From an uncultured Balneola sp. (lineage in GTDB: Bacteria > Bacteroidota > Rhodothermia > Balneolales > Balneolaceae): a DNA stretch of 64,000 nt. The DNA lies in contig CAJXQC010000009.1 of NCBI GenBank assembly GCA_913058495.1, positions 1 through 64,000 of the forward strand, in the 5' to 3' direction. Below the pieces are notes generated by a model. That model saw nothing but the letters and a program-made list of their open reading frames with translations, made no database searches and was not told where the DNA came from. The position numbers and the translations under genes are program-made. Below are positions 1 through 64,000 of this stretch, one piece after another (the first letter of the stretch is position 1; each line of letters begins with the position of its first letter).

Positions 1-152
1 CTTCACCTGAAAGGATTATTCCTGCTTCGCAGACGCATCCGGATCATGCTCTCTTATCCGTCTTAAATACTAAGGGCGAATTTTTCCAAAACTATCACTA
101 TTTAACTGTCAACGAATTACATGACATCTATATGGATGACTATCATATATAA
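1..152 (+). CDS. C-terminal fragment of an unrecognised protein
   Basis: An open frame enters from the left edge and stops with TAA at 150-152. It shows 49 C-terminal residues ending in ELHDIYMDDYHI. The piece is hydrophilic and has no motif I recognise, so no function is given. It is upstream of and codirectional with the M16 peptidase gene, 99 bp away. It could be a chance frame, but the unbroken frame from the edge and ordinary amino acid use favour a real gene end. Confidence 0.5.
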   Translation, partial: SPERIIPASQTHPDHALLSVLNTKGEFFQNYHYLTVNELHDIYMDDYHI

Positions 153-251
153 AATAGAAGGGATTTATTGCAAACCATTACTGATTCTCGATACCAATAA
201 TAGTATCTTTGAATACATCAAAAAATAATAGAAGCACTCGTTTAATTCCTT

Positions 252-1502
252 ATGGAAAATCTTAAAGAAATTGATTTTGTAACCAAGACCACACTTCCGA
301 ATGGTCTTAGAATTGTAACAGAAAAAATTGAAAGTGTTAAAAGCATTTCGGTTGGAATCTGGGTAAAAACCGGATCCAGAAATGAAACTCCTAAACAAGC
401 GGGGATCACACATTTTCTGGAGCATATGCTGTTTAAGGGAACAGATAAACGATCCGCTTACGATATAGCTCTTAGTATGGAATCAGTTGGTGGATATCTG
501 AACGCTTTCACATCATCCGAATACACCTGCTATTTTGCACGCTGTGTAAATACTCAGATCGAAAGAGCTTTGGATGTACTTTCAGATATGGTTCTGAATC
601 CAAGTTTCCCGGAAGAGGAAGTCGAAAAAGAGAAGAAAGTCGTTATCGAAGAGATGAAAATGTACAGAGATTCTCCGGATGATTATCTTTTTGAAGAATA
701 TAATACCAGAATGTTCCAGGGACATGAACTAGGTCGACCTGTATTGGGATTGGAGGAAACAGTTTCATCGTTTACCCGAGAAGATCTGTATGAGTACATG
801 GAAGAAAGATACCGTGCCGGAAATTTGTTGATCTCTGTTGCCGGCAATGTAGAACATGAGGATGTTGTAAAATTAGTTTCGGAATATTTGGGTGATCTTC
901 CTGCTCTGGATGTTGATAACGAAGAACAGCCACTGAACGAGTTTGATACTTCTAAACTTGAGCTCACAAAACCGATCGAACAAACGCATTATATTTTAGG
1001 AAGAAGAGGATTAAATTTCGATCATGACGATAAGTATCTGCTTTTACTGGCTAATACTATTCTTGGTGGTGGAATGAGTTCAAGACTTCATCAGAATGTG
1101 CGTGAAAAATACGGTTATTGCTACTCTATTCAGACTTTTAACCAATCCTATACTGATTCCGGAATGTGGGGCGTGTACGTAGGAACGGATAAAGATTACG
1201 TTGAGCATGTTCACGAATTGGTGGTGGCAGAACTGAAATCTATCAGTGAAGAAATAGTACCGGAAAAAGAACTGGAAGAGGCTAAATCTCAGCTAAAAGG
1301 AAAACTGTTGCTTTCTCAGGAAAATACCAGTAACCGCATGATGAGATTAGCAAAAAGTGAACTATATTTTGACCGTTTTGTAACTTTGGATGAGCTGGTC
1401 GAAAATATTGATACAGTTACCTCAGAACAGATCTTAGAATTTTCAAAAGATTTCTTTGATCAGAAATACTTTATGGAAGCAGTTTTAACCCCGGAAGGGT
1501 AA
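252..1502 (+). CDS. M16 family zinc peptidase (processing-peptidase type)
   Basis: This 416-residue protein is a single M16B-type unit. The inverted zinc motif HFLEH is at residues 54-58 (H54, E57 base, H58), and the third ligand is expected at the E133/E134 pair in VVIEEMKMYRD, about 75 residues downstream as usual in the family. The N-terminal TLPNGLRIVTE and the C-terminal R/Y region (SSRLHQNVREKYGYCYS, residues about 276-292) fit the family. There is no signal peptide, so it is probably cytoplasmic. Family members cleave small peptides; the substrate here is unknown. Length is normal for bacterial members, which often sit near pnp. Confidence 0.93.
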   Translation: MENLKEIDFVTKTTLPNGLRIVTEKIESVKSISVGIWVKTGSRNETPKQAGITHFLEHMLFKGTDKRSAYDIALSMESVGGYLNAFTSSEYTCYFARCVNTQIERALDVLSDMVLNPSFPEEEVEKEKKVVIEEMKMYRDSPDDYLFEEYNTRMFQGHELGRPVLGLEETVSSFTREDLYEYMEERYRAGNLLISVAGNVEHEDVVKLVSEYLGDLPALDVDNEEQPLNEFDTSKLELTKPIEQTHYILGRRGLNFDHDDKYLLLLANTILGGGMSSRLHQNVREKYGYCYSIQTFNQSYTDSGMWGVYVGTDKDYVEHVHELVVAELKSISEEIVPEKELEEAKSQLKGKLLLSQENTSNRMMRLAKSELYFDRFVTLDELVENIDTVTSEQILEFSKDFFDQKYFMEAVLTPEG

Positions 1503-1525
1503 ACAATTAACAATGATTCAATGAT

Positions 1526-1585
1526 CAATTAAGAATTACATGCTTTGTAATTCTTAATTGAATAATTCTTAATTCATAATTGAAA
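1526..1585. repeat. AT-rich inverted repeat and word-like repeat before asnS
   Basis: A perfect 15-bp inverted repeat occupies 1526-1540 and 1546-1560 with a 5-nt loop (TGCTT). It is followed by further copies of the words AATTCTTAATT and AATTCATAATTG up to the asnS start. There is no U-tract, so it is not a clean terminator. It resembles the degenerate word-like spacers seen elsewhere in this window. Confidence 0.6.
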
Positions 1586-3082
1586 ATGATCTACATCAAC
1601 AAATTAAGCGAACACGTTGATAAGCAAATAACTTTAAAAGGCTGGGTATATAATTACCGAAGCAGTGGAAGCCTTGTATTTATTGAAATGAGAGACGGAA
1701 CCGGAATCACTCAATGTGTGGTTGCAAAAGATGATGTTTCAGAATCAGATTGGGAAGCAGCAACTTCACTTCGACAAGAAAGCTCGCTTGAAATTACCGG
1801 TACAGTTAAAGCTGATGAAAGAAGTATCGGTGGACATGAGATTCATGTTTCTGAAGTGAAGGTAGTTCAGATAGCTGAAGATTATCCGATCACACCAAAA
1901 GAACATGGCGTTGAGTTTTTGATGAATAATCGTCATTTGTGGTTGCGTAGCCAGCGTCAGTGGGCAGCTATGAGAGTTCGAAATGAGATCATTTTCGCGA
2001 TTCATACATTTTTTCAGGAGCGAAATTTTGTACAAATGGATTCGCCTATCTTTACAAGTAATGCGGCTGAGGGAAGTACTACTTTATTCGAAACAGACTA
2101 TTTTGATGAGAAAGCATATTTAGCTCAAACAGGTCAGTTGTACGGCGAAGCAATGGCTATGGCTCATGGATTGATATATACATTCGGACCAACTTTCCGG
2201 GCTGAGAAATCGAAAACTCGTCGCCACCTTACCGAATTCTGGATGATAGAACCGGAAATGGCGTACTATGATCTTGACATGAATATGGATCTTGCTGAAG
2301 ACATGATTCGATTCATTACCGCTAAAGTGGTTGAAAAGAGAAAGAATGAATTAGAAATCCTTGAAAGAGATATTTCAAAACTCGAGAAAGTAGCTGAAAA
2401 TCCTTTCCAGAGAATTACCTATTCAGAAGCTGTGGAGCAATTGAAGAGTAAAGAGACTGCTGACATGCTTGATCAAATGATCGAAGATCGTAAGCAGGAA
2501 GAAAAGGATATCAAGCAGGAGAGAGAAGAGATCAAAAAGGAGCACGGTTCTGCAAAGAAATGGAGAAAAAAGCAGATCGATCAACGTGTAATCGAAATTG
2601 GTCAACGATTAGACCAGATCGAAGAAGATTACAGAAACATTCCTCAATGGAAAGAATCGGCTCAGAATTTTGAGTGGGGAAATGACTTTGGCGGAAGTGA
2701 CGAAACGGTATTGATGATTCAACAGGAAGTTCCGTTAATGGTTCACAGGTGGCCTGCAGAGATCAAAGCTTTTTACATGAAGCGAGACCCTGAAGATGAA
2801 AGACTTGTGCTTGGTGTTGATGTTCTTGCTCCGGAAGGATACGGCGAGATCATAGGAGGGAGTCAGCGTGAAGATGATCTGGAATTCTTAGAAAACCACA
2901 TCGAAAAACACAACTTACCGATGGATGTATTCGGTTGGTATTTAGATCTGCGTAGATTCGGCTCTGTACCTCACTCTGGCTTCGGTTTAGGATTGGAACG
3001 AACGGTAGCGTGGCTATGTGGATTATCTCACGTTAGAGAGACGATTCCATTTCCAAGGATGATGGGTCGCTTAAAACCTTGA
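1586..3082 (+). CDS. asnS: asparaginyl-tRNA synthetase with a coiled-coil insertion
   Basis: Class II synthetase that charges tRNA-Asn. An N-terminal OB-fold anticodon-binding domain (about residues 1-100) precedes the catalytic core. Motif 2 is seen as [19 protein letters not shown], and motif 3 as [16 protein letters not shown] near the C-terminus. The core resembles the Bacillus-type enzyme (about 430 residues) but carries an extra highly charged helical stretch at about residues 286-358, between YSEAVEQL and [10 protein letters not shown] use the ATG at 1586 (498 residues) because the TTG at 1580 adds only two residues. The spacer upstream is filled by an AT-rich inverted repeat. Confidence 0.95.
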
Positions 3083-3092
3083 TAATTAGCCT

Positions 3093-3512
3093 ATGATATT
3101 GATATATGAATACATTATTTATCATCTATTTGATATAGCCACAACAGTATTCGCTTTTTTTATTTTTAGATATGAATACAAAAGGTTATTGGTTGATAAA
3201 GAGCAGCAATACTTAGATTTGTTTAATGAACTGAATGAATCTATTGATTCGATATTTCTTCATTTAGATAAGTATGATTCAATGCAACCAAATCATATAG
3301 ATTCTAGAAATCAAATTTTGGTAGAAGTGAAAAAATATGCTTTACAAAGAAATGAGTATCTAAAAATACTTGATACTAGTTCTTTAAAACAAATAGAAAA
3401 AGGCTTAAAAGAGTTAAAAACCGCTTCTGTTAATATAAGAATACTCCGTAGCACCTTAGATAGTATGTTGCTTTCTAAGGTTCTGGAGAATTCAAAAATA
3501 GAAGATAAATAA
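3093..3512 (+). CDS. unknown membrane-anchored helical protein
   Basis: This 139-residue protein starts at an ATG 10 bp after asnS, so it may be cotranscribed. Residues about 7-25 form one hydrophobic segment followed by the basic stretch RYEYKRLL. The remainder is charged and helix-forming (KEQQYLDLFNELNESI, then a second helical stretch), suggesting a membrane-tethered cytoplasmic coiled coil. I do not recognise a family. It converges on the unknown gene at 3520-3954. Confidence 0.65.
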   Translation: MILIYEYIIYHLFDIATTVFAFFIFRYEYKRLLVDKEQQYLDLFNELNESIDSIFLHLDKYDSMQPNHIDSRNQILVEVKKYALQRNEYLKILDTSSLKQIEKGLKELKTASVNIRILRSTLDSMLLSKVLENSKIEDK

Positions 3513-3519
3513 TGTAGTC

Positions 3520-3954
3520 TCAAAACTTATCTTGCTTTAAGAGATAATTAATTTTTGTAATCTTAACATTACGATCAATAGAATAGGTTTTTTCATCGGT
3601 TTCGATGAACTCGTAAATAAGTAAGCTTTGGGAATACATTTTCAAACTTTGTTGATGTGTGTTTGAATCTTCAAAACAACGTTCAGCTAATTCGTAGAAA
3701 ATATCAGCAAGAATATTCAGATTTTCGTTATCGAAATTTTTGTCCGTCTTGATATATGCCAATCCTTTGGAATCTATAATCGATGATAATTCTTCAATAT
3801 TAGTATCAAGAGTTTCCTTCAATTTCTCATTTGTGAAATTTACTATTTCAGTTGCAGAGCCAGATTTTTTTAATTTCATTACTTGAACTAAAATTCTATT
3901 CAACACTTGGGTAAGTTGTTGAATTTGCCTCATTAAATAGTCTTGATTGAACAT
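3520..3954 (-). CDS. unknown cytoplasmic helical protein
   Basis: A 144-residue protein with an ATG start and no signal peptide or membrane segment. It is predicted mostly helical. The middle (LADIFYELAERCFEDSN, SLKMYSQSLLIYEFI) is reminiscent of a single TPR-like helical pair, but this is weak. It is convergent with the membrane-anchored gene at 3093-3512, with 7 bp between the stops. AT-rich codon use is like its neighbour. Function unknown. Confidence 0.6.
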   Translation of the reverse strand: MFNQDYLMRQIQQLTQVLNRILVQVMKLKKSGSATEIVNFTNEKLKETLDTNIEELSSIIDSKGLAYIKTDKNFDNENLNILADIFYELAERCFEDSNTHQQSLKMYSQSLLIYEFIETDEKTYSIDRNVKITKINYLLKQDKF

Positions 3955-4009
3955 ATTTAAGAATATAGAATTGAATAGAATATCTTATTCTCACTTCTAA
4001 CTTAGATGT

Positions 4010-4420
4010 TTATTTGGATCTAACAACTGAGCCTGAAATCATATCATGGAGAGCTCTTTTCTTTTGAGAACCGGAAACCGTTAATAACGAGAGCAATCCC
4101 AACAAGAGTTTTGCTATATACCGGCCAAATGCTAGAACAAAATTTATATTTTTATCTTCAGATTGGTTTTGTTTGACTCGTAATCCCAGGATAAAGTGAC
4201 CAACTGTCCCTCCAAATAAAGAAACAAAAATTGGGTCGTACAGAAAGAAAATTGAAAGCAGTGTGAAAAGTCTTACTTGAGGTAAAGGGTTTTCGAAAAG
4301 GCTGAATACATAGGCAAAGATTCCCATTAGAAAAATCTGAAAACAGAGATCTAAGAAAAAGGCTTTAAATCTTTGTATCAAATAAGGGTACGTGTATTCA
4401 ACCATATTTTGTTTATCCAT
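4010..4420 (-). CDS. RDD family membrane protein
   Basis: A 136-residue integral membrane protein. The RDD signature is seen as QRFKAFFLDL (R18, the conserved A, and D25 within the first membrane helix). Hydrophobic segments lie at about 20-42, 50-80 and 95-118, with a basic C-terminal tail containing the typical RALHDMISGS. RDD proteins are small membrane proteins of mostly unknown transport or accessory function. The next gene upstream on the same strand is the SPW-like membrane protein, 17 bp away, so the two may be cotranscribed. Confidence 0.85.
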   Translation of the reverse strand: MDKQNMVEYTYPYLIQRFKAFFLDLCFQIFLMGIFAYVFSLFENPLPQVRLFTLLSIFFLYDPIFVSLFGGTVGHFILGLRVKQNQSEDKNINFVLAFGRYIAKLLLGLLSLLTVSGSQKKRALHDMISGSVVRSK

Positions 4421-4437
4421 ATACTGTCATTGTGCAT

Positions 4438-4797
4438 TTAAGAATCAGAACTTTCAATAACTTTATAATCACTAATCAACCAGGTTAGAAAAACAGCAAT
4501 TCCAAAACCGAGATAAAAATTTCGGGCAAGATCACCCTCACGTCCGCCTAAATAAAAGGCAAAACCTACCAATGTAAGAGAAACGATAAGTTCTATCATT
4601 CCATGAATTTTAAAAGGAATTACTTTGAATAACCCGACTTCAAAATCTGTTAGAACAGTAAGTGTTAAATGAATTCCGGCTAGAATATAAGTGCAACAAG
4701 CAGTGAATTCAGGTAAACCAAAAAGAGAAGGAGAGGCTACTAAAAATAAAACCACTATATAATCGATGATGCCATGTATCTTAGAACTTATTTTCAT
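4438..4797 (-). CDS. four-helix membrane protein with an internal duplication (SPW-like)
   Basis: A 119-residue protein with four hydrophobic segments. Two related halves are visible: KIHGIIDYIVVLFLVASPSLFG near the N-terminus and KIHGMIELIVSLTLVGFAFYLG in the middle, each a KIHG box followed by a helix. The SPSLFG box resembles the SPW-repeat class of small membrane proteins. Function unknown. It lies 17 bp upstream of the RDD gene on the same strand. Confidence 0.7.
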   Translation of the reverse strand: MKISSKIHGIIDYIVVLFLVASPSLFGLPEFTACCTYILAGIHLTLTVLTDFEVGLFKVIPFKIHGMIELIVSLTLVGFAFYLGGREGDLARNFYLGFGIAVFLTWLISDYKVIESSDS

Positions 4798-4872
4798 TTT
4801 GGTAAGATTGATTAATGATTACTTGAATATACTCTATGTGATCGTATAATCAATTTTTGACATACATTTCAT

Positions 4873-5064
4873 CTATCCTGTCTTTCCATCTCCATCGATG
4901 TCTTTTCCAACATGAGTTTCCAAAACCTGAAGTGTCTTGATCAGAAGCGCTCTTGTTTTCTGAAGGTCCTGCTCGAGAATTTCAACCCGATCTTCTAAAG
5001 TATCAGCTTGTGCTTGTTGTTTTTCAAGTTCGTCTTGTTGCATTAGGTCAAAGAATATCCCCAT
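4873..5064 (-). CDS. small coiled-coil protein with an acidic DxDGDG tail
   Basis: A 63-residue protein with an ATG start 8 bp downstream of the amidohydrolase stop, in the same direction. Residues about 8-50 are a charged coiled coil (QQDELEKQQAQADTLEDRVEILEQ and onward). The C-terminus is KDIDGDGKTG, which resembles the calcium-binding loop of dockerin or EF-hand-like proteins but is a single half motif. No known family is recognised. Confidence 0.6.
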   Translation of the reverse strand: MGIFFDLMQQDELEKQQAQADTLEDRVEILEQDLQKTRALLIKTLQVLETHVGKDIDGDGKTG

Positions 5065-5072
5065 AATGTTCC

Positions 5073-6464
5073 TTAGTTATTTTTTATTGAATTCATTAAA
5101 TCATTCAGAGCATTTTCAGAATACCACTTTCCATCAGCAACTACATTATAAATAGAGGAAGTATTGGTAATATCTTCAAGTGGATTTTGCTCAAGAATAA
5201 GCAGATCAGCCATTTTATATGGTTCTATACTTCCATATTGGTTTTCCAATCCAAAAAATTTAGGTCCGTTTATTACAGAAGTGATTAATGCTTCCTGCGG
5301 AGTGAGCCCGGCATTCACTAACAGTTCTAATTCTTTGTGCAACGAAAGTCCCGGGTAAGTAAATGAGTTGAACGGCCCTGAATCAGATCCTGCAAGAATA
5401 TTAATTCCTGAGTCGTACATTGGTTTAACCATGTTACTGAAACTTGTTACCCAAAGTGATCTGGTTTGAGTATAGCTGTCTCCACCTCGCTTTGCAGAGT
5501 TTAGCCGTCGTTGATAAGTTTCAATGATCTTTGGTGAGATATAGTTTAACAACGAATCTTCAGAATGATCAGTAATCAATAATTCAGCTAGAGTTTTGCC
5601 AACATGAAGGGTAGGGGTAACATAGAATCCTGTTTCTCCTAATTTTTGGTATGATTCTAATGCCAAATCATGATCATAAGTATTCATAAGAGGAGTTACC
5701 ATTCCATATCCTGCACCGGCCTCAGTAAGACTATCAGCGATAGAGGAAGTTTCTTTAAGCGCATAATACAAATGCTCGGTTCCATCCAATCCTAGTTTTA
5801 CCGCTTCCATCAAATCAGCAGAAAGGGGCATATGTCCGGTAGTTTTTAAACCTCTGGATCCCGCCTCCTCTATAATTTGATAAAAAGCTTCTTTGGTTAG
5901 GTTGCCATCATAGATCTTAACAAAGTCTGCATTTATGCTTTCAAGTGAATCGAGTGCTCTCAAAGCTTCTTCTTTGGTTGAAACAGATATTGAACCTTCC
6001 CATGCAGGACGTGAGCCATCCAACTTCGGACCTGGGGTAAAAATCCTTGGACCATCAAGTTTACTTTTTTGAATTTGATCATTCCATTCATGAATAGCAG
6101 GAGTAATATCTCCGCCGCCATCGCGAACAGTGGTTATTCCGAATGCCAGTAATAATGGCAAAAGATTCTTATTTGATTCAACAAGTTCTTCACCACCCCG
6201 AAAGTGAATATGATTATCCCAAAGTCCGGGCATAACAAATTTGCCGTCCAGACCTATGATCCGCTCTGAATGATAATTTCCAAGATTAGAAGCATCATCG
6301 GTTGCCAGAATTTTATCTCCTGAAATAGCTACTAATTGGTTTAGAATGATTTCACCGTTCTCTATATCAACAATAGAAACATCAGTGAGTATAAGGTCTG
6401 ATTGTTTTTGAGAAGAACAAGAGATAAAAAAATAAAAACAGAAGAGAACAAGGAATCTATGCAT
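5073..6464 (-). CDS. exported amidohydrolase (imidazolonepropionase-like), lipoprotein
   Basis: A 463-residue metal-dependent hydrolase. A short hydrophobic leader ends at a lipobox-like FISC (C16), so a membrane-anchored periplasmic lipoprotein is likely. The TIM-barrel core shows the first metal motif HIH (H85, H87) after GLDGKFVMPGLWDN, the DFVKIY lysine region, TGHM and GTEH histidine motifs, and the AGSDSG aspartate motif. These fit the imidazolonepropionase/prolidase-like subgroup; the true substrate is unknown. The alpha/beta hydrolase gene ends 3 bp upstream, which suggests an operon of two exported hydrolases. Confidence 0.9.
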   Translation of the reverse strand: MHRFLVLFCFYFFISCSSQKQSDLILTDVSIVDIENGEIILNQLVAISGDKILATDDASNLGNYHSERIIGLDGKFVMPGLWDNHIHFRGGEELVESNKNLLPLLLAFGITTVRDGGGDITPAIHEWNDQIQKSKLDGPRIFTPGPKLDGSRPAWEGSISVSTKEEALRALDSLESINADFVKIYDGNLTKEAFYQIIEEAGSRGLKTTGHMPLSADLMEAVKLGLDGTEHLYYALKETSSIADSLTEAGAGYGMVTPLMNTYDHDLALESYQKLGETGFYVTPTLHVGKTLAELLITDHSEDSLLNYISPKIIETYQRRLNSAKRGGDSYTQTRSLWVTSFSNMVKPMYDSGINILAGSDSGPFNSFTYPGLSLHKELELLVNAGLTPQEALITSVINGPKFFGLENQYGSIEPYKMADLLILEQNPLEDITNTSSIYNVVADGKWYSENALNDLMNSIKNN

Positions 6465-6467
6465 AAG

Positions 6468-7382
6468 CTAATTTTGAGTGAGTGATATCAACGAATCTAT
6501 TTCGGTAAAATATACTAGTGAATCTTCTAACCAACCATAATGAGAACTGTTTGGTAATATCAGAAGCTTTGAGTGTTTAAAAACAGAATGAGCTTTTTCA
6601 GATACAACGAACAGAATAATATCATGTTTTCCCTGCATGATCAGAACAGGGTTTTCAAATTCTTTTAGATCTTCAGTTACATCATAACCGATTCTTCTCA
6701 TATCCTGATAAACCAGAGCATTTATTTCAGAATTTCCTTGGGTCAGACGTTCTGCAACTTTTGGCACAAACGACTTATCATTTAAGTAAGCCGGTGCCAG
6801 ATATTTACCTCTCTGTAAACTGGCATAATAAGTTGTGTCTCCATTTTGAATTTTTTGGGTCCAGTAGTTCAGTGAGTCTCTTTGCAATGAAGTGAGTCTT
6901 CCTGTAATATTTAGAGAAGAAAAAAGGCTCATATCCAATCCACCGGAGGACGATAAGATCAAACCGGATACTCTACTTGGATGCTTTGATGTGTAATAGG
7001 AGGCTAGTATTCCTCCAAAAGAATGTCCAAGGATAACCCACTCTTTAATACTTAATTCTTTTCTGATGGCTTCAATGTCTTTAACCATCAAATCCAGAGT
7101 GATACTACGTGAGCTTATTTCAGGGAGTTCAGATTTTCCGGTACCTCGCTGATCGTAAATAATTGCATTGTAAGATTTCCCTAGGGTCTCAGCCAAACCT
7201 GAAAATCCATCACTATTCATTCCCGGTCCGCCGTTTATGATCAAAACAGGTAGTCCATCCCCAAACACTCTGTAATGTATTAGACCATCGTTTTCTTCAA
7301 TAAATTGAGACTGCTGTGCAAGTCCAATCTGTGACAGGAATATAAAAAGCCCGGTAAGAAGTGAGCAGAAAATGTATTTCAT
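6468..7382 (-). CDS. exported alpha/beta hydrolase, prolyl-aminopeptidase-like
   Basis: A 304-residue protein with a Sec signal peptide (residues 1-22, ending GLAQ). The S33-type features are the oxyanion NGGPG motif (50-54), the nucleophile elbow GHSFGG (S121), D254 in GKHD and H281 in SSHYGWLED. The family removes N-terminal proline or hydrolyses related small esters and amides. The export signal suggests periplasmic action. It reads directly into the amidohydrolase gene (3-bp gap). The holA gene is divergent, leaving a 113-bp shared promoter region. Confidence 0.88.
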   Translation of the reverse strand: MKYIFCSLLTGLFIFLSQIGLAQQSQFIEENDGLIHYRVFGDGLPVLIINGGPGMNSDGFSGLAETLGKSYNAIIYDQRGTGKSELPEISSRSITLDLMVKDIEAIRKELSIKEWVILGHSFGGILASYYTSKHPSRVSGLILSSSGGLDMSLFSSLNITGRLTSLQRDSLNYWTQKIQNGDTTYYASLQRGKYLAPAYLNDKSFVPKVAERLTQGNSEINALVYQDMRRIGYDVTEDLKEFENPVLIMQGKHDIILFVVSEKAHSVFKHSKLLILPNSSHYGWLEDSLVYFTEIDSLISLTQN

Positions 7383-7495
7383 ATATGATTCTTTTATCTG
7401 ATGGCATAGTAATGAAAATGGTATTTCAAATTTTGTAATAAAGTTTAAGAATTCATCATTTCATTAGAACTCACATTCCTTATCTTCATCACCCG

Positions 7496-8554
7496 ATGGC
7501 AGCGAAAAAACGAAATAGCAATGATATCTATCAGAGCTTGATCAAAGAGATCAATACTCCTGATATGAAATCGATCTATTATTTATTCGGTGATGAAGAG
7601 TTCTATTTGGATCAGTTGCTGGATAAATTCTCAAATGTCATCCAGCCTCATGAAAAGGATTTTAATTTTGATCTGCTGTATGGACAAGATATTAGTCCTG
7701 CAAAGGCGTTAGGTGCTGCTCGAAGTTTTCCCATGATGGCAGAGAAAAGAGTGCTTATCATTAAGAATTTCCTGCAGATCGGAAAGGGAGCAGGAAGTGA
7801 AGGATCCATTCAGGATTTTATTTCTTATATAGAAAACCCAAACCCTACATGTTTACTTGTTCTGTTTGATACAGGAAAGCCGGCCGGGAACACTAACCTT
7901 GGAAAGGCACTATCAAAGAATAAGAATGTAGGCTATTATCAATTTGAAGCCCTGCCTGATTACTTGATCCCGGATTGGGTGATCAGCTGGACAAAATCTC
8001 ATCACAAAAAAACAATTGAGCCGGCTGCAGCTCAATTACTGGCCCAGTTTGTAGGGAATAATTTACAGCTTTTGTCTACTGAAATAGACAAAGTGTGCAC
8101 TTTTCTGGACACTTCTGAAAACGTCTCAGAAGCCGCTGTAAAAAAAATAATCGGCTCATATCGCGAGTATACGGCGATTGAGCTCAAAGAAGCGCTCATG
8201 AAGCGTAATTTGGAACAGGCCTTATACATATCGGAACAGATGTTGCAACACACTAAGACAGACACGGGAGAAATTATTCGACTCGTGGGGTTCTTTAACA
8301 GTGTGTTTACAAACATCTGGCAAATTCTAAGGCTTGCCGAAAAAGGCAAAGCCAAGAATCAGATCCAAAGCGAACTCGGTATTGCTAGTGCCTGGTACTT
8401 TAATAAGCTTTGGGATGATGCTTCGAATTTTCGCTACAGCGATATGCCGCGTGTTTTTGAAGCTCTTTTGGATGCAGATCGCTCCATTAAAGGGTTTACC
8501 ACTTTAGACTCCACTTCGATTTTATTTCTTCTTGTTAAGCGAATCATCGGTTAA
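7496..8554 (+). CDS. holA: DNA polymerase III delta subunit
   Basis: A 352-residue clamp-loader subunit. The N-terminal AAA+-like fold is marked by IYYLFGDEEFYLDQL (the delta-family signature YxxxGxExFL), followed by RSFPMMAEKRVLIIKN. The C-terminal helical domain contains LLSTEIDKVCTFL and the LKEALMKRNLEQAL stretch. Delta opens the sliding clamp ring in the replisome. Length matches the family (about 340). The ATG at 7496 follows a divergent promoter region shared with the alpha/beta hydrolase. Confidence 0.93.
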   Translation: MAAKKRNSNDIYQSLIKEINTPDMKSIYYLFGDEEFYLDQLLDKFSNVIQPHEKDFNFDLLYGQDISPAKALGAARSFPMMAEKRVLIIKNFLQIGKGAGSEGSIQDFISYIENPNPTCLLVLFDTGKPAGNTNLGKALSKNKNVGYYQFEALPDYLIPDWVISWTKSHHKKTIEPAAAQLLAQFVGNNLQLLSTEIDKVCTFLDTSENVSEAAVKKIIGSYREYTAIELKEALMKRNLEQALYISEQMLQHTKTDTGEIIRLVGFFNSVFTNIWQILRLAEKGKAKNQIQSELGIASAWYFNKLWDDASNFRYSDMPRVFEALLDADRSIKGFTTLDSTSILFLLVKRIIG

Positions 8555-8604
8555 TCCGACTTCGCGTTTCATAACAATTTGAACTAAAACTTAGTGGATT
8601 AGAA

Positions 8605-9216
8605 ATGGACGCATTTAAAGCAGTATCAGTAAAAGATTACAGTGATGAAGATCTGATGGAATATTTCCAAAACGATCATGAACCTGCATTTACAGAACTA
8701 GTGAGACGTTATCAGGACCGCCTTCATAATTTTCTATACCGATATACGCATGACCATCAGGATTGCGAAGATTTAGTTCAGGAAACCTTTCTGAGAGTAC
8801 ATAAAAGCAAAGCTTCTTATGAGAGAATTGCGAAGTTTTCTACCTGGATGTACACCATCGCTTTAAATCTTGCTAAAAGTTTGTATAAGAAAAAGCAGAG
8901 AATGTATAAGGTTTCTATTCATAAAGATCCGAATGATTCTGAAGATTTTGAGATGCACATAGAAGATCCAAACATTCTTCCGGATCAGGAATTACACGAA
9001 AAACTAAGCCTTGAGCAACTTGAGAAGGCATTAATGTCGTTACCGGAAGATTTCAGAGAGGTAGTTATGTTGAGAGATCTTCAGGATATGACTTACGAAG
9101 AAATTTCAGATGCAACCGGTATTCCAATGGGTACTGTGAAGTCCAGAATTAACCGCGGTAGAGCTCAGGTTCAGCATATGATAGAAAGTTATGTTGATTT
9201 GGGAACTTCTTTCTAA
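8605..9216 (+). CDS. RNA polymerase sigma factor, ECF (RpoE/SigW-like)
   Basis: A 203-residue group 4 sigma factor. Region 2 spans about residues 24-95 and has the typical EDLVQETFLRVHKS and FSTWMYTIALNLAKS boxes. Region 4 spans about 132-190 with LPEDFREVVMLRDLQDMTYE and the recognition helix GIPMGTVKSRINRGRA. It lacks regions 1 and 3, as expected. It lies 50 bp after holA and 45 bp before a small acidic gene that could modulate it. Target promoters cannot be read from the window. Confidence 0.93.
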   Translation: MDAFKAVSVKDYSDEDLMEYFQNDHEPAFTELVRRYQDRLHNFLYRYTHDHQDCEDLVQETFLRVHKSKASYERIAKFSTWMYTIALNLAKSLYKKKQRMYKVSIHKDPNDSEDFEMHIEDPNILPDQELHEKLSLEQLEKALMSLPEDFREVVMLRDLQDMTYEEISDATGIPMGTVKSRINRGRAQVQHMIESYVDLGTSF

Positions 9217-9261
9217 ATACAGACTACAAGGTAATGAAACAAGACACTAGCATTACCTTTT

Positions 9262-9507
9262 ATGAAATTTTTAGACAAAGAATACCATCCGGTCATTGAA
9301 AACTATATAGCTGATTACGCTGAAGATAATTTAGAGCTGGTCGAGAGAGACACTTTCGAAGAGGTGCTTGTTCATGATGATGATCTTCGTGAACTTGCAT
9401 TCTCGGCGAAAGAAGGAAAAAGACTTTTGAGCATGCTTCAGGAAGTAAAAGCTAAAGAAGGATTTTTAGAACGATTGAATGATCGGATTGCTCAATCAGA
9501 GAACTGA
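9262..9507 (+). CDS. small acidic protein downstream of the sigma factor
   Basis: An 81-residue acidic, probably helical protein. No zinc-binding HxxxCxxC motif and no membrane segment are present, so it is not a classical ZAS or membrane anti-sigma factor. Its place (45 bp downstream of the sigma gene, before a strong terminator) suggests cotranscription and a possible regulatory partnership. This role is inferred from position only. Confidence 0.7.
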   Translation: MKFLDKEYHPVIENYIADYAEDNLELVERDTFEEVLVHDDDLRELAFSAKEGKRLLSMLQEVKAKEGFLERLNDRIAQSEN

Positions 9508-9513
9508 TTATAT

Positions 9514-9546
9514 AAAGACGAAGTAATATACCTTCGTCTTTTTTTA
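9514..9546 (+). terminator. rho-independent terminator of the holA/sigma unit
   Basis: A 10-bp stem (9514-9523 with 9532-9541; AAAGACGAAG pairing with CTTCGTCTTT) has an 8-nt loop and is followed by a T-run at 9539-9546. It stands 7 bp after the small acidic gene. Confidence 0.85.
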
Positions 9547-9632
9547 TTGCTAAAATTTACAGTCCGCAATTTTGAATAGACACTGAGAATCAATTTCTTT
9601 CAGGCTTAGATCAATTAACTAACTAAGCTCTG

Positions 9633-12386
9633 ATGAAATTTCGCATTTCTGCCTCACTCTGTATTTTATTTACCCTTTTTTTTACTGATATAATTTCCGC
9701 TCAGGGAAAGTTAACCTTCGAAGATGTTATGAAGTTCGAGGATATCAATTCACCTGTTATTTCAAGCCAGGGGAGTTGGATCGCTTATGGTGTTTGGCCT
9801 GACAGAGGAGATGGAAAAGTTGTAGTTCAACACACATCAAAAAAAGATCTGTTCGAGATTGACCTAGGTTCTAATCCAAAAATTACTCATAACGAAAATT
9901 GGGTAATTGCTTACCGGAATGTTCCATTGGTCGAAGAATTGAAAGCCAAGAAAGATAAACCTAAACGAGGACTTTCAATCCTTAACATTGAAACCGGTGA
10001 AATCATACAGTTAGACAGCATATCATCTTATTCAATATCTAATGATGGTAACTGGATGGCTACCAAAAGATATGAATCAAAAAAAATTGCAGCTCTAAAA
10101 CACAAGAATAAGAAACTTGGAACTTCAGTAACGTTATGGGATCTGGAGAATGATGAAAGTACCGAGCTAGATTTTGTTTCAGAAATGAGCTTCGATAGCT
10201 TATCGAATTACTTTGCTTATTCAGTGATCGACACATCCGGCGAAATGAATGGGCTTTACATACACGATCTTGAATCTGATAATAAAGCTACTATCCATTC
10301 ATCAAAAGATGGATACTATTCGAACCTTACTTGGGATAATAAAAGTCCTCAGATTGCTTTTACTAAAGCGAGTTTTGATTCCAGTTATACTGACAGCGAT
10401 GCCAGCCTTCATTTATGGAGTACATCCGAAAATGAACTTAAAACACTTGTCACTCCCGAAGATGTTAAAGACGGATGGGCGCTAAGAACTAACAACGATC
10501 TTCAATTCGAACAAAGTTATGAGTTCGGTCGCCCAAGATTATTTTTTGGGCTGATGCCGAGAGATATGGTAGATCTTATCACCAAAAAAGAAGATAAAGA
10601 CGATGAAGACATTGATATTTATGCGGTGGATGAGATCATTGAAGACAGAGGAATGGATCTGTGGCATGGTGATGACTCGAGGATCAAAACACATGAAATT
10701 GCAACATTTAATGGTCGTAAGAATAGAACTTATACAGCTGTGTATCACTTAAATGATGATAGATGGATTCAGTTAGCTGATCAGGAAATGCCATCCATTC
10801 AGGTTTCAGACGGTGACAATTATGTAATGGGAAGTTCTGACGAACCGTATCTTCGGGATATCACTCACGAAGGATTTTTTCGGGATTGGTATTTGGTAGA
10901 TCTGGAAACCGGAGAAAGAACGAAAGTAGCAGAAAGGATTTCAAACGGTTCTGCAATGCTTACTCCAAAGGGACACAGAGTGCTCTATTACAACGACAAG
11001 AACTGGCATGTTTATAATGTGGATACAAAACAGACCCGAAATGTAACTGAAAGATTAAATGTCCCATTTTATAATGAAGACCATGATTACCCATCCCAAG
11101 TTCCGGGCTATGGAATTGGAGGCTGGGTTAACGGTGGCGACGCTGCATTAATCTACGACAAATATGATATATGGCAGATTCCATTACTCAGGGGAAATTA
11201 TAGTAAGATCACAGATGGCAAGGGCAGGGAGGAGAAAAGGATCTTCAGAGTTCGATCTTTGGACGATGATAACATTTTCAGAAATGGTGATGATCTGTTG
11301 CTTACTTCATATCACGATCTGAAAAAGAATTTTGGGTTCTATTCTGCGAAAGTGAATCAGGAAGGCATTAAAAAGCTTTTGGAGGAAGACTATAAGTTCA
11401 CATTTGTATCTAAAGCAGACGATTCTGACAAGATCTTGTTCAAAAGAGAAGCTTACGATGAGTTTCCTAATCTTTGGGTTTCTAATGATTGGAAGTTTAA
11501 AAAGACAAAGCAAGTTTCTAAACTACATATGGATCTGAAAAAGAAATGGAATTGGGGAAGTGCTGAGTTAGTGGATTGGTTGAGTTTAGACGGGACTTAT
11601 ATTCAGGGAGTTGTCATTAAGCCGGATAATTATGATCCGAACAAGAGATATCCCATCATGACTTATTATTATCGTTTCTTTACAAACAGACTTCATGATT
11701 TTAATGAGCCTAAGACCAATCACAGACCTGTTTTTGCTCAATACGTCAGCGACGATTATGTAGTATTTCTTCCGGATATTCGCTTCGAAATCGGCAGACC
11801 GGGATTCGCTGCCACCAAAAGTTTAGTGCCCGGAATTCAAAAGTTGATCGAATTGGGAATCGCAGATGAGGATAAACTTGGTTTACACGGTCATTCCTGG
11901 AGTGGTTATCAAACTGCTTTTATTGTCACTCAAACAGATATTTTTGATGCTGCGGTTTCCGGAGCACCTGTTAGTAACATGACCAGTGCTTATTCAGGAA
12001 TTCGTTGGGGATCCGGTTTAGCTCGTCAATTTCAGTACGAGAAAACACAAAGCCGTATAGGCCAGAGTTTGATAGAAGCTCCTGAAAAGTATATAGAGAA
12101 TTCTCCTGTATTCTTTGCGGATAAGATCACGACTCCAATGTTGATCCAGCATGGTGATGCAGATGGAGCTGTACCTTGGTATCAAAGTATAGAAATGTAT
12201 TTAGCGATGAGACGGTATAATAAAGATGTGATCTTTCTACAGTATCATGATGAGCCGCATCATTTACAAAAATTTCCGAATAAACTTGATTACGCCATCC
12301 GAATGAAGGAATACTTTGATTACTACTTAAAAGGAGTAGGGGAACCGGAATGGATCTTAAGCGGAGAGACTTTTCAGGGAAGGTAG
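9633..12386 (+). CDS. exported S9 family prolyl-oligopeptidase-type peptidase
   Basis: A 917-residue protein with a Sec signal peptide (residues 1-23, ending IISAQ). A beta-propeller-like N-terminal region (about 30-600) contains many repeated WD/blade-like strands. The alpha/beta-hydrolase domain is C-terminal: nucleophile S755 in GHSWSGY, acid at D842 or D844 in HGDADGAVPW, and H876 or H877 in DEPHHL. Such enzymes cut peptides after proline or act as dipeptidyl peptidases in the periplasm. Longer than the usual 650-750 residues because the propeller region is extended. It appears monocistronic, after a terminator. Confidence 0.92.
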   Translation: MKFRISASLCILFTLFFTDIISAQGKLTFEDVMKFEDINSPVISSQGSWIAYGVWPDRGDGKVVVQHTSKKDLFEIDLGSNPKITHNENWVIAYRNVPLVEELKAKKDKPKRGLSILNIETGEIIQLDSISSYSISNDGNWMATKRYESKKIAALKHKNKKLGTSVTLWDLENDESTELDFVSEMSFDSLSNYFAYSVIDTSGEMNGLYIHDLESDNKATIHSSKDGYYSNLTWDNKSPQIAFTKASFDSSYTDSDASLHLWSTSENELKTLVTPEDVKDGWALRTNNDLQFEQSYEFGRPRLFFGLMPRDMVDLITKKEDKDDEDIDIYAVDEIIEDRGMDLWHGDDSRIKTHEIATFNGRKNRTYTAVYHLNDDRWIQLADQEMPSIQVSDGDNYVMGSSDEPYLRDITHEGFFRDWYLVDLETGERTKVAERISNGSAMLTPKGHRVLYYNDKNWHVYNVDTKQTRNVTERLNVPFYNEDHDYPSQVPGYGIGGWVNGGDAALIYDKYDIWQIPLLRGNYSKITDGKGREEKRIFRVRSLDDDNIFRNGDDLLLTSYHDLKKNFGFYSAKVNQEGIKKLLEEDYKFTFVSKADDSDKILFKREAYDEFPNLWVSNDWKFKKTKQVSKLHMDLKKKWNWGSAELVDWLSLDGTYIQGVVIKPDNYDPNKRYPIMTYYYRFFTNRLHDFNEPKTNHRPVFAQYVSDDYVVFLPDIRFEIGRPGFAATKSLVPGIQKLIELGIADEDKLGLHGHSWSGYQTAFIVTQTDIFDAAVSGAPVSNMTSAYSGIRWGSGLARQFQYEKTQSRIGQSLIEAPEKYIENSPVFFADKITTPMLIQHGDADGAVPWYQSIEMYLAMRRYNKDVIFLQYHDEPHHLQKFPNKLDYAIRMKEYFDYYLKGVGEPEWILSGETFQGR

Positions 12387-12426
12387 ATACTCTTTGTTCT
12401 TTCTTAACGATTTGCGTTAATTCGCC

Positions 12427-12500
12427 GAGCCTGAAGGCTCTACTAGTTTAAACTTTGAAGCTGGAGAATTTAAGCTAGTAGAACGTTTACGTCCGACAAA
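12427..12500. repeat. paired REP-like hairpins (BIME-like)
   Basis: Two small hairpins face each other in the 188-bp spacer between convergent genes. The left one is the palindrome GAGCCT-GA-AGGCTC followed by TACTAG. The inverted repeat CTACTAGTTTAAA (12440-12452) pairs with TTTAAGCTAGTAG (12469-12481) with one G/T mismatch. The right hairpin is AACGTTTACGTCC after CTAGTAG. Read outward, each hairpin is preceded by GTAG, the tetranucleotide seen 5' of REP hairpins. Confidence 0.6.
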
Positions 12501-12574
12501 ATTGGATTAATAATGTTTTAAAAACCAAACCAGTTCATCTGCGAATTGGGTAATGATAATAGAAACAAAATCTT

Positions 12575-13672
12575 CTATTTCTTGAATGTAATAGTAAAAG
12601 TGGTGCCTTTATTGATAGTACTATCTACAGAAATTTTGCCGCCCATGTTTGTTATATGATTATGTACAAGGTAAAGCCCGACACCTTTACTGTCTTCGTG
12701 GTTATGAAACTTTTGGTTTAGCTCAAAAATCCTGTCAGCGTTTGCTTTGCTGTCAAAGCCGATACCATTATCATTGAACGTGAAGGTGACTTTATTGCTT
12801 TCTTCGACCGCTTTTATTGTAATAACTGCACTTCTTTCTGGATGCGCGTACTTAATTGAGTTTGTAAGCAGATTCAGTATTACACTCTTTAAATTACCTC
12901 GGTTAAAAGGAATGGATATATCCGGAGAAATGTCCGTTTTTATAACAGTCTTAGTTTCTCTGATCAACGCTTCAACTGAGTTTATAACTTCTTCAACCGT
13001 TTCACTTAGCTTATTAGTTGATACTGCAGAATAGGCTGAATTCTTTTTATTCAGAATATCCACATAATCATTCAAAGTGGCTTGAAGTTGGTCCGTTGCA
13101 GACTTCAGAATGTTTATAAACTCAAGAGTTTCTTCATCCTGGATCTTACTTAAATCCAATAAGCTAAAAACGGACATCAGATTGCTTACCGGTGTTCTAA
13201 GATCATGAGAAGTTGTGTAGGAAATGTTTTTCAGCTCTTTATTGATCTGAGTCAGATTTGTGATTAATTCATTTCGCTCTTCTTCTCTTTGTTTTGCCTG
13301 AGTGATATCTTTTGCCACGGCATAAACCACACCATATTGATCTACAGGAATTGAAGTCCATGAAAGCCAAACAGTTTCTCCGCTTTTGGTAAGATATCGA
13401 TTCTCGTATTTCTTAACCCCAAGCCCTTTTATGAGATTTGTTCTGTATTTCCAGGTGTGCTCCTGATCCAATGGGTGAATAAATGATTTTATAGACCGGG
13501 AATAAAGTTCCTCTTCTGAGAAACCCAGCACTCTGGTAACGGCAGGATTAACTTTTCTAAAAAAACCATCAAAACCTGCTATACAAAACAGATCGTTAGT
13601 GTCATTAAAAAAGGGTTCTAAGGGATAATCTGTTAACGTTTCTTCAGCTTTTGCTGTTTCTGCTTTACTCAT
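12575..13672 (-). CDS. PAS-domain sensor histidine kinase
   Basis: A 365-residue soluble histidine kinase. A PAS domain occupies about residues 22-130 (FFRKVNPAVTRVLGFSEEEL and the PAC part GVVYAVAKDITQAKQREE). The HisKA phosphoacceptor is H156 in YTTSHDLRTP. The HATPase domain shows the N box (LLTNSIKYAH), G1 (DNGIGFD) and G2 (KGVGLYL). There is no membrane segment, so it senses a cytoplasmic cue. No response regulator gene is adjacent, making it an orphan kinase. It is convergent with the S9 peptidase. Confidence 0.92.
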   Translation of the reverse strand: MSKAETAKAEETLTDYPLEPFFNDTNDLFCIAGFDGFFRKVNPAVTRVLGFSEEELYSRSIKSFIHPLDQEHTWKYRTNLIKGLGVKKYENRYLTKSGETVWLSWTSIPVDQYGVVYAVAKDITQAKQREEERNELITNLTQINKELKNISYTTSHDLRTPVSNLMSVFSLLDLSKIQDEETLEFINILKSATDQLQATLNDYVDILNKKNSAYSAVSTNKLSETVEEVINSVEALIRETKTVIKTDISPDISIPFNRGNLKSVILNLLTNSIKYAHPERSAVITIKAVEESNKVTFTFNDNGIGFDSKANADRIFELNQKFHNHEDSKGVGLYLVHNHITNMGGKISVDSTINKGTTFTITFKK

Positions 13673-13707
13673 TAATCAACCGGAGTTATATATTTTATGT
13701 TGTGTCT

Positions 13708-14028
13708 TTATCCCCATCCAAAATAACTGAAGCAGATATATACGTATATTACAACTACTAATAGCGATATAAAATTACCGACAAGAAAATAATCGTTAGA
13801 TATCTTGGAATTTTTGTCCTCGTGTAATCTTGTGCCTATTTTCAACGCTCCAAAGGCGATGATCACGTGCGGGTAGCCTGCTAAAATTCCTACAGACAGA
13901 AATATTCTTTCCAACACGCCTTTACCAAACGATGCCCAGCTTGTATTTGAATGTCCCAGAATTACGTTGATCGAAATATTAGCGAACAATTCCATCACTA
14001 ACCAACCAACGAGCATATCTCCAATCAT
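13708..14028 (-). CDS. small membrane protein paired with the SatD-family gene
   Basis: A 106-residue protein with an ATG start only 2 bp downstream of the SatD-family gene's stop, so the two are almost certainly cotranscribed. Three hydrophobic segments are visible (about 5-25, 40-62, 80-102). I do not recognise the family. Coupling to SatD suggests it is the effector or partner regulated by that DNA-binding protein, but this is inference. Confidence 0.75.
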   Translation of the reverse strand: MIGDMLVGWLVMELFANISINVILGHSNTSWASFGKGVLERIFLSVGILAGYPHVIIAFGALKIGTRLHEDKNSKISNDYFLVGNFISLLVVVIYVYICFSYFGWG

Positions 14029-14030
14029 AG

Positions 14031-14669
14031 TTATTTGATATAAGTTTTGATGAAATCCTTTAGCAGATTATACTCATTGATCATCAAAGTTTTTCGTCTT
14101 TTCCAGATCTGATCGCGGTTTTTATCATGAAGTTCGCCCACTTCACTATTGTTGTCGTTTTTGATCATATCCAGGATCAAAGGATAATCTTCTTTTTTCC
14201 AGTTCAAGATGATCGTATCTAATACTTCAAATATCCTTGAAAGCTGCTCTGTTTGTTCTTTATTCTGAAGTTTAAATCGGAAACGCTTGCGATTTCTCTT
14301 TTTGGAAGAAAGCATTTTTCGGGCTTCGGTTAAACCTTTACCCATCATTTCATAGGCTATATCGGGATTTATTTCTGTTTCTATCTCGCCCAGTAGAAGC
14401 ACGTAATGAAGTTTAAAATCAGGTTCTGTTTTGAGTAATTCCTCTTCAAGATGAAAAAGCAGATCTATTCCGGTAGATACCGAGCTTAGTATTCCCTGAA
14501 ATTCATCCCCCAAGGTAATGGTAAGAGGAGAGAGGATGGCTTTACCGAACTTCTTGTTAGTACTTTCAACAAGTTCTTTCAGTCCTTTGCTGAGCACCTC
14601 TCCGTCATAATCAGAGCTGTTAACTACGTCTCCCATAAATATGGGATAGCTATGTTGTTTTTTAGGCAT
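14031..14669 (-). CDS. SatD family protein, probable autoregulator
   Basis: A 212-residue protein from the ATG at 14669 (a TTG at 14684 would add five residues but lies upstream of the likely transcription start). The N-terminal YPIFMGDVVNSS box and GDEFQGIL motif are typical of the SatD family. The C-terminal part (VGELHDKNRDQIWKRRKTL) fits the helix-turn-helix found at this position in the family. A small membrane protein gene follows after 2 bp. Two identical operators overlap its promoter, supporting autoregulation. Confidence 0.82.
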   Translation of the reverse strand: MPKKQHSYPIFMGDVVNSSDYDGEVLSKGLKELVESTNKKFGKAILSPLTITLGDEFQGILSSVSTGIDLLFHLEEELLKTEPDFKLHYVLLLGEIETEINPDIAYEMMGKGLTEARKMLSSKKRNRKRFRFKLQNKEQTEQLSRIFEVLDTIILNWKKEDYPLILDMIKNDNNSEVGELHDKNRDQIWKRRKTLMINEYNLLKDFIKTYIK

Positions 14670-14674
14670 GCTGT

Positions 14675-14710
14675 ATTGTATCAAAAAAAATGAAACAATG
14701 CAATATGTTT
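14675..14710 (-). promoter_or_regulatory. predicted promoter of satD with leaderless start
   Basis: Read on the minus strand, TACAAT (14675-14680) is a good -10 element, and TTGCAT lies 17 bp upstream as a weaker -35 (14698-14703). The expected transcription start falls at about 14668-14669, on the ATG itself, predicting a leaderless mRNA. One operator half-site sits inside the -35/-10 spacer. Confidence 0.5.
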
Positions 14711-14741
14711 CAATAAAAATGAAACAATAGGATTTGTTTCA
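14691..14741. promoter_or_regulatory. two identical palindromic operators upstream of satD
   Basis: Two perfect copies of TGAAACA-N8-TGTTTCA occur at 14691-14712 and 14720-14741, with a 29-bp period (just under three helical turns). The half-sites are exact in all four places while the 8-bp centres differ, which is the pattern of a dimer-binding site. The first copy overlaps the predicted promoter. The most likely ligand is the SatD-family protein encoded 22 bp away. Confidence 0.8.
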
Positions 14742-14757
14742 GTTGATAGTGGTAATG

Positions 14758-14783
14758 CGGCACAAGCGGACGCTTGCGCTAGG
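14758..14783. repeat. GC-rich REP-like hairpin
   Basis: A GC-rich island in an AT-rich spacer holds the palindrome CAAGCG-GA-CGCTTG with flanking GC(AC) and (GC)GC outer pairs and a CTAG-type end. It resembles the REP hairpins at 12.43 kb in having 6-bp arms, a GA centre and a CTAG flank. It lies between the operators and the end of the DUF4062 gene. Confidence 0.5.
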
Positions 14784-14789
14784 CTGGGT

Positions 14790-15794
14790 TTAAATTTTTG
14801 AGGCAGAGATAAATTCAAGTCCGAGTAGTAAGCTTTTTCTTTCTTTTGTACCAACTTGAACTTCTTCATTCACTTCAATCAAATTCTCACCACTAAAAGA
14901 AAATCTAACTGGGCTAGGATTTGGACGAAGAACTTTTTTTACTTCCCGTACTGGTTCTTCATAAAAGTAATTTCCCTGAATAGTTTTAGCTTTAATTAAA
15001 AAATCAGACTCGTATTCAAGATCAATCAATTCATCCGCTACATGATTTTCTGCAAATAAGTATTGAAATGGTCCAAAATACCCAATAAGGTTTTCGTCTA
15101 TGATGCTGAATTTTCTTTTAACAGTCGCACCATATGAGTAAGAGAAAGCCTCGCATTCTTTCCTATCTGCTCTTTCAAAATTCTTAAGCTTAGCACGAAA
15201 TGTTATTTCTGTATCATAATAAAGTTTTGGTAAGGCTTGAAATCGATTAATTGAAAAAAGTAAATCTTCATTATGTTCGGTTTGATTTTTTTCACCTATT
15301 TCAAATCCGTGCCTTGGTAGCTCATTTAAAAGAGACTGGACGACTTTATTAGATAAATCTTCTTTAGTACTAAAAAAGTCAATTGTATTATCATTTGAGA
15401 TTTTGTTTTTAAAATTCAATAATAATTCACTTTCACTTCCTTTAGAAATAAATTTTGGAGAAATGGGAGTGTTTTCATCCATAAAAAAAATAAATTTCGG
15501 TATTTTTAGATTACAAGCCTTTTCATATTCAAGCTCTACAAAAGATTTGTTTTTATCTTTTTCAATCGACCCATATCTCCACCCAACGAACATTAAAAAG
15601 ATATCTGACTTTTCTACTTCTTCTAAACAAGTTTCAATTGGTTTTTGATCTCTAGCTCCAAAAAATTCTTGCGCATTAATTATTCCTGCTTCATTTTTAA
15701 GTTTTTCAATCACAGCTGTTCTATAATCTTTGAGATCTAAATAAGTAGAACAGATAAAAAAATTAATATTGGAAAGTTTAGTCCTTCTAGTCAT
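14790..15794 (-). CDS. DUF4062 domain protein (TIR-like N-terminus)
   Basis: A 334-residue cytoplasmic protein. Residues about 7-115 match the DUF4062 fold: FFICSTYLDLKDYRTAVIEKL, EVEKSDIFLMFVGWRYG and the SFVELEYEKAC helix with conserved glutamates. This domain is related to TIR-like modules and is common in bacterial signalling and defence-type proteins. The C-terminal two thirds (about 170-334) are unrecognised and look beta-rich. Codons are strikingly A/T-rich compared with the flanking metabolic genes, so recent acquisition is possible. It sits between satD and the E1 gene, 9 bp from the latter's stop. Confidence 0.8.
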   Translation of the reverse strand: MTRRTKLSNINFFICSTYLDLKDYRTAVIEKLKNEAGIINAQEFFGARDQKPIETCLEEVEKSDIFLMFVGWRYGSIEKDKNKSFVELEYEKACNLKIPKFIFFMDENTPISPKFISKGSESELLLNFKNKISNDNTIDFFSTKEDLSNKVVQSLLNELPRHGFEIGEKNQTEHNEDLLFSINRFQALPKLYYDTEITFRAKLKNFERADRKECEAFSYSYGATVKRKFSIIDENLIGYFGPFQYLFAENHVADELIDLEYESDFLIKAKTIQGNYFYEEPVREVKKVLRPNPSPVRFSFSGENLIEVNEEVQVGTKERKSLLLGLEFISASKI

Positions 15795-15803
15795 GATAGA
15801 TGA

Positions 15804-17786
15804 TTAATAGTTTATTAATTTCTTAACCTTCTCCTCAAAAACATTCCTTTTCAAGAATTCATCTTCCAGTGCCTTGTTGAAGGGGATGGGCATATCCAAA
15901 GAGCCGCACCTGATTACAGGGGCATCCAGTTCCTCGAAACAATGTTCGGAGATCAGCGCTGAAATTTCAGCCATGGGACCCATGGTTAAAGAAGGTTCTT
16001 GTAAGAGCAACACTTTATGAGTTTTTGCAACAGATGTCTTGATCGTTTCCAGATCGAGAGGAAGGAGGGTTCGCAGATCGATCACTTCCAGTGAAATTCC
16101 TTCTTTGGCTAGTTCTTCTGCTGTTTCCAACGCCCACCAAACACCCATGCCGTAAGTAACGATTGTTGCATCAGTTCCTTCTCTGCGAACTTTGGCTTTT
16201 CCGAGGGGTTCGTAAACCGCTTTTTCAGAAACATCTTCCCGAATACTTCGGTACAGTTTTTTGTGTTCAAAGAATAACACCGGATTGGGATCAAACATGG
16301 AACTATACAGTAAATTCTGAGCATCTTCGACGGTAGCCGGAACCACAACTTTTAATCCCGGTATTTGCATAAACCAACCTTCCGGAGATTGAGAATGAAA
16401 AGGTCCTGCACCAACGCCACCACCATGTGGAGCACGAATGGTCATGTTTACGGCCGGACTCCATCGGTAATGAGATTTTGCAATGTTATTCACGATCTGA
16501 TTGAATCCACAGGAAATGAAATCAGAGAACTGCATCTCCACTACAGGATTCATTCCGGCGTAGGAAAGTCCTAAAGCGGCTCCTAAGGCACCCGATTCAA
16601 TAATCGGAGTATTGCGTACTCTGTCGACCCCAAACTGTTCTAGAAAGCCTTCAGTGATCTTAAACACTCCGCCATACTCTGCAATATCCTGTCCCAGAAT
16701 AATGGTAGAATCATCTTCTTCAAACGCTTGCTTCAATCCGGCCTGAATGGCGTCTACAAATCTACGTTCTACTTTTTTACCATTGCTAGGGGCAGGTTTT
16801 GAAGTCGGTGCTTCTGCATAAACCGCTCCCAATTCCTTTTCTTTGTTCCAAACCGGTTCATCAGCTTTTAAAGCTTTATCCAGATCTTTTTTGAAAGAAG
16901 CTTTTACTTCTTCTTTTATCTTCTCAAACTCTTTTTGGTCTGCATAACCTTCGTTTTCTAAGAATTGCTCGAACCTTAGAATCGGGTCTTTCTCAGCCCA
17001 ATCTTTAAATAAAATATCAGGAACGTAATGAGTTCCGGATGCTTCTTCGTGTCCACGCATGCGAAAGGTTTTGGCTTCTATCAAAACGGGCTCACCTTTT
17101 AAAGCCAATTTTCGGGCTTTTTCAATGGTTTCCATCACTTCAAGGATGTTATTCCCATCGATATGAAAGCCTTTCATTCCATATCCTTTGGCTCGATCAG
17201 AAAGCTTTTCGCAGGCAAACTGCTCATTTGTCGGAGTGGAAAGTCCGTATCCGTTGTTCTCAATAACGAACACAACAGGAAGTTTCCAGACTGCAGCTAA
17301 ATTCAGTGCTTCATGAAAATCACCTTCACTGGTAGCGCCATCACCACAAAAAGAGAAAGCAACAGAATCTTTTTTTCGAATCTTTGAAGCTAAAGCGAAC
17401 CCGTCAGCAACCGGCATCATTGCAGCTAAATGAGAGATCATGCCCACTATATTGTGCTCTAAAGTTCCAAAATGAAAAGACCGTTCACGACCGCCACTGA
17501 ATCCATCCGCTTTACCAAAAAGTTGACAAAACAATGGATAAAATGGAACTTTACGAGTAGTAAATACACCAAGATTCCGGTGCATAGGCAGGATGAAGTC
17601 TTCGTTTTTGGAAGAAAGTGTGACACCAACAGCAACGGCCTCCTGACCAATTCCAGAAAACCATTTACTGATCTTGTTTTGCCTGAGAAGGTTCAGCATG
17701 CGTTCCTCGATCTGACGAGGAAGTAGGAGTGAAGTATAAATTTCAATCGCTTTAGCTTTCGAAATTTTTTTAGAAGTCTTAATCAT
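15804..17786 (-). CDS. fused 2-oxo acid dehydrogenase E1 (alpha + beta)
   Basis: A 660-residue fusion of E1 alpha and beta. The alpha half (about 1-330) has the thiamine-diphosphate motif GDGATSEGDFHEA ending in ENNGYGLSTP. A linker (SKPAPSNGKK) leads into the beta half, with GQDIAEYGGVFKITEGF, and the C-terminal transketolase domain. It decarboxylates a branched-chain 2-oxo acid or pyruvate and passes the acyl group to an E2 lipoamide. Such fusions are normal in Bacteroidota relatives. The ATG at 17786 is chosen; the open frame extends upstream to a TTG at 17885 with no family similarity. E2 and E3 are not in the window. Confidence 0.93.
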   Translation of the reverse strand: MIKTSKKISKAKAIEIYTSLLLPRQIEERMLNLLRQNKISKWFSGIGQEAVAVGVTLSSKNEDFILPMHRNLGVFTTRKVPFYPLFCQLFGKADGFSGGRERSFHFGTLEHNIVGMISHLAAMMPVADGFALASKIRKKDSVAFSFCGDGATSEGDFHEALNLAAVWKLPVVFVIENNGYGLSTPTNEQFACEKLSDRAKGYGMKGFHIDGNNILEVMETIEKARKLALKGEPVLIEAKTFRMRGHEEASGTHYVPDILFKDWAEKDPILRFEQFLENEGYADQKEFEKIKEEVKASFKKDLDKALKADEPVWNKEKELGAVYAEAPTSKPAPSNGKKVERRFVDAIQAGLKQAFEEDDSTIILGQDIAEYGGVFKITEGFLEQFGVDRVRNTPIIESGALGAALGLSYAGMNPVVEMQFSDFISCGFNQIVNNIAKSHYRWSPAVNMTIRAPHGGGVGAGPFHSQSPEGWFMQIPGLKVVVPATVEDAQNLLYSSMFDPNPVLFFEHKKLYRSIREDVSEKAVYEPLGKAKVRREGTDATIVTYGMGVWWALETAEELAKEGISLEVIDLRTLLPLDLETIKTSVAKTHKVLLLQEPSLTMGPMAEISALISEHCFEELDAPVIRCGSLDMPIPFNKALEDEFLKRNVFEEKVKKLINY

Positions 17787-17829
17787 TGAATTTTTAGAAA
17801 TATCCGTATCTTGGGAACTTTGAAAAAAG

Positions 17830-17876
17830 ATTGATGAATTTTTTTTAACTTTTTTTAAGTATAACTGTTCATCAAT
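17830..17876. promoter_or_regulatory. inverted repeat in the E1/speD divergent promoter region
   Basis: ATTGATGAA at 17830-17838 and TTCATCAAT at 17868-17876 are perfect 9-bp inverted copies separated by 29 nt of T-rich sequence. It lies between the E1 start and speD, and could be a looping operator or a leader hairpin. It could also be chance. Confidence 0.35.
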
Positions 17877-17927
17877 AATAACCAAAGCGGTTAATCCATA
17901 CTATTAATTTTTTAACTATCCTGATTA

Positions 17928-18335
17928 TTGGAAGCACTTGGAAGACAGATCTTAGTTGAATTTTATGATTGCGACAGCTCCTCGATAAATGATGTTGAAT
18001 TCATTGAAGAAGCAATGCTTAAAGCTACAAAGGAAGCTAATGCGACTATTATCTCGCATAATTTCCACAAATTCAGTCCTTATGGCGTTAGTGGAGTAGT
18101 TGTGATCGCTGAATCGCATGTAGCCATTCACACCTGGCCGGAATATAATTATGCGGCAGTAGATATTTTTACCTGCGGTGATACGATCGATCCCTGGTTG
18201 ATACAGGAATTTCTAAAGGAAGCATTTTCTTCCAAAAATATATCCAGTATGGAAATGAAGAGGGGTTTATTCAAAGTGCCACAAGGACAAAGATTGCTTT
18301 TCAAACCTTCAACAGAAACAGTAAAAGAGAATTAA
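17928..18335 (+). CDS. speD: S-adenosylmethionine decarboxylase, prokaryotic class
   Basis: A 135-residue proenzyme that supplies decarboxylated AdoMet for spermidine. The self-cleavage site is [11 protein letters not shown] with S63 becoming the pyruvoyl group; H68 and C83 (FTCG) complete the known active-site set at the same numbers as in Thermotoga. It starts at TTG 17928 because a stop lies two codons upstream and no early in-frame ATG exists. It is followed 6 bp later by pdaD. Confidence 0.94.
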
Positions 18336-18341
18336 GATAGA

Positions 18342-18833
18342 ATGAAGTCTAAGATGACAATGGTAGAAACTCCGAATGTATATTGTTTGGTGTCAGGGGC
18401 GGCGGAAGGAAACACAAGATTGAACGCTTTTGATAATGCACTGCTTGAGGCAGGAGTTGGAGATACCAATCTTATGAGAATGAGTAGCATCTGTCCTTCG
18501 GGAGCAAAGGAAGTTTCCAGAGATGAAATTGAATTACCTGGCGGTGGATTGATCCCTTTAGCGTATGCTCATATTGATTCGCAAACTCCGCAAATGTGGA
18601 TCGCTTCTGCAATTGCTGTTGGTATTCCTGAAGATGAAACACAACCCGGAGTAATTATGGAATTCGAAGATCATACCCGTTTGGAATATGTGGAAACTAT
18701 TGTGAAGCAAATGGTTGTGGACGCCTTCGAATATAGAAAGAGAGCTCTTAAAGAGATCAAGTTTGTTGGTGTTGAACATCAGGTTACTAAGTGTGCTGCT
18801 ACTTTTGCTGCTGCCGTTCTTTGGTATAAATAG
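18342..18833 (+). CDS. pdaD: pyruvoyl-dependent arginine decarboxylase
   Basis: A 163-residue proenzyme that makes agmatine from arginine. The autocleavage site is S48-S49 in LMRMSSICPSGAKE, where the serine turns into the pyruvoyl cofactor. The N-terminal VSGAAEGNTRLNAFDNALLE and the C-terminal AATFAAAVLWYK fit the family. The gap to speD is 6 bp, so they are cotranscribed. Alternative ATGs five and seven codons into the frame cannot be excluded as starts. Confidence 0.93.
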   Translation: MKSKMTMVETPNVYCLVSGAAEGNTRLNAFDNALLEAGVGDTNLMRMSSICPSGAKEVSRDEIELPGGGLIPLAYAHIDSQTPQMWIASAIAVGIPEDETQPGVIMEFEDHTRLEYVETIVKQMVVDAFEYRKRALKEIKFVGVEHQVTKCAATFAAAVLWYK

Positions 18834-18837
18834 ATTT

Positions 18838-18960
18838 AAGACATAAGATATAAGATGAAAGACATGAGAAAAAAGATTCAAGATTTAAAAAAGTGTGATT
18901 AGTATGACGTTTAGCAGTTTAGTTTGCCAATTAGCCATCTTAAATCTCATGTCCCATGTC
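18838..18960. repeat. word-like imperfect inverted repeat before speE
   Basis: A low-complexity spacer made of words such as AAGACAT, AAGATATAAGATG and GACATGAG. The right end (ATCTTAAATCTCATG then TCCCATGTCT) is an imperfect inverted copy of the left (AGACATGAG ... AGATT), and the right arm includes the speE start codon. Similar to the spacer before asnS. Confidence 0.5.
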
Positions 18961-19807
18961 TAGCGTTTATAACGAGTATTATCATAAAAGAACGGGGCTT
19001 ACCGTTGGAGTAAACAGAGTTCTGTTTTCTGAGCAAACTCCGTATCAGAAGGTTGAAGTTTTTGAAACGGATACATGGGGAAATCTCATGACCATCGATG
19101 GAATGGTGATGCTTTCTGAGAAGGATGAGTTCGTTTATCATGAAATGCTGGCTCATGTGGGTATGTTTTCGCATCCGAATCCTGAAAAAGTGTTGATCAT
19201 CGGTGGTGGAGATGGAGGAACCGCCAGAGAAGTACTGAGACATTTTTCAGTCAAACAAGTTGATATGGTGGAAATTGACGAAGCAGTAGTCAGAGCTTCA
19301 AAAGAATTTTTACCCGAAGTGGGAGCCTGGGAAGATCCTCGTTTAAATGTGCTTTTTGAAGATGGTATTGCTTTCGTTAAGAATTCGATTGCTGAATATG
19401 ATGTAATAATTATAGACGGTTCCGATCCTGTTGGTCCTGCAGAAGGACTGTTTGAAAAGGAATTCTTTGAATTATGTTTTACAGCTTTAAAGAAAGACGG
19501 CGTGCTTACCGGTCAGACGGAATCACCATGGGTTGAAGAGTATCATTCAAGCATTAAACAAGTTTTTGACGCTTTAGATAACGTATTCGATGAATCTTCT
19601 ATGTATCTGGGATTCATACCACTATATCCTGCAGGTATGTGGAGTTTTGCCTTTGCTTCAAAAGGAAAACAGCCTGAGGAAAAGGAAATCTTTGCAAGCA
19701 TTGAAAAGGGATTATCAGAGTTTGGTAGTGATCTGAAATACTATAACAAGGAAGTTCATCAGGGATCGTTTGCATTACCGAATTTTGTAGCCGAAATTAT
19801 CCGCTAG
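18956..19807 (+). CDS. speE: spermidine synthase (aminopropyltransferase)
   Basis: A 283-residue aminopropyltransferase. The AdoMet-like binding fold carries GGGDGGTAREVLRH, the acidic VEIDE after it, and IIDGSDPVGPAEGLF with catalytic aspartates. It transfers an aminopropyl group from decarboxylated AdoMet to putrescine or, as in some thermophiles, to agmatine. Downstream of pdaD by 122 bp filled with an imperfect inverted repeat. No agmatinase or ureohydrolase is seen nearby. Confidence 0.93.
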   Translation: MSSVYNEYYHKRTGLTVGVNRVLFSEQTPYQKVEVFETDTWGNLMTIDGMVMLSEKDEFVYHEMLAHVGMFSHPNPEKVLIIGGGDGGTAREVLRHFSVKQVDMVEIDEAVVRASKEFLPEVGAWEDPRLNVLFEDGIAFVKNSIAEYDVIIIDGSDPVGPAEGLFEKEFFELCFTALKKDGVLTGQTESPWVEEYHSSIKQVFDALDNVFDESSMYLGFIPLYPAGMWSFAFASKGKQPEEKEIFASIEKGLSEFGSDLKYYNKEVHQGSFALPNFVAEIIR

Positions 19808-19825
19808 ACACATCGTTTAGCTTAC

Positions 19826-21469
19826 ATGACAAAATTCCTTTTCCCTTTACTCATATTTATCTGCTTTTCAGGGAAAGCTTTTGCTCAGGAAAGATCAATA
19901 CAGGTACTAGAGAACGGTGAAGTCTCCAGAACTATAGTCCTGCCGGATAAAAATCAGAAAAGTACAATTCAACAGCTATCAGCTTTCTATACTGATAAGG
20001 GATATTTCGATGTTCAGATTTCATCAACAGATGAAGAACCAATCCAAGTTAAAACCGGGCTAAGATATCGAATAAGGAGTTTAGCTTTTGAACTTGAAGT
20101 GGATAGCGTATTTGTTGAAAATGAGATTGCTGGAGAGTTATACTCATCAGAGTTGATTGAAAAACGTATTAACGAAGAATATCTTAAAACAGTAGAAGAA
20201 GGCTATTTAAATGCTAAGGTCAGTATAGAGGATATAAACTTAGATTCTCTGTCGAAAACCGTTTCTATTACCGCTTTAAAGATACGCGGTGAGCAGATCC
20301 GAGTCAGTAAGATCATTTTTAAAGGAAACAGGATAAACTCTCAAAGATATTTATCCAGATTGGCTCAGACGGAAGATTCTGTCGTGGCATCAAAAGAAAA
20401 TCTGAACCAGATCAGAAGAAACCTTAGCACAAGTGAGTTAGTTGAACAAGTCTCAGATCCGGTTATTTATTTAGAAAATGACAACTATGTAATTCTGTTT
20501 GAAGTTAAAGAGCAAAATCTGAATCAACTGGATGGTTTGATCGGTTTTGTACCTGATGAAACCGGTAAGGGGCAAATTGTTGGAGATCTGGATATATCGC
20601 TTTGGAATGTGTTAAGAGAGGGCAATGCCTTCGAATTACAATATCAGCGCTTAAAACCGGAAACAAGTCGTTTAAATCTAGGGATATCTCAGGATTGGAT
20701 AGCTAATATTCCATTAAGCATTGGAATGGATTTCTCTTTTTATCAAAATGATACAACTTATCAAACGAGGAACATTGGGTTGACGGGCAGTTATTTACTT
20801 AATTCTGACCTTAGCATTAAAAGCAGGATATATTCTCAAAATTCCAGTTCAGGAAGTGAATCTGACTTTTCAAAAGAACCGGATGGAAGTAAGCAAGGCG
20901 GAGATCTTGGATTTAATTATTCAAAACTGGACAGGAGAGAGGTTCCTACTTCAGGGGTTTCTTTAGATGTCATCTACGGAGTAGCTAATAAAGATATTCA
21001 GGAGGATTCAGCACTAGCTTTTCGTCAACAGAGATTAGAGACGAAAATAAAAGGCTATATTCCACTGTTTGAGAAATCTGTTTTGGCGACGAGCATTAAT
21101 GGGTTTTATGTGATCGGAGATCAGTTTACAGAAAGTGATTTAATACGTTTCGGAGGAGCTAATTCATTACGAGGCTATTCAGAAGAGCAATTTACTGCAT
21201 CTGAATTACTTTGGGGAGATATAGAGTATCGTTTTCTTACGGATCAGTACTCATATCTGTTTTTGTTTACAGCTGCCGGTATGTACAAAAGACCACAATT
21301 ATATTCAGAAACAGATGATAGCTTTACCCAAAAGGATTTTCTTTACTCAGGAGGATTCGGATTAAGCTTCAGAACTGCGATTGGAAGATTGAAATTTACA
21401 TATGCACTTTCATCAACAGAAACATTTGGAAACGGAAAAGTGCATTTTGGAATAAGAACGAGTCTTTAA
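19826..21469 (+). CDS. Omp85-family outer-membrane barrel with POTRA domains
   Basis: A 547-residue protein with a Sec signal peptide (1-20, ending AFAQ). Residues about 40-230 hold two POTRA-like units (GYFDVQISS, RVSKIIFKGNRI). The C-terminal half is a beta barrel carrying the conserved LRGYSEEQF motif (the RGF/RGY loop tip of Omp85 proteins) in FGGANSLRGYSEEQF. Shorter than BamA (about 800), so it is more like TamA or a surface-antigen paralogue. It probably inserts or translocates outer-membrane proteins. Located 18 bp after speE. Confidence 0.88.
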   Translation: MTKFLFPLLIFICFSGKAFAQERSIQVLENGEVSRTIVLPDKNQKSTIQQLSAFYTDKGYFDVQISSTDEEPIQVKTGLRYRIRSLAFELEVDSVFVENEIAGELYSSELIEKRINEEYLKTVEEGYLNAKVSIEDINLDSLSKTVSITALKIRGEQIRVSKIIFKGNRINSQRYLSRLAQTEDSVVASKENLNQIRRNLSTSELVEQVSDPVIYLENDNYVILFEVKEQNLNQLDGLIGFVPDETGKGQIVGDLDISLWNVLREGNAFELQYQRLKPETSRLNLGISQDWIANIPLSIGMDFSFYQNDTTYQTRNIGLTGSYLLNSDLSIKSRIYSQNSSSGSESDFSKEPDGSKQGGDLGFNYSKLDRREVPTSGVSLDVIYGVANKDIQEDSALAFRQQRLETKIKGYIPLFEKSVLATSINGFYVIGDQFTESDLIRFGGANSLRGYSEEQFTASELLWGDIEYRFLTDQYSYLFLFTAAGMYKRPQLYSETDDSFTQKDFLYSGGFGLSFRTAIGRLKFTYALSSTETFGNGKVHFGIRTSL

Positions 21470-21490
21470 ATGATCTAAGTTAGGAGTAGT

Positions 21491-22261
21491 TTATTTTTTT
21501 AATATTATTTCTTGAAAGGTATCAAATCTTCCAATTATTCCGTTAGAGTCTTCACCAAAGTAAGGCTGGTCTTTAACATAGATTGTCCTTTTTATCAGTC
21601 CGGAATTTGTGAAATAAGAATTAAATTCAATGTCTATGTTGAAAACTCCTTCAAAAGTAGAAGTTACTTTTAATGCTTCTTTATTATGAACTGTTGTTAT
21701 ATCAGTTGTTCTACTTTTGCGCAAAAATACATTTGAAAATTCAGTCCATTCTTTTGTTTCTAAATGAAGAGGGAAAGGAACTGTTAATCTGATTTCATCT
21801 CGTATTATGAGAGAATCAACAACATCTTTATAATTAGGATCATGCGAGTTATTGAACTCAAAATAAGGGAGTAAGAAGCTTGGTTTAATTCTATTCTTTC
21901 TATTTTTTTCTTTAGGCTGAATTCCAGGATCAACTCCTGCATTTTTATAAGCTATATCAAAAAAGCCATCTTCGGTTTGTTGATACCACGAGTGGGTATA
22001 GAATTCAGGGGATTCAATATCATATACCTTGAATTCTATCAAATTTCTGAAATTTCCAACCGAAGCATTTGTTGAGACTACCTCTAGTTTATAAGTACTT
22101 TTCTGAGTATCGAATACCGAGTCGTTTTGACTCAAACTAAAAGTATATTCATAACTAAAGGTTTGACCTTCTGTATAATTAAATTGCTCAATGTAGATAT
22201 AGTTTTCATCATCACAGGAGATTAGTAAGAATAGCAGGAATAGGGTGGAAAAAAATTTCAT
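21491..22261 (-). CDS. unknown lipoprotein
   Basis: A 256-residue protein with a Sec signal and a lipobox LISC (C16), so it is probably membrane-anchored in the periplasm. The rest is beta-rich (FSYEYTFSLSQNDS, TFEGVFNIDIEFNSYF), with no known catalytic motif. I do not recognise the family. It converges on the Omp85 gene, with stops 21 bp apart, and is 29 bp downstream of the TPR gene, suggesting cotranscription with it. Confidence 0.75.
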   Translation of the reverse strand: MKFFSTLFLLFLLISCDDENYIYIEQFNYTEGQTFSYEYTFSLSQNDSVFDTQKSTYKLEVVSTNASVGNFRNLIEFKVYDIESPEFYTHSWYQQTEDGFFDIAYKNAGVDPGIQPKEKNRKNRIKPSFLLPYFEFNNSHDPNYKDVVDSLIIRDEIRLTVPFPLHLETKEWTEFSNVFLRKSRTTDITTVHNKEALKVTSTFEGVFNIDIEFNSYFTNSGLIKRTIYVKDQPYFGEDSNGIIGRFDTFQEIILKK

Positions 22262-22290
22262 ATCGTTTTTTCTGAGCCAGGATTAAAGTA

Positions 22291-23826
22291 TTAATTATCT
22301 TGACAGTTCTCTGCGATCAAATCGTCAACATCTTCTGAGTCTAGAGCTTTTGCTTTTTTAAAATCAGTACATGCTTTTTCTGTTTGACCCAATTTAAGAT
22401 AACTTTCACCTCGTTCTTTAAATACTACAGGGTCAGCGTTATAAATTTCAATTGATTTTGTATAGTCATCTATGGCTTCTTCATAGTTTTCTAACTTGAA
22501 ATGAGTTCTTGCCCTGTAATCATATATCTCAGGGTTCGTTTTTTCGATATTCAAAGTTTCTGAAAAATCAACTAAGGCATTTTTATAATCTTGATTGTCG
22601 TATTCTGCAATGGCCTTCTGGTACAAAATATCGAGATTATCCGGGCTTATACTTAATAATTCATCATAAACTTCTATAGCACTCTCATAATCTTCTATAT
22701 ACGAGTGTATATATGCTACATTAGCAAGATATGTTAACTCTGTTGAATCTAGTTCAAAAGCTTTTTTAAAGTCTTTAATCGCGGCTTCGTTATTTTCTAG
22801 TTCATGATGCACTAATCCTCTTCTGTTATAGATATTAGGATTAGTATCTAAATATTTGACTGACTTGGTATAATATTCAAGTGCTTTTTCGTAAAACTGA
22901 AGATTCTCATAGGAGAAGCCAAGATTAAAATTGGCATTTATATAAGTGGAATCAATAGATAATGCCTTTCTGAAGTCAACAATTGAATTTTCATAAAGCT
23001 CCTGAGTCATAAAATTATATCCACGATTATTCCAGGCATCCAGAGAAGTAGAATCTTGTTCAATTGAAATATCAAGTGCTTTTTGAGCCAGATCATACTG
23101 TTCCGTATATATATAAGCCAGCCCCAGATTGTTATAAGCTTTTGAATTCAGGGAATCAATATCCAAAGCTTTTGTGAGATCAGCTATCGCATTATTAAAG
23201 TCACCAATTTGAAGCTTAGCAAATCCCATATTTGCCAAAGTAAGACTAAAAGTAGGATCAATTTCCAGTGCTCTGTCAAAGTCGCTTAAAGCAGCGTAAT
23301 AATCTCCCTTTTTAACTTTAGCCACTCCTCTGAAATTATATAGCTCTTTTGACCTTTCAATAACCAGTGCTTTATCAAACTCACGAATTGCAGCATCATA
23401 ACTACCTGCTTCACTTAACTGAATCCCAAGCTCGTAACTATTTCTTAATGAATCTGCCTGTTGGTTGGCTTCTTCCTGAGCAGCCTGCATAAAATAAGTT
23501 ATTACTTCAGGGCAGGTACTCGTTACCTTGGTTAGCATTTCTGGCAAGATTTCAGATTGGAAATAGTCCTCATTTTCTTGTTCAGTTTTTGATGAATCAG
23601 CAAACATCTGATCCATTTCATCCATCTTTTTTCCCATTACGTCTTCAAAACAAGTTTCAACTTCTTCAGAATCAGGACCTTGTTCTGCAGCTACATCTGA
23701 AGTTATGCAAACACACATGGCATCAACCAGTAAGTCAATTTCGTTTTTTTGTTCTTGTGCAAAAGATGTTTGTTGAAATAATACCGCAATTGGGATAAAA
23801 AGGAAGCATTTAAAGATCTTGTACAT
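22291..23826 (-). CDS. exported tetratricopeptide-repeat protein
   Basis: A 511-residue protein with a Sec signal peptide (about 1-23, ending SFAQ). Residues 30-125 form an unrecognised cysteine-containing region (MCVCITSD, VETCFEDVMG). From about residue 130 to the end there are roughly ten consecutive TPR motifs, each with the pattern AIxDFxKALxIDSxxxxxYxNxG. TPR arrays act as protein-interaction scaffolds; the partner is unknown. No membrane anchor other than the signal is seen. Confidence 0.9.
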   Translation of the reverse strand: MYKIFKCFLFIPIAVLFQQTSFAQEQKNEIDLLVDAMCVCITSDVAAEQGPDSEEVETCFEDVMGKKMDEMDQMFADSSKTEQENEDYFQSEILPEMLTKVTSTCPEVITYFMQAAQEEANQQADSLRNSYELGIQLSEAGSYDAAIREFDKALVIERSKELYNFRGVAKVKKGDYYAALSDFDRALEIDPTFSLTLANMGFAKLQIGDFNNAIADLTKALDIDSLNSKAYNNLGLAYIYTEQYDLAQKALDISIEQDSTSLDAWNNRGYNFMTQELYENSIVDFRKALSIDSTYINANFNLGFSYENLQFYEKALEYYTKSVKYLDTNPNIYNRRGLVHHELENNEAAIKDFKKAFELDSTELTYLANVAYIHSYIEDYESAIEVYDELLSISPDNLDILYQKAIAEYDNQDYKNALVDFSETLNIEKTNPEIYDYRARTHFKLENYEEAIDDYTKSIEIYNADPVVFKERGESYLKLGQTEKACTDFKKAKALDSEDVDDLIAENCQDN

Positions 23827-23933
23827 ATTGAAAGTCAGTTGGAATTAATACTAAGAAGAATATAGTGGATTTGAATAAATTATATTTTGAACAACAAAAA
23901 TAAATTAATAAAAACAATTGATTAGAAATACAG

Positions 23934-24578
23934 TTAACCACCAATCCATACAGTGCCTCGCCTGAAAGAATAATATTCTGTTATATCACTATCTGGATCA
24001 GAGTACTCACTTCTACGATGTGGTTTTTGTAAGCGGTCTTTAAACCATCTCCTCATTTCATAAAAGTCTTTTTCAGAAGCATATTCATCAATCTCGCCAA
24101 TAGAAGTGTTATCGAAATGCTCTTCATCCCAAGCATATTCCCAATCGAGTGCTTGAATGCGTTCGCCCAGTGCTCCGTAATCAGAAGGATCGATCGTTCT
24201 TTTATTTTCAGGTTTATAAAAGGTGTCTTCATAAAAGTCCAAGAAGCTCTTTATTCCGCATACGACCTGCGATTGTGAGAAACGTTGATCAAAGAGCCAG
24301 ATTTTCAGGTAGTATGGTTCGTCCATAGTATCCAGTGTTTCTTTCCAGCTGTCATAAGTATCTAATAAGACTTTCAGAATTGCTTTTCTTGTTTGTCCTT
24401 TTGGCTCAGGGTAGGCAGAATTGCCAAGTGAAAGATTACTATATGGAGAGACCCAAATTTTAGCGTAATCTCTTTGATTTGCGCGAACAACATCAATATC
24501 CAAATCAATTATCTGAGACCTCCAGTCATCAATTTGATTGAGAATCTGTTTATAGTTACGAATTTTTTTGGTTTTCAT
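23934..24578 (-). CDS. unknown cytoplasmic protein
   Basis: A 214-residue protein rich in tryptophan and tyrosine, with no signal peptide or membrane segment. Notable stretches are IWVSPYSNLSLGNSAYPEP, LKIWLFDQRFSQSQV and, at the end, YYSFRRGTVWIGG. I recognise no family. It starts 4 bp after the cupin gene stop and is likely cotranscribed with it. Confidence 0.7.
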   Translation of the reverse strand: MKTKKIRNYKQILNQIDDWRSQIIDLDIDVVRANQRDYAKIWVSPYSNLSLGNSAYPEPKGQTRKAILKVLLDTYDSWKETLDTMDEPYYLKIWLFDQRFSQSQVVCGIKSFLDFYEDTFYKPENKRTIDPSDYGALGERIQALDWEYAWDEEHFDNTSIGEIDEYASEKDFYEMRRWFKDRLQKPHRRSEYSDPDSDITEYYSFRRGTVWIGG

Positions 24579-24582
24579 TTAT

Positions 24583-24957
24583 TTAGATCCACTTCTGATC
24601 TTTTTCATCAACAGAACGTTCAAAATCAGTTTCTCCGGTATGCCTGGTTCCTTTGGGTTCTATTAACATTACCCAGCATTCCTTTTCAGCAACAGGGAAG
24701 TGATCAACTCCTTTAGGAACTACATATAATTCACCTTCCTTTAATTCAATTTCTTTATCTCTGAATTTAAGCAATAACTTTCCTTTTATGATAAAGAACA
24801 TTTCATCTTCGTGAGGGTGATTGTGCCACACAAATTCACCTTCGATTTTAGCCAGTTTTATAAGCTGGTCGTTAGACTCAGCAATGATCTTAGGTGACCA
24901 TTGATCATTAAAAAGTGAAAATTTCTGTTGTATACTGACGGGTTTATTTTGATTCAT
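24583..24957 (-). CDS. cupin-domain protein
   Basis: A 124-residue single-domain cupin. Motif 1 is HNHPHEDEMFFIIKG (H45, H47, E52, G59) and motif 2 is PKGVDHFPVA (H86), giving the usual three-histidine, one-glutamate metal site. Such small cupins bind a metal and often a sugar or act as isomerases or dioxygenases; the ligand is unknown. I choose the ATG at 24957. A GTG at 24990 would extend the frame, but that lies inside the upstream gene's terminator hairpin. Confidence 0.9.
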   Translation of the reverse strand: MNQNKPVSIQQKFSLFNDQWSPKIIAESNDQLIKLAKIEGEFVWHNHPHEDEMFFIIKGKLLLKFRDKEIELKEGELYVVPKGVDHFPVAEKECWVMLIEPKGTRHTGETDFERSVDEKDQKWI

Positions 24958-24965
24958 TTTGATAA

Positions 24966-24995
24966 AATAAAAAAGGCCATGCAAAAGCACAGCCT
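24966..24995 (-). terminator. terminator of the outer-membrane protein gene
   Basis: On the minus strand the stem AGGCTGTGC / GCATGGCCT (arms 24987-24995 and 24974-24982, two central mismatches, AAAA/TTTT loop) is followed by a T-run. It stands between the small outer-membrane protein gene and the cupin gene. Confidence 0.65.
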
Positions 24996-25019
24996 CAAAT
25001 TGAATTGTTTATTTAATGT

Positions 25020-25499
25020 TTAGAAATAAACAGAAGCAGAAACTCTGGCAGAAGTAAAGAATGAGTCTGTAGAATCTCCGGTTCTCACATTTAAGTTTGC
25101 ATCGGTACTAAAGCTGAAATTAGAACTCAGAAAGTATTCAGCACCATAGCCTATCGCAAGAGTAATATCAGTAGCACTACCACCTGCATCAAAGGATTGA
25201 TTTCTAAAACCAAGACTTCCTGTCACATACGTATTCAATGATTCGATGGTAGAAGTGTAATATCTTGGTATAACTGCTAATCCAATAGCATTTGTACCGC
25301 CATCAACTGTAAGAATTGTTAAAGCCGGGGCAATTGAAAGATTTTCATTAAGCTGATAGGGAACTTCAATTGCAGCTTGTGAACCAATTGTTGATCTGAT
25401 TCCTATCGAACCTTCTTCAGGTATTCCCTGAGCAAATACAGATGTAGTTATTGTTGCAAGTGCGAGGGCGGTGAATGCAATTTTTGTTATTGACTTCAT
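25020..25499 (-). CDS. small outer-membrane beta-barrel-like protein
   Basis: A 159-residue protein with a clear Sec signal peptide (1-23, ending SVFAQ). The mature part has alternating polar/hydrophobic strands and ends in the aromatic residue F (SARVSASVYF), typical of an eight-stranded OmpA/OmpW-like barrel. No periplasmic domain. It has its own terminator and a separate upstream spacer, so it is likely a single-gene transcript. The ligand or pore role is unknown. Confidence 0.78.
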   Translation of the reverse strand: MKSITKIAFTALALATITTSVFAQGIPEEGSIGIRSTIGSQAAIEVPYQLNENLSIAPALTILTVDGGTNAIGLAVIPRYYTSTIESLNTYVTGSLGFRNQSFDAGGSATDITLAIGYGAEYFLSSNFSFSTDANLNVRTGDSTDSFFTSARVSASVYF

Positions 25500-25583
25500 T
25501 TATTCTCCATTGATTTAATAATTAGTATCAACAGTTTATGATAAATAGAATTTTTATCCAAATTACTAAATCAAGCACCATAA

Positions 25584-25614
25584 AAAAGGGCTATATGAGA
25601 TTTATAGCCCTTTT
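25584..25614. terminator. bidirectional terminator-like hairpin
   Basis: A perfect 12-bp stem, AAAAGGGCTATA at 25584-25595 with its complement at 25603-25614, has A/T runs on both sides. It lies 6 bp past the stop of the lipoprotein gene at 25621-26142, whose transcript it should end. Confidence 0.8.
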
Positions 25615-25620
25615 AGATCA

Positions 25621-26142
25621 TTATTGATCTAATCCATAAAATTCAGCAACCTGATTGTAGTTTCTGTAATCAAAACCTTTGCTTTTAAACAGCAATGAAG
25701 GGGGAATGGCCACTACTCTCAATACATCTCCATCAAAAAGATCTTCATTTACTTCATTGTTATCAGCAACTTCACCTTCTAATAAGAGATCGAAACTGTT
25801 AATATCAAAGACGTATCTTAGGTTTACAAGATCATTTTCAAAAGGAGCACTAAAAGGCAAAGCGTGCCATGAAGTAGTTCCTTCGAATTGCAGATAACCC
25901 AGTACTAGGCCTTCATCCACAGTAGATTCATCGAGTAGATCCCATTCGAACTCATTTATAGATACAAATTCATCTATAATGTCAAAATCATCAGAAAAAA
26001 TGGTGCTTGTGCTGGAATAAATTTGAACTCCATCTGCTCCGTCATTTCCTTGTGGACCTCGAGGACCTTCATTGGTAATAGTACAAGCTTGAATTAGTAG
26101 AATTAATGAAAGTAGTGATAATAAAGATTTTGAATTTTTCAT
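25621..26142 (-). CDS. lipoprotein with a short collagen-like GxY stretch
   Basis: A 173-residue protein with a Sec signal ending in the lipobox IQAC (C20). Just after the anchor comes GPRGPQGNDGADG, a four-triplet collagen-like segment, then an acidic domain of unknown fold (about 45-165). Similar short collagen-like lipoproteins occur in related bacteria; role unknown. Flanked by a bidirectional terminator at its 3' end. Confidence 0.75.
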   Translation of the reverse strand: MKNSKSLLSLLSLILLIQACTITNEGPRGPQGNDGADGVQIYSSTSTIFSDDFDIIDEFVSINEFEWDLLDESTVDEGLVLGYLQFEGTTSWHALPFSAPFENDLVNLRYVFDINSFDLLLEGEVADNNEVNEDLFDGDVLRVVAIPPSLLFKSKGFDYRNYNQVAEFYGLDQ

Positions 26143-26248
26143 GACTTGCTCCGTTTAAGATTTAAAGCTCTTCTTTTAAGCCTGAATGAATCTACATAAC
26201 ACAAAAGATGTATTATATCACATGTTCGGGCTAGGCAATTGATGCGAT

Positions 26249-26276
26249 ATTTTAAGTGAAAGGTGAAAGGTGAGAA
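26249..26276. repeat. short tandem word repeat (GTGAAAG)
   Basis: The spacer between the lipoprotein gene and nuoH contains GTGAAAGGTGAAAGGTGAGA, three near-tandem 7-mers. It has no obvious function and resembles other word-like spacers in the window. Confidence 0.4.
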
Positions 26277-26299
26277 GGGAAAATTATCGAAATCTGTAA

Positions 26300-26334
26300 A
26301 AAAAAAAGCCCTGAATCAATATTGAGACAGGGCT
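26300..26334 (-). terminator. terminator of the nuoABCDEFGH operon
   Basis: Read on the minus strand, AGCCCTG (26328-26334 arm) pairs with CAGGGCT (26307-26313 arm) across a 14-nt loop, followed by a run of at least nine T. It lies 26 bp past the nuoH stop. Confidence 0.85.
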
Positions 26335-26359
26335 ACGAAGAGCGAAACTTGATCTGATA

Positions 26360-27385
26360 TCAGTTTGTGAAGTACATAATTGTTGCAATCACCATAAAGT
26401 TAATGATACTGAGGGGAAGCAATCTTGCCCAACCCAGTTTCATAACCTGATTGTATTTGAAACGTGGAATCGTCCATCTTACCCAAATAAATACAAAGCA
26501 CCAGAAGCAAACTTTCAAGGTAAATACAGATACATCTAAAATGCCTTTTAACCATATATTCATGTCTGCTGGTATATAAAGATCAGCAAAAGGGAGGTGG
26601 TAACTGCCAAAGAAGAACGTTGTTATTAAGATACTTCCGATAAATACGTGCATGTATTCGGCCAGAAAGAACATTCCGAATTTCATTGAGCTGTACTCTG
26701 TATGGAACCCACCAACTAATTCCTGCTCTGCTTCTACAAGATCAAAAGGAGTACGGTTTGATTCCGCAAATGCACAAATTATAAAAATAATTGCACCAAG
26801 GGGGTTTACAAAGAAATTCCACCACATAGATTGAGATTCTGCAATATCAATGAGACTCAAAGAACCGGTCATCAAAATTACAGAAGCTACAGCCATACCC
26901 ATAGGAAGTTCGTAGCTGATCATTTGTGCCGCTGCTCTCAATCCTCCAAGAAGAGAATATTTACTGTTTGATGCCCAACCTGCCAGCGTTACTCCATAAA
27001 CACCAAGAGAAGCTACAGCAAGTAAATACAGAACAGCTGCATTTATATCGGTTACATACAAACCTGCTCCAAAAGGAATAACTGCTACAGAAAGCAATGC
27101 TGTGATAACAGGAATCATTGGTGCAATAGCATGCAATTTCTTATAACCATGAGTAGGGGTCACGTCTTCTTTTAAAAGAAGCTTAAGTACATCTGCTAAA
27201 GGCTGTAACAAACCGAAAGGTCCAACACGATTCGGGCCAACACGATTTTGTATAAAAGCAGCAACTCTTCGCTCGGCATATACAAGAATAGCAGCTGAGT
27301 TCAAATAACTTATCATCCCAACACCAAGAACGATTGCCCAAACAGGTATTGCCAAAGGTCCGATTTCAAGAATAGCTGGATTCAT
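26360..27385 (-). CDS. nuoH: NADH-quinone oxidoreductase subunit H
   Basis: A 341-residue, eight-helix membrane subunit at the junction of the peripheral and proton-pumping arms of complex I, forming part of the quinone channel. The cytoplasmic loop [20 protein letters not shown] and the charged ERRVAAF, plus the [16 protein letters not shown] loop, are the family signatures. It overlaps the nuoG stop by 1 bp. It is the last gene here; a strong terminator follows and nuoIJKLMN are absent. Confidence 0.97.
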
Positions 27386-29121
27386 TATGCAGATACCTCT
27401 TCTTTATTCATTCCGGTTAACTGGATTCCGTTTTCATCGTCCATTTTCTCATAACTAACACCTTCAAAACTTGAATTTGAAGAAGCGATCTCATCCATTA
27501 TTTCTCTGGATGTACCAAACTGAATAGACAACCCTAATCTTTTTCCAAGATTATTCATAAGCTCCCAGGTTGGGGTACAATCAACTTTGTTATCTTCATT
27601 AACCCAGTTGTCGAAATTGGTTCCGTAGCGATCTAGTCGACCTTCTGACATCTCAAGATCCAGTTTACGATGAGTGTATTTGGTTTCTTTTGCAGGAAGG
27701 GAGCGTTGAATTCTACCTTCTACGTTTACATAACTTGCAGCATGTTCAGCAATACAAGTAATTGGAATTACAAGATCTGTTGATTTTGATGTTTCCGTCT
27801 CGTTTGTAGCAAGTGAAATTACATATGGCTTTTTGAGATCTTCAGAATCAAGTACCCCACGATCTACTAACTCATCGTTCAGTAGTACTACAACTTTTGC
27901 TGATTTAATTGCTGCTTTAAGATCTTCAGCTGAAGTTTCAGAAAAACCTAGGGCCTTAACACCCTTTGTATTTGGTGCTTGATCATCTGTTAGCAAAAAG
28001 TCATCCCCAAAACCTTCTTTAACGTCAGGGGAGAAGTAGAAATCATTTACGCCCCAAGTGCTGAATGTTTTCATCAGAGCATAATTTTCCTCAACGGATG
28101 CATGAGCAGAACCTAATACCAGAACATCGGCAGGTTTTACAGCTTCAAGCTTTTCTGCAAAAGTCTCGATTGCATTGTTCCATGATGTTTTGATCTGATT
28201 ATCACCATCCGCTTTGATAGAAGGTCTTGAAATACGATTCTCGTTAAATTTGGTGTAAGCCATTCGTGCTTCATCCGGCATCCAGTGCGTATTAACGTTC
28301 TCATTGTAACGAGGAGTGAGGCGTAATACCAAGTTATCACGAGTCCAAAGATCAACATTGGTACCTTTACCTCCGGTGATATCGATGCTTGGAGTTTGGT
28401 TCATTTCCCAAACTCGAGCCTTAAATCTGAAATCGGTAGAAGTAAGCGCTCCAACGGGACAAATATCCACAGTATTCAAAGAATATGGATCGTCAAATTC
28501 CATTCCCGGAGCAGTAATCGGATAATTTTTATCGCCTCTTGAAGCAATTGTAAGCTGATACGTTTCGGAAATTTCCTCAGTAAATCTAACACAGCGTGTA
28601 CAGTTGATACAACGTTCAGCATCTAAAGTTACTCTTGGTCCGAGTTCAACTCTTTTAGGTTTATGCACTTTCTTTACTTCAAAACGAGAGCCTTCAGGTC
28701 CGTACTTATATGTTTGAATCTGTAGTGGACATTCACCTGCCTGATCACAAATCGGGCAATCAAGAGGGTGATTGATCAGGATCAACTCCATGGTATCTTT
28801 TTGGGCACGTGCTACTTCCTCGCTAGTTTCCTGAGTATGAACAACCATTCCATCGGTCATTTCCATGCTGCAGGATGTCTGCATTTTAGGGAACCAACGA
28901 ATTACACGTTCACCATTTTCATCCAGTTCGTATTCGCCTGTTTCCCGATTCTGTACAGGAGTTCCAACTTTTACATAACACTGGCGACAATTCGCAGGTG
29001 CACTCATTTCCGGGTGGTAGCAGAAGAATGGTACTTCTTTACCATTATCTAAAATGAACTGGAGCAATTTAGGCTTGCCCTCAAATTCGTATCGTTTACC
29101 GTCTATAAATATTTCTGGCAT
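27385..29121 (-). CDS. nuoG: NADH-quinone oxidoreductase subunit G (compact form)
   Basis: A 578-residue iron-sulfur subunit. The N-terminal 2Fe-2S ferredoxin-like domain (FFCYHPEMSAPANCRQC and CSMEMTDG), the HxxxCxxCxxxxxC site in HPLDCPICDQAGECPLQ, and the 4Fe-4S motif CINCTRC with CPVGAL are all present. A shortened molybdopterin-type domain follows; it is much shorter than the roughly 900-residue E. coli form. Separated from nuoF by a 64-bp spacer holding an inverted repeat, and overlapping nuoH by 1 bp. Confidence 0.95.
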   Translation of the reverse strand: MPEIFIDGKRYEFEGKPKLLQFILDNGKEVPFFCYHPEMSAPANCRQCYVKVGTPVQNRETGEYELDENGERVIRWFPKMQTSCSMEMTDGMVVHTQETSEEVARAQKDTMELILINHPLDCPICDQAGECPLQIQTYKYGPEGSRFEVKKVHKPKRVELGPRVTLDAERCINCTRCVRFTEEISETYQLTIASRGDKNYPITAPGMEFDDPYSLNTVDICPVGALTSTDFRFKARVWEMNQTPSIDITGGKGTNVDLWTRDNLVLRLTPRYNENVNTHWMPDEARMAYTKFNENRISRPSIKADGDNQIKTSWNNAIETFAEKLEAVKPADVLVLGSAHASVEENYALMKTFSTWGVNDFYFSPDVKEGFGDDFLLTDDQAPNTKGVKALGFSETSAEDLKAAIKSAKVVVLLNDELVDRGVLDSEDLKKPYVISLATNETETSKSTDLVIPITCIAEHAASYVNVEGRIQRSLPAKETKYTHRKLDLEMSEGRLDRYGTNFDNWVNEDNKVDCTPTWELMNNLGKRLGLSIQFGTSREIMDEIASSNSSFEGVSYEKMDDENGIQLTGMNKEEVSA

Positions 29122-29134
29122 AATTTCTTATTTA

Positions 29135-29180
29135 AACCACAGAGGGCACTAAGCTGTTTTTCTCTGTGTTCTTTGTGGTT
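29135..29180. repeat. CCACAGAG-type hairpin repeat inside the nuo operon
   Basis: AACCACAGAGGGCAC (29135-29149) and GTGTTCTTTGTGGTT (29166-29180) form an imperfect inverted repeat, 12 of 15 positions pairing, with a 16-nt centre. It fills most of the nuoF-nuoG spacer. Sequences of this CCACAGAG/CTCTGTG type are familiar as dispersed intergenic repeats in several bacterial phyla. Confidence 0.6.
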
Positions 29181-29185
29181 GATAA

Positions 29186-30469
29186 TTAAGCAAGTGCATA
29201 TGTACTTTTTTTGCACCGAGCTTCAAATTCGTCTCTAAATCTGTCAATAGTATAACGCACCGGCCATGCAGCAGCATCAGCAAGTGCACAAATAGTCCGT
29301 CCTTCCATCTGTGAACAAAGATCGATCAATAATTCAAGATCTCTGATCTCTCCATCACCATTTCTGATCTTCAATAAGATCTTTTCTAACCAACCGGTTC
29401 CTTCACGGCAAGGAGTACATTGTCCACAGGACTCATGATGATAGAAATGAGATATTCTCCACAGCATTTCAACCATGTCCGTATCTTCATCCATTACGAT
29501 CATTCCTGCAGTTCCCATCATAGAACCGGCTTCGCGCAATGAATCTGCATCCATATTAACGCCTTCAAGAGTATCACCTCTAAGAATAGGAGTGGAAGAA
29601 CCGCCGGGAATTAATCCTTTAAGTTTCTTTCCGTTTCTCATTCCTCCTGCAACTTCTTCGATCAAAGTGAGAACTGGCATTCCTGTAGGTAATTCATAAA
29701 CTCCGGGTCGGTTAACATGACCTGAAATTCCATAAAGAACCGGTCCGGGATGAGTTTCAGCTCCGATTCCGGAAAACCAATCAGCACCATTTTTAATTAC
29801 CAATGGCACACAAGCAAGAGTTTCAATATTGTTGATAGTAGTTGGTCGTCCCCATAATCCTTTTTGAGCAGGGAAGGGAGGTTTTACTCTTGGATATCCA
29901 CGTTTTCCTTCCAAAGATTCAAGCATGGAAGTTTCTTCACCACAGATGTAAGCTCCTGCTCCGCCTGTAACGTGAAATTCCACATCAAATCCGGAACCAA
30001 GGATATTTTTTCCGATAAAGCCTTTATCGTATGCATCTTTAAGAGCTTTTTCCATCATTTTTATCCAGGAATAATACTCTCCACGGATGTAAACGTAAAT
30101 GGCGGAACACTGCATTGCATAAGCTGCAATAAGAGCTCCTTCTATGAAAAGATGAGGATTGTATTCAAAGATCTTTCGGTCTTTAAAAGTACCCGGTTCT
30201 GATTCATCACCATTACAAGCTAAATATCTTGGTCCGCCGTCAGGTTTCGGCATAAAAGACCACTTTAAGCCGGCATTAAAACCAGCGCCACCACGTCCAC
30301 GGATATTTGCAGCTTTAACTTCATTAATTACTTTTTCAGAATCCCAATCGTTAGATAAAACCTTTTTTAGAGAGTCATAACCACCATTTTTGGTGTAAAC
30401 GTCGATCTCATGAAGATTTGGGATATCCGGGATAATTACTGGAGTATATGATTTCCAATCAAATGACAT
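29186..30469 (-). CDS. nuoF: NADH-quinone oxidoreductase subunit F
   Basis: A 427-residue NADH- and FMN-binding subunit of complex I. Glycine-rich NADH motif GRGGAGFNAGLKWSF and the FMN-binding GAYICGEETSMLES are present. The N3 4Fe-4S cluster ligands are CGQCTPCREGTGW plus a distal cysteine (ICALADAAAWP). Length matches the family. The gap to nuoE is 3 bp. Confidence 0.97.
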   Translation of the reverse strand: MSFDWKSYTPVIIPDIPNLHEIDVYTKNGGYDSLKKVLSNDWDSEKVINEVKAANIRGRGGAGFNAGLKWSFMPKPDGGPRYLACNGDESEPGTFKDRKIFEYNPHLFIEGALIAAYAMQCSAIYVYIRGEYYSWIKMMEKALKDAYDKGFIGKNILGSGFDVEFHVTGGAGAYICGEETSMLESLEGKRGYPRVKPPFPAQKGLWGRPTTINNIETLACVPLVIKNGADWFSGIGAETHPGPVLYGISGHVNRPGVYELPTGMPVLTLIEEVAGGMRNGKKLKGLIPGGSSTPILRGDTLEGVNMDADSLREAGSMMGTAGMIVMDEDTDMVEMLWRISHFYHHESCGQCTPCREGTGWLEKILLKIRNGDGEIRDLELLIDLCSQMEGRTICALADAAAWPVRYTIDRFRDEFEARCKKSTYALA

Positions 30470-30472
30470 TTC

Positions 30473-31012
30473 TTAACTCCTTTCCGTGTGTTGTGGCATA
30501 CCAACCGATTCAAATTCAGGCATTTTATCTGCTTTCAAGCTTTCAATAACGTCATCAAGCTTTTCTTCTGTAAGATTGTTTACATATACATCGTTTGTGA
30601 TCTGCATCATTGGAGCATAACCACAAGCTCCTAAACACTCCACTGACTGAATACTAAACATTCCGTCTTTGGTAGTTTCACCAGCTTTAATGCCAAGCTT
30701 ATTTTCAAGATAGTGCAGCATATCATATCCGCCACAAAGTTGGCAACTTGTAGTAGTACAAACATCGAGTACATACTTACCCATTTTCTCTTTGTAATAC
30801 TGAGTATAGAAAGTTGCAACACCGTGTACGTGGGAAACAGGCAGGTCTAAAGTTTCAGCAACTAAATGCTGTACTTCAGGCTCCACATGTCCAAATCTTC
30901 GTTGAGCAACCCAAAGAGTAGGTAAAGTAGCCGGCATTACTTCCGGGAACTTAGCTTTGATAGTCTCAATCTCTTTTAAATCTTCCGGGGTGAATTCGTA
31001 GTTATTCGCCAT
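30473..31012 (-). CDS. nuoE: NADH-quinone oxidoreductase subunit E
   Basis: A 179-residue thioredoxin-like subunit carrying the N1a 2Fe-2S cluster. The ligands are C-x4-C in CTTTSC and C-x3-C in CLGAC. N-terminal helices precede the VHGVATFYTQYY motif. Its ATG overlaps the nuoD TAA by 1 bp, and it is 3 bp upstream of nuoF. Confidence 0.96.
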   Translation of the reverse strand: MANNYEFTPEDLKEIETIKAKFPEVMPATLPTLWVAQRRFGHVEPEVQHLVAETLDLPVSHVHGVATFYTQYYKEKMGKYVLDVCTTTSCQLCGGYDMLHYLENKLGIKAGETTKDGMFSIQSVECLGACGYAPMMQITNDVYVNNLTEEKLDDVIESLKADKMPEFESVGMPQHTERS

Positions 31013-32304
31013 TATTTATCTGCTTCTCCCATTACAGGGTCAACTCCACCAATGATAACCACAGTATCGGCTACCATCTCTCCATCGAGAATGTTTTCCA
31101 GTACCTGCAAGTTTCTAAATGAGGGAGTGTTAATTTTAATTCTCCAGGGATGTCCGGTTCCGTCACTTTGAATGTAATATCCAAGCTCGCCTTTAGGAGA
31201 CTCTACAGCATGGTAGCATTCTGCTCCGGCAGGCGGACAAATTCCTGTATCGGTCATCATAAAATCGTGAATCATACCTTCCATCGAGTAATACACTTCG
31301 TCTTTAGAAGGATAGGTATGTTTAGCATTGTTAGATCTGATCGGGCCTTTTGGCATTTTATCTAAACACTGCTGAATAATTCTGATACTTTCTTTCATTT
31401 CTTCCATACGAACGAAATATCTGGCAAGGTTATCACCTTCCAAACGAGTAGGAACTTCAAATTCTACTTCGTCATATTTTGAATATGGAGTAATAATTCG
31501 TTGATCAATAGCAAAACCGGAAGCTCTGAGAACAGGTCCTGTTGCTCCAATATCTAAAGCTTTGTCAGTTTCAAGAACACCAACATTTTCATTTCTGTCG
31601 ATGAAAATTCTGTTTCTGTCTAAAAGTCCATGCCAGTCTTTAAGTTCTTGTGGAAACTTAGTAATGAACTCTTTGATAATTGCAGAAGCATCGCTGGTCA
31701 AGTCATTAGCAACACCGCCAATTCGTGAGTGAGAAACGGTAAATCTGTGTCCTGCAATCTGATCCATAATATCATAGATCTTTTCACGCTCACGGAATGT
31801 CCAGATAAAGAAGGAAATTGCACCGGCATCCATAACCATCGTTCCCAACCAAAGAAGGTGAGAAGAGATTCGGGCCAATTCACAACCGATCATCCTTATA
31901 TATTGAGCTCGGTCAGGAACTTCAACACTTGCAATTTTTTCGACAGCCAAACAAAGCGCAACATTATTGCTGTAAGGAGAGAGATAATCCATACGATCCG
32001 TGTATGGCATAAATTCCTGATACGTTTTGTTCTCAGCAATTTTTTCAACGCCTCTGTGCAGATATCCAATATCGAGTTTTGTTTTCTCGATGGTTTCTCC
32101 ACGCAATTGAAGTACTAAACGAAGAACTCCGTGAGTTGCAGGGTGCTGAGGACCCATATTTAGGATCATCTTCGCATTTAACGGATCATCGATATCCACA
32201 TCTTCAATAGTAGTATGTTTGTCTTCAAGACTTTTATATATACTACGCTGATGTTTCTCTTGAAACTGCGGATTTACTTTGCTGTTAATGTCTGTTACTT
32301 TCAT
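31012..32304 (-). CDS. nuoD: NADH-quinone oxidoreductase subunit D
   Basis: A 430-residue hydrogenase-like subunit that lines the quinone-binding site. The N-terminal GPQHPATHGVLRL and DIGYLHRGVEK and the C-terminal DPVMGEADK match the family. It is separate from nuoC (5-bp gap), unlike the fused nuoCD of enterobacteria. The N-terminal extension of about 50 residues is longer than in E. coli. Confidence 0.97.
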   Translation of the reverse strand: MKVTDINSKVNPQFQEKHQRSIYKSLEDKHTTIEDVDIDDPLNAKMILNMGPQHPATHGVLRLVLQLRGETIEKTKLDIGYLHRGVEKIAENKTYQEFMPYTDRMDYLSPYSNNVALCLAVEKIASVEVPDRAQYIRMIGCELARISSHLLWLGTMVMDAGAISFFIWTFREREKIYDIMDQIAGHRFTVSHSRIGGVANDLTSDASAIIKEFITKFPQELKDWHGLLDRNRIFIDRNENVGVLETDKALDIGATGPVLRASGFAIDQRIITPYSKYDEVEFEVPTRLEGDNLARYFVRMEEMKESIRIIQQCLDKMPKGPIRSNNAKHTYPSKDEVYYSMEGMIHDFMMTDTGICPPAGAECYHAVESPKGELGYYIQSDGTGHPWRIKINTPSFRNLQVLENILDGEMVADTVVIIGGVDPVMGEADK

Positions 32305-32309
32305 ATGCC

Positions 32310-32822
32310 TTACTCCGTATCTGGTGTTGTGTTAGGCAATTCAATGGATCCCGGAATTCCCAAAAGAGGAAATTCTTTTCTCATCGGGAAGTACTCAAAA
32401 TCTTCAGGCATAAATATTCTTCTCAGATCAGGGTGATTTTCAAAACGAACTCCGAACATATCGTAAACTTCACGTTCGTTCCAACCTGCAGCCTTCCAAA
32501 CTGAAGAAACTGATTCTAATGTTGGATTTTCTTCTTCTACACGAACTTTAATAAATACTCTGGTTTGTGTACGAAGGTTCATAAGGTTATAAACAACTTC
32601 AAAACGCTCATCAGAAGTGTAGCGATCGTTGCCAAAAACATCGCAAAGAAAAACAAAATGCTGCTTCTCTTTAAGATATTTTGAGATTTCAAGAATTGAA
32701 TCAGCTTCAACCCGTACAAAAGTGTCTCCGCTATTTTGATAGACTTCTATCAGCTTATCAGAAAAATTTTCTGTAAGACCATCTACCAGAGTTTGTAAAG
32801 TGTCATTTAATTCTAAGCTCAT
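32310..32822 (-). CDS. nuoC: NADH-quinone oxidoreductase subunit C
   Basis: A 170-residue, 30-kDa-type subunit of the peripheral arm. Signatures are the RVEEENPTLESVSSVWKAAGWNEREVYDMFGVRFE stretch, the conserved HPDLRRIFMPEDFEYFPMRKEFPL end and the FIKVRV strand. It has no cluster and supports the quinone module. A 3-bp gap separates it from nuoB and 5 bp from nuoD. Confidence 0.96.
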   Translation of the reverse strand: MSLELNDTLQTLVDGLTENFSDKLIEVYQNSGDTFVRVEADSILEISKYLKEKQHFVFLCDVFGNDRYTSDERFEVVYNLMNLRTQTRVFIKVRVEEENPTLESVSSVWKAAGWNEREVYDMFGVRFENHPDLRRIFMPEDFEYFPMRKEFPLLGIPGSIELPNTTPDTE

Positions 32823-32825
32823 AGA

Positions 32826-33308
32826 CTAGGTATCCAAAAGAACAGAATGTTCTGTTTTAATTTTGTCTTGAATTTTCATTAGTGCGTGTATTACAGCATC
32901 CGGTCTTGGTGGACATCCGGAAACATAAGCATCAACAGGAAGGAAATTATCTACTCCCTGAACTACTCCGTAGCATCTGTGCATCCCACCGGTAGAAGCA
33001 CAAGCTCCCATTGCGATACACCATTTCGGGTCAGGCATCTGATCCCAGATTCTACGAATTGCGTGCGACATTTTATAGGTAGTCCAACCTGCGACAATCA
33101 TTACATCACTTTGACGAGGAGAGAAGCGAAACACTTCTGACCCAAATCGGGATACATCATACTTAGGTCCTGCAAATGCCATCATCTCAATAGCGCAACA
33201 AGCTAAACCCATTGGCATTGGCCATGCTGCATTTGCGCGTCCCCAATTTATTAATTTGTCTAAGCGGGTGGTTAAATAACCTTCACCAAGTGCGGATTCA
33301 ATTCCCAT
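32826..33308 (-). CDS. nuoB: NADH-quinone oxidoreductase subunit B
   Basis: A 160-residue subunit that holds the terminal N2 4Fe-4S cluster next to quinone. The four ligand cysteines are seen as the tandem pair in [10 protein letters not shown], one in GACASTGG and one in [10 protein letters not shown]. Residues 1-30 are the amphipathic N-terminus. A 8-bp gap separates it from nuoA. Confidence 0.97.
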
Positions 33309-33316
33309 TATAAACT

Positions 33317-33691
33317 CTAAATTTTATTTGTTTTAAGATCCCAGTCTAAAGTTCCTTTTTTCAAAGTATATAAAAGACCGATCAGAAGTATAGTTATAAA
33401 TACCATCATCGAAATGAACGTTCCAAGTCCTAAATCTAAATATCGTACTGCCCACGGATAGATAAATACAACCTCCAGATCGAACACGATAAACTCCATT
33501 GCAACCAGATAAAAACTGATCGAATATCTTTCACGAGCTTCACCAACCGGATCCATTCCACTTTCATATGGATTCAATTTGTGCTTGTTTGGGCGGTAAG
33601 GGCCAAGTATTCTTGACAGAGTCATTAATAGAAGAGCCAAAACAATGGCGATACCTGCAAGAATTAAAATAGGAAAATAACTGTCGAGCAT
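33317..33691 (-). CDS. nuoA: NADH-quinone oxidoreductase subunit A
   Basis: A 124-residue membrane subunit with three hydrophobic helices (about 6-26, 66-88, 92-112). The loop between helices 1 and 2 has the conserved [18 protein letters not shown], and the second helix has [10 protein letters not shown]. First gene of the operon; the divergent bifunctional nuclease gene begins 218 bp upstream. Confidence 0.96.
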
Positions 33692-33721
33692 AGAATTATT
33701 AAGTCACAATTTATGAGCTAA

Positions 33722-33750
33722 AAGTTAGCCTCAATGTTTGGCAATGTCAA
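33722..33750 (-). promoter_or_regulatory. predicted sigma-70 promoter of the nuo operon
   Basis: On the minus strand TTGACA (33745-33750) is followed after exactly 17 bp by TAACTT (33722-33727), predicting a start about 24 nt before the nuoA ATG. The -35 is perfect; the -10 matches only three of six positions. Confidence 0.45.
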
Positions 33751-33909
33751 TGAAATCGGGCGTGAATATAGGCTTAAATTTACTTTTTATGAGAAGGAAT
33801 TTTTATTAAGAATAATTCTAAATAAAATGAACGCGAAAGGTATTCAATTCAGTTTAACACTTACATAAAAAACCGTACATTTATAGAAAAGTTTCACAAA
33901 GGTTATCGT

Positions 33910-34491
33910 TTGAAGAAAATAAAGATGGAAATTTTAGGATTATCGACAAGCCCGAGTAGTGGAGGGGCGTATGCATTGATCCTATCTGAAGTAAAAGGTA
34001 ATCGTAGGCTTCCTATCATTATAGGTTCATTTGAGGCTCAGGCCATTGCTTTGGAGCTAGAAAATATAAAACCACCCAGGCCAATGACTCATGATCTATT
34101 AAAGAATTTGATTCTCAGTTTCAATTCTGAGATCAAATATATTTATGTAAATGAGTTGTCGGAAGGAACATTTTATGCGCAGGTTGTCATGGACAGGGAT
34201 GGTGAAACTGTAGAATTAGATGCGCGACCAAGTGATGCAATAGCGCTTGCAGTAAGATTTGGTTGTGAGATATTTGTTGCTGACAGTGTTTTGAAAGAGG
34301 CTGGAATTTCAACTGAGCCTGAATCAACCACACTGGAAGAAGCTTTAAATGTAGAAATTGAAGAGCCGGTAAAGAAAAGTCTATCCAGACTTGAAGAGCT
34401 GAACAAAGCACTGAAAGAAGCAATTGAAGCTGAGAATTACGAGAAAGCTGCAAAAATCAGAGATACTATTCAAAAACTTAAGGCCAATTAG
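33910..34491 (+). CDS. bifunctional nuclease (DUF151) with C-terminal UVR motif
   Basis: A 193-residue protein. The DUF151 domain (about 1-135) shows LSTSPSSGGAYALILSE, LPIIIGSFEAQAIALE and the DARPSDAIALAVRFG motif. A UvrB/UvrC interaction motif (LEELNKALKEAIEAENYEKAA) forms the C-terminus. Family members degrade DNA and RNA. A TTG start at 33910 gives the family's usual MKKIxxEILGL N-terminus; ATG 33925 is the alternative. bshC follows with a 1-bp overlap. Confidence 0.92.
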   Translation: MKKIKMEILGLSTSPSSGGAYALILSEVKGNRRLPIIIGSFEAQAIALELENIKPPRPMTHDLLKNLILSFNSEIKYIYVNELSEGTFYAQVVMDRDGETVELDARPSDAIALAVRFGCEIFVADSVLKEAGISTEPESTTLEEALNVEIEEPVKKSLSRLEELNKALKEAIEAENYEKAAKIRDTIQKLKAN

Positions 34492-36098
34492 TGACTAAAG
34501 AAACTTACTCTTTCGATAAGCTTCCATTTTCGAAATTATTTAAAACCTACGTATCGAATTTTGCAGATCTCGACGATTTCTATTCTGTAAATCCTTTTTC
34601 AGATTCTGAGATTGCTTCAAAAGCCAAAAGAATTAAAAAGCAGGAATCTCACAAAAAGTTCTTAAAAGCACTTAACGGTTTTCATTCTGAATTAGGTATT
34701 GAACAAAAAGCGCAAGTAGAAAAACTGGCTGATCCTGATTCTTTGGCCATTGTAACGGGACAACAGTTAGGAATTTACGGTGGTCCGGTATTTACCATTT
34801 ATAAAACCATTTCTACCATTTTATTAGCCAAAGAATGGGAAAAGAAATTAGCACGACCAGTGGTTCCGGTTTTCTGGCTTGCAGATGAAGATCACGACTT
34901 TGATGAAATAGCCTGGTTTGGCATACCCGGAAATGAAGAGTTTAAAAAGGTTGAGTATAAAGACCAATCGAATGGTAAGCTTGTATCTGATATTACAATA
35001 AATGATAGTATTGAAGAATTAAAGAATTCGATCAAGTCTGAAATGTTTGATACTGATTTTTCTGAGAAACTTTGGAATCTGTTTGACAAATGTTTCAAAA
35101 GTGGAGTGACATTCAGAAAAGCTTTTGCTTTGATGATGGATGAATTATTTGGCAAGCATGGCTTATTAATAGTGGGAAGCAATTTTGAACCAATAAAGAG
35201 AGTAGTAGCTGATACCTTTAAAAAGTCTGTTATCAATACTGACGATATCAATAAGTCGCTTGAAGAACAATCGAACAAGCTGGAATCCAACTTTCATCGG
35301 CAGGTAATACTTGGAGATTCTAATCTATTCTATATAGATGAAGATGAACAAAGATTAAAACTGGATCGTGAAGAAGGTAAGTGGAGTGCCGGAGACAATA
35401 GTTGGTCGGAGCAGGAATTATTGGACCTAATAGAACGGGAACCTGAGAACTTTTCTCCTAATGTGTTTCTGAGACCTGTGATCCAGGATCAGCTTTTGCC
35501 AACTTTAGGATATGTGGCAGGACCCGGGGAAGTAGCATATTATGGTCAAATGAAAGAACTTTATCCTCATTTTGATCTTGAGATACCCGTAATTTTCCCA
35601 CGTTTCAGTGCTACATTAATAGAGTCCGGAATAGATCGAGTTTTAGATAAAATTCCTTTTGAGTTTCACAGATATGGTGAAAGAATTGAAGACCTGGAAA
35701 AGGAATATGTGAAAATTTCTGAATCAACCGATGTTGAAGCTTTATTTAAATCTTGGAAAGGGAGTATTCAATCTGCTTCAGCGGATCCAAAAGATGTAAT
35801 TAAGGACATTGATGGTTCCTTAGATGGTTTAGTAGGGAAGACCGTTTCGGGCTTTGAAACAGAACTGGATAAGTTAAAAGGAAGGGTTTACAGATCTATT
35901 AAACAGCAGGAAGAAACTCAGCTTCAACGTATCAGAAAGATCAAAGCTCAGCTATATCCGGATAATGGACTGCAGGAGCGGATGGTTTCATTTATGTATT
36001 TCATGAATAAATATGGAGTGGATGTTTGGGATAACCTTTTGTCAGATCTTGAGAAAGAACCACTGCAATTAGACTCTCATCATTTGATAAGATTATAA
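34491..36098 (+). CDS. bshC: bacillithiol biosynthesis cysteine-adding enzyme
   Basis: A 535-residue enzyme that adds cysteine to glucosamine-malate in the last step of bacillithiol synthesis. The N-terminal Rossmann-type part has IVTGQQLGIYGGPVFTIYKT and VPVFWLADEDHDFDEI. A coiled-coil (about 440-500) is followed by the C-terminal QERMVSFMYFMNKYG. It starts at GTG 34491, overlapping the previous stop by 1 bp, and its TAA overlaps the next ATG by 1 bp. bshA and bshB are not in the window. Confidence 0.95.
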   Translation: MTKETYSFDKLPFSKLFKTYVSNFADLDDFYSVNPFSDSEIASKAKRIKKQESHKKFLKALNGFHSELGIEQKAQVEKLADPDSLAIVTGQQLGIYGGPVFTIYKTISTILLAKEWEKKLARPVVPVFWLADEDHDFDEIAWFGIPGNEEFKKVEYKDQSNGKLVSDITINDSIEELKNSIKSEMFDTDFSEKLWNLFDKCFKSGVTFRKAFALMMDELFGKHGLLIVGSNFEPIKRVVADTFKKSVINTDDINKSLEEQSNKLESNFHRQVILGDSNLFYIDEDEQRLKLDREEGKWSAGDNSWSEQELLDLIEREPENFSPNVFLRPVIQDQLLPTLGYVAGPGEVAYYGQMKELYPHFDLEIPVIFPRFSATLIESGIDRVLDKIPFEFHRYGERIEDLEKEYVKISESTDVEALFKSWKGSIQSASADPKDVIKDIDGSLDGLVGKTVSGFETELDKLKGRVYRSIKQQEETQLQRIRKIKAQLYPDNGLQERMVSFMYFMNKYGVDVWDNLLSDLEKEPLQLDSHHLIRL

Positions 36099-36688
36099 TG
36101 TCTGTCTCTGATCAAAAATCAGAACTAAGAGCCAGATTGTTAAAGCTCAGAAAGTCTATTAAAAAAGAAGATTGGCAAACCCGGTCCGAGACTATAATTA
36201 ATGAACTTACAAAAATCCCGGAGTTTATTTCCTCAGATGTAATTCACTGTTTTGTTTCAATGAATGATCGTAAAGAGGTAAACACTCATTTCTTATTGAA
36301 TGATCTGATTTCATCCGGAAAGAAAGTCATTGTTCCCGTTACAGATTTTGAAACCGGAGAATTGAAACACTCTGAATTGAAATCGTTTAAAGATCTGAAG
36401 GAGAATAAATGGGGAGTGCTTGAACCGGATGAAATTCATCCTCCAACAAAGGAAATGGATCTGATCCTGGTTCCTTTATTAGCTGCTGATAAAGATTTCA
36501 ACAGGCTTGGCTACGGGAAAGGATTTTACGATCGCTTCTTAAATAAAGAAAATGCAGTTAAAGTAGGACTGTTATTTGATGAGTTTATTCTCGATCAAAT
36601 TCCCATTGAGAACTTTGATGAGAAGCTTGATATTTTAATTACCGAAAAAATGATTTTAAGACGCAACAATAGAGATTTGGGTTCGTAG
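36098..36688 (+). CDS. 5-formyltetrahydrofolate cyclo-ligase
   Basis: A 196-residue ATP-dependent enzyme that converts 5-formyl-THF to 5,10-methenyl-THF. Nucleotide-binding R/K residues lie in the N-terminal LRARLLKLRKSIK, and the folate-site loops include KVIVPVTDFETGE and the conserved GYGKGFYDRFL. Its ATG overlaps the bshC stop by 1 bp (TAATG), so translation is coupled. Confidence 0.93.
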   Translation: MSVSDQKSELRARLLKLRKSIKKEDWQTRSETIINELTKIPEFISSDVIHCFVSMNDRKEVNTHFLLNDLISSGKKVIVPVTDFETGELKHSELKSFKDLKENKWGVLEPDEIHPPTKEMDLILVPLLAADKDFNRLGYGKGFYDRFLNKENAVKVGLLFDEFILDQIPIENFDEKLDILITEKMILRRNNRDLGS

Positions 36689-36709
36689 TAGCGCACAGGA
36701 GAAAAAATT

Positions 36710-37426
36710 ATGGCAGAACAGACACGACAAAAAACAGGATCTAAAACAGGCTCAGCAACACTAGAGTTTGAAGACTTTGAATTGCAATCAGCAATGCAGG
36801 ACTTTTTAAAAGAAGAACCTAAAGAAGAAGGCAAAGGCGTTTGGAACTTTTCAACCTTTGCCGGACTTGGTATGCTTTTTATCGCATTTACTTTTTTGCT
36901 TCAATTAATAGGTTTTCCTATGGGGCAAGGACTCGCAGGTTTTTCTCAGGATGCAATTAGCGCTTTGCCTATTATTGGTGGAATTCTTGTGACTTTAGTT
37001 GGTTTTGGTTTCTTAGTCGGTGACAGAAAAAAAGAAAAAAGAGCTAAAAAGGAATCTCGCAGGAAACGAAAAGCTCAAAGCAAAAAGAATATATATTCAA
37101 ACGATATTCATGGTGCTGAAGAATTTACAAGTACACTGAATAATGATTTGGATTCTTCCAAAAAATCTTCAAGATCCGGTGACTACAGCTATGATAATTT
37201 TGGTTATCGTCATGCCAAAAGGTTGATGAAATCCAGAACAAATAAAAAGATAGCTGGAGTTTGTGGAGGTTTGGCTAAGTATTTCGGATTAAGCTCTACG
37301 GTAGTTAGGTTTATTTTTGGAGCAGTTTTTATCATGGGATGGGGAACCAGTTTGTTGATCTATATAGGACTAGCCTTAGCGATGCCAAAAGAACCTATTG
37401 AAATGATGGACGACTTCGATTTTTGA
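36710..37426 (+). CDS. PspC-domain membrane protein
   Basis: A 238-residue membrane protein. Two hydrophobic helices (about 47-70 and 80-105) follow a soluble, charged N-terminus. A basic linker (KKEKRAKKESRRKRKAQSK) leads to the C-terminal PspC domain (about 175-235): KIAGVCGGLAKYFGL then a hydrophobic helix. PspC proteins take part in envelope-stress responses. An AGGAG sits before the ATG, rare in this window. Confidence 0.9.
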   Translation: MAEQTRQKTGSKTGSATLEFEDFELQSAMQDFLKEEPKEEGKGVWNFSTFAGLGMLFIAFTFLLQLIGFPMGQGLAGFSQDAISALPIIGGILVTLVGFGFLVGDRKKEKRAKKESRRKRKAQSKKNIYSNDIHGAEEFTSTLNNDLDSSKKSSRSGDYSYDNFGYRHAKRLMKSRTNKKIAGVCGGLAKYFGLSSTVVRFIFGAVFIMGWGTSLLIYIGLALAMPKEPIEMMDDFDF

Positions 37427-37621
37427 TCACTGATTTTCTGATAAAACACTGATTTCTTTACCATATTTATCCATTTCACAGCCGCATTTTTTACAAGTCC
37501 ATCCTCCATAGAGAAGTTGACGTTCAGTTTGCGGTTTCCTTATGATGGGTTGTGTTGTGTTACAATTTGGGCATTTAACTCGTTTAAGATTAACACCAAA
37601 GAAATCTTCTCTTGAAATCAT
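37427..37621 (-). CDS. small zinc-ribbon protein
   Basis: A 64-residue protein with two zinc-ribbon knuckles: C17-P-N-C20 and C43-K-K-C46 (plus C48). The distance between the pairs (22 residues) is typical of a ribbon. Function unknown; it may bind nucleic acid or protein. Its stop abuts the PspC gene's stop, making the palindrome TGATCA at 37424-37429. Confidence 0.7.
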   Translation of the reverse strand: MISREDFFGVNLKRVKCPNCNTTQPIIRKPQTERQLLYGGWTCKKCGCEMDKYGKEISVLSENQ

Positions 37622-37698
37622 GATCAGCTATTCAATTTTGCATTGATCCAAAATAATTCAAATTAACTTGAGATTAAAATTCTTCTTAGATTCACTAT

Positions 37699-38295
37699 AT
37701 GCTAATTACATTTGAAGGAATTGACGGAAGCGGGAAATCGACTCAGATTTCTCTTTTAAAAGATCACCTCTCTGAATCCGGGAAAGAAGTAAAGGTACTT
37801 CGTGAACCGGGGGGTACGGATATTTCGGAACTGATCAGAGGGATGTTGTTGAACCCTGAAATTGATATCGATCCTGTTACAGAATTGTTACTGTTCTCTT
37901 CGGCGAGATCTCAACTAATTGCGGAAAAAGTAAAACCACTTTTAGCGAAGGGAGTTGTTGTGATTCTGGATCGGTTTTATGATTCTACAACAGCGTATCA
38001 AGGTTACGGTAGAAAGAGTATTCCCATTGATCAGGTACATCAAATCAATAAGATCGCTTCACATGAAATAGCTCCTGACGTAACGTTTTATCTTCGACTG
38101 AGTTTGGAAGAATCCGCAAAGAGAACTGCACATATGCAGAAAGACAGAATGGAGCAATCAGGTATTGAATTCTTTGAGAATGTGATCAAGGGTTTCGACG
38201 AACTCTCTGAATCAGAAGAAAGATTTGTGACTATTGATGCTTCAAAAGACGTGGACACTGTTCATGATCTGATCGTGTCTAATCTTCCTTTTTAA
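37699..38295 (+). CDS. tmk: thymidylate kinase
   Basis: A 198-residue kinase that phosphorylates dTMP for DNA synthesis. P-loop GIDGSGKST (residues 7-15), the substrate motif LREPGGTDISELIR, and the DRFYDSTTAYQGYGR lid region are all present. Length is normal (about 205). Its final codons lie in a 27-bp sequence that is repeated 286 bp downstream, at the end of the convergent MMPL gene. Confidence 0.97.
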   Translation: MLITFEGIDGSGKSTQISLLKDHLSESGKEVKVLREPGGTDISELIRGMLLNPEIDIDPVTELLLFSSARSQLIAEKVKPLLAKGVVVILDRFYDSTTAYQGYGRKSIPIDQVHQINKIASHEIAPDVTFYLRLSLEESAKRTAHMQKDRMEQSGIEFFENVIKGFDELSESEERFVTIDASKDVDTVHDLIVSNLPF

Positions 38296-38577
38296 TAATC
38301 CCTTTTCAAAAATATCAAAATTTGTCTCATTCCATCATTTCGATGAAAGCGGGGTGATGGAACCTAAAACTCTACTATATTCGAATAAAAAATGTGTATT
38401 AACCCTGACAGGGTTAATAAATGGCGATGGATCTATAAGAACTGAAGTTTAAACCCTGTCAGGGTTATGAATACAAGTCTTATTCAAAATTCCATCAGCC
38501 GGAGTACCGACAGATTGATGGGTAGATTTGTAAAATTTACTTATAACCTTTGATCGGATCGTGTCTAATCTTCCTTT
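38265..38577. repeat. 27-bp direct repeat bracketing a palindromic element
   Basis: The sequences at 38265-38291 (end of tmk) and 38551-38577 (end of the MMPL gene) match at 26 of 27 positions. Between them, 38355-38362 (TGATGGAA) and 38490-38497 (TTCCATCA) form an inverted pair, as do the palindromes at 38401-38415 (AACCCTGACAGGGTT) and 38452-38466 (AACCCTGTCAGGGTT). The layout is that of an inserted, foldable element with a long duplication at its ends. No transposase is encoded. Confidence 0.7.
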
Positions 38578-40853
38578 ATAGCAATACCTTTCAAGTTGGG
38601 TTTAAGCCAATAGAACAGGGAAGGAAGTACAACCAGATCAGCTATCACAGCAAAAAATATTGTTGAAGAGATCAGTAAACCCATTAAGGTTGTGGAAGTA
38701 AACTCACTGGTTATAAGAGTTCCGAATCCCAATAAAAGAATCATGCTGGTTATAATAATGGCGCGACCTGTTTTTTGAGTAGTAATTTCCAAAGCATCCT
38801 GAAAGCTTAAACCTCGTTTTAATTCTATTCTGAATCGCGCTAAATAGTGAATGGTGTCATCTACGGCTATTCCAAAAGCAATGGTAAATATTACAGCTGT
38901 AGAAGGTTTTATATCCACCCCCAAATAACCCATTATTCCTGCAATTAAAACCAGAGGCATGATATTGGGGATCAAAGAGATTATCACCATTTTCAGATCT
39001 TTGAACAGAAAAGCCATCAATATTGAAATACAAATAAAAGCCAAACCAATACTGGAAGCGAGGGAATAAACCATTTTACCAACCAGATTTGCACTTAAAA
39101 CGGTTGAGCCGGTAACTGTTATTTCTTCATTGTTAAAGTTCTGAGTCAGATATACGTCAATAGAATCTCTGATCTCGTTGATACGTTTTGAACCTGCATC
39201 TTCAGTTTGAGCACCAATTCTAAGTTTTTGGTAATCAAAATCTGTTACGTTTTGCAGAATGTCATTATCTGTTATTTCCAATAAAAGTAAATACTGTGCA
39301 ATTAGATTCTGATCAGCAGGTAGGGAAAATTGAGACGCTTGTTCGGGAGACATCACCTGATGTAATTCTTTTAAAAGAGTACTGAAAGAAGTAGCACGTT
39401 TTATTTCTGGATAAGAAAGCAGGTGTGTTTGCAGATCTTCTATTTTTAGTATCAACTCTGGATCGGTAATTCCTTCAGGCTCTTTCGTATCAATTACGAA
39501 TTCTAACGGGAATGCCGGAGCCAGATTTTCAGAGAAAAAGTTACTGTCTTTAATCAGCTCAGAATCTCTGCTCACATCATCAAAAACACGACCATTTACC
39601 TCAAGTTGATAGATGCCGATTCCAACAACAAAACAGATCAGCAAAGAACTCAAAGAAATTGCTTTATAATGTCTTCTGTTAAATGCGGAAACGTTTAAAA
39701 GTTTATCTCCAATCCATGGATATAATTTCCCGCCTGTTTCACGAAAGACTTTTTTAATATTCGTGATCCTCAGAATTGCCGGAAGGAACAGAATGGTAAT
39801 GGTGTAAGCAATCAGTACACCTACGGCTGTGTAAATGCCGAACCGTTTCATCGGAACTACAGAACTGGTCAATAGAGTGCCAAATCCTATGGCTGTGGTT
39901 ATACTGGTAAGAAAAGTAGCGCTACCAAGTGTAAGTAGCATTTCGATAATTGCTTTTCTTTTTTTGAGTCCGTTTTGAACAGCATCATCAAACTTGGAGA
40001 TCATATGTATGGAGTCGGCAACCCCAACGCAAAGCAGAATAGGGGCTATGGTGCTGCTCATTATTTCCAGATAACCACCGCTGAGAGTTATAACTGCAAC
40101 CGTAAAGAGTACCGTAAACCATACAATAAACATAGGAATCAGAACTCCTGATATGCTTCGGTATAAATACCACAATAGTAAAATGATCAGAACAGAAGAA
40201 AAGGAGATATAGAATATGACCTCCTCGTTGAGAATATTCACATATTGATTTCTGAAAAAAGGAATACCGGTGATCTTGAAATCTAAAGAAGGATAGTTAC
40301 TTAAAGTTGACTGCAATCGGTCAATGATATCATTTCGCGTTTCATAAGTATTATTTTCCTCATCTATCTCAAGAAAAAAAGCAGTCGTATTACCTGACTT
40401 ATCAATTAGAAATCCTTCTGTAAAAGAATCGGAAGTAATTCTGTCTTTGATGGTATTCAAGTTGGATTGTAAAGAATCAACGTTAAGAAAGGGATCAAAT
40501 TTAAGTGTGCCATTCAGATTGACCATTTCTTCAGCCGACCAAATGCTTTGAACATCAGTTACATTAGGTATGGTTTTCAGAGTATCTGTAATTGCTTTCA
40601 GTTCCAGAAGGGTTGAAATTGTAAAAAGAGAATCTGACTTAAAACCCACCATTATCACATTATCATCCCGGCCAAACTCGTCTTCCAACAAACGATAAGA
40701 TTGCACAGTGGGATCAGTTTTGGGATAAAAGTTTTCCAGGTCGAAATCGGTTCTGATCTTTGAAGCCGGGAAGATCGCAGCTAGAACCAGTAGAAATATA
40801 AAGAAAGTAACCAAGCGGGGATTCTTGATCACAAAGTCAGCGAATTTATGCAT
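38565..40853 (-). CDS. MMPL/RND-family membrane transporter
   Basis: A 762-residue protein with about 12 membrane helices in the two-halved RND topology: one helix, a large periplasmic loop (about 35-205), five helices, then the pattern repeats. SSD-like motifs GVADSIHMI in the first half and AVDDTIHYLARFRIE in the second are seen. Such proteins export lipids, hopanoids or drugs; here the substrate is unknown. The start is at 40853; the C-terminal KED-stop lies in the 27-bp repeat shared with tmk. No adaptor or TolC partner is adjacent. Confidence 0.92.
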   Translation of the reverse strand: MHKFADFVIKNPRLVTFFIFLLVLAAIFPASKIRTDFDLENFYPKTDPTVQSYRLLEDEFGRDDNVIMVGFKSDSLFTISTLLELKAITDTLKTIPNVTDVQSIWSAEEMVNLNGTLKFDPFLNVDSLQSNLNTIKDRITSDSFTEGFLIDKSGNTTAFFLEIDEENNTYETRNDIIDRLQSTLSNYPSLDFKITGIPFFRNQYVNILNEEVIFYISFSSVLIILLLWYLYRSISGVLIPMFIVWFTVLFTVAVITLSGGYLEIMSSTIAPILLCVGVADSIHMISKFDDAVQNGLKKRKAIIEMLLTLGSATFLTSITTAIGFGTLLTSSVVPMKRFGIYTAVGVLIAYTITILFLPAILRITNIKKVFRETGGKLYPWIGDKLLNVSAFNRRHYKAISLSSLLICFVVGIGIYQLEVNGRVFDDVSRDSELIKDSNFFSENLAPAFPLEFVIDTKEPEGITDPELILKIEDLQTHLLSYPEIKRATSFSTLLKELHQVMSPEQASQFSLPADQNLIAQYLLLLEITDNDILQNVTDFDYQKLRIGAQTEDAGSKRINEIRDSIDVYLTQNFNNEEITVTGSTVLSANLVGKMVYSLASSIGLAFICISILMAFLFKDLKMVIISLIPNIMPLVLIAGIMGYLGVDIKPSTAVIFTIAFGIAVDDTIHYLARFRIELKRGLSFQDALEITTQKTGRAIIITSMILLLGFGTLITSEFTSTTLMGLLISSTIFFAVIADLVVLPSLFYWLKPNLKGIAIKED

Positions 40854-40879
40854 TTAATCGGTGCAAAAGTAAGATGATA

Positions 40880-40900
40880 AGTTTGTTCATGAGACAAACT
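40880..40900. promoter_or_regulatory. perfect 7-bp inverted repeat between MMPL and DUF4331 genes
   Basis: AGTTTGT at 40880-40886 and ACAAACT at 40894-40900 flank a 7-nt centre. It lies 27 bp upstream of the MMPL start and 99 bp upstream of the DUF4331 gene, a good place for an operator controlling either gene. Confidence 0.4.
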
Positions 40901-40998
40901 GAAATTATCTGAAAGAAATTCCAATCAAAGCAATCCATGTGCAAATGCTATACGTATTGTAAAGTGAAATTAATCATAAATCATAACAAACAATCACA

Positions 40999-41658
40999 AT
41001 GAATTTCAAAAAAATAACATACTCGCTTTTGAGCTTGGTTTTAATAGGCTCAATAATTGTATTTGCAGCGGATCATATTGATGCGCCTGCGGTAACTGAT
41101 ACCAAAGCTGATATAACTGACTTTTACGCCTTTCAGGGATCATCAACCAGCAACCTTGTATTTGTTGCAAATGTACAGGGGTTACTTTCTCCTTCAGCAA
41201 CAGCAAATGCGGAGTTTAGTGAAAACACAATGATCCAATTCAATATTGACAATACAGGCGATAATGTTGAGGATCTGGTAATACAGGTAATTTTTGCGGA
41301 TGGTAAAGCTTACGCATACGGACCTGTTGCTCCATCTGAAAAAGGTTTAACCAGCGGAGTTGAGTTTAACGCTAATTTAGGTGCAGAAGTTGAAATCACA
41401 CCTTATGGTCAATCTGCAATCGTAGGAACAAATAATGGAATTAAATTATTTGCTGGTCCAAGAGATGATCCTTTCTTCATGGACTTTGCTCAGTACGGTG
41501 AGATTATAGCAGGAAATGCAACAAGCTTTAATGATCCCGGTTCAGATACTTTTGCCGGAACTAATGTCTTGAGTGTAGTAGTTGAAGTTCCTAAAACAAC
41601 TTTGGGAAATGCTGAGACTATTAATACCTGGGTACAATCAAAAAACCGCGTTAACTAA
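40999..41658 (+). CDS. DUF4331 family, N-terminal half, exported
   Basis: A 219-residue protein with a Sec signal peptide (about 1-23). The mature part begins with ADHIDAPAVTDTKADITDFYAFQG, the hallmark N-terminus of DUF4331. It ends at NTWVQSKNRVN, about half the usual length of 400-500 residues. The missing half is encoded by the next gene 41 bp downstream. Function of the family is unknown; it is likely periplasmic. No frameshift is seen between the genes. Confidence 0.88.
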   Translation: MNFKKITYSLLSLVLIGSIIVFAADHIDAPAVTDTKADITDFYAFQGSSTSNLVFVANVQGLLSPSATANAEFSENTMIQFNIDNTGDNVEDLVIQVIFADGKAYAYGPVAPSEKGLTSGVEFNANLGAEVEITPYGQSAIVGTNNGIKLFAGPRDDPFFMDFAQYGEIIAGNATSFNDPGSDTFAGTNVLSVVVEVPKTTLGNAETINTWVQSKNRVN

Positions 41659-41699
41659 GACGACCTAATTATATCAAGAATTTTAAAATTATATTCAAA

Positions 41700-42248
41700 A
41701 TGAAACTTTCAAAATTATTTACACTTTTATTGGTTGCAGGCTTAGTTTTTACAGGCTGTAGCAACGACGATGACGGTCCATCAACTCCTATTGATGAGGA
41801 TGCTCGTTTTACAACAGCAGATCAAATGGGACGCCCGGCAGTAAACACAGTATTTATCTCTTCATCAAGTAAGAATAGCTTTAATACTACACTTCCATCA
41901 AATCAAAGCGCAGCTTTCAGAACAGAGATGGAAACCAACCTATCAGGTTTAAGTCCGGCATATGCTAATGAGTCTGATGCCAACGCATTAGGTCAAAACA
42001 GAGATGCTTTTATAGATCTATTAGCAACGGATGTACTTAACGTGAGTCTTACAGGTAAAACTACCTTCTTTGACGGAACGAATGTATTAACCGGTAGAGC
42101 ACTTGCTGATGATGTGATCAGTACGGAATTACTACTAATTTTTGGTGGTGAGGATGGTACTGAAAATCCGGGACTATCTGATGATAATGTAGATGCTAAC
42201 GATAAAATGTTCTTAGCAACATTTCCGTACTTAGCCGCACCGTTCTAA
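41700..42248 (+). CDS. DUF4331-like C-terminal half, lipoprotein
   Basis: A 182-residue protein with its own Sec signal and lipobox (FTGC, C20), anchored separately. The body carries motifs of the DUF4331 C-terminal half: DQMGRPAVNTVFI, DDVISTELLLIFGG, NPGLSDDNVDANDK and the terminal FPYLAAPF. Together with the gene upstream it reconstitutes the family, so I think the two products associate. A strong terminator follows 18 bp after its stop. Confidence 0.85.
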   Translation: MKLSKLFTLLLVAGLVFTGCSNDDDGPSTPIDEDARFTTADQMGRPAVNTVFISSSSKNSFNTTLPSNQSAAFRTEMETNLSGLSPAYANESDANALGQNRDAFIDLLATDVLNVSLTGKTTFFDGTNVLTGRALADDVISTELLLIFGGEDGTENPGLSDDNVDANDKMFLATFPYLAAPF

Positions 42249-42266
42249 ACAGAACAAAATCTTATT

Positions 42267-42296
42267 AAGAACCCCGATTCAGGGGTTCTTTTTTTA
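42267..42296 (+). terminator. terminator of the DUF4331 pair
   Basis: A 9-bp perfect stem (AAGAACCCC at 42267-42275 with GGGGTTCTT at 42282-42290), 6-nt loop and a T-run to 42296. It follows the second DUF4331 gene and precedes the TPR lipoprotein gene. Confidence 0.88.
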
Positions 42297-42320
42297 TCTA
42301 AAATTTAAAAAGCGTTGATT

Positions 42321-43625
42321 ATGTTTAAGCGAATTTTATTCGGGATTCTATTAGTATGCACAGCAATTAGTTGTAATAAGAATCAGGAAGTAATTGTAAA
42401 TAAAGAAGATGTAAGGCCATTTATAAGTGAAAAGCATTTTATTCAGAAAAGTGGCATTGAAAAAGTAAATGAGGACATAGCGTTTTGGACTTCAAAACTG
42501 GAAGAAAATGACACACCGGTTTATAAAGTTAAACTGTCGTCCGTATATCAAGCAAAGTTTGGAATTACAAAAGATGTAAGCTACCTCGCTAAAGCTGAAG
42601 AACTACTTCAAGAATCCAATATTTTTTATAAAGAAGAAAATGCCGGAGTTCTACAAGCACTGGCACAGTTATCAATTACCAAGCACGATTTTCAGAAAGC
42701 AATTGATTATGCAGAAAAAGCACTATCTATAGGAGAGGATAAGCTATTGAGTCATATGATTATTTATGATGCCAGTATGGAAACAGGAGACTTTGAGCAT
42801 GCCAGCTATATTTTGGATAATGAGATCACTAATAAATCTTCTTTTAATTATCTGATCAGGAAATCTCAATTTGAAGATTATTCCGGAAACGCATCTGAAT
42901 CTATTGCCGCTCTTGAAAAGGGAGCAGAACGTATAGATTACAGCATGTCACTTTCATCATGGGCTCATAGTAACTTAGGAGATCGCTTGGGACATGAAGG
43001 TAACGTTCCAAAATCTTACGAAATGTTTCTTAAAGTATTGAACCAAAAAACATCAGGAGCCTCTTACCTGCATTCTTTGAAAGGTATAGCGTATATCGCT
43101 TATGCACATGATGGTGATACTGAATTTGCTAAAGAGATTCTGGATTTTGTTCACAGTAATCAAGAATCACCTGATGCATTACTTATGTATGCTGAAATTG
43201 CTGAATACAAAGGCGATGATTCTCTAAAAAGAGAATATTTGAACGAATTTTACAGCAAAGCATCCGATCCGAAATATTACGGAATGTATGACGCAGAATT
43301 GATTCAACTGGCTGCTACGGAATTCAGTGATTTTGAAGTAGCTGAAGCTTTGATCCAAAAAGAATTAGAAAACAGACCAAGCCCAATTACTTACGATCTT
43401 CAAGCCTGGGTTAAGTTTCATAAAGGCGAGATTGAAGAAGCCAGATCTATCTTAGAAGATAAAGTACTTGGTAAAACTTACGAACCTGTACCAGCATATC
43501 ATGCCGGAATTATTTTGAAAGAAGCAGGTGAAACAGATAAAGCAAACAAGCTTCTTGAATATGCAAAAGAAGCAAGTTTTGAGTTAGGACCGGTTACTTT
43601 AAAGGATATTAATTCAAAACTTTAA
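42321..43625 (+). CDS. TPR-like lipoprotein
   Basis: A 434-residue protein with a Sec signal and lipobox (AISC, about residue 16). The body is helical repeats of the TPR type (QKAIDYAEKALSIGE, KSYEMFLKVLNQKTSGASY, EIEEARSILEDKVLG). The ATG at 42321 gives a clean signal peptide; the TTG at 42315 adds two residues only. In Bacteroidota relatives DUF4331 genes are commonly near such a TPR gene. The role is unknown. Confidence 0.85.
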   Translation: MFKRILFGILLVCTAISCNKNQEVIVNKEDVRPFISEKHFIQKSGIEKVNEDIAFWTSKLEENDTPVYKVKLSSVYQAKFGITKDVSYLAKAEELLQESNIFYKEENAGVLQALAQLSITKHDFQKAIDYAEKALSIGEDKLLSHMIIYDASMETGDFEHASYILDNEITNKSSFNYLIRKSQFEDYSGNASESIAALEKGAERIDYSMSLSSWAHSNLGDRLGHEGNVPKSYEMFLKVLNQKTSGASYLHSLKGIAYIAYAHDGDTEFAKEILDFVHSNQESPDALLMYAEIAEYKGDDSLKREYLNEFYSKASDPKYYGMYDAELIQLAATEFSDFEVAEALIQKELENRPSPITYDLQAWVKFHKGEIEEARSILEDKVLGKTYEPVPAYHAGIILKEAGETDKANKLLEYAKEASFELGPVTLKDINSKL

Positions 43626-43703
43626 TATGAATTATAGCTGATATTTTTTTGGGATCATAAAGTGTTATAATGACGAACTCTTTAATTAAAATTGTCGAGC
43701 TTT

Positions 43704-44696
43704 ATGATAAACCCAAAAAGATATTTATTACTTATAGTTGTTTCCTTTTTTATCGGTTGTTTAAAAAATGAACAAAAAGAGATATTTCAGGAAACCAATA
43801 GAGTAGAATGGTCTAAAATCGAAAATATTGATTTAGAGGATCTCAATAATGATTTGGAACCGGGAAAGCTTACTGTGGATCTTGGGGTATATTATCCTTC
43901 AAATCTTGATGAAAACTTCGGTAAAGTACCTCTCAACAATATATTAGAGAGCATCAAAGCTGCCAAAGAAATTTATGCTCCTACAGGTGTTCAAATCAAT
44001 TTGCTTTGGGTTAAAACAGGCAAGATCAATCCGGCATATTTATCCCTTCAGTCAAATACTTTACCAGGTATTCCAAATACTGAATACACTAATATGTACG
44101 AACACTCACAAAGGCACCCATCTAAATTAACTGAAAAAGCAAAAGATGCTTTCGAATCAATAATAGAAGCAGATCCTGATAATGACAGAACGGTATATTT
44201 GACGGTTATTCAGGATGTATTTTATCCTTTTATGGAAGTCTCTGAAGGGAGGAATTGGGTGATAAAATCTGTAAGAACGGGCGGGCTCTCATTTCCACCT
44301 TATACCTACCATTCCAACATACCAAAAAGAATAAGAGGCATTATTACTATTTCAAATTTGGAAAGAGAAGACAGGTTGAGAGGAACCGTTGCTCATGAGC
44401 TGGGTCACAAGTTAATTAATGTAAGTCATGAATATAAAGATACTGATCCGGGTCATGAAGTTTATCAGGATGGTGGACTGATGTTGTATGGAGATGGAGA
44501 AGATATACCTTCAGGAGAAGAAGGGAGGTGGCATTTGGAAAGACTTAAGCTCTCTCCATTTCTTTATATGTCAAACAGTGATGGATCAAAAGAATGGAAT
44601 CCTCAGTTTATTGAAGGCGGTCATTATTACGATCCGATTTATGGAAATAAAGTTGTAAACTTTGATAGCGAACCACCCATAGATCCTGATTGGTAA
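43704..44696 (+). CDS. zincin-like metallopeptidase, lipoprotein
   Basis: A 330-residue protein from the ATG at 43704, with a Sec signal and lipobox (FIGC, about residue 18). The zinc motif is HELGH (H231, E232, H235) followed by H242 in NVSHEY, close to but one residue longer than the metzincin HExxHxxGxxH. The region before it (TGVQINLLWVKTGKINPAY and DNDRTVYLTVIQDVFYPF) resembles metzincin beta strands. A distant family match is all I can claim; the substrate is unknown. It sits between the DUF4331/TPR genes and the metal efflux operon. Confidence 0.72.
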   Translation: MINPKRYLLLIVVSFFIGCLKNEQKEIFQETNRVEWSKIENIDLEDLNNDLEPGKLTVDLGVYYPSNLDENFGKVPLNNILESIKAAKEIYAPTGVQINLLWVKTGKINPAYLSLQSNTLPGIPNTEYTNMYEHSQRHPSKLTEKAKDAFESIIEADPDNDRTVYLTVIQDVFYPFMEVSEGRNWVIKSVRTGGLSFPPYTYHSNIPKRIRGIITISNLEREDRLRGTVAHELGHKLINVSHEYKDTDPGHEVYQDGGLMLYGDGEDIPSGEEGRWHLERLKLSPFLYMSNSDGSKEWNPQFIEGGHYYDPIYGNKVVNFDSEPPIDPDW

Positions 44697-44771
44697 TCTT
44701 GGAATCTCAGTTTTTCATTTCTTATCAACTGTGATTTGGTTTCGAAAATTTAAGATTCTATTTTATTAGGA

Positions 44772-45203
44772 GTGAGCAAATTTCTAATAAATAAAACCCG
44801 GAAAACTCTTTCTCAATTTTTAATTGCAGCGGGGTTACTTTGTGCATTTTTTGGAAACGGTGTTCACATCCATTCTTTTTTCGATCATATTTTTGATCAT
44901 GGTGATGTTCATTTAGTTGTACATGCACACAGTCATTCAGATAAAGCTGGTGACGATCATACTTCTGATTCTGAAAATGAAGATCACGAAGTTGCTACTA
45001 TTGATTTGTTTGGAGTCATCGCTCAATCCAGAGTAATTTCAGTCCAAAATGATGTGCTCCAGAATTCATTAGCGATTTTACCACAGAGTGATTTTATCAT
45101 TGATGGAAGAAAATTACTATATCTAAATCTTCCACCCCCGGATATTCAACACTTCAGTTTAATCCCGGTTTCTTTTTCTCTCAGAGCTCCTCCCTTAGCG
45201 TAA
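44772..45203 (+). CDS. histidine-rich protein at the head of the metal efflux operon
   Basis: A 143-residue protein with a GTG start (44772) and a hydrophobic segment at about 12-30. Just after it is a dense histidine region (HIHSFFDHIFDHGDVHLVVHAHSH) and an acidic run. The C-terminal part is ordinary. Such clusters bind divalent metal, so I infer a periplasmic metal buffer or sensor. Its place 62 bp before the TolC-like gene supports that. Confidence 0.75.
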   Translation: MSKFLINKTRKTLSQFLIAAGLLCAFFGNGVHIHSFFDHIFDHGDVHLVVHAHSHSDKAGDDHTSDSENEDHEVATIDLFGVIAQSRVISVQNDVLQNSLAILPQSDFIIDGRKLLYLNLPPPDIQHFSLIPVSFSLRAPPLA

Positions 45204-45265
45204 GCTTTTTCAGGCTTTCTTGCCTGCATCCCACAGTTACATTTTTTAATCAAACATTACTACAT

Positions 45266-46510
45266 ATGAATCTATCCAATAACTGGATCAGAGTTCTGGC
45301 GGCAATTATTATTGTAATGCCTTCTTTGATCCAAGCTCAAAATGTCTCTATTACTTTGAGTGAAGCAGTGGAAAGCTATAAAGAGAATAGCTTGGAGCGT
45401 GCTTTAGTGAGACTGGAACAAGACCGTAAAATTGGAGAAGCAATAAGTTATAAAGCTTTTCCAAATCCTGAGCTCAGTTTATTTCACGAAAACTTGAATG
45501 CAGGTTCACCTAATTATGATGAAACAACAATTCAAATTTCTCAACCATTAGAAATCTTAGGACAGCCTTTTCTTAGAAACAAAAGCGCATCTGCATTAAA
45601 TAGAGCAGCTGAATCAGAATTTCAATTCAAAGAACGACAGTTAATTGGTGAGTTAAAGTCACTGTACGTCTATTATTGGTTTCTTTTAGAACGCCTAAGA
45701 GTGGTTGAAGATGCTCTTTCTGTTGTAGATGGAGCTCGAAAGTCAGCTATTGCACGAAAAGAAGAAGGTGCTTTTTCCGGAATGCAAATACAAAGATTTA
45801 ATATCGAATACAGTAAGTACCAAAAGTTGTATGATAAAATTCGGTCTGATCTTAATTTAAGCAGGAATAAACTAATACTTTTGATTTTTCCTGACTTGGA
45901 TGAAAACTCTTCAGTAGAATTTGTTGAGGATTTTGGAATAAAGATCCTTTCAGAAACAAAAGATTCTTTTGTTGAACATGCTTTACAAAACAGAAGTGAT
46001 CTTCAGCAACTGGAATCACTTATTGAGGCATCAGAATTACAGTACAGGGTGGAAAAAAAGGAACGTTTTCCAGACCTGAATATAGATTTGGGATATAAGA
46101 ATCAATCTAACGGTTCTGAGGGTTTTGTAATTGGTGGTTCCATCAAATTACCCGTTTTTAATCAAAATAAAGGTAAAATACATACTGCAAGATCTGAGCA
46201 CAGAATGCAGACATCTACTTTAGCTTTAGTAAAGCGGTCTTTAAAAAATGAAGTTTATAATGCTTACGAAGAAGTAGTTTTTTTAGGTAATCAATGGGAT
46301 GCTGTCCAAGACTTCTCTAGCAATAAATCTATTCTCGAAACTGCAAAGATTGCTTATCAAGAGTCTAAATATTCTTTATTAGAGCTTTTGGATGCAACTG
46401 AAGCATATGTAACCGGGCAAACACTTTTCTATCAAACCATCAAAGAATATAACCAAGCTTTATTTGAGCTTGATGTTGTTTCTGGTGGTAAACTTTTTTC
46501 TAATAATTAA
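45266..46510 (+). CDS. TolC-family outer-membrane efflux protein (CzcC-like)
   Basis: A 414-residue protein with a Sec signal peptide (1-24, ending IQAQ). The mature part is two TolC-like helical repeats; the family feature NPELSLFHENLNAG sits near the N-terminus, and SLLELLDATEAYVTGQTLFY near the C-terminus. It forms the outer-membrane channel of the RND pump encoded downstream. Length is at the CzcC-type end of the family. Gap to the next gene is 11 bp. Confidence 0.93.
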   Translation: MNLSNNWIRVLAAIIIVMPSLIQAQNVSITLSEAVESYKENSLERALVRLEQDRKIGEAISYKAFPNPELSLFHENLNAGSPNYDETTIQISQPLEILGQPFLRNKSASALNRAAESEFQFKERQLIGELKSLYVYYWFLLERLRVVEDALSVVDGARKSAIARKEEGAFSGMQIQRFNIEYSKYQKLYDKIRSDLNLSRNKLILLIFPDLDENSSVEFVEDFGIKILSETKDSFVEHALQNRSDLQQLESLIEASELQYRVEKKERFPDLNIDLGYKNQSNGSEGFVIGGSIKLPVFNQNKGKIHTARSEHRMQTSTLALVKRSLKNEVYNAYEEVVFLGNQWDAVQDFSSNKSILETAKIAYQESKYSLLELLDATEAYVTGQTLFYQTIKEYNQALFELDVVSGGKLFSNN

Positions 46511-46521
46511 ATCATATACCG

Positions 46522-46833
46522 ATGAAACAATTTATATCAATTTTCACGATCTCAACATTATTATTGCTAACCGCCTGCTCAGGAAATAAGAGCGATGCAG
46601 AACATTCCCATGGAGAAGACGGGGATCATACTCATGAGGAGCCTGCAAAACTTTCATCTGACAGTGCTCCAGTTCGAATAGGAAGCAGTGCTCCTGATTC
46701 AACTCATAGTCACGATGATGACAGTAATCACAGTCATGAAGAAGAAACTGGTCATACACATGATTCAGATTCAACGAATGTAAAGGATGAAGATACACAT
46801 TCGCATGGTGATGAAGATCACAGTCATAATTAA
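46522..46833 (+). CDS. small histidine-rich lipoprotein
   Basis: A 103-residue protein with a Sec signal and lipobox (LTAC, C19). Fourteen histidines are arranged in HSH and HTH pairs separated by acidic residues (HSHGEDGDHTHEE, then HSHDDDSNHSH, HSHGDEDHSHN). No other domain. It is an unstructured, surface-tethered metal sponge by inference. The HSHGEDGDHTHE block recurs almost identically in the adaptor encoded by the next gene, 35 bp downstream, pointing to local duplication. Confidence 0.82.
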   Translation: MKQFISIFTISTLLLLTACSGNKSDAEHSHGEDGDHTHEEPAKLSSDSAPVRIGSSAPDSTHSHDDDSNHSHEEETGHTHDSDSTNVKDEDTHSHGDEDHSHN

Positions 46834-46868
46834 AACTATTTTCACAAATTATATTAAATCAAATAGCT

Positions 46869-48506
46869 ATGAAATATTTCTTGAACATTATTTTAATAGC
46901 TTCGGTACTGATTTTTTCAGCCTGCAGTACCGAAGATGAAGGTCATTCTCATGGAGAAGATGGGGATCACACGCATGAACCAGTGGCAAAACAACCTTCT
47001 GGGGAAGGTCTAAACAATAAGAATGACTCTGGTAATACAAGCGAAGTACTTGTAGGAGCCGGAGTGATAACTCAATGGACGGATGAAACCGAGTTGTTTA
47101 TGGAGTATCCTGAACTGGTTGTAGGTCAGGAAGCTACCTTTGCAGTTCACTTGACTAGACTGTCTGATTTCAAAGCAATATCTGAATCGGAAGTACAATT
47201 TGTATTCTCTTCTGAAAGAGGTTTAGAAGGCTCATTAACTGAAACGGAAGTTCAAATTCCCGGAATATATGGGCCGGATGTCGTTTTCGACCGTGCAGGT
47301 CGATATGATCTGACAATAATCATTCAAGGAATGGTGAACGATACTTTACAGGTGAAAGGAATTCCAGTGTATGCAGCCGCAGAAGATGTGCCTGCTATCC
47401 AGGAAGAAGAAGATCCAAATCTTATTTCTTTCTTAAAAGAACAGCAATGGAAAATCCCTTTTGGTACAAAAATGGTGGAGAGACAATCATTGACAAGAAC
47501 TGTAACTGCTCATGGAGAAATTGAAGCCAGAAACAATGGACAAGCTTTGATCACAGCTCCTTTTTCAGGAATCATCCTGCCGGCTTATAATAGCAATCTT
47601 CCTGCGGTAGGTACTCAGTTATCAAAAGGGGAGTCTATTTTGATTTTAAATCCTGCCATCCAATCTGCGGATGGTGAAAATTATGCCCAGCAGTTTATAA
47701 ATGCTCAGGCCGAGTTAGAGCTTGCAAGGAAGAATCTGGAAAGACAAAAACGTTTGTTTGAGAGAGAAGCTATACCAGAAGTTGAACTTGAAAAAGCTCG
47801 TATCGAATACCGAAGGGTGCTCATTCAATTTCAAACAATAAATGAAATTGTCCAAGTGGATACTTCTTCTATTGAGACCTATGGTGAATCAGAACAATCG
47901 TATAGATTTGAACTGACATCACCTATTTCGGGCACTCTTTTAGAAAGTTATGTAACTCCGGGCAAACAGGTTAATGCCGGTGATCCTTTATTCTTGATGG
48001 CCGATATGTCTAAAGTCTGGCTTAAAGTTAATTTACCTGCTTCTGAACGAAAATCAGTAGCCGCGGTTGGTTCTGCATCGTTTTCTATTCAAGGTGATGA
48101 TCAAATTTTTAAGACAGATGAGCTTAGCGGAAGATTCATCAGTAAAAGTAGCAGTATAGATCCTAAGACAAGAACAATTTCAATGATTTACGAAATAACA
48201 AATCCTGATGGTTCTTTTCAAACAGGGTTATTCGCTGATGTTCATGTAAGCACAAAAGAGAGTTTAAATACCATTGGTATTCCTGTAAGCTCACTTATTG
48301 AAGAAGAAGGCAGCTTCTTTGTGTTTGTTCATATAGCGGGGGAATCTTTTGAAAAACGAAGGGTAATAACCGGAATTAAAGATGGGAATATGATCGAAGT
48401 CAAATCCGGACTTAACGAAGGAGAACATATTGTAACGGTAAATCCATATCAGGTTAAGCTTGCATCATTATCATCAGAAGCTCCGTCTCACGGACACGCT
48501 CACTAA
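46869..48506 (+). CDS. RND efflux periplasmic adaptor (CzcB-like), His-rich lipoprotein
   Basis: A 545-residue membrane fusion protein. The signal ends in a lipobox (FSAC), followed by the block HSHGEDGDHTHE. Residues about 60-180 form an extra N-terminal beta domain (VGAGVITQWTDETELFMEYP) beyond the usual adaptor. The HlyD-type barrel-sandwich and alpha-hairpin (AELELARKNLERQKRLFERE) follow, then the beta-barrel part. The C-terminus ends with SHGHAH, a second possible metal site. It joins the channel and permease encoded on either side. Confidence 0.92.
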   Translation: MKYFLNIILIASVLIFSACSTEDEGHSHGEDGDHTHEPVAKQPSGEGLNNKNDSGNTSEVLVGAGVITQWTDETELFMEYPELVVGQEATFAVHLTRLSDFKAISESEVQFVFSSERGLEGSLTETEVQIPGIYGPDVVFDRAGRYDLTIIIQGMVNDTLQVKGIPVYAAAEDVPAIQEEEDPNLISFLKEQQWKIPFGTKMVERQSLTRTVTAHGEIEARNNGQALITAPFSGIILPAYNSNLPAVGTQLSKGESILILNPAIQSADGENYAQQFINAQAELELARKNLERQKRLFEREAIPEVELEKARIEYRRVLIQFQTINEIVQVDTSSIETYGESEQSYRFELTSPISGTLLESYVTPGKQVNAGDPLFLMADMSKVWLKVNLPASERKSVAAVGSASFSIQGDDQIFKTDELSGRFISKSSSIDPKTRTISMIYEITNPDGSFQTGLFADVHVSTKESLNTIGIPVSSLIEEEGSFFVFVHIAGESFEKRRVITGIKDGNMIEVKSGLNEGEHIVTVNPYQVKLASLSSEAPSHGHAH

Positions 48507-48523
48507 AGAAAAAGGAATAAATT

Positions 48524-51500
48524 ATGTTAGATGCAATTATCAGAGGAGCGCTAAGACAACGTCTTATAGTGTTGGTTTCCTCGTTAGCACTTTTAGTAGC
48601 AGGTATATTTGTTGTACGGGACATGCCTGTAGATATTTTCCCGGATCTTACTGCACCCACAGTAACAGTAATGACAGAAGCACATGGGATGGCACCGGAG
48701 GAGGTTGAAAGGCTGGTTACATTACCTATTGAAACAGCAGTAAACGGAGCAACAGGAGTTCGAAGAGTTCGTTCTTCTACCGCCAAAGGAATTTCAATTG
48801 TTTGGGTTGAATTTGAATGGGGTACAGACATTTTTCAGGCACGACAAATCGTAAATGAAAAACTTCAAATGGTAGCAAGTTCACTGCCTGAAGATGTTCC
48901 CGCACCTATTATGGCACCAATTTCATCCATTATGGGAGAGATTATGTTGGTGAGTGTAAACAGTGAGAGCCATTCCGAGCTTGAAGTTAGGACAGCCGCT
49001 GACTGGGAAATAAGAAGGCGCTTACTAGCAATTCCAGGAGTAGCACAGGTTATACCAATTGGAGGTGGCAAGAAACAATATCAGGTTCGTGTTGATCCTG
49101 AAATGCTTCAACAATTTAATGTTACACTTGATCAGGTGCTGTTTGCGGTAAAAGCCTCGAATAAAAATTTCTCGGGAGGATTTGTAAGAGAATATAGTAA
49201 TGAATATACCATTCGTGGGATAGGCAGGGCTTATTCTATAGAAGATATAGAACAATCTGTCGTAACAGAGAGAGGCAATCAACCTATTTTGATAGGAGAT
49301 GTTGCTACTGTTGAAATTGCAGCAGCTGAGAAAATCGGTGAAGCTTCAGTGGATGCTGAACCAGCGGTTATTATCTCAATTCAAAAACAACCGGGAGCCA
49401 ATACACTTGAACTTACCGACAAAATTGATGTAACGTTGTCTGAGATTGAGGGAAGTTTACCAAGTGGATTCTCCATAAATACACATTTATTCAGACAAGC
49501 TGATTTTATTGATCTTGCTATTGAAAATGTTATTGAAGCATTGCGAGACGGAGCAGTACTAGTAATTATTATTTTGTTTTTGTTTCTAGCAAACTTCAGA
49601 ACAACTCTGATTTCATTAACTGCAATTCCACTTGCTCTGGTAGCATCAATATTTGTGCTGAAATTTTTTGATATCACCATAAATACAATGACACTTGGGG
49701 GTATGGCAATTGCGATTGGAGTGATCGTAGATGATGCCATCATTGATGTGGAAAATGTTTTCAAGCGTCTAAGGGAAAATTCAAAATTACCTGAAACTAA
49801 ACAAAAAGCATCTATCGATGTGATCTTCGAAGCATCCAAAGAAATACGGTCCTCAATAATAAATGCCACCTTAATTATCATGATCGTATTTCTACCCTTA
49901 TTCTTTTTGAGTGGGGTAGAAGGCAGGATGCTCAAGCCATTGGGACTTGCTTATATAGTATCTATCGGAGCATCTTTAATTATTGCAATGACTGTAACGC
50001 CTGCAATGTGCTATTACTTACTTCGAGGTGAAGGTGTAAAAGGAAAGCTCGAAGAAAGCTGGTTTACTAAAAAATTAAAATCTGGTTATGAAAGTGTACT
50101 TGATTTCACCCTTCAATTCAAAAAAAGCATTTTGCTTGGTACACTTGGTCTGTTCATAGTAGCTATGATCGCAGTACCATTTTTAGGGCGTTCATTTCTT
50201 CCTGAATTCAATGAAGGTACATTGGTTATTAGTACAGTAACCATTCCGGGTACTTCACTGGATGAATCAAATGTGATGGGAACAAGGATCGAAAGAATTT
50301 TACTGGATCATCCCGGTATAATTTCCACATCAAGACGAACGGGGCGTGCAGAACTTGATGAACATGCTCAAGGAGTGAATGCATCAGAGATTGACGCAAA
50401 GTTTGAAGTTCCTGAAGGTTCAACAAAAGAAGAAATGCTTAACGAAATAAGAGCAGATCTTTCGATTGTACCTGGAACCAACATCACTATCGGTCAGCCC
50501 ATCGGACATAGAATTGATCATATGCTTTCCGGAACACGTGCAAATATTGCTGTTAAAATCTTTGGATCAGATCTGTATGAACTTCGTTCAAAAGCCGAAG
50601 AAGTTCGTGCACAAATGGAAAATGTAAATGGTGTTGTAGATCTGTCTGTGGAGCAACAACAAAACGTACCTCAAATTCAAATAAAGCCTGATCGTAGAGC
50701 TCTCGCCAGATATGGAATCACTATTGAAGATCTATCAGAGATGGTTGATGTTGCTTTTGCCGGAGAGGTAGTTTCACAAATTTTGGAAGATGATAAGATG
50801 TTTGATCTCACCGTTCGTTTCAATGAAAATCATCGGGGAAGTATGGAAAAAATTAAGCAAGCACGCTTTAACCTCGAGAGCGGAGCTATTATTCCATTAT
50901 CCGAATTGGCGAGCATTGAGTCCAAAAGTGGCCCCAATACGATCAGCAGAGAAAATGTGCATCGCAAGATCGTGGTATCTGCTAATGTTTCAGGTCGTGA
51001 TTTGAGAAGTACTGTGGATGAGATAAGAGCTAATGTGGAAACTAATGTATCTTTTCCTCAAGGTTATTTTGTAGAATACGGAGGGCAATTTGAAAGTGCA
51101 GCTCAGGCTACGCGCACAATATCCTTACTGAGTATAATTTCCATACTGGGAATTTACCTGCTTCTGTATCTGGAATTCGGATCGTTAAAAACAGCATTAT
51201 TGGTAATGGTTAATCTTCCTTTTGCTTTAATTGGAGGTATCTTTACTGTTATGTTTACTAGCGGTATTGTTTCAATTGCTTCATTGGTTGGATTCATTAC
51301 ACTTTTTGGTATTGCTACAAGAAACGGAATATTGATGGTATCTCATTACCAGCAACTACTTTCAGAAGGAAAAGAATTTCTGCAGGCTATTAGACAAGGT
51401 TCTTTAGAACGATTAAATCCCATATTAATGACCGCACTTACTGCAGGCTTGGCTTTGATTCCGCTCGCAATTGCTGTAGGTGAACCCGGAAATGAGATTC

Positions 51501-51610
51501 AGTCTCCAATGGCACAGGTTATTTTGGGAGGATTAATAAGTTCTACATTACTTAATATGATTGTAATCCCAGCACTATTTGCACAATTTAGTTCTGAAAC
51601 TATGAAGTAA
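48524..51610 (+). CDS. heavy-metal-type RND efflux permease (CzcA/CusA-like)
   Basis: A 1028-residue inner-membrane proton antiporter with 12 membrane helices. The TM4 motif GGMAIAIGVIVDDA holds D403 and D404, and E410 follows in DVENV, as in heavy-metal efflux RND pumps. The DFG of classic CzcA is absent, and the GGMAIAIG pattern is closer to the CusA side. The C-terminal GIATRNGILMV is conserved. Substrate metal cannot be fixed from sequence alone. No metal-responsive regulator is nearby. Confidence 0.94.
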   Translation: MLDAIIRGALRQRLIVLVSSLALLVAGIFVVRDMPVDIFPDLTAPTVTVMTEAHGMAPEEVERLVTLPIETAVNGATGVRRVRSSTAKGISIVWVEFEWGTDIFQARQIVNEKLQMVASSLPEDVPAPIMAPISSIMGEIMLVSVNSESHSELEVRTAADWEIRRRLLAIPGVAQVIPIGGGKKQYQVRVDPEMLQQFNVTLDQVLFAVKASNKNFSGGFVREYSNEYTIRGIGRAYSIEDIEQSVVTERGNQPILIGDVATVEIAAAEKIGEASVDAEPAVIISIQKQPGANTLELTDKIDVTLSEIEGSLPSGFSINTHLFRQADFIDLAIENVIEALRDGAVLVIIILFLFLANFRTTLISLTAIPLALVASIFVLKFFDITINTMTLGGMAIAIGVIVDDAIIDVENVFKRLRENSKLPETKQKASIDVIFEASKEIRSSIINATLIIMIVFLPLFFLSGVEGRMLKPLGLAYIVSIGASLIIAMTVTPAMCYYLLRGEGVKGKLEESWFTKKLKSGYESVLDFTLQFKKSILLGTLGLFIVAMIAVPFLGRSFLPEFNEGTLVISTVTIPGTSLDESNVMGTRIERILLDHPGIISTSRRTGRAELDEHAQGVNASEIDAKFEVPEGSTKEEMLNEIRADLSIVPGTNITIGQPIGHRIDHMLSGTRANIAVKIFGSDLYELRSKAEEVRAQMENVNGVVDLSVEQQQNVPQIQIKPDRRALARYGITIEDLSEMVDVAFAGEVVSQILEDDKMFDLTVRFNENHRGSMEKIKQARFNLESGAIIPLSELASIESKSGPNTISRENVHRKIVVSANVSGRDLRSTVDEIRANVETNVSFPQGYFVEYGGQFESAAQATRTISLLSIISILGIYLLLYLEFGSLKTALLVMVNLPFALIGGIFTVMFTSGIVSIASLVGFITLFGIATRNGILMVSHYQQLLSEGKEFLQAIRQGSLERLNPILMTALTAGLALIPLAIAVGEPGNEIQSPMAQVILGGLISSTLLNMIVIPALFAQFSSETMK

Positions 51611-51614
51611 ATAA

Positions 51615-52976
51615 TTAGAAAAATGCAGTCAGTTTTATATATGAAAATGAACTGGCTGCATAATTTTCAAAGTTGAAATGCCCGTAAAAATTTTCACTTT
51701 CTTTACCTCCGAAAAAATGAAGCCCAAATGCTCCTCTGAGTCCATCTTTGATATCATATTGAGCCTGTGGATTGATCCAAAAATCTTTGCCCTTATAATT
51801 GTAACGGGAAAAAATCGATGCCAATAAATTATTTCTAAGAAAGGATTTGCTAAGTTTTAACGTAGAGTAGAAAAAATCTTCTTCTTGAAGAATAAGTTCA
51901 TGGTAATGGATTATATGCTCATGAAAAAATTGTTTATCAATATCTACTCCTGAAAGAGATGTCTTAACCCCAACCATATAGATAAGCCAAGGCTTTTCGA
52001 ACAAAAACCCATCATCATTTTGACTGAAAATTAAAATTAATTGCTGCGCCTGAACCTCATTCAAGCTGTTGAGGTCTGTAGAAGTAGCGAGCTCGGGCAG
52101 ATAATCGAAATACTTTTTAAAATGAAAAGCAAATTCAGATTTAAAGATCAGGTTGTCGTTGACTATATAATTCCCGGAATAACCTAGAATCGGAGATTTT
52201 AAATAGGTTTTTTTCAATTCGATTGCTGGTTCTGCGGCTAATAATGGACCGGTAAAAACCAGATCCTTTTCATACGATGGGTTTCCTTCTGTCCACCACA
52301 TTGCAGTCAGATCTAAATCCCATTTTAAACTGCTCCGGATTCCCCACTTTATCATCCCTTGAAAAGAGTTAAATGAGTTTTCAGTTAATGAATCCGCATA
52401 GGTTACATTTGTACTTTTTTCCAGCTCTGTAAACGGAAACCATCTGGAACCGGGTTTAGCCAGCGTATTGGATTGAAAAACAGGGGTGGCAATGAATTCT
52501 AAAAAGTTGTTCCCATAGTATCTGGTATATTTTACGGCCGGTATTCCTCCTTTAAGATCTTCTACTGAAAGTGTTAAAAACTCACTCACATCTACAGGGG
52601 AAATTATATCGGTTATAAATGTTCCGTTTGTCCTTCCTTGACTGATAACCTGTTTTCCAATCCGGAGATCACTATTCTTAAAAAACATATCTATGTATCC
52701 TTCAGAAAAGTCATACGCATATTCATTCGCAGATTGGGAATAAGTATTCAATATTTCATTCGAAATAAACACAGTTCCGTAATTAGTATTGAACGAAATA
52801 TCCACTCCAAGTCTGTTTCTTCCAACCAGATATTCGTTCGGAGGGCTTGTTATTACAGCATTATAGTTTCTAAGAAATCCGCTAACGTCTTGAGAAATGC
52901 TAAGCTTAGGGGCGAAATTAATGGAGAAAACCAGAATCAAGAAAAATAGGGGTCGCCCGATTTGACTTATAGTCAT
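51615..52976 (-). CDS. outer-membrane beta-barrel protein, porin-like
   Basis: A 453-residue protein with a Sec signal peptide (about 1-30). The mature part alternates hydrophobic strands and ends in the aromatic IKLTAFF, typical of an outer-membrane barrel. RIGKQVISQGRTNGTF with a following ISPVDVSEF resembles DUF1302-type barrels. It lies tail-to-tail with the efflux permease (4-bp gap), so a role in metal uptake or in the same pathway is possible but unproved. Confidence 0.75.
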   Translation of the reverse strand: MTISQIGRPLFFLILVFSINFAPKLSISQDVSGFLRNYNAVITSPPNEYLVGRNRLGVDISFNTNYGTVFISNEILNTYSQSANEYAYDFSEGYIDMFFKNSDLRIGKQVISQGRTNGTFITDIISPVDVSEFLTLSVEDLKGGIPAVKYTRYYGNNFLEFIATPVFQSNTLAKPGSRWFPFTELEKSTNVTYADSLTENSFNSFQGMIKWGIRSSLKWDLDLTAMWWTEGNPSYEKDLVFTGPLLAAEPAIELKKTYLKSPILGYSGNYIVNDNLIFKSEFAFHFKKYFDYLPELATSTDLNSLNEVQAQQLILIFSQNDDGFLFEKPWLIYMVGVKTSLSGVDIDKQFFHEHIIHYHELILQEEDFFYSTLKLSKSFLRNNLLASIFSRYNYKGKDFWINPQAQYDIKDGLRGAFGLHFFGGKESENFYGHFNFENYAASSFSYIKLTAFF

Positions 52977-53141
52977 AAAAAGAAGTAATTAAAAGTTTAT
53001 TTATATCGCGATTGTTATTGAGGCTTAACCAATTTATCCGTATTTTTAGTTCATTATGGTTAAATCCTATCTGTATCCGTGAAAGTCGGTTCATCATCAA
53101 GATTTTAATCTCAAAACGAACACAATACTAAGAAATCTATT

Positions 53142-53615
53142 ATGGCGCACGAAAGAATCGAAATTGATTTACCTCTTGCCAAAGCGTATGAGTTATTAAG
53201 TAATCCAGTTGAATTTCCTAAGTTTTTGGAGCGTATCGACGTTGTTAATCGAATAAATTCACAAACATTCGAATATAACACTAAGATCGGTAACGAAGAA
53301 TTTAAGTGGACAACTAACTTAATCGACAATCTTCGCAACACAAGATTTGCTTGGATCACCATCAACGGTAACCTAAACCAAACAGGCACAATCCGCTTTA
53401 CTCCATTAGATAATGGCGAGCGCACACGTGTTGAGTTTTCTTTAGACTATCGTACATTTTTTGGCGAGCCTAGCGAAGAAGTTGCTAAATTTATTGAAGA
53501 GTCAGCCGCTCAATTGGCAAAAGATTTAGAAACGTTTAAGAAACTTGCTGAATCTGGTACATTCAAAGAGACTGAATTAAAACCAGCTGAAGAAACTGAA
53601 GAAGTAACAGCATAG
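53142..53615 (+). CDS. SRPBCC-fold protein
   Basis: A 157-residue protein. HERIEIDLPLAKAYELLSNPVEFPKFLE at the N-terminus and the C-terminal helix FIEESAAQLAKDLETFKKL fit the START/SRPBCC ligand-binding fold seen in the polyketide cyclase family. A short acidic tail (EETEEV) ends it. The ligand is unknown. It is followed by a strong terminator and is divergent from the porin-like gene. Confidence 0.87.
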   Translation: MAHERIEIDLPLAKAYELLSNPVEFPKFLERIDVVNRINSQTFEYNTKIGNEEFKWTTNLIDNLRNTRFAWITINGNLNQTGTIRFTPLDNGERTRVEFSLDYRTFFGEPSEEVAKFIEESAAQLAKDLETFKKLAESGTFKETELKPAEETEEVTA

Positions 53616-53641
53616 TTACTCTAAAATTATTTAGTATTTTA

Positions 53642-53672
53642 ATGCGCACCCTATCAGGTGCGCATTTTTTTT
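53642..53672 (+). terminator. terminator of the SRPBCC gene
   Basis: ATGCGCACC at 53642-53650 pairs perfectly with GGTGCGCAT at 53657-53665 across a 6-nt loop, followed by T8. It ends the SRPBCC transcript and also shows that the GTG at 53658 is not the aroE start. Confidence 0.9.
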
Positions 53673-53696
53673 GTCCATAATCCAAGCCAGATAATT

Positions 53697-54554
53697 TTGA
53701 AATTTTCAGAGTTCATAGAATCCGAAAAAAGTCAGCTTTCCCATTATTTGCTGATAGGAAATCCTGTAATGCACAGTTTATCTCCTGCGATGCATAACCT
53801 TGCTTTAAAGCATAATAAAATAGGAGGGGAGTACATTTCGGTTTCAGTTTCTTCCAGAGATGTGAATATGGTTCTGGCACATTGTACTAATGATTCATTT
53901 CTGGGAGCAAATATCACTATTCCGCATAAAGAATTATTTCTGGATATGGTGGATGAATTAACCGATGAAGCCAAAGAGATCGGAGCCATCAATACTTTGG
54001 TAAAGCAGGAAGGTAAATTGATCGGGCATAATACCGATGCATATGGCTTCATAAAACCAATAGAGAATTATATAGATGATCTGCATGGTGAAAGAGTGAT
54101 CATCTTTGGATCAGGTGGCGCAACAAAAGCGATTGTTTTTGCTCTTCAGGATCTTGGTGTCGAACAGATCGTATTGGTATCGAGAAGACCGGAAATGTAT
54201 GAAAGCAATGGCTTAGAAAATATTATCCGTTGCAGCTACGACAACTGGATCGCTTATGCAGACGATGCAGCCATGATCGTGAATGCCACTCCACTGGGAA
54301 TGACACCGAACACAGAAAGTTCACCCGTACCGGATCAGGATATTGAAATTCTGAATGAAAAGATCTGTTATGACATTGTATATAATCCCAGACAAACGAA
54401 ATTTCTGAAACAGGCCATACAGGCAGGCGGAACACCTGTTGGTGGTTTGGATATGTTGATATATCAGGGAGCAAAATCGTTTAATTTGTGGACGGGGTTT
54501 GAATTCCCAATTGAGAAAATTAAATCAAAGTTAGATGAAGTCTTACCAACCTGA
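53697..54554 (+). CDS. aroE: shikimate dehydrogenase
   Basis: A 285-residue NADP-dependent enzyme that reduces 3-dehydroshikimate. Substrate motif NPVMHSLSPAMHN, the catalytic lysine in NITIPHKE, NTDAYGF with the aspartate, GSGGATKAIVFAL for NADP and NATPLGM are present. Start TTG 53697 gives a normal length; the longer frame begins inside the preceding terminator. It overlaps pgeF by 20 bp. Confidence 0.94.
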   Translation: MKFSEFIESEKSQLSHYLLIGNPVMHSLSPAMHNLALKHNKIGGEYISVSVSSRDVNMVLAHCTNDSFLGANITIPHKELFLDMVDELTDEAKEIGAINTLVKQEGKLIGHNTDAYGFIKPIENYIDDLHGERVIIFGSGGATKAIVFALQDLGVEQIVLVSRRPEMYESNGLENIIRCSYDNWIAYADDAAMIVNATPLGMTPNTESSPVPDQDIEILNEKICYDIVYNPRQTKFLKQAIQAGGTPVGGLDMLIYQGAKSFNLWTGFEFPIEKIKSKLDEVLPT

Positions 54555-55290
54555 TTTTATAAAACCATCCGTATTTGATCCAGATACCATTTCTTCCTGG
54601 TTCACAAAGAAGGGAGAGTCTGTTCAGGACAATTTTAAGATCAGAGGATTGAATCTTGGATTTAATACAGAAGAAAATGAAGAAATAGTAAAAGGAAACA
54701 GAAACTTTTTAGCCAATTTTATTTCTACACCCATAGCTGATATAGCCTTTGCTGATCAGGTTCATGGAAATGAGATCGTTGAAGTTCAAAAAGGTGGCAT
54801 CTATGAAGACATTGATGGTTTTATAACCACAGAAAAAGAATTAGCTCTGGCAATTCAGGTTGCAGATTGCGCAGCAGTTTTATTTGGCGAATCAAAAGCA
54901 GGAGTTATCAGTGCTGTACACGCAGGATGGAGAGGAGCCGAAGCTAACATTGTACCCAAAGCTATCCAAAAAATGGTGAGTTTGAATGCCGATCCTAAAA
55001 ATATAAAAGTGTTTATCAGTCCGTGTATCTCTCAAAAACAATTTGAAGTCGGAGACGAAGTAGCTGAAAAATTCCCGGATGAATTTGTAGACCGAAAAAG
55101 CTATTCAAAGCCACATATCGACATCAAAAAATTCATAGAGTCTCAGCTTTTGAGTGCAGGCATACTTGAAGAGAATATTGAAATTCACAGCAGTTGTACA
55201 TTTTCTGATTCAGATTATTATTCTTACAGAAGAGATGGAAAAAGATCGGGTCGAATGATGGGCATCATAAAACTCAATGACACGGTTTGA
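54535..55290 (+). CDS. pgeF: PgeF/YfiH laccase-domain protein
   Basis: A 251-residue protein of the laccase-domain (PgeF/YfiH) family. FADQVHGNEIVEV, the ADCAAVLFGE cysteine motif and SAVHAGWRGAEANIV hold the metal-binding histidines and cysteine, and the C-terminal YSYRRDGKRSGRMMGII is typical. Family members act on purine nucleosides or correct peptidoglycan precursors. It overlaps aroE by 20 bp and the next gene by 4 bp, so translation is coupled. Confidence 0.93.
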   Translation: MKSYQPDFIKPSVFDPDTISSWFTKKGESVQDNFKIRGLNLGFNTEENEEIVKGNRNFLANFISTPIADIAFADQVHGNEIVEVQKGGIYEDIDGFITTEKELALAIQVADCAAVLFGESKAGVISAVHAGWRGAEANIVPKAIQKMVSLNADPKNIKVFISPCISQKQFEVGDEVAEKFPDEFVDRKSYSKPHIDIKKFIESQLLSAGILEENIEIHSSCTFSDSDYYSYRRDGKRSGRMMGIIKLNDTV

Positions 55291-56186
55291 GAGTAAGTTA
55301 TAGTCCCGGGTATTACGCTACTATTCCGAACGAGCATATTTTCCCGATGGGGAAATTTCAGGGATTGCATCGCTATTTGCTGGAAAAAGAAATCCTTTCT
55401 GAATTTGAGATCATTGAACCTAAAATGATCGATTTCATAAACTTGATGACCGCTCATACATCCCGATATGCTTACGGTGTCTGGAACGGAACACTCGATA
55501 AAAAAGAAGTGAGAAGAATGGGTTTACCTTGGACAAAAAGTCTGGCTATTCGATCCAGGTTAGCTGTTCAGGGCACACTGAATGCCGGAATAATGGCACT
55601 TCAGGATGGAATTGCCGGAAATCTTGCAGGAGGAACCCATCACGCTATGGCTGATTGGGGAGAAGGGTTTTGTGTATTTAATGATGTTGCAGTTGCCATA
55701 AAAGTATTGCAGCAATCCATGTGGATAAACAAAGCTCTGGTGATCGATTGTGATGTACATCAGGGCAATGGAACGGCTGAAATATTCAAAGATGACGACA
55801 CCGTTTTTACCTATTCAATTCATGGCGAAAAGAATTACCCGTTCAAAAAGCCACCCTCAAATTTAGATGTTGGATTACCTGACAAAACGGGTGACAAAGA
55901 ATATCACAGAAATCTGATCGAGTCACTGGATTCGGTACTTAGTTCATTTAAGCCGGACATCGTTTTTTATTTGGGAGGGATAGATCCGCTGGAAACAGAT
56001 CATTTCGGGAGATTGTCCCTAACTTTAAAGGGACTGAGAGAGCGGGATCGTATTGTAATAGAGATGATCAATCAAAAAGAATTGCCGTTAGTTTTATTAC
56101 TTTCCGGTGGCTATGCACCCACACTCGAACAAACTGTAATTGCTCATGCTCAGATGTTTGAGGTGGCTAAAGAGTTGGGTTTTTAA
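55287..56186 (+). CDS. histone-deacetylase-fold protein (HDAC-like)
   Basis: A 299-residue zinc hydrolase of the HDAC/acetylpolyamine-amidohydrolase superfamily. H118-H119 in GGTHHA are the general-base pair; D156 and H158 in DCDVHQGNGTA and D238 in DPLETDHFG bind zinc; SGGYAP follows. The sequence is closest to HDAC11-like members by the GEGFCVFNDVAVA block. TTG 55287 is the start, in a TTGA overlap with the pgeF stop. The substrate (acetyl-lysine or acetylpolyamine) is unknown. Confidence 0.92.
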   Translation: MRVSYSPGYYATIPNEHIFPMGKFQGLHRYLLEKEILSEFEIIEPKMIDFINLMTAHTSRYAYGVWNGTLDKKEVRRMGLPWTKSLAIRSRLAVQGTLNAGIMALQDGIAGNLAGGTHHAMADWGEGFCVFNDVAVAIKVLQQSMWINKALVIDCDVHQGNGTAEIFKDDDTVFTYSIHGEKNYPFKKPPSNLDVGLPDKTGDKEYHRNLIESLDSVLSSFKPDIVFYLGGIDPLETDHFGRLSLTLKGLRERDRIVIEMINQKELPLVLLLSGGYAPTLEQTVIAHAQMFEVAKELGF

Positions 56187-56223
56187 ATAGAATTATCACA
56201 TATTTATTTTTAAATAAAAATTT

Positions 56224-57159
56224 ATGCGAATAGTTATTTTTGCTTATATATTTTTTATACCCTTTTCCGGGTTTTCGCAAGATACTCCTGATACAAGATT
56301 TTTTAATTATCAGCTTGAAGATTTAATGCTCTATGAAAAAATTAACAATACAGGAGAAGTCACAGATATAATAAAGTATAGAATTGTTAGCGATTCAATT
56401 AATACTGATAGTGTAAGAGTTTTCACAGCTTACAAAGAATACTACAGTAACCCCAATTCTGTCGATACAGTGCTTTTCAAAATTTTTTCAGATGGTAGTA
56501 TATCAACTAACTACTTTTTAGATGAGGAATTATTGATTCTGGACACCAAAATCAGTTCAATAGATGATTATTGGGTAGGTGGTTTTTTGGAAAAAGACTC
56601 TTTATATAATATCAATTTCTTAGAGGTTAAAGATTCACTTAACTTTTTTCAATTCGATAACATTCAAATAAACGTATTTGGCTTTAATGTCTCACCAGAT
56701 ACTTCATCAAACTATCAACAGCTTGGTTTAGAACCTTTCCACTATGATATAGTTGAATCTTTTGGGATAGTTGGAAGTGCAAGTAGCGAATTTGGAGTTG
56801 GTACGTCTATTAAAGGAGGTACATTACAAGGTGAGGTTTTTGGTGATACTACTTTTTCAATTCCTACTTCTAATTTTTATGATCAAAAAATTCCTAGTGA
56901 ATTCAACTACATCGGAAATTACCCAAACCCATTTAATCCTTCTACGACGATTAAGTACACGATGACCAAGCCCGGAACAGTACAATTAAAACTATACGAT
57001 ATCACCGGTCGGCTTGTGAAAGAAATAATAAATGAATCAAAGATTGCAGGTGAACACACTGTGGAACTTGATGCTTCCGATCTTTCAAGTGGAACGTATA
57101 TTCTGATAGGTAAGCTTGGAGATGTACTAAAATCTCAAAGGATTACTTTGATTAAATAA
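56224..57159 (+). CDS. secreted protein with a C-terminal sorting domain
   Basis: A 311-residue protein with a Sec signal peptide (about 1-19). The N-terminal 230 residues are unrecognised and beta-rich. The C-terminal about 80 residues are a type IX-like sorting domain: YPNPFNPSTTIKY, then VQLKLYDITGRLV, AGEHTVELDASDLSSGTYI and the basic end. It should be exported through the outer membrane and attached or released. An AT-rich palindrome stands right before its ATG. Confidence 0.86.
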   Translation: MRIVIFAYIFFIPFSGFSQDTPDTRFFNYQLEDLMLYEKINNTGEVTDIIKYRIVSDSINTDSVRVFTAYKEYYSNPNSVDTVLFKIFSDGSISTNYFLDEELLILDTKISSIDDYWVGGFLEKDSLYNINFLEVKDSLNFFQFDNIQINVFGFNVSPDTSSNYQQLGLEPFHYDIVESFGIVGSASSEFGVGTSIKGGTLQGEVFGDTTFSIPTSNFYDQKIPSEFNYIGNYPNPFNPSTTIKYTMTKPGTVQLKLYDITGRLVKEIINESKIAGEHTVELDASDLSSGTYILIGKLGDVLKSQRITLIK

Positions 57160-57413
57160 TACTTTCCAATTAGATTTCTAATTAAGCCCATTGTGTCCTA
57201 CCTCTCTTAAGTCTGCGACTTAGAAAGTGCAAGTAGAGGAAGTTTGCAACATGAAAGTAATAGAATAGTACTGGGGTAGGAATATGTTTGTGCTTCAACT
57301 TTAGAATAAAAGGTAATTGCTCATTTGCAAATGTACTAAGTAGCCAAAGAACTTAAATATTGATTAGTTTAAGAATCTTTAGAATCTAAAAACGACCTTT
57401 ACTTTTTTACAAA
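57160..57413. other. 254-bp spacer without a gene
   Basis: No credible ORF. It holds a TAAGTC-TGC-GACTTA hairpin at 57208-57222 inside a larger CCTCT...AGAGG stem, and a 25-bp sequence (57175-57199) that recurs with three mismatches at 58341-58365, on the far side of the M23 gene. Confidence 0.5.
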
Positions 57414-58365
57414 ATGACTTTTTTCTTACTTCTTTTAAATCAGGTTATACTGCCGTTAACATTTACAGTTTTATTCCACCACTCAGAAGTAAAAAGCCGT
57501 TCCAACTTCATTCTTCAATTTCTATTTACAGGCTCTTTTGTTTTATTTGCTTTGGTTATAGGATCTCAATCATGGACTAGTATTTTCCTGGGATACATCA
57601 TTGGGATAACATTTCTAGTTGTTTCTATAAAAAAGATTCAAGAGCTCCCGAAAACATGGTCATTTAAGCTTGGTGATAATTGGAAGCAAATTTCATCCGT
57701 GATAGTACAAATACTGTTAACTGTACTATTCCTGCCTTTGAGTATTTATGGAATCTCCGGCTATTTTATTGAGGACGATAATTCAGCAGTAAACCTGACT
57801 TATCCCTTACAAGACGGTTTATATATTGTTGGTCATGGCGGGAGTAATCCTATTATTAATTATCATAATGTAAGTGAAAGCCAAACGTATGCTTTAGATA
57901 TTTTGAAATTGAATTTCATTGGGATACGGACGTGGGGAATGTACCCGAAACAGTTAGAGCGTTATGCAATTTATGAGGATAATCTTTACAGTCCTTGTGA
58001 TGGAACAGTTTTAAAAGTAGATAAAGGATATCAGGATATGATTCCGCCTCAAAGAGGAGATGGACATCCGGCCGGAAACCATGTAATTATTGAATGCCGA
58101 AATGCTGAAGTAACTCTGGCTCATATGAAGGAAAACAGTATCGTTGTAGATAGTTTGGATGCTGTAAAAGTTGGTGACTTACTGGGTAAAGTTGGTAATT
58201 CAGGGAATACTTCAGAACCTCACTTACACATTCACGCAGAAAAGGAAGGTAAAGTTATTCCCATAAAATTTAACGGACGTTTTTTAGTCAGAAACAGCTT
58301 GTTTTGGTAATAAATTGAATCTGTAGTTTTTTTATTTAAGTTTCTAATTAAGCTCATTGTGCTCT
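57175..58365. repeat. 25-bp imperfect direct repeat flanking the M23 gene
   Basis: TTTCTAATTAAGC(C/T)CATTGTG occurs at 57175 and at 58341, spaced 1166 bp, matching at 22 of 25 positions. The copies bracket exactly one gene, the M23 peptidase, plus spacers. It may mark an insertion or duplication scar, or be chance AT-rich similarity. Confidence 0.4.
57414..58310 (+). CDS. M23 family (LytM) metallopeptidase, membrane-anchored
   Basis: A 298-residue protein. Four hydrophobic helices span about 1-125. The C-terminal LytM domain has GNHVIIECRN, VTLAHM and the GNTSEPHLHIHAE end with the H-x-H zinc pair; the first ligand is probably the H in GHPAGN. Such enzymes cleave peptidoglycan peptides or bind them as activators. 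The membrane part and short catalytic domain are unusual. A direct repeat brackets the gene. Confidence 0.88.
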   Translation: MTFFLLLLNQVILPLTFTVLFHHSEVKSRSNFILQFLFTGSFVLFALVIGSQSWTSIFLGYIIGITFLVVSIKKIQELPKTWSFKLGDNWKQISSVIVQILLTVLFLPLSIYGISGYFIEDDNSAVNLTYPLQDGLYIVGHGGSNPIINYHNVSESQTYALDILKLNFIGIRTWGMYPKQLERYAIYEDNLYSPCDGTVLKVDKGYQDMIPPQRGDGHPAGNHVIIECRNAEVTLAHMKENSIVVDSLDAVKVGDLLGKVGNSGNTSEPHLHIHAEKEGKVIPIKFNGRFLVRNSLFW

Positions 58366-58401
58366 ATATTTCAGCTCTGAAAATCAAAGACACATCAAGT
58401 A

Positions 58402-59550
58402 TTGAATAAACAAAAACTGGCTATTTTAGGGTCTACGGGATCTATCGGGACACAAGTGTTGGAAGTAGTCCGACAACATCCGGACAAGTTTGAAATTGTG
58501 GCGCTCACAGCCAATGGTAACTGGAAGTTGCTGGCTGAACAGATCAATGAATTCGCTCCTGAAGTTGGCTTGATATGTAATGAAGATCACTATTCAGATC
58601 TGAAACTAGCTGTTAATACCGATACAAATCTTCTTTCGGGGATTCATAATTTGGTTGAGATCGCAACTCATGAAAATTGTGATACCGTATTAAACAGTTT
58701 GGTCGGTTTCGCAGGATTTGTCCCAACGATCGAAGCCTTGAAAGCCGGAAAGAAAGTAGCTCTGGCAAATAAAGAGTCCTTAGTGGTTGGCGGCCAGATC
58801 ATCAGAAATATTCTGGATGAATATTCGGGCACTTTAGTTCCTGTGGATTCAGAACACAGTGCAATGCTTCAATCTATTGTAGGAGAGAAGCACGAAAACA
58901 TCGAGAAAATAATTATCACAGCAAGTGGTGGTCCGTTCAGAGATCTGAACAAAGAGCAGATGCAAAATGTAACGTTAGTTCAGGCCCTAGATCATCCAAA
59001 TTGGGATATGGGCGCTAAAATTACTGTGGATTCTGCGACCATGATGAATAAAGGACTCGAGATCATAGAAGCAAAATGGCTGTTTGATATTCCGGTTTCC
59101 AAAATAGAGCCGGTCATCCATCCGCAAAGCATAATTCATTCTATTGTTACTTTTACGGATGGTTCCAGCAAAGCACAACTTGGTCCACCGGATATGAAAG
59201 TACCGATTATCTATGCATTAACTTATCCCGACAGGCTAAAGTTAGAAACTCCGAGAATGGACTGGACTCAGGCACAAGAACTCACCTTTTCGCCCGTTGA
59301 TTACGGGAAGTTTCCTTGTCTGAAACTCGCAATCGAATCTATAGAAACAGGAGGGGTTGCTCCGGCGGTTTTAAATGCAGCGAACGAAGTAGCAGTTAAA
59401 CGCTTTTTGGATAAAGAAATTAAGTATATTGACATCCCGAAAATTGTAGAGGAATGTCTTGAAAAAATCGGGTCGAGTTATGAAGTAAACATTGACTCAC
59501 TAATTGAAATCAATAAAGAGACGCGCGACTTAGCAGCGCAGATTAAGTAA
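58402..59550 (+). CDS. dxr: 1-deoxy-D-xylulose-5-phosphate reductoisomerase
   Basis: A 382-residue NADPH enzyme of the non-mevalonate isoprenoid pathway. GSTGSIGTQVLEV (NADPH site), KESLVVGG, the metal site PVDSEHSAMLQS, the flexible loop HPNWDMGAKITVDSATMMNKG, and the C-terminal GVAPAVLNAANEVAV are all present. TTG 58402 is the start. It lies 1 bp from rseP. Confidence 0.96.
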   Translation: MNKQKLAILGSTGSIGTQVLEVVRQHPDKFEIVALTANGNWKLLAEQINEFAPEVGLICNEDHYSDLKLAVNTDTNLLSGIHNLVEIATHENCDTVLNSLVGFAGFVPTIEALKAGKKVALANKESLVVGGQIIRNILDEYSGTLVPVDSEHSAMLQSIVGEKHENIEKIIITASGGPFRDLNKEQMQNVTLVQALDHPNWDMGAKITVDSATMMNKGLEIIEAKWLFDIPVSKIEPVIHPQSIIHSIVTFTDGSSKAQLGPPDMKVPIIYALTYPDRLKLETPRMDWTQAQELTFSPVDYGKFPCLKLAIESIETGGVAPAVLNAANEVAVKRFLDKEIKYIDIPKIVEECLEKIGSSYEVNIDSLIEINKETRDLAAQIK

Positions 59551-59551
59551 T

Positions 59552-60883
59552 ATGACGTTTATAGAAATTTTATCGACAATAGGCATCTTTATGGGTGCTT
59601 TAATGATCCTGGTTTTTATACATGAACTGGGACATTTTTTGGCCGCAAAATTATTTGGAATGCGTGTAGAACGCTTCTCGGTCGGTTTTCCTCCTCGAGT
59701 ATGGGGATTTAAGAAAGGTGATACCGATTATTGTATCGGAGCCACTCCATTAGGCGGTTATGTGAAAATCTCCGGAATGGTGGATGAAAGCATGGACAAC
59801 GAATTCCTTGAGCAGGAACCTCAGCCGTGGGAATACAGAAGTAAACCCGTTTGGCAAAGAATGGTTGTGATTACCGCCGGAGTTATTTTCAATATGATCC
59901 TGGCTTTTGTGATCTTTTCAGGGATGATAATGACCAATGGTAAACTGGTTGTACCGGTAGAAAATATTGATGGACTATATGTTCCCGAGGAATCTATTTT
60001 GCATGAAATAGGATTTCGAAAAAATGATAAAATTATCGGAGTAAATGGCGAAGAAGTTCCTTATTTCAATGATCTTGTCTCTGCATCGGCATTGACTTCA
60101 GAGAATCTGAATTATCAGATACTAAGAAACGGCGAAGAAATCACTATTCCTGTAGCTTCTTCATTTTTAGACAGCATTCAAACGCGGGGCTTTATTGATG
60201 GAAACAGTATTGCTCCAAGTATCTTTTCTCAAATAGAAAGAGGTTCCCCCGCAGCAGAAGCCGGTCTGGAGGTTGGCGATAAGGTTACTGCATTGAACGG
60301 TGAGGAAGTAACAACCTGGTTAGCTTTCTTTGATATAGTTGGAGAGAATGAAGACGGAGTACCAATTGATCTTACTATTGATCGTGGTGGGGAGGCATTG
60401 TCATTTAGTATAATCCCAAATGAAGATAATAAGATTGGAGTTAGAGGCCCTGAGACTTATCAGTATGGTACAAGAATTGAATATGGCTTTCTGGAATCCA
60501 TTGCAGCTGGTTGGAATGAAACAGGTGATCAAACCACAGGAATTCTCCAAGGTTTTGCCAGAATGATCAAAGGCGATATTTCCGTTCGTCAGAATTTAGG
60601 TGGTCCGATTGCCATTGCCGAAATGACCAAACAGGCTACAGATTCCAATGGTTGGATCGGTTTTTGGACGATCACTGCTTTACTGAGTATTACACTGGCA
60701 ATTATGAATATTTTGCCTATTCCTGCTTTAGATGGCGGGCATTTAGTTTTTCTGATCTATGAAGGTATAACAAGAAAGGAGCCAACTGAGAAAGTAAGGA
60801 TTATCGCACAGAATATTGGTTTCTTTGTATTGGTCACACTGATGATCTTCGTAGTATTTAATGATGTTATAAAGCTCTTTTAA
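59552..60883 (+). CDS. rseP: site-2 protease RseP-like
   Basis: A 443-residue intramembrane zinc protease. HELGH (H24, E25, H28) is in the first helix, the third ligand is in the LDGG motif of LPIPALDGGH near the C-terminus. Two PDZ domains lie between (about 130-190 and 205-270: RGSPAAEAGLEVGDKVTALNG). It cleaves membrane proteins, such as anti-sigma factors, in the bilayer. The 1-bp gap to dxr and 3 bp to psd indicate an operon. Confidence 0.95.
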   Translation: MTFIEILSTIGIFMGALMILVFIHELGHFLAAKLFGMRVERFSVGFPPRVWGFKKGDTDYCIGATPLGGYVKISGMVDESMDNEFLEQEPQPWEYRSKPVWQRMVVITAGVIFNMILAFVIFSGMIMTNGKLVVPVENIDGLYVPEESILHEIGFRKNDKIIGVNGEEVPYFNDLVSASALTSENLNYQILRNGEEITIPVASSFLDSIQTRGFIDGNSIAPSIFSQIERGSPAAEAGLEVGDKVTALNGEEVTTWLAFFDIVGENEDGVPIDLTIDRGGEALSFSIIPNEDNKIGVRGPETYQYGTRIEYGFLESIAAGWNETGDQTTGILQGFARMIKGDISVRQNLGGPIAIAEMTKQATDSNGWIGFWTITALLSITLAIMNILPIPALDGGHLVFLIYEGITRKEPTEKVRIIAQNIGFFVLVTLMIFVVFNDVIKLF

Positions 60884-60886
60884 TTT

Positions 60887-61540
60887 ATGTTTGCAAGGGA
60901 AGGCTACTTCACAATGACAGTTGCTGTTGTTTTTACAGCAATTGTTTTCACTCTTACTGCACTTTATATTTCGCACTGGATCGCTTATCCGATCTACATT
61001 GTAGTAGGTGTATGTTGTGGTATTATCATTTATTTTTTCCGTGATCCGGAAAGAGAAACACCTTCTAATGAAAACCTAGTCATTTCTCCTGCGGATGGAG
61101 TCGTAGTGCTTGTAAAAGAGTATCAGGAAGATGTGTACATAAAAGATAAAACTACTCAGATCAGTATTTTCCTTTCGCCTTTGGATGTTCATGTAAACAG
61201 AAATCCTATTTCAGGAAAACTGGAATATTTGAAATATCATCCGGGTAAATATTTGATGGCCTGGAACGAACACGCATCTGATCTAAATGAAAGGGCAGAT
61301 TTCGGTGTTCTTCACTCTTCAGGGACTAAATTCTTTTTTAAGCAAATAACCGGATTTCTGGCAAGAAGAATTGTATATCACATTAAAGAAGGCGATGAGT
61401 TAACTGCAGGAGATCGTTTCGGGATGATGAAATTCGGGTCCAGAATGGATGTTATCGTACCTTCTAATGTAGAGATCAAAGTGAAAGAAGGAGACCGTAC
61501 GGTTGCCGGAGAATCCATAATCGGAGAGATCAAATCGTGA
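60887..61540 (+). CDS. psd: phosphatidylserine decarboxylase (short form)
   Basis: A 217-residue proenzyme that makes phosphatidylethanolamine. Two N-terminal helices (about 10-50) precede the catalytic domain with SPADGVV and HVNRNPISG. The autocleavage site is G184-S185 in FGSRMD, where S185 becomes the pyruvoyl group. The short form lacks the long N-terminal part of the E. coli enzyme. Its stop overlaps pssA by 4 bp. Confidence 0.95.
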   Translation: MFAREGYFTMTVAVVFTAIVFTLTALYISHWIAYPIYIVVGVCCGIIIYFFRDPERETPSNENLVISPADGVVVLVKEYQEDVYIKDKTTQISIFLSPLDVHVNRNPISGKLEYLKYHPGKYLMAWNEHASDLNERADFGVLHSSGTKFFFKQITGFLARRIVYHIKEGDELTAGDRFGMMKFGSRMDVIVPSNVEIKVKEGDRTVAGESIIGEIKS

Positions 61541-62364
61541 AGTATCCGATCCAGAAGAAATATGGTTCGTTCCGAGAAAAAAGAAAGCGTATAAAGCAGG
61601 AGAAACCACCTGTAAACCGACGCATTGCTGTGCCTAGCTTCTTTACCCTTATGAATCTTTTCAGCGGTTTTCTGGCAATCATAAGCATCGCAGACGGGAA
61701 TCTGTTCTGGGGAGCGTGGTTAATAGCAATTGCCGGGATGTTTGATGTCATGGACGGTTTAATGGCAAGATTGGCAAACGCTACCAGCGATTTTGGAATA
61801 GAACTGGATTCGCTCAGCGATATGGTTTCTTTTGGAGTAGCCCCCGGTTTTTTGATCTATACGTTCAGTTTAAATGAACTTGGTGTTTTGGGAATGATCA
61901 TAAGCGCTATTCCACCATTATGTGGAGCAGTTCGTTTAGCCAGATTTAATGTAAATGCGAGATTGTCTCCAACCAATGAGCACTTTATTGGACTCCCAAT
62001 ACCGGCTCAGGCTATTATGATCGGTTCTTTTTTCCTTACTTTCAGAAATGAATTGGATCTGTTTACAGGATTCGAACAAGGAATAAATTCTGTTCTGATC
62101 CCTGTAGTAATTGTGATTTCATTCCTAATGGTAAGTACTATCAAATTTGATAAGATCCCACGATTTGATCGCCGTTCAATAAGAGAAAACAGAGGAAAAC
62201 TGGGATTACTTTTATTGTATTTGATCTTGATCGTGACTTTAAAAGAATACGGACTAATGGCTGTGTTCACCATTTTTATCTTCAAAGGACTGATCATCGG
62301 AGCAATACATTACTTTGGAGATTACGAGGAAGAAGGCGAAGAAGTATTTCAGGATTTTAGCTGA
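61537..62364 (+). CDS. pssA: CDP-diacylglycerol-serine O-phosphatidyltransferase
   Basis: A 275-residue integral membrane enzyme that makes phosphatidylserine, the substrate of the psd product. The CDP-alcohol phosphotransferase motif D73-G74-x2-A77-R78-x8-G87-x3-D91-x3-D95 is complete. About eight helices. GTG 61537 is the start, within the GTGA overlap with psd, so translation is coupled. Confidence 0.95.
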   Translation: MKYPIQKKYGSFREKRKRIKQEKPPVNRRIAVPSFFTLMNLFSGFLAIISIADGNLFWGAWLIAIAGMFDVMDGLMARLANATSDFGIELDSLSDMVSFGVAPGFLIYTFSLNELGVLGMIISAIPPLCGAVRLARFNVNARLSPTNEHFIGLPIPAQAIMIGSFFLTFRNELDLFTGFEQGINSVLIPVVIVISFLMVSTIKFDKIPRFDRRSIRENRGKLGLLLLYLILIVTLKEYGLMAVFTIFIFKGLIIGAIHYFGDYEEEGEEVFQDFS

Positions 62365-62391
62365 CAGATCTGGAATTAAGTAAAGATCCTC

Positions 62392-63492
62392 TTATAGACT
62401 GGACTGGATAATTTCCGTTATCTTTCTGGACGCATCACCACTTCCATAGGGATTATAGGCTAGATCAGAATCCGAATCTTTCAGTTTTTTATCCGCTTCT
62501 TTTGAAATGAATACACTGTCTGAACCCACTAAATTAGTATATCCACTTTCAATGAGCTCCTGTCGCTCGGTGGTTTTGCGAAGAACCAGAAGTTTTTTGC
62601 CTAATGCAGCAGCTTCTTCCTGAATACCGCCTGAATCTGTAAGAACAAGATCAGATCTGTCAAGTATGTGTTGAAAAGTTAAATAATCAATAGGTTTTAT
62701 AATTTTGAGCCTTTCGTGTCGGAATTCATCTGACCGTAAAATTTCCTGAACTTTTGGATTCGGATGTCCGGGCAAAAGGATAATTCTTGACTGCTCTGCA
62801 TCGAGAATTTCAACTAATCCTTTCATTATCGAATTCAATGGTTTCCCAAGGTTTTCACGGCGATGAGTGGTAACCAGAATAAGCTTCTGAGAAGAATCAA
62901 TTTCATTCAGAAGATCTGGTTTTGAGGTAGTAAATAAGTCTGTTTTTCTGATCTGATGAATCGCATCAATAACGGTGTTTCCGGTATTAAAAACTGAAGA
63001 CTCTTGAATTCCTTCAGCAATCAAATTCTGAACGGCTATATCTGTGGGTGCAAAATGAATTGAAGCAATTGTACTTATTTGCTTTCTGTTCATTTCTTCA
63101 GGAAATGGATTGTAATTATCAAAAGATCTCAAACCTGCTTCTACATGATAAACGGGGATCTGTAAATAAAAAGCAGCCAGTGCACTTAAATAAGATGATG
63201 TCGTATCACCCTGAACTATAACAGCATCAGGTTCTTCAGCTGTAAACAATTGGTTTAATTTCGGCAGTAGAAACTGTGTTAGTTCAAAAAGATCGGAAGT
63301 TGAAGCCATACTTTTTAAATTGTGATCGGGAGTAATCCCAAACACATTCAGCATATCAACTGCCAGGTCATCGTGCTGTCCTGTATGAACTTTTACTACA
63401 TTAAATTTTCCAACAGATTCTAATTCATGTATAAGTGGTGCCAGTTTTATTATCTCAGGCCTTGTACCGAATGCTACAACAATCTTCTTCAT
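62392..63492 (-). CDS. wecB: non-hydrolysing UDP-GlcNAc 2-epimerase
   Basis: A 366-residue enzyme that makes UDP-ManNAc for polysaccharide synthesis. FGTRPEIIKLAPLI, HTGQHDDL, VQGDTTSSYLSA, HVEAGLRSFD, PEEMNRKQIS and TDSGGIQEEAAALGK match the epimerase family. No signal or membrane segment. Its ATG overlaps the stop of the upstream glycosyltransferase gene by 4 bp (ATGA), so they form an operon reading leftward. Confidence 0.95.
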   Translation of the reverse strand: MKKIVVAFGTRPEIIKLAPLIHELESVGKFNVVKVHTGQHDDLAVDMLNVFGITPDHNLKSMASTSDLFELTQFLLPKLNQLFTAEEPDAVIVQGDTTSSYLSALAAFYLQIPVYHVEAGLRSFDNYNPFPEEMNRKQISTIASIHFAPTDIAVQNLIAEGIQESSVFNTGNTVIDAIHQIRKTDLFTTSKPDLLNEIDSSQKLILVTTHRRENLGKPLNSIMKGLVEILDAEQSRIILLPGHPNPKVQEILRSDEFRHERLKIIKPIDYLTFQHILDRSDLVLTDSGGIQEEAAALGKKLLVLRKTTERQELIESGYTNLVGSDSVFISKEADKKLKDSDSDLAYNPYGSGDASRKITEIIQSSL

Positions 63493-64000
63493 GCCAGTAA
63501 TTCCTGATAGTTTTTCATAGTTAGTTCACCAACTTTTGACCAGGAATAGTTTTCAGAAATATGGTTAACAAGTTCTGTAGACTTTGGTTTAGACAGAGCT
63601 TCTATGATACCGTGTTGAATGGATTCTATTGAACTATGAGTAATGTAGTGAGCAAATTCCTTGAAGTAATCTTTAGTTCCTCCGGCTTCAGTTATTACGA
63701 TATTAGCTCCGGCTAAAGCGGCTTCCATGGCAGCTATACCCGGGGTTTCAAACTGAGATGCCAATACAAATACTTTAGAAGCAGCATAAGCGGAACGAAG
63801 TAAATCCGAATTATGATCCATAGTTTCCAATAAATGAATCCTTGGATTCTCTTGAGCAAACTTTAAGCATACTTTACTGTACTCAGAATCATTAAAACTA
63901 CCAATGATCACCAGATCAGCATCAATATTATGCATAGCTTTAATGAGTGACAGTATATTTTTGCGTGGTGCGGATGCCTGTCCTGTAAAAAGAACAAAAT
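63489..64000 (-). CDS. glycosyltransferase family 4, partial
   Basis: The frame stays open to the right edge; about 170 C-terminal residues are seen. VLFTGQASAPRKN, DADLVIIGSF, SDLLRSAYAASKVFVLASQFETPGIAAMEAA and VITEAGGTKDYF are typical of the GT4 donor-binding domain (UDP- or GDP-sugar dependent). The acceptor is unknown. It is directly upstream of wecB and likely part of a surface polysaccharide cluster extending rightward. Confidence 0.9.
   Translation of the reverse strand, partial: FVLFTGQASAPRKNILSLIKAMHNIDADLVIIGSFNDSEYSKVCLKFAQENPRIHLLETMDHNSDLLRSAYAASKVFVLASQFETPGIAAMEAALAGANIVITEAGGTKDYFKEFAHYITHSSIESIQHGIIEALSKPKSTELVNHISENYSWSKVGELTMKNYQELLA

Follow-up and report, generated by a model that had tools for sequence, protein, structure and literature searches.

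The 64,000-nucleotide stretch of an uncultured Balneola sp. contig analysed here (the window) carries, directly upstream of the gene satD, a set of repeated palindromes, and raises the question of which protein reads them and to what effect. The gene lies on the minus strand at 14031-14669 (ATG at 14669-14667, stop at 14033-14031) and encodes 212 aa, with an N-terminal cyclase-like domain and a C-terminal helix-turn-helix (HTH). The original prediction described two exact TGAAACA-N8-TGTTTCA palindromes with different centres and proposed that satD is autoregulated through this identical pair of operators. We recovered both palindromes, one at 14691-14712 (centre ATGCAATA) and the other, 29 bp away, at 14720-14741 (centre ATAGGATT). 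The distance between the near edge of the pair and the first base of the satD start codon (A, 14669) is 21 nt. Based on a comparison of satD loci from many lineages, we consider it most likely that SatD is a one-component autoregulatory DNA-binding protein that represses satD and the adjoining membrane-protein gene by way of tandem inverted repeats.

Searching the 64-kb window for the N8 palindrome with up to three mismatches returned 12 other matches, each with three mismatches. Genome-wide there is one more exact copy, which we did not count as an operator: it sits within an HtrA-like coding region and is probably a chance occurrence.

Read along the minus strand, the region contains five alternating half-sites in the arrangement H1-N8-H2-N7-H3-N8-H4-N7-H5. 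Their letters are TGAAACA, TGTTTCA, TGAAACA, TGTTTCA and TGATACA, separated in turn by aatcctat, tttttat, tattgcat and ttttttt and followed by ATACAGC and the ATG. The fifth half-site, H5 (TGTATCA on the plus strand, 14677-14683), had been overlooked; it overlaps the -10 box. In the window both phases, with 7-bp and with 8-bp centres, look palindromic. In the 7-bp phase, H2 and H3 make up a perfect distal operator (14706-14726, minus strand), which has no second exact N7 copy anywhere in the genome and is kept in relatives. H4 and H5 make up a proximal operator (TGTTTCA-N7-TGATACA, 14677-14697, minus strand), which occupies the promoter spacer and runs into the -10 box, and the centres of the two operators are 29 bp apart. 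H1 (14735-14741, minus strand) forms the outer edge of the conserved array: among near relatives the conservation starts exactly there and the DNA farther upstream varies between strains, so we take H1 to be still part of the element.

The promoter predicted for the minus strand, TTGCAT-N17-TACAAT, was likewise found as described. Its -35 box (TTGCAT, 14703-14698) sits between the two operators, 17 nt from the -10 box (TACAAT, 14680-14675), which is in turn 5 nt from the satD ATG. All 10 genomes with TACAAT, this one included, keep the N17 spacer and the 5-nt distance to the ATG, which supports a predicted transcript start at or beside the start codon and thus a leaderless mRNA. The satD genes of other lineages have longer leaders. 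In the class of satD genes represented by the window, the palindrome is centred at position 11-12 of the spacer of a TTG...-N17-TA... promoter (10 genomes), and the same position, 11-12, is occupied in a second class (9 genomes) which has AACC...GGTT operators and about 28% identity. These two classes have no half-site letters in common and the same promoter geometry.

We decided the phase of the array by cross-genus comparison because an automatic palindrome score, applied to some Balneola genomes, selects the N8 phase or a different register. From this comparison, the putative dimer site is most likely the TGTTTCA-N7-TGAAACA inverted repeat rather than its N8 counterpart. Relatives with fewer half-sites have mostly lost H1, leaving N7 pairs (G027, G020, G028 and G113), and G031 has one TGTTTCA-N7-TGAAACA site only. 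Furthermore, substitutions in G039, G040, G068 and G113 come in pairs that leave the N7 palindromes perfect (TGTATCA/TGATACA, TGATGCA/TGCATCA and TGTTGCA/TGCAACA); for example, the counterpart of the proximal operator in G039 and G040 is a perfect TGTATCA...TGATACA. It could be argued that the dimer unit is the N8 repeat and that H5 is kept only through its overlap with the -10 box, since both N8 pairs are near perfect in Balneola (6-7 of 7) and the conserved stretch begins at H1. Besides the patterns of loss and paired change, the N7 phase alone fits the spacer position seen in the AACC/GGTT class, and we find the N8 unit unlikely. Accordingly, the letters of the originally predicted operator pair stand, whereas the N8 repeat as dimer unit gives way to an N7 repeat favoured by the relatives, with one site inside the spacer. 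In G028, the satD homologue matches residues 1-104 only and has an internal stop, which points to an error in the assembly or to a gene disrupted not long ago; tandem N7 sites persist in its promoter.

The N7 sites also bear on the direction of regulation. With the -35 box between the two sites and the proximal site filling the spacer and overlapping the -10 box, bound SatD would be expected to exclude RNA polymerase and so to repress satD together with the membrane-protein gene. MerR-type regulators act from the promoter spacer, and with the sequence alone being silent on direction, SatD might instead activate its promoter or switch between activation and repression with a ligand. We regard this as not likely: in both main classes the spacer lies under an operator that extends to the -10 box, and three genomes (G041, G042 and G067) have an additional palindrome between the promoter and the start codon, two arrangements that look like occlusion.

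By sequence, the SatD of the window is a member of the SatD family PF16264 (57.1 bits against a curated cut-off of 29, E 2.5e-15). The C-terminal HTH that the original prediction ascribed to this family is borne out by HTH_23, Sigma70_r4 and other HTH models, which match several of 23 family members at 1e-5 to 1e-3. The window SatD aligns with the HTH regions of those members; no HTH Pfam model matched the window protein itself.

Across SatD subfamilies the operator letters differ, following the recognition helix of the HTH. Proteins with RDQIWKRR or RTQIWKRR are found with TGTTTCA/TGAAACA-type sites, and those with RSQIYRRR or RTQIYRRR with TGTTGCA or TGATGCA paired with TGCAACA or TGCATCA (G068 and G113; in G037, of the same QIYRRR group, the array is degenerate). 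Proteins with AFYKN or AVYKN are found with AACC/GGTT sites. Shared ancestry may explain part of this tracking. Because the letters of the sites change with the subfamily and its recognition helix, we favour SatD as its own regulator, probably a repressor.

The distribution of exact sites within the genus was also determined. Five same-genus genomes (G000, G001, G002, G004 and G005) have the exact N7 site once per genome, at satD, and G007 has the site only with one mismatch. The exact site is absent from G003 and G006, and a protein search found no satD in either of these two genomes. Rather improbable, accordingly, is the proposal that the palindromes are operators of another transcription factor which happens to control satD. 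In its favour, the binding protein is not one that can be named from DNA letters only, and the genome holds more one-mismatch sites, including one that precedes an ABC transporter gene. Nevertheless, a foreign regulator would need to shift its sites with the SatD subfamily and recognition helix at constant spacing, to lack exact sites in same-genus genomes without satD, and to travel with satD from Bacteroidota to haloarchaea.

We also considered a wider regulon and set it aside: beyond the satD pair, the genome has only three one-mismatch N7 sites, one of which recurs in relatives and is not tied to a promoter. Two one-mismatch sites (G000, C13:68864-68884 and C13:67373-67393) flank an ABC transporter ATPase gene. 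The site at C13:68864-68884 recurs in four relatives and may mark either another target or coding sequence that is conserved.

Next, we investigated how widely the array is conserved. Homologues of satD with 96-99% identity are present in Balneola sp. EhC07 and three Balneola-type MAGs, and the array is present in all near relatives. The palindromes are thus retained upstream of satD orthologues, a result that favours the idea of autoregulation, as does the finding of arrays upstream of most satD genes examined. In other Bacteroidota families with PF16264 matches the arrays are written in other letters, such as three copies of the ATCGGGTAATTAGCCGAT type, two of ATATGCAAAAAAGCATAT or two of TATAAG...CTTATA. 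A search of plasmid records additionally revealed satD in Sphingomonas, Agrobacterium, Vibrio lentus, Salinivibrio, Segatella, Fusobacterium and three haloarchaea. Seven of the eight plasmid records tested (Alpha- and Gammaproteobacteria and haloarchaea) have tandem palindromes with a period of 28 or 29 (p 0.005-0.015). Examples are TTAGCC-N6-GGCTAA in three copies in Vibrio, ACAACC-N6-GGTTGT in two copies in Natronosalvus, and TTCGCC...GGCGAA plus more copies in Halorientalis. A clear array was not seen upstream of satD in G208, G093, G132 and Segatella, and the satD upstream in the Fusobacterium record has no obvious array by eye. SatD was absent from a viral-contig scan and from a phage search.

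The tandem palindrome score of the window is 24 out of 24, compared to a best score of 19 among 200 dinucleotide shuffles. Against such shuffles, 30 of 46 satD upstreams reach p <=0.01, and with the period left free between 20 and 40 bp, 36 of the 46 score at least 20/24 and every one of these 36 peaks at 28 or 29 bp; the 46 contain near-identical strains and one duplicate, so that these counts overstate independence. The agreement in period across distant groups does not rest on the independence of the samples. Four of the 58 control upstreams proved to be satD promoter regions (alternative starts or divergent genes); with these removed, 1 of 54 controls reached p 0.01. While a site of gene turnover directly upstream of the array might suggest chance or mobile repeats devoid of a regulatory role, chance falls far short of producing the period, the promoter geometry and the occurrence in distant lineages, and the conservation data contradict it, leaving this explanation with a negligible likelihood.

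To what signal might SatD respond? When a profile of 23 SatD sequences was compared with class III nucleotide cyclases from this bacterial family, the two matched over SatD residues ~8-97 (P 3.9e-5, probability ~70-71%). The probability rises to 81% with the N-terminal part alone, and reversed-profile controls give at most 0.2%. D14 and G54-D55 are invariant in the 23 SatDs, and D14 and D55 align with the metal-binding aspartates of the cyclases. Sub-threshold PDB matches of the same profile fall on class III cyclases for the N-terminal part and on the HTHs of sigma region 4, LrpA and UPF0122 for the C-terminal part. SatD thus resembles the class III cyclases (PF00211; structures 1ybt and Ma1120) in this region and in both aspartates. 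It differs from them in its fused HTH and in the position of the transition-state (catalytic) Asn, which in our reading of the 23-sequence alignment is not conserved, making cyclase activity doubtful. PF00211 did not match the window SatD at E 1, nor does it appear in the list of 25 families obtained for the 23 members. We therefore describe the N-terminus as weakly cyclase-like, from a profile match below the usual certainty, and do not class it as a cyclase. GGDEF was considered as a relative of this domain, and a search of 19 genomes of the bacterial family yielded no GGDEF genes. Structure prediction of SatD (the window and four near-identical relatives) gave a mean pLDDT of 37, and we based no fold search on the model.

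The original prediction also paired the regulator with a membrane protein, and this pairing extends well beyond the window. In nearly all loci with downstream sequence available, the gene that follows satD encodes a membrane protein and overlaps or nearly touches satD; the order of the two genes is conserved and the genes on either side of the pair vary. In the window, the partner is a 106-aa protein (13708-14028, minus strand) that starts 2 nt past the satD stop. No Pfam family, including PF11750 (DUF3307), matches it above cut-off. Partners are of three kinds: proteins of ~104-113 aa as in the window, proteins of ~240-250 aa, and DUF3307 proteins, the latter accompanying satD in other Bacteroidota, Vibrio, Salinivibrio, Fusobacterium and haloarchaea. 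Common to the partners is a C-terminal module, GxLER...(A/L)K...R...(E/D)Y(F/V/I)L(V/I)GxxxS, which takes the form GxLER...ALK...R...DYFLxGxxxS in the window protein. Profile comparison links the short type to the 240-aa type (P 3.6e-7) and to the DUF3307 type (6.3e-6), and the 240-aa type to the DUF3307 type (1.3e-23), with a reversed control at 0.04. The Pfam DUF3307 model spans the N-terminal half only, and no Pfam model matched the C-terminal membrane module shared by the short and DUF3307-type partners. The window protein, which is without the N-terminal DUF3307 domain, consists mainly of this module and is homologous to the C-terminal part of both the DUF3307-type and the 240-aa partners.

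Other genes accompany the pair in Balneola. A PAS histidine kinase gene (12575-13672) follows 35 bp past the membrane-protein gene with no terminator predicted between them. It is found in five Balneola genomes and, because it is not beside satD in the other genera examined, we place it outside the core module. On the other side (14750-15800), five near-identical Balneola genomes carry different genes between a conserved dehydrogenase E1 gene and satD, encoding a DUF4062 protein, a methyltransferase-like protein, an XRE-type HTH protein with its partner, and others. This region is a hotspot of gene turnover, possibly involving defence genes.

From these features we infer the following circuit. 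SatD dimers would use the HTH at their C-terminus to contact tandem inverted repeats with a spacing of 28-29 bp; in the window these are the perfect site (14706-14726) and the near copy of it (14677-14697). Neighbouring dimers may touch and bind cooperatively, as suggested by a period that stays near-constant despite a total change of half-site letters. A nucleotide or metal-nucleotide signal at the N-terminal domain could control release, upon which the membrane protein, a putative effector, would be made. Such a signal is plausible because the domain resembles class III cyclases and keeps both metal-binding aspartates.

TetR/LacI-type autoregulated repressors have repeated inverted repeats over their own promoter. 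SatD is like them in this respect, and the type of circuit is known. SatD is unlike them in its combination of folds and in the 28-29 bp period, which is held while the recognised letters change completely. The SatD family takes its name from a Streptococcus mutans operon called sat, for secretion and acid tolerance (Kremer et al. 2001, as cited in PMC4408037). Our literature search returned no description of SatD as a DNA-binding autoregulator, of its operator or of a cyclase-like domain. Within the papers searched, there also seems to be no account of the family assignment, of a 28-29 bp geometry that stays fixed from bacteria to archaea, or of the domain that the partners share.

Our results give the poorly understood SatD family a testable function and a named DNA site for each lineage, and join DUF3307 and several unnamed small membrane proteins through one common domain. 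The cyclase-like domain makes the question of the SatD signal directly testable. More speculatively, SatD and its partner might form a widespread, so far unrecognised signalling module of bacteria and archaea, in which the cyclase-like domain would detect or synthesise a nucleotide and a cooperative SatD array on DNA would gate production of a stress- or defence-effector membrane protein with a new conserved domain. Finally, the many natural pairs of operator and recognition helix, all at a fixed geometry, provide a natural experiment on how DNA-binding specificity can shift without loss of the autoregulatory circuit.
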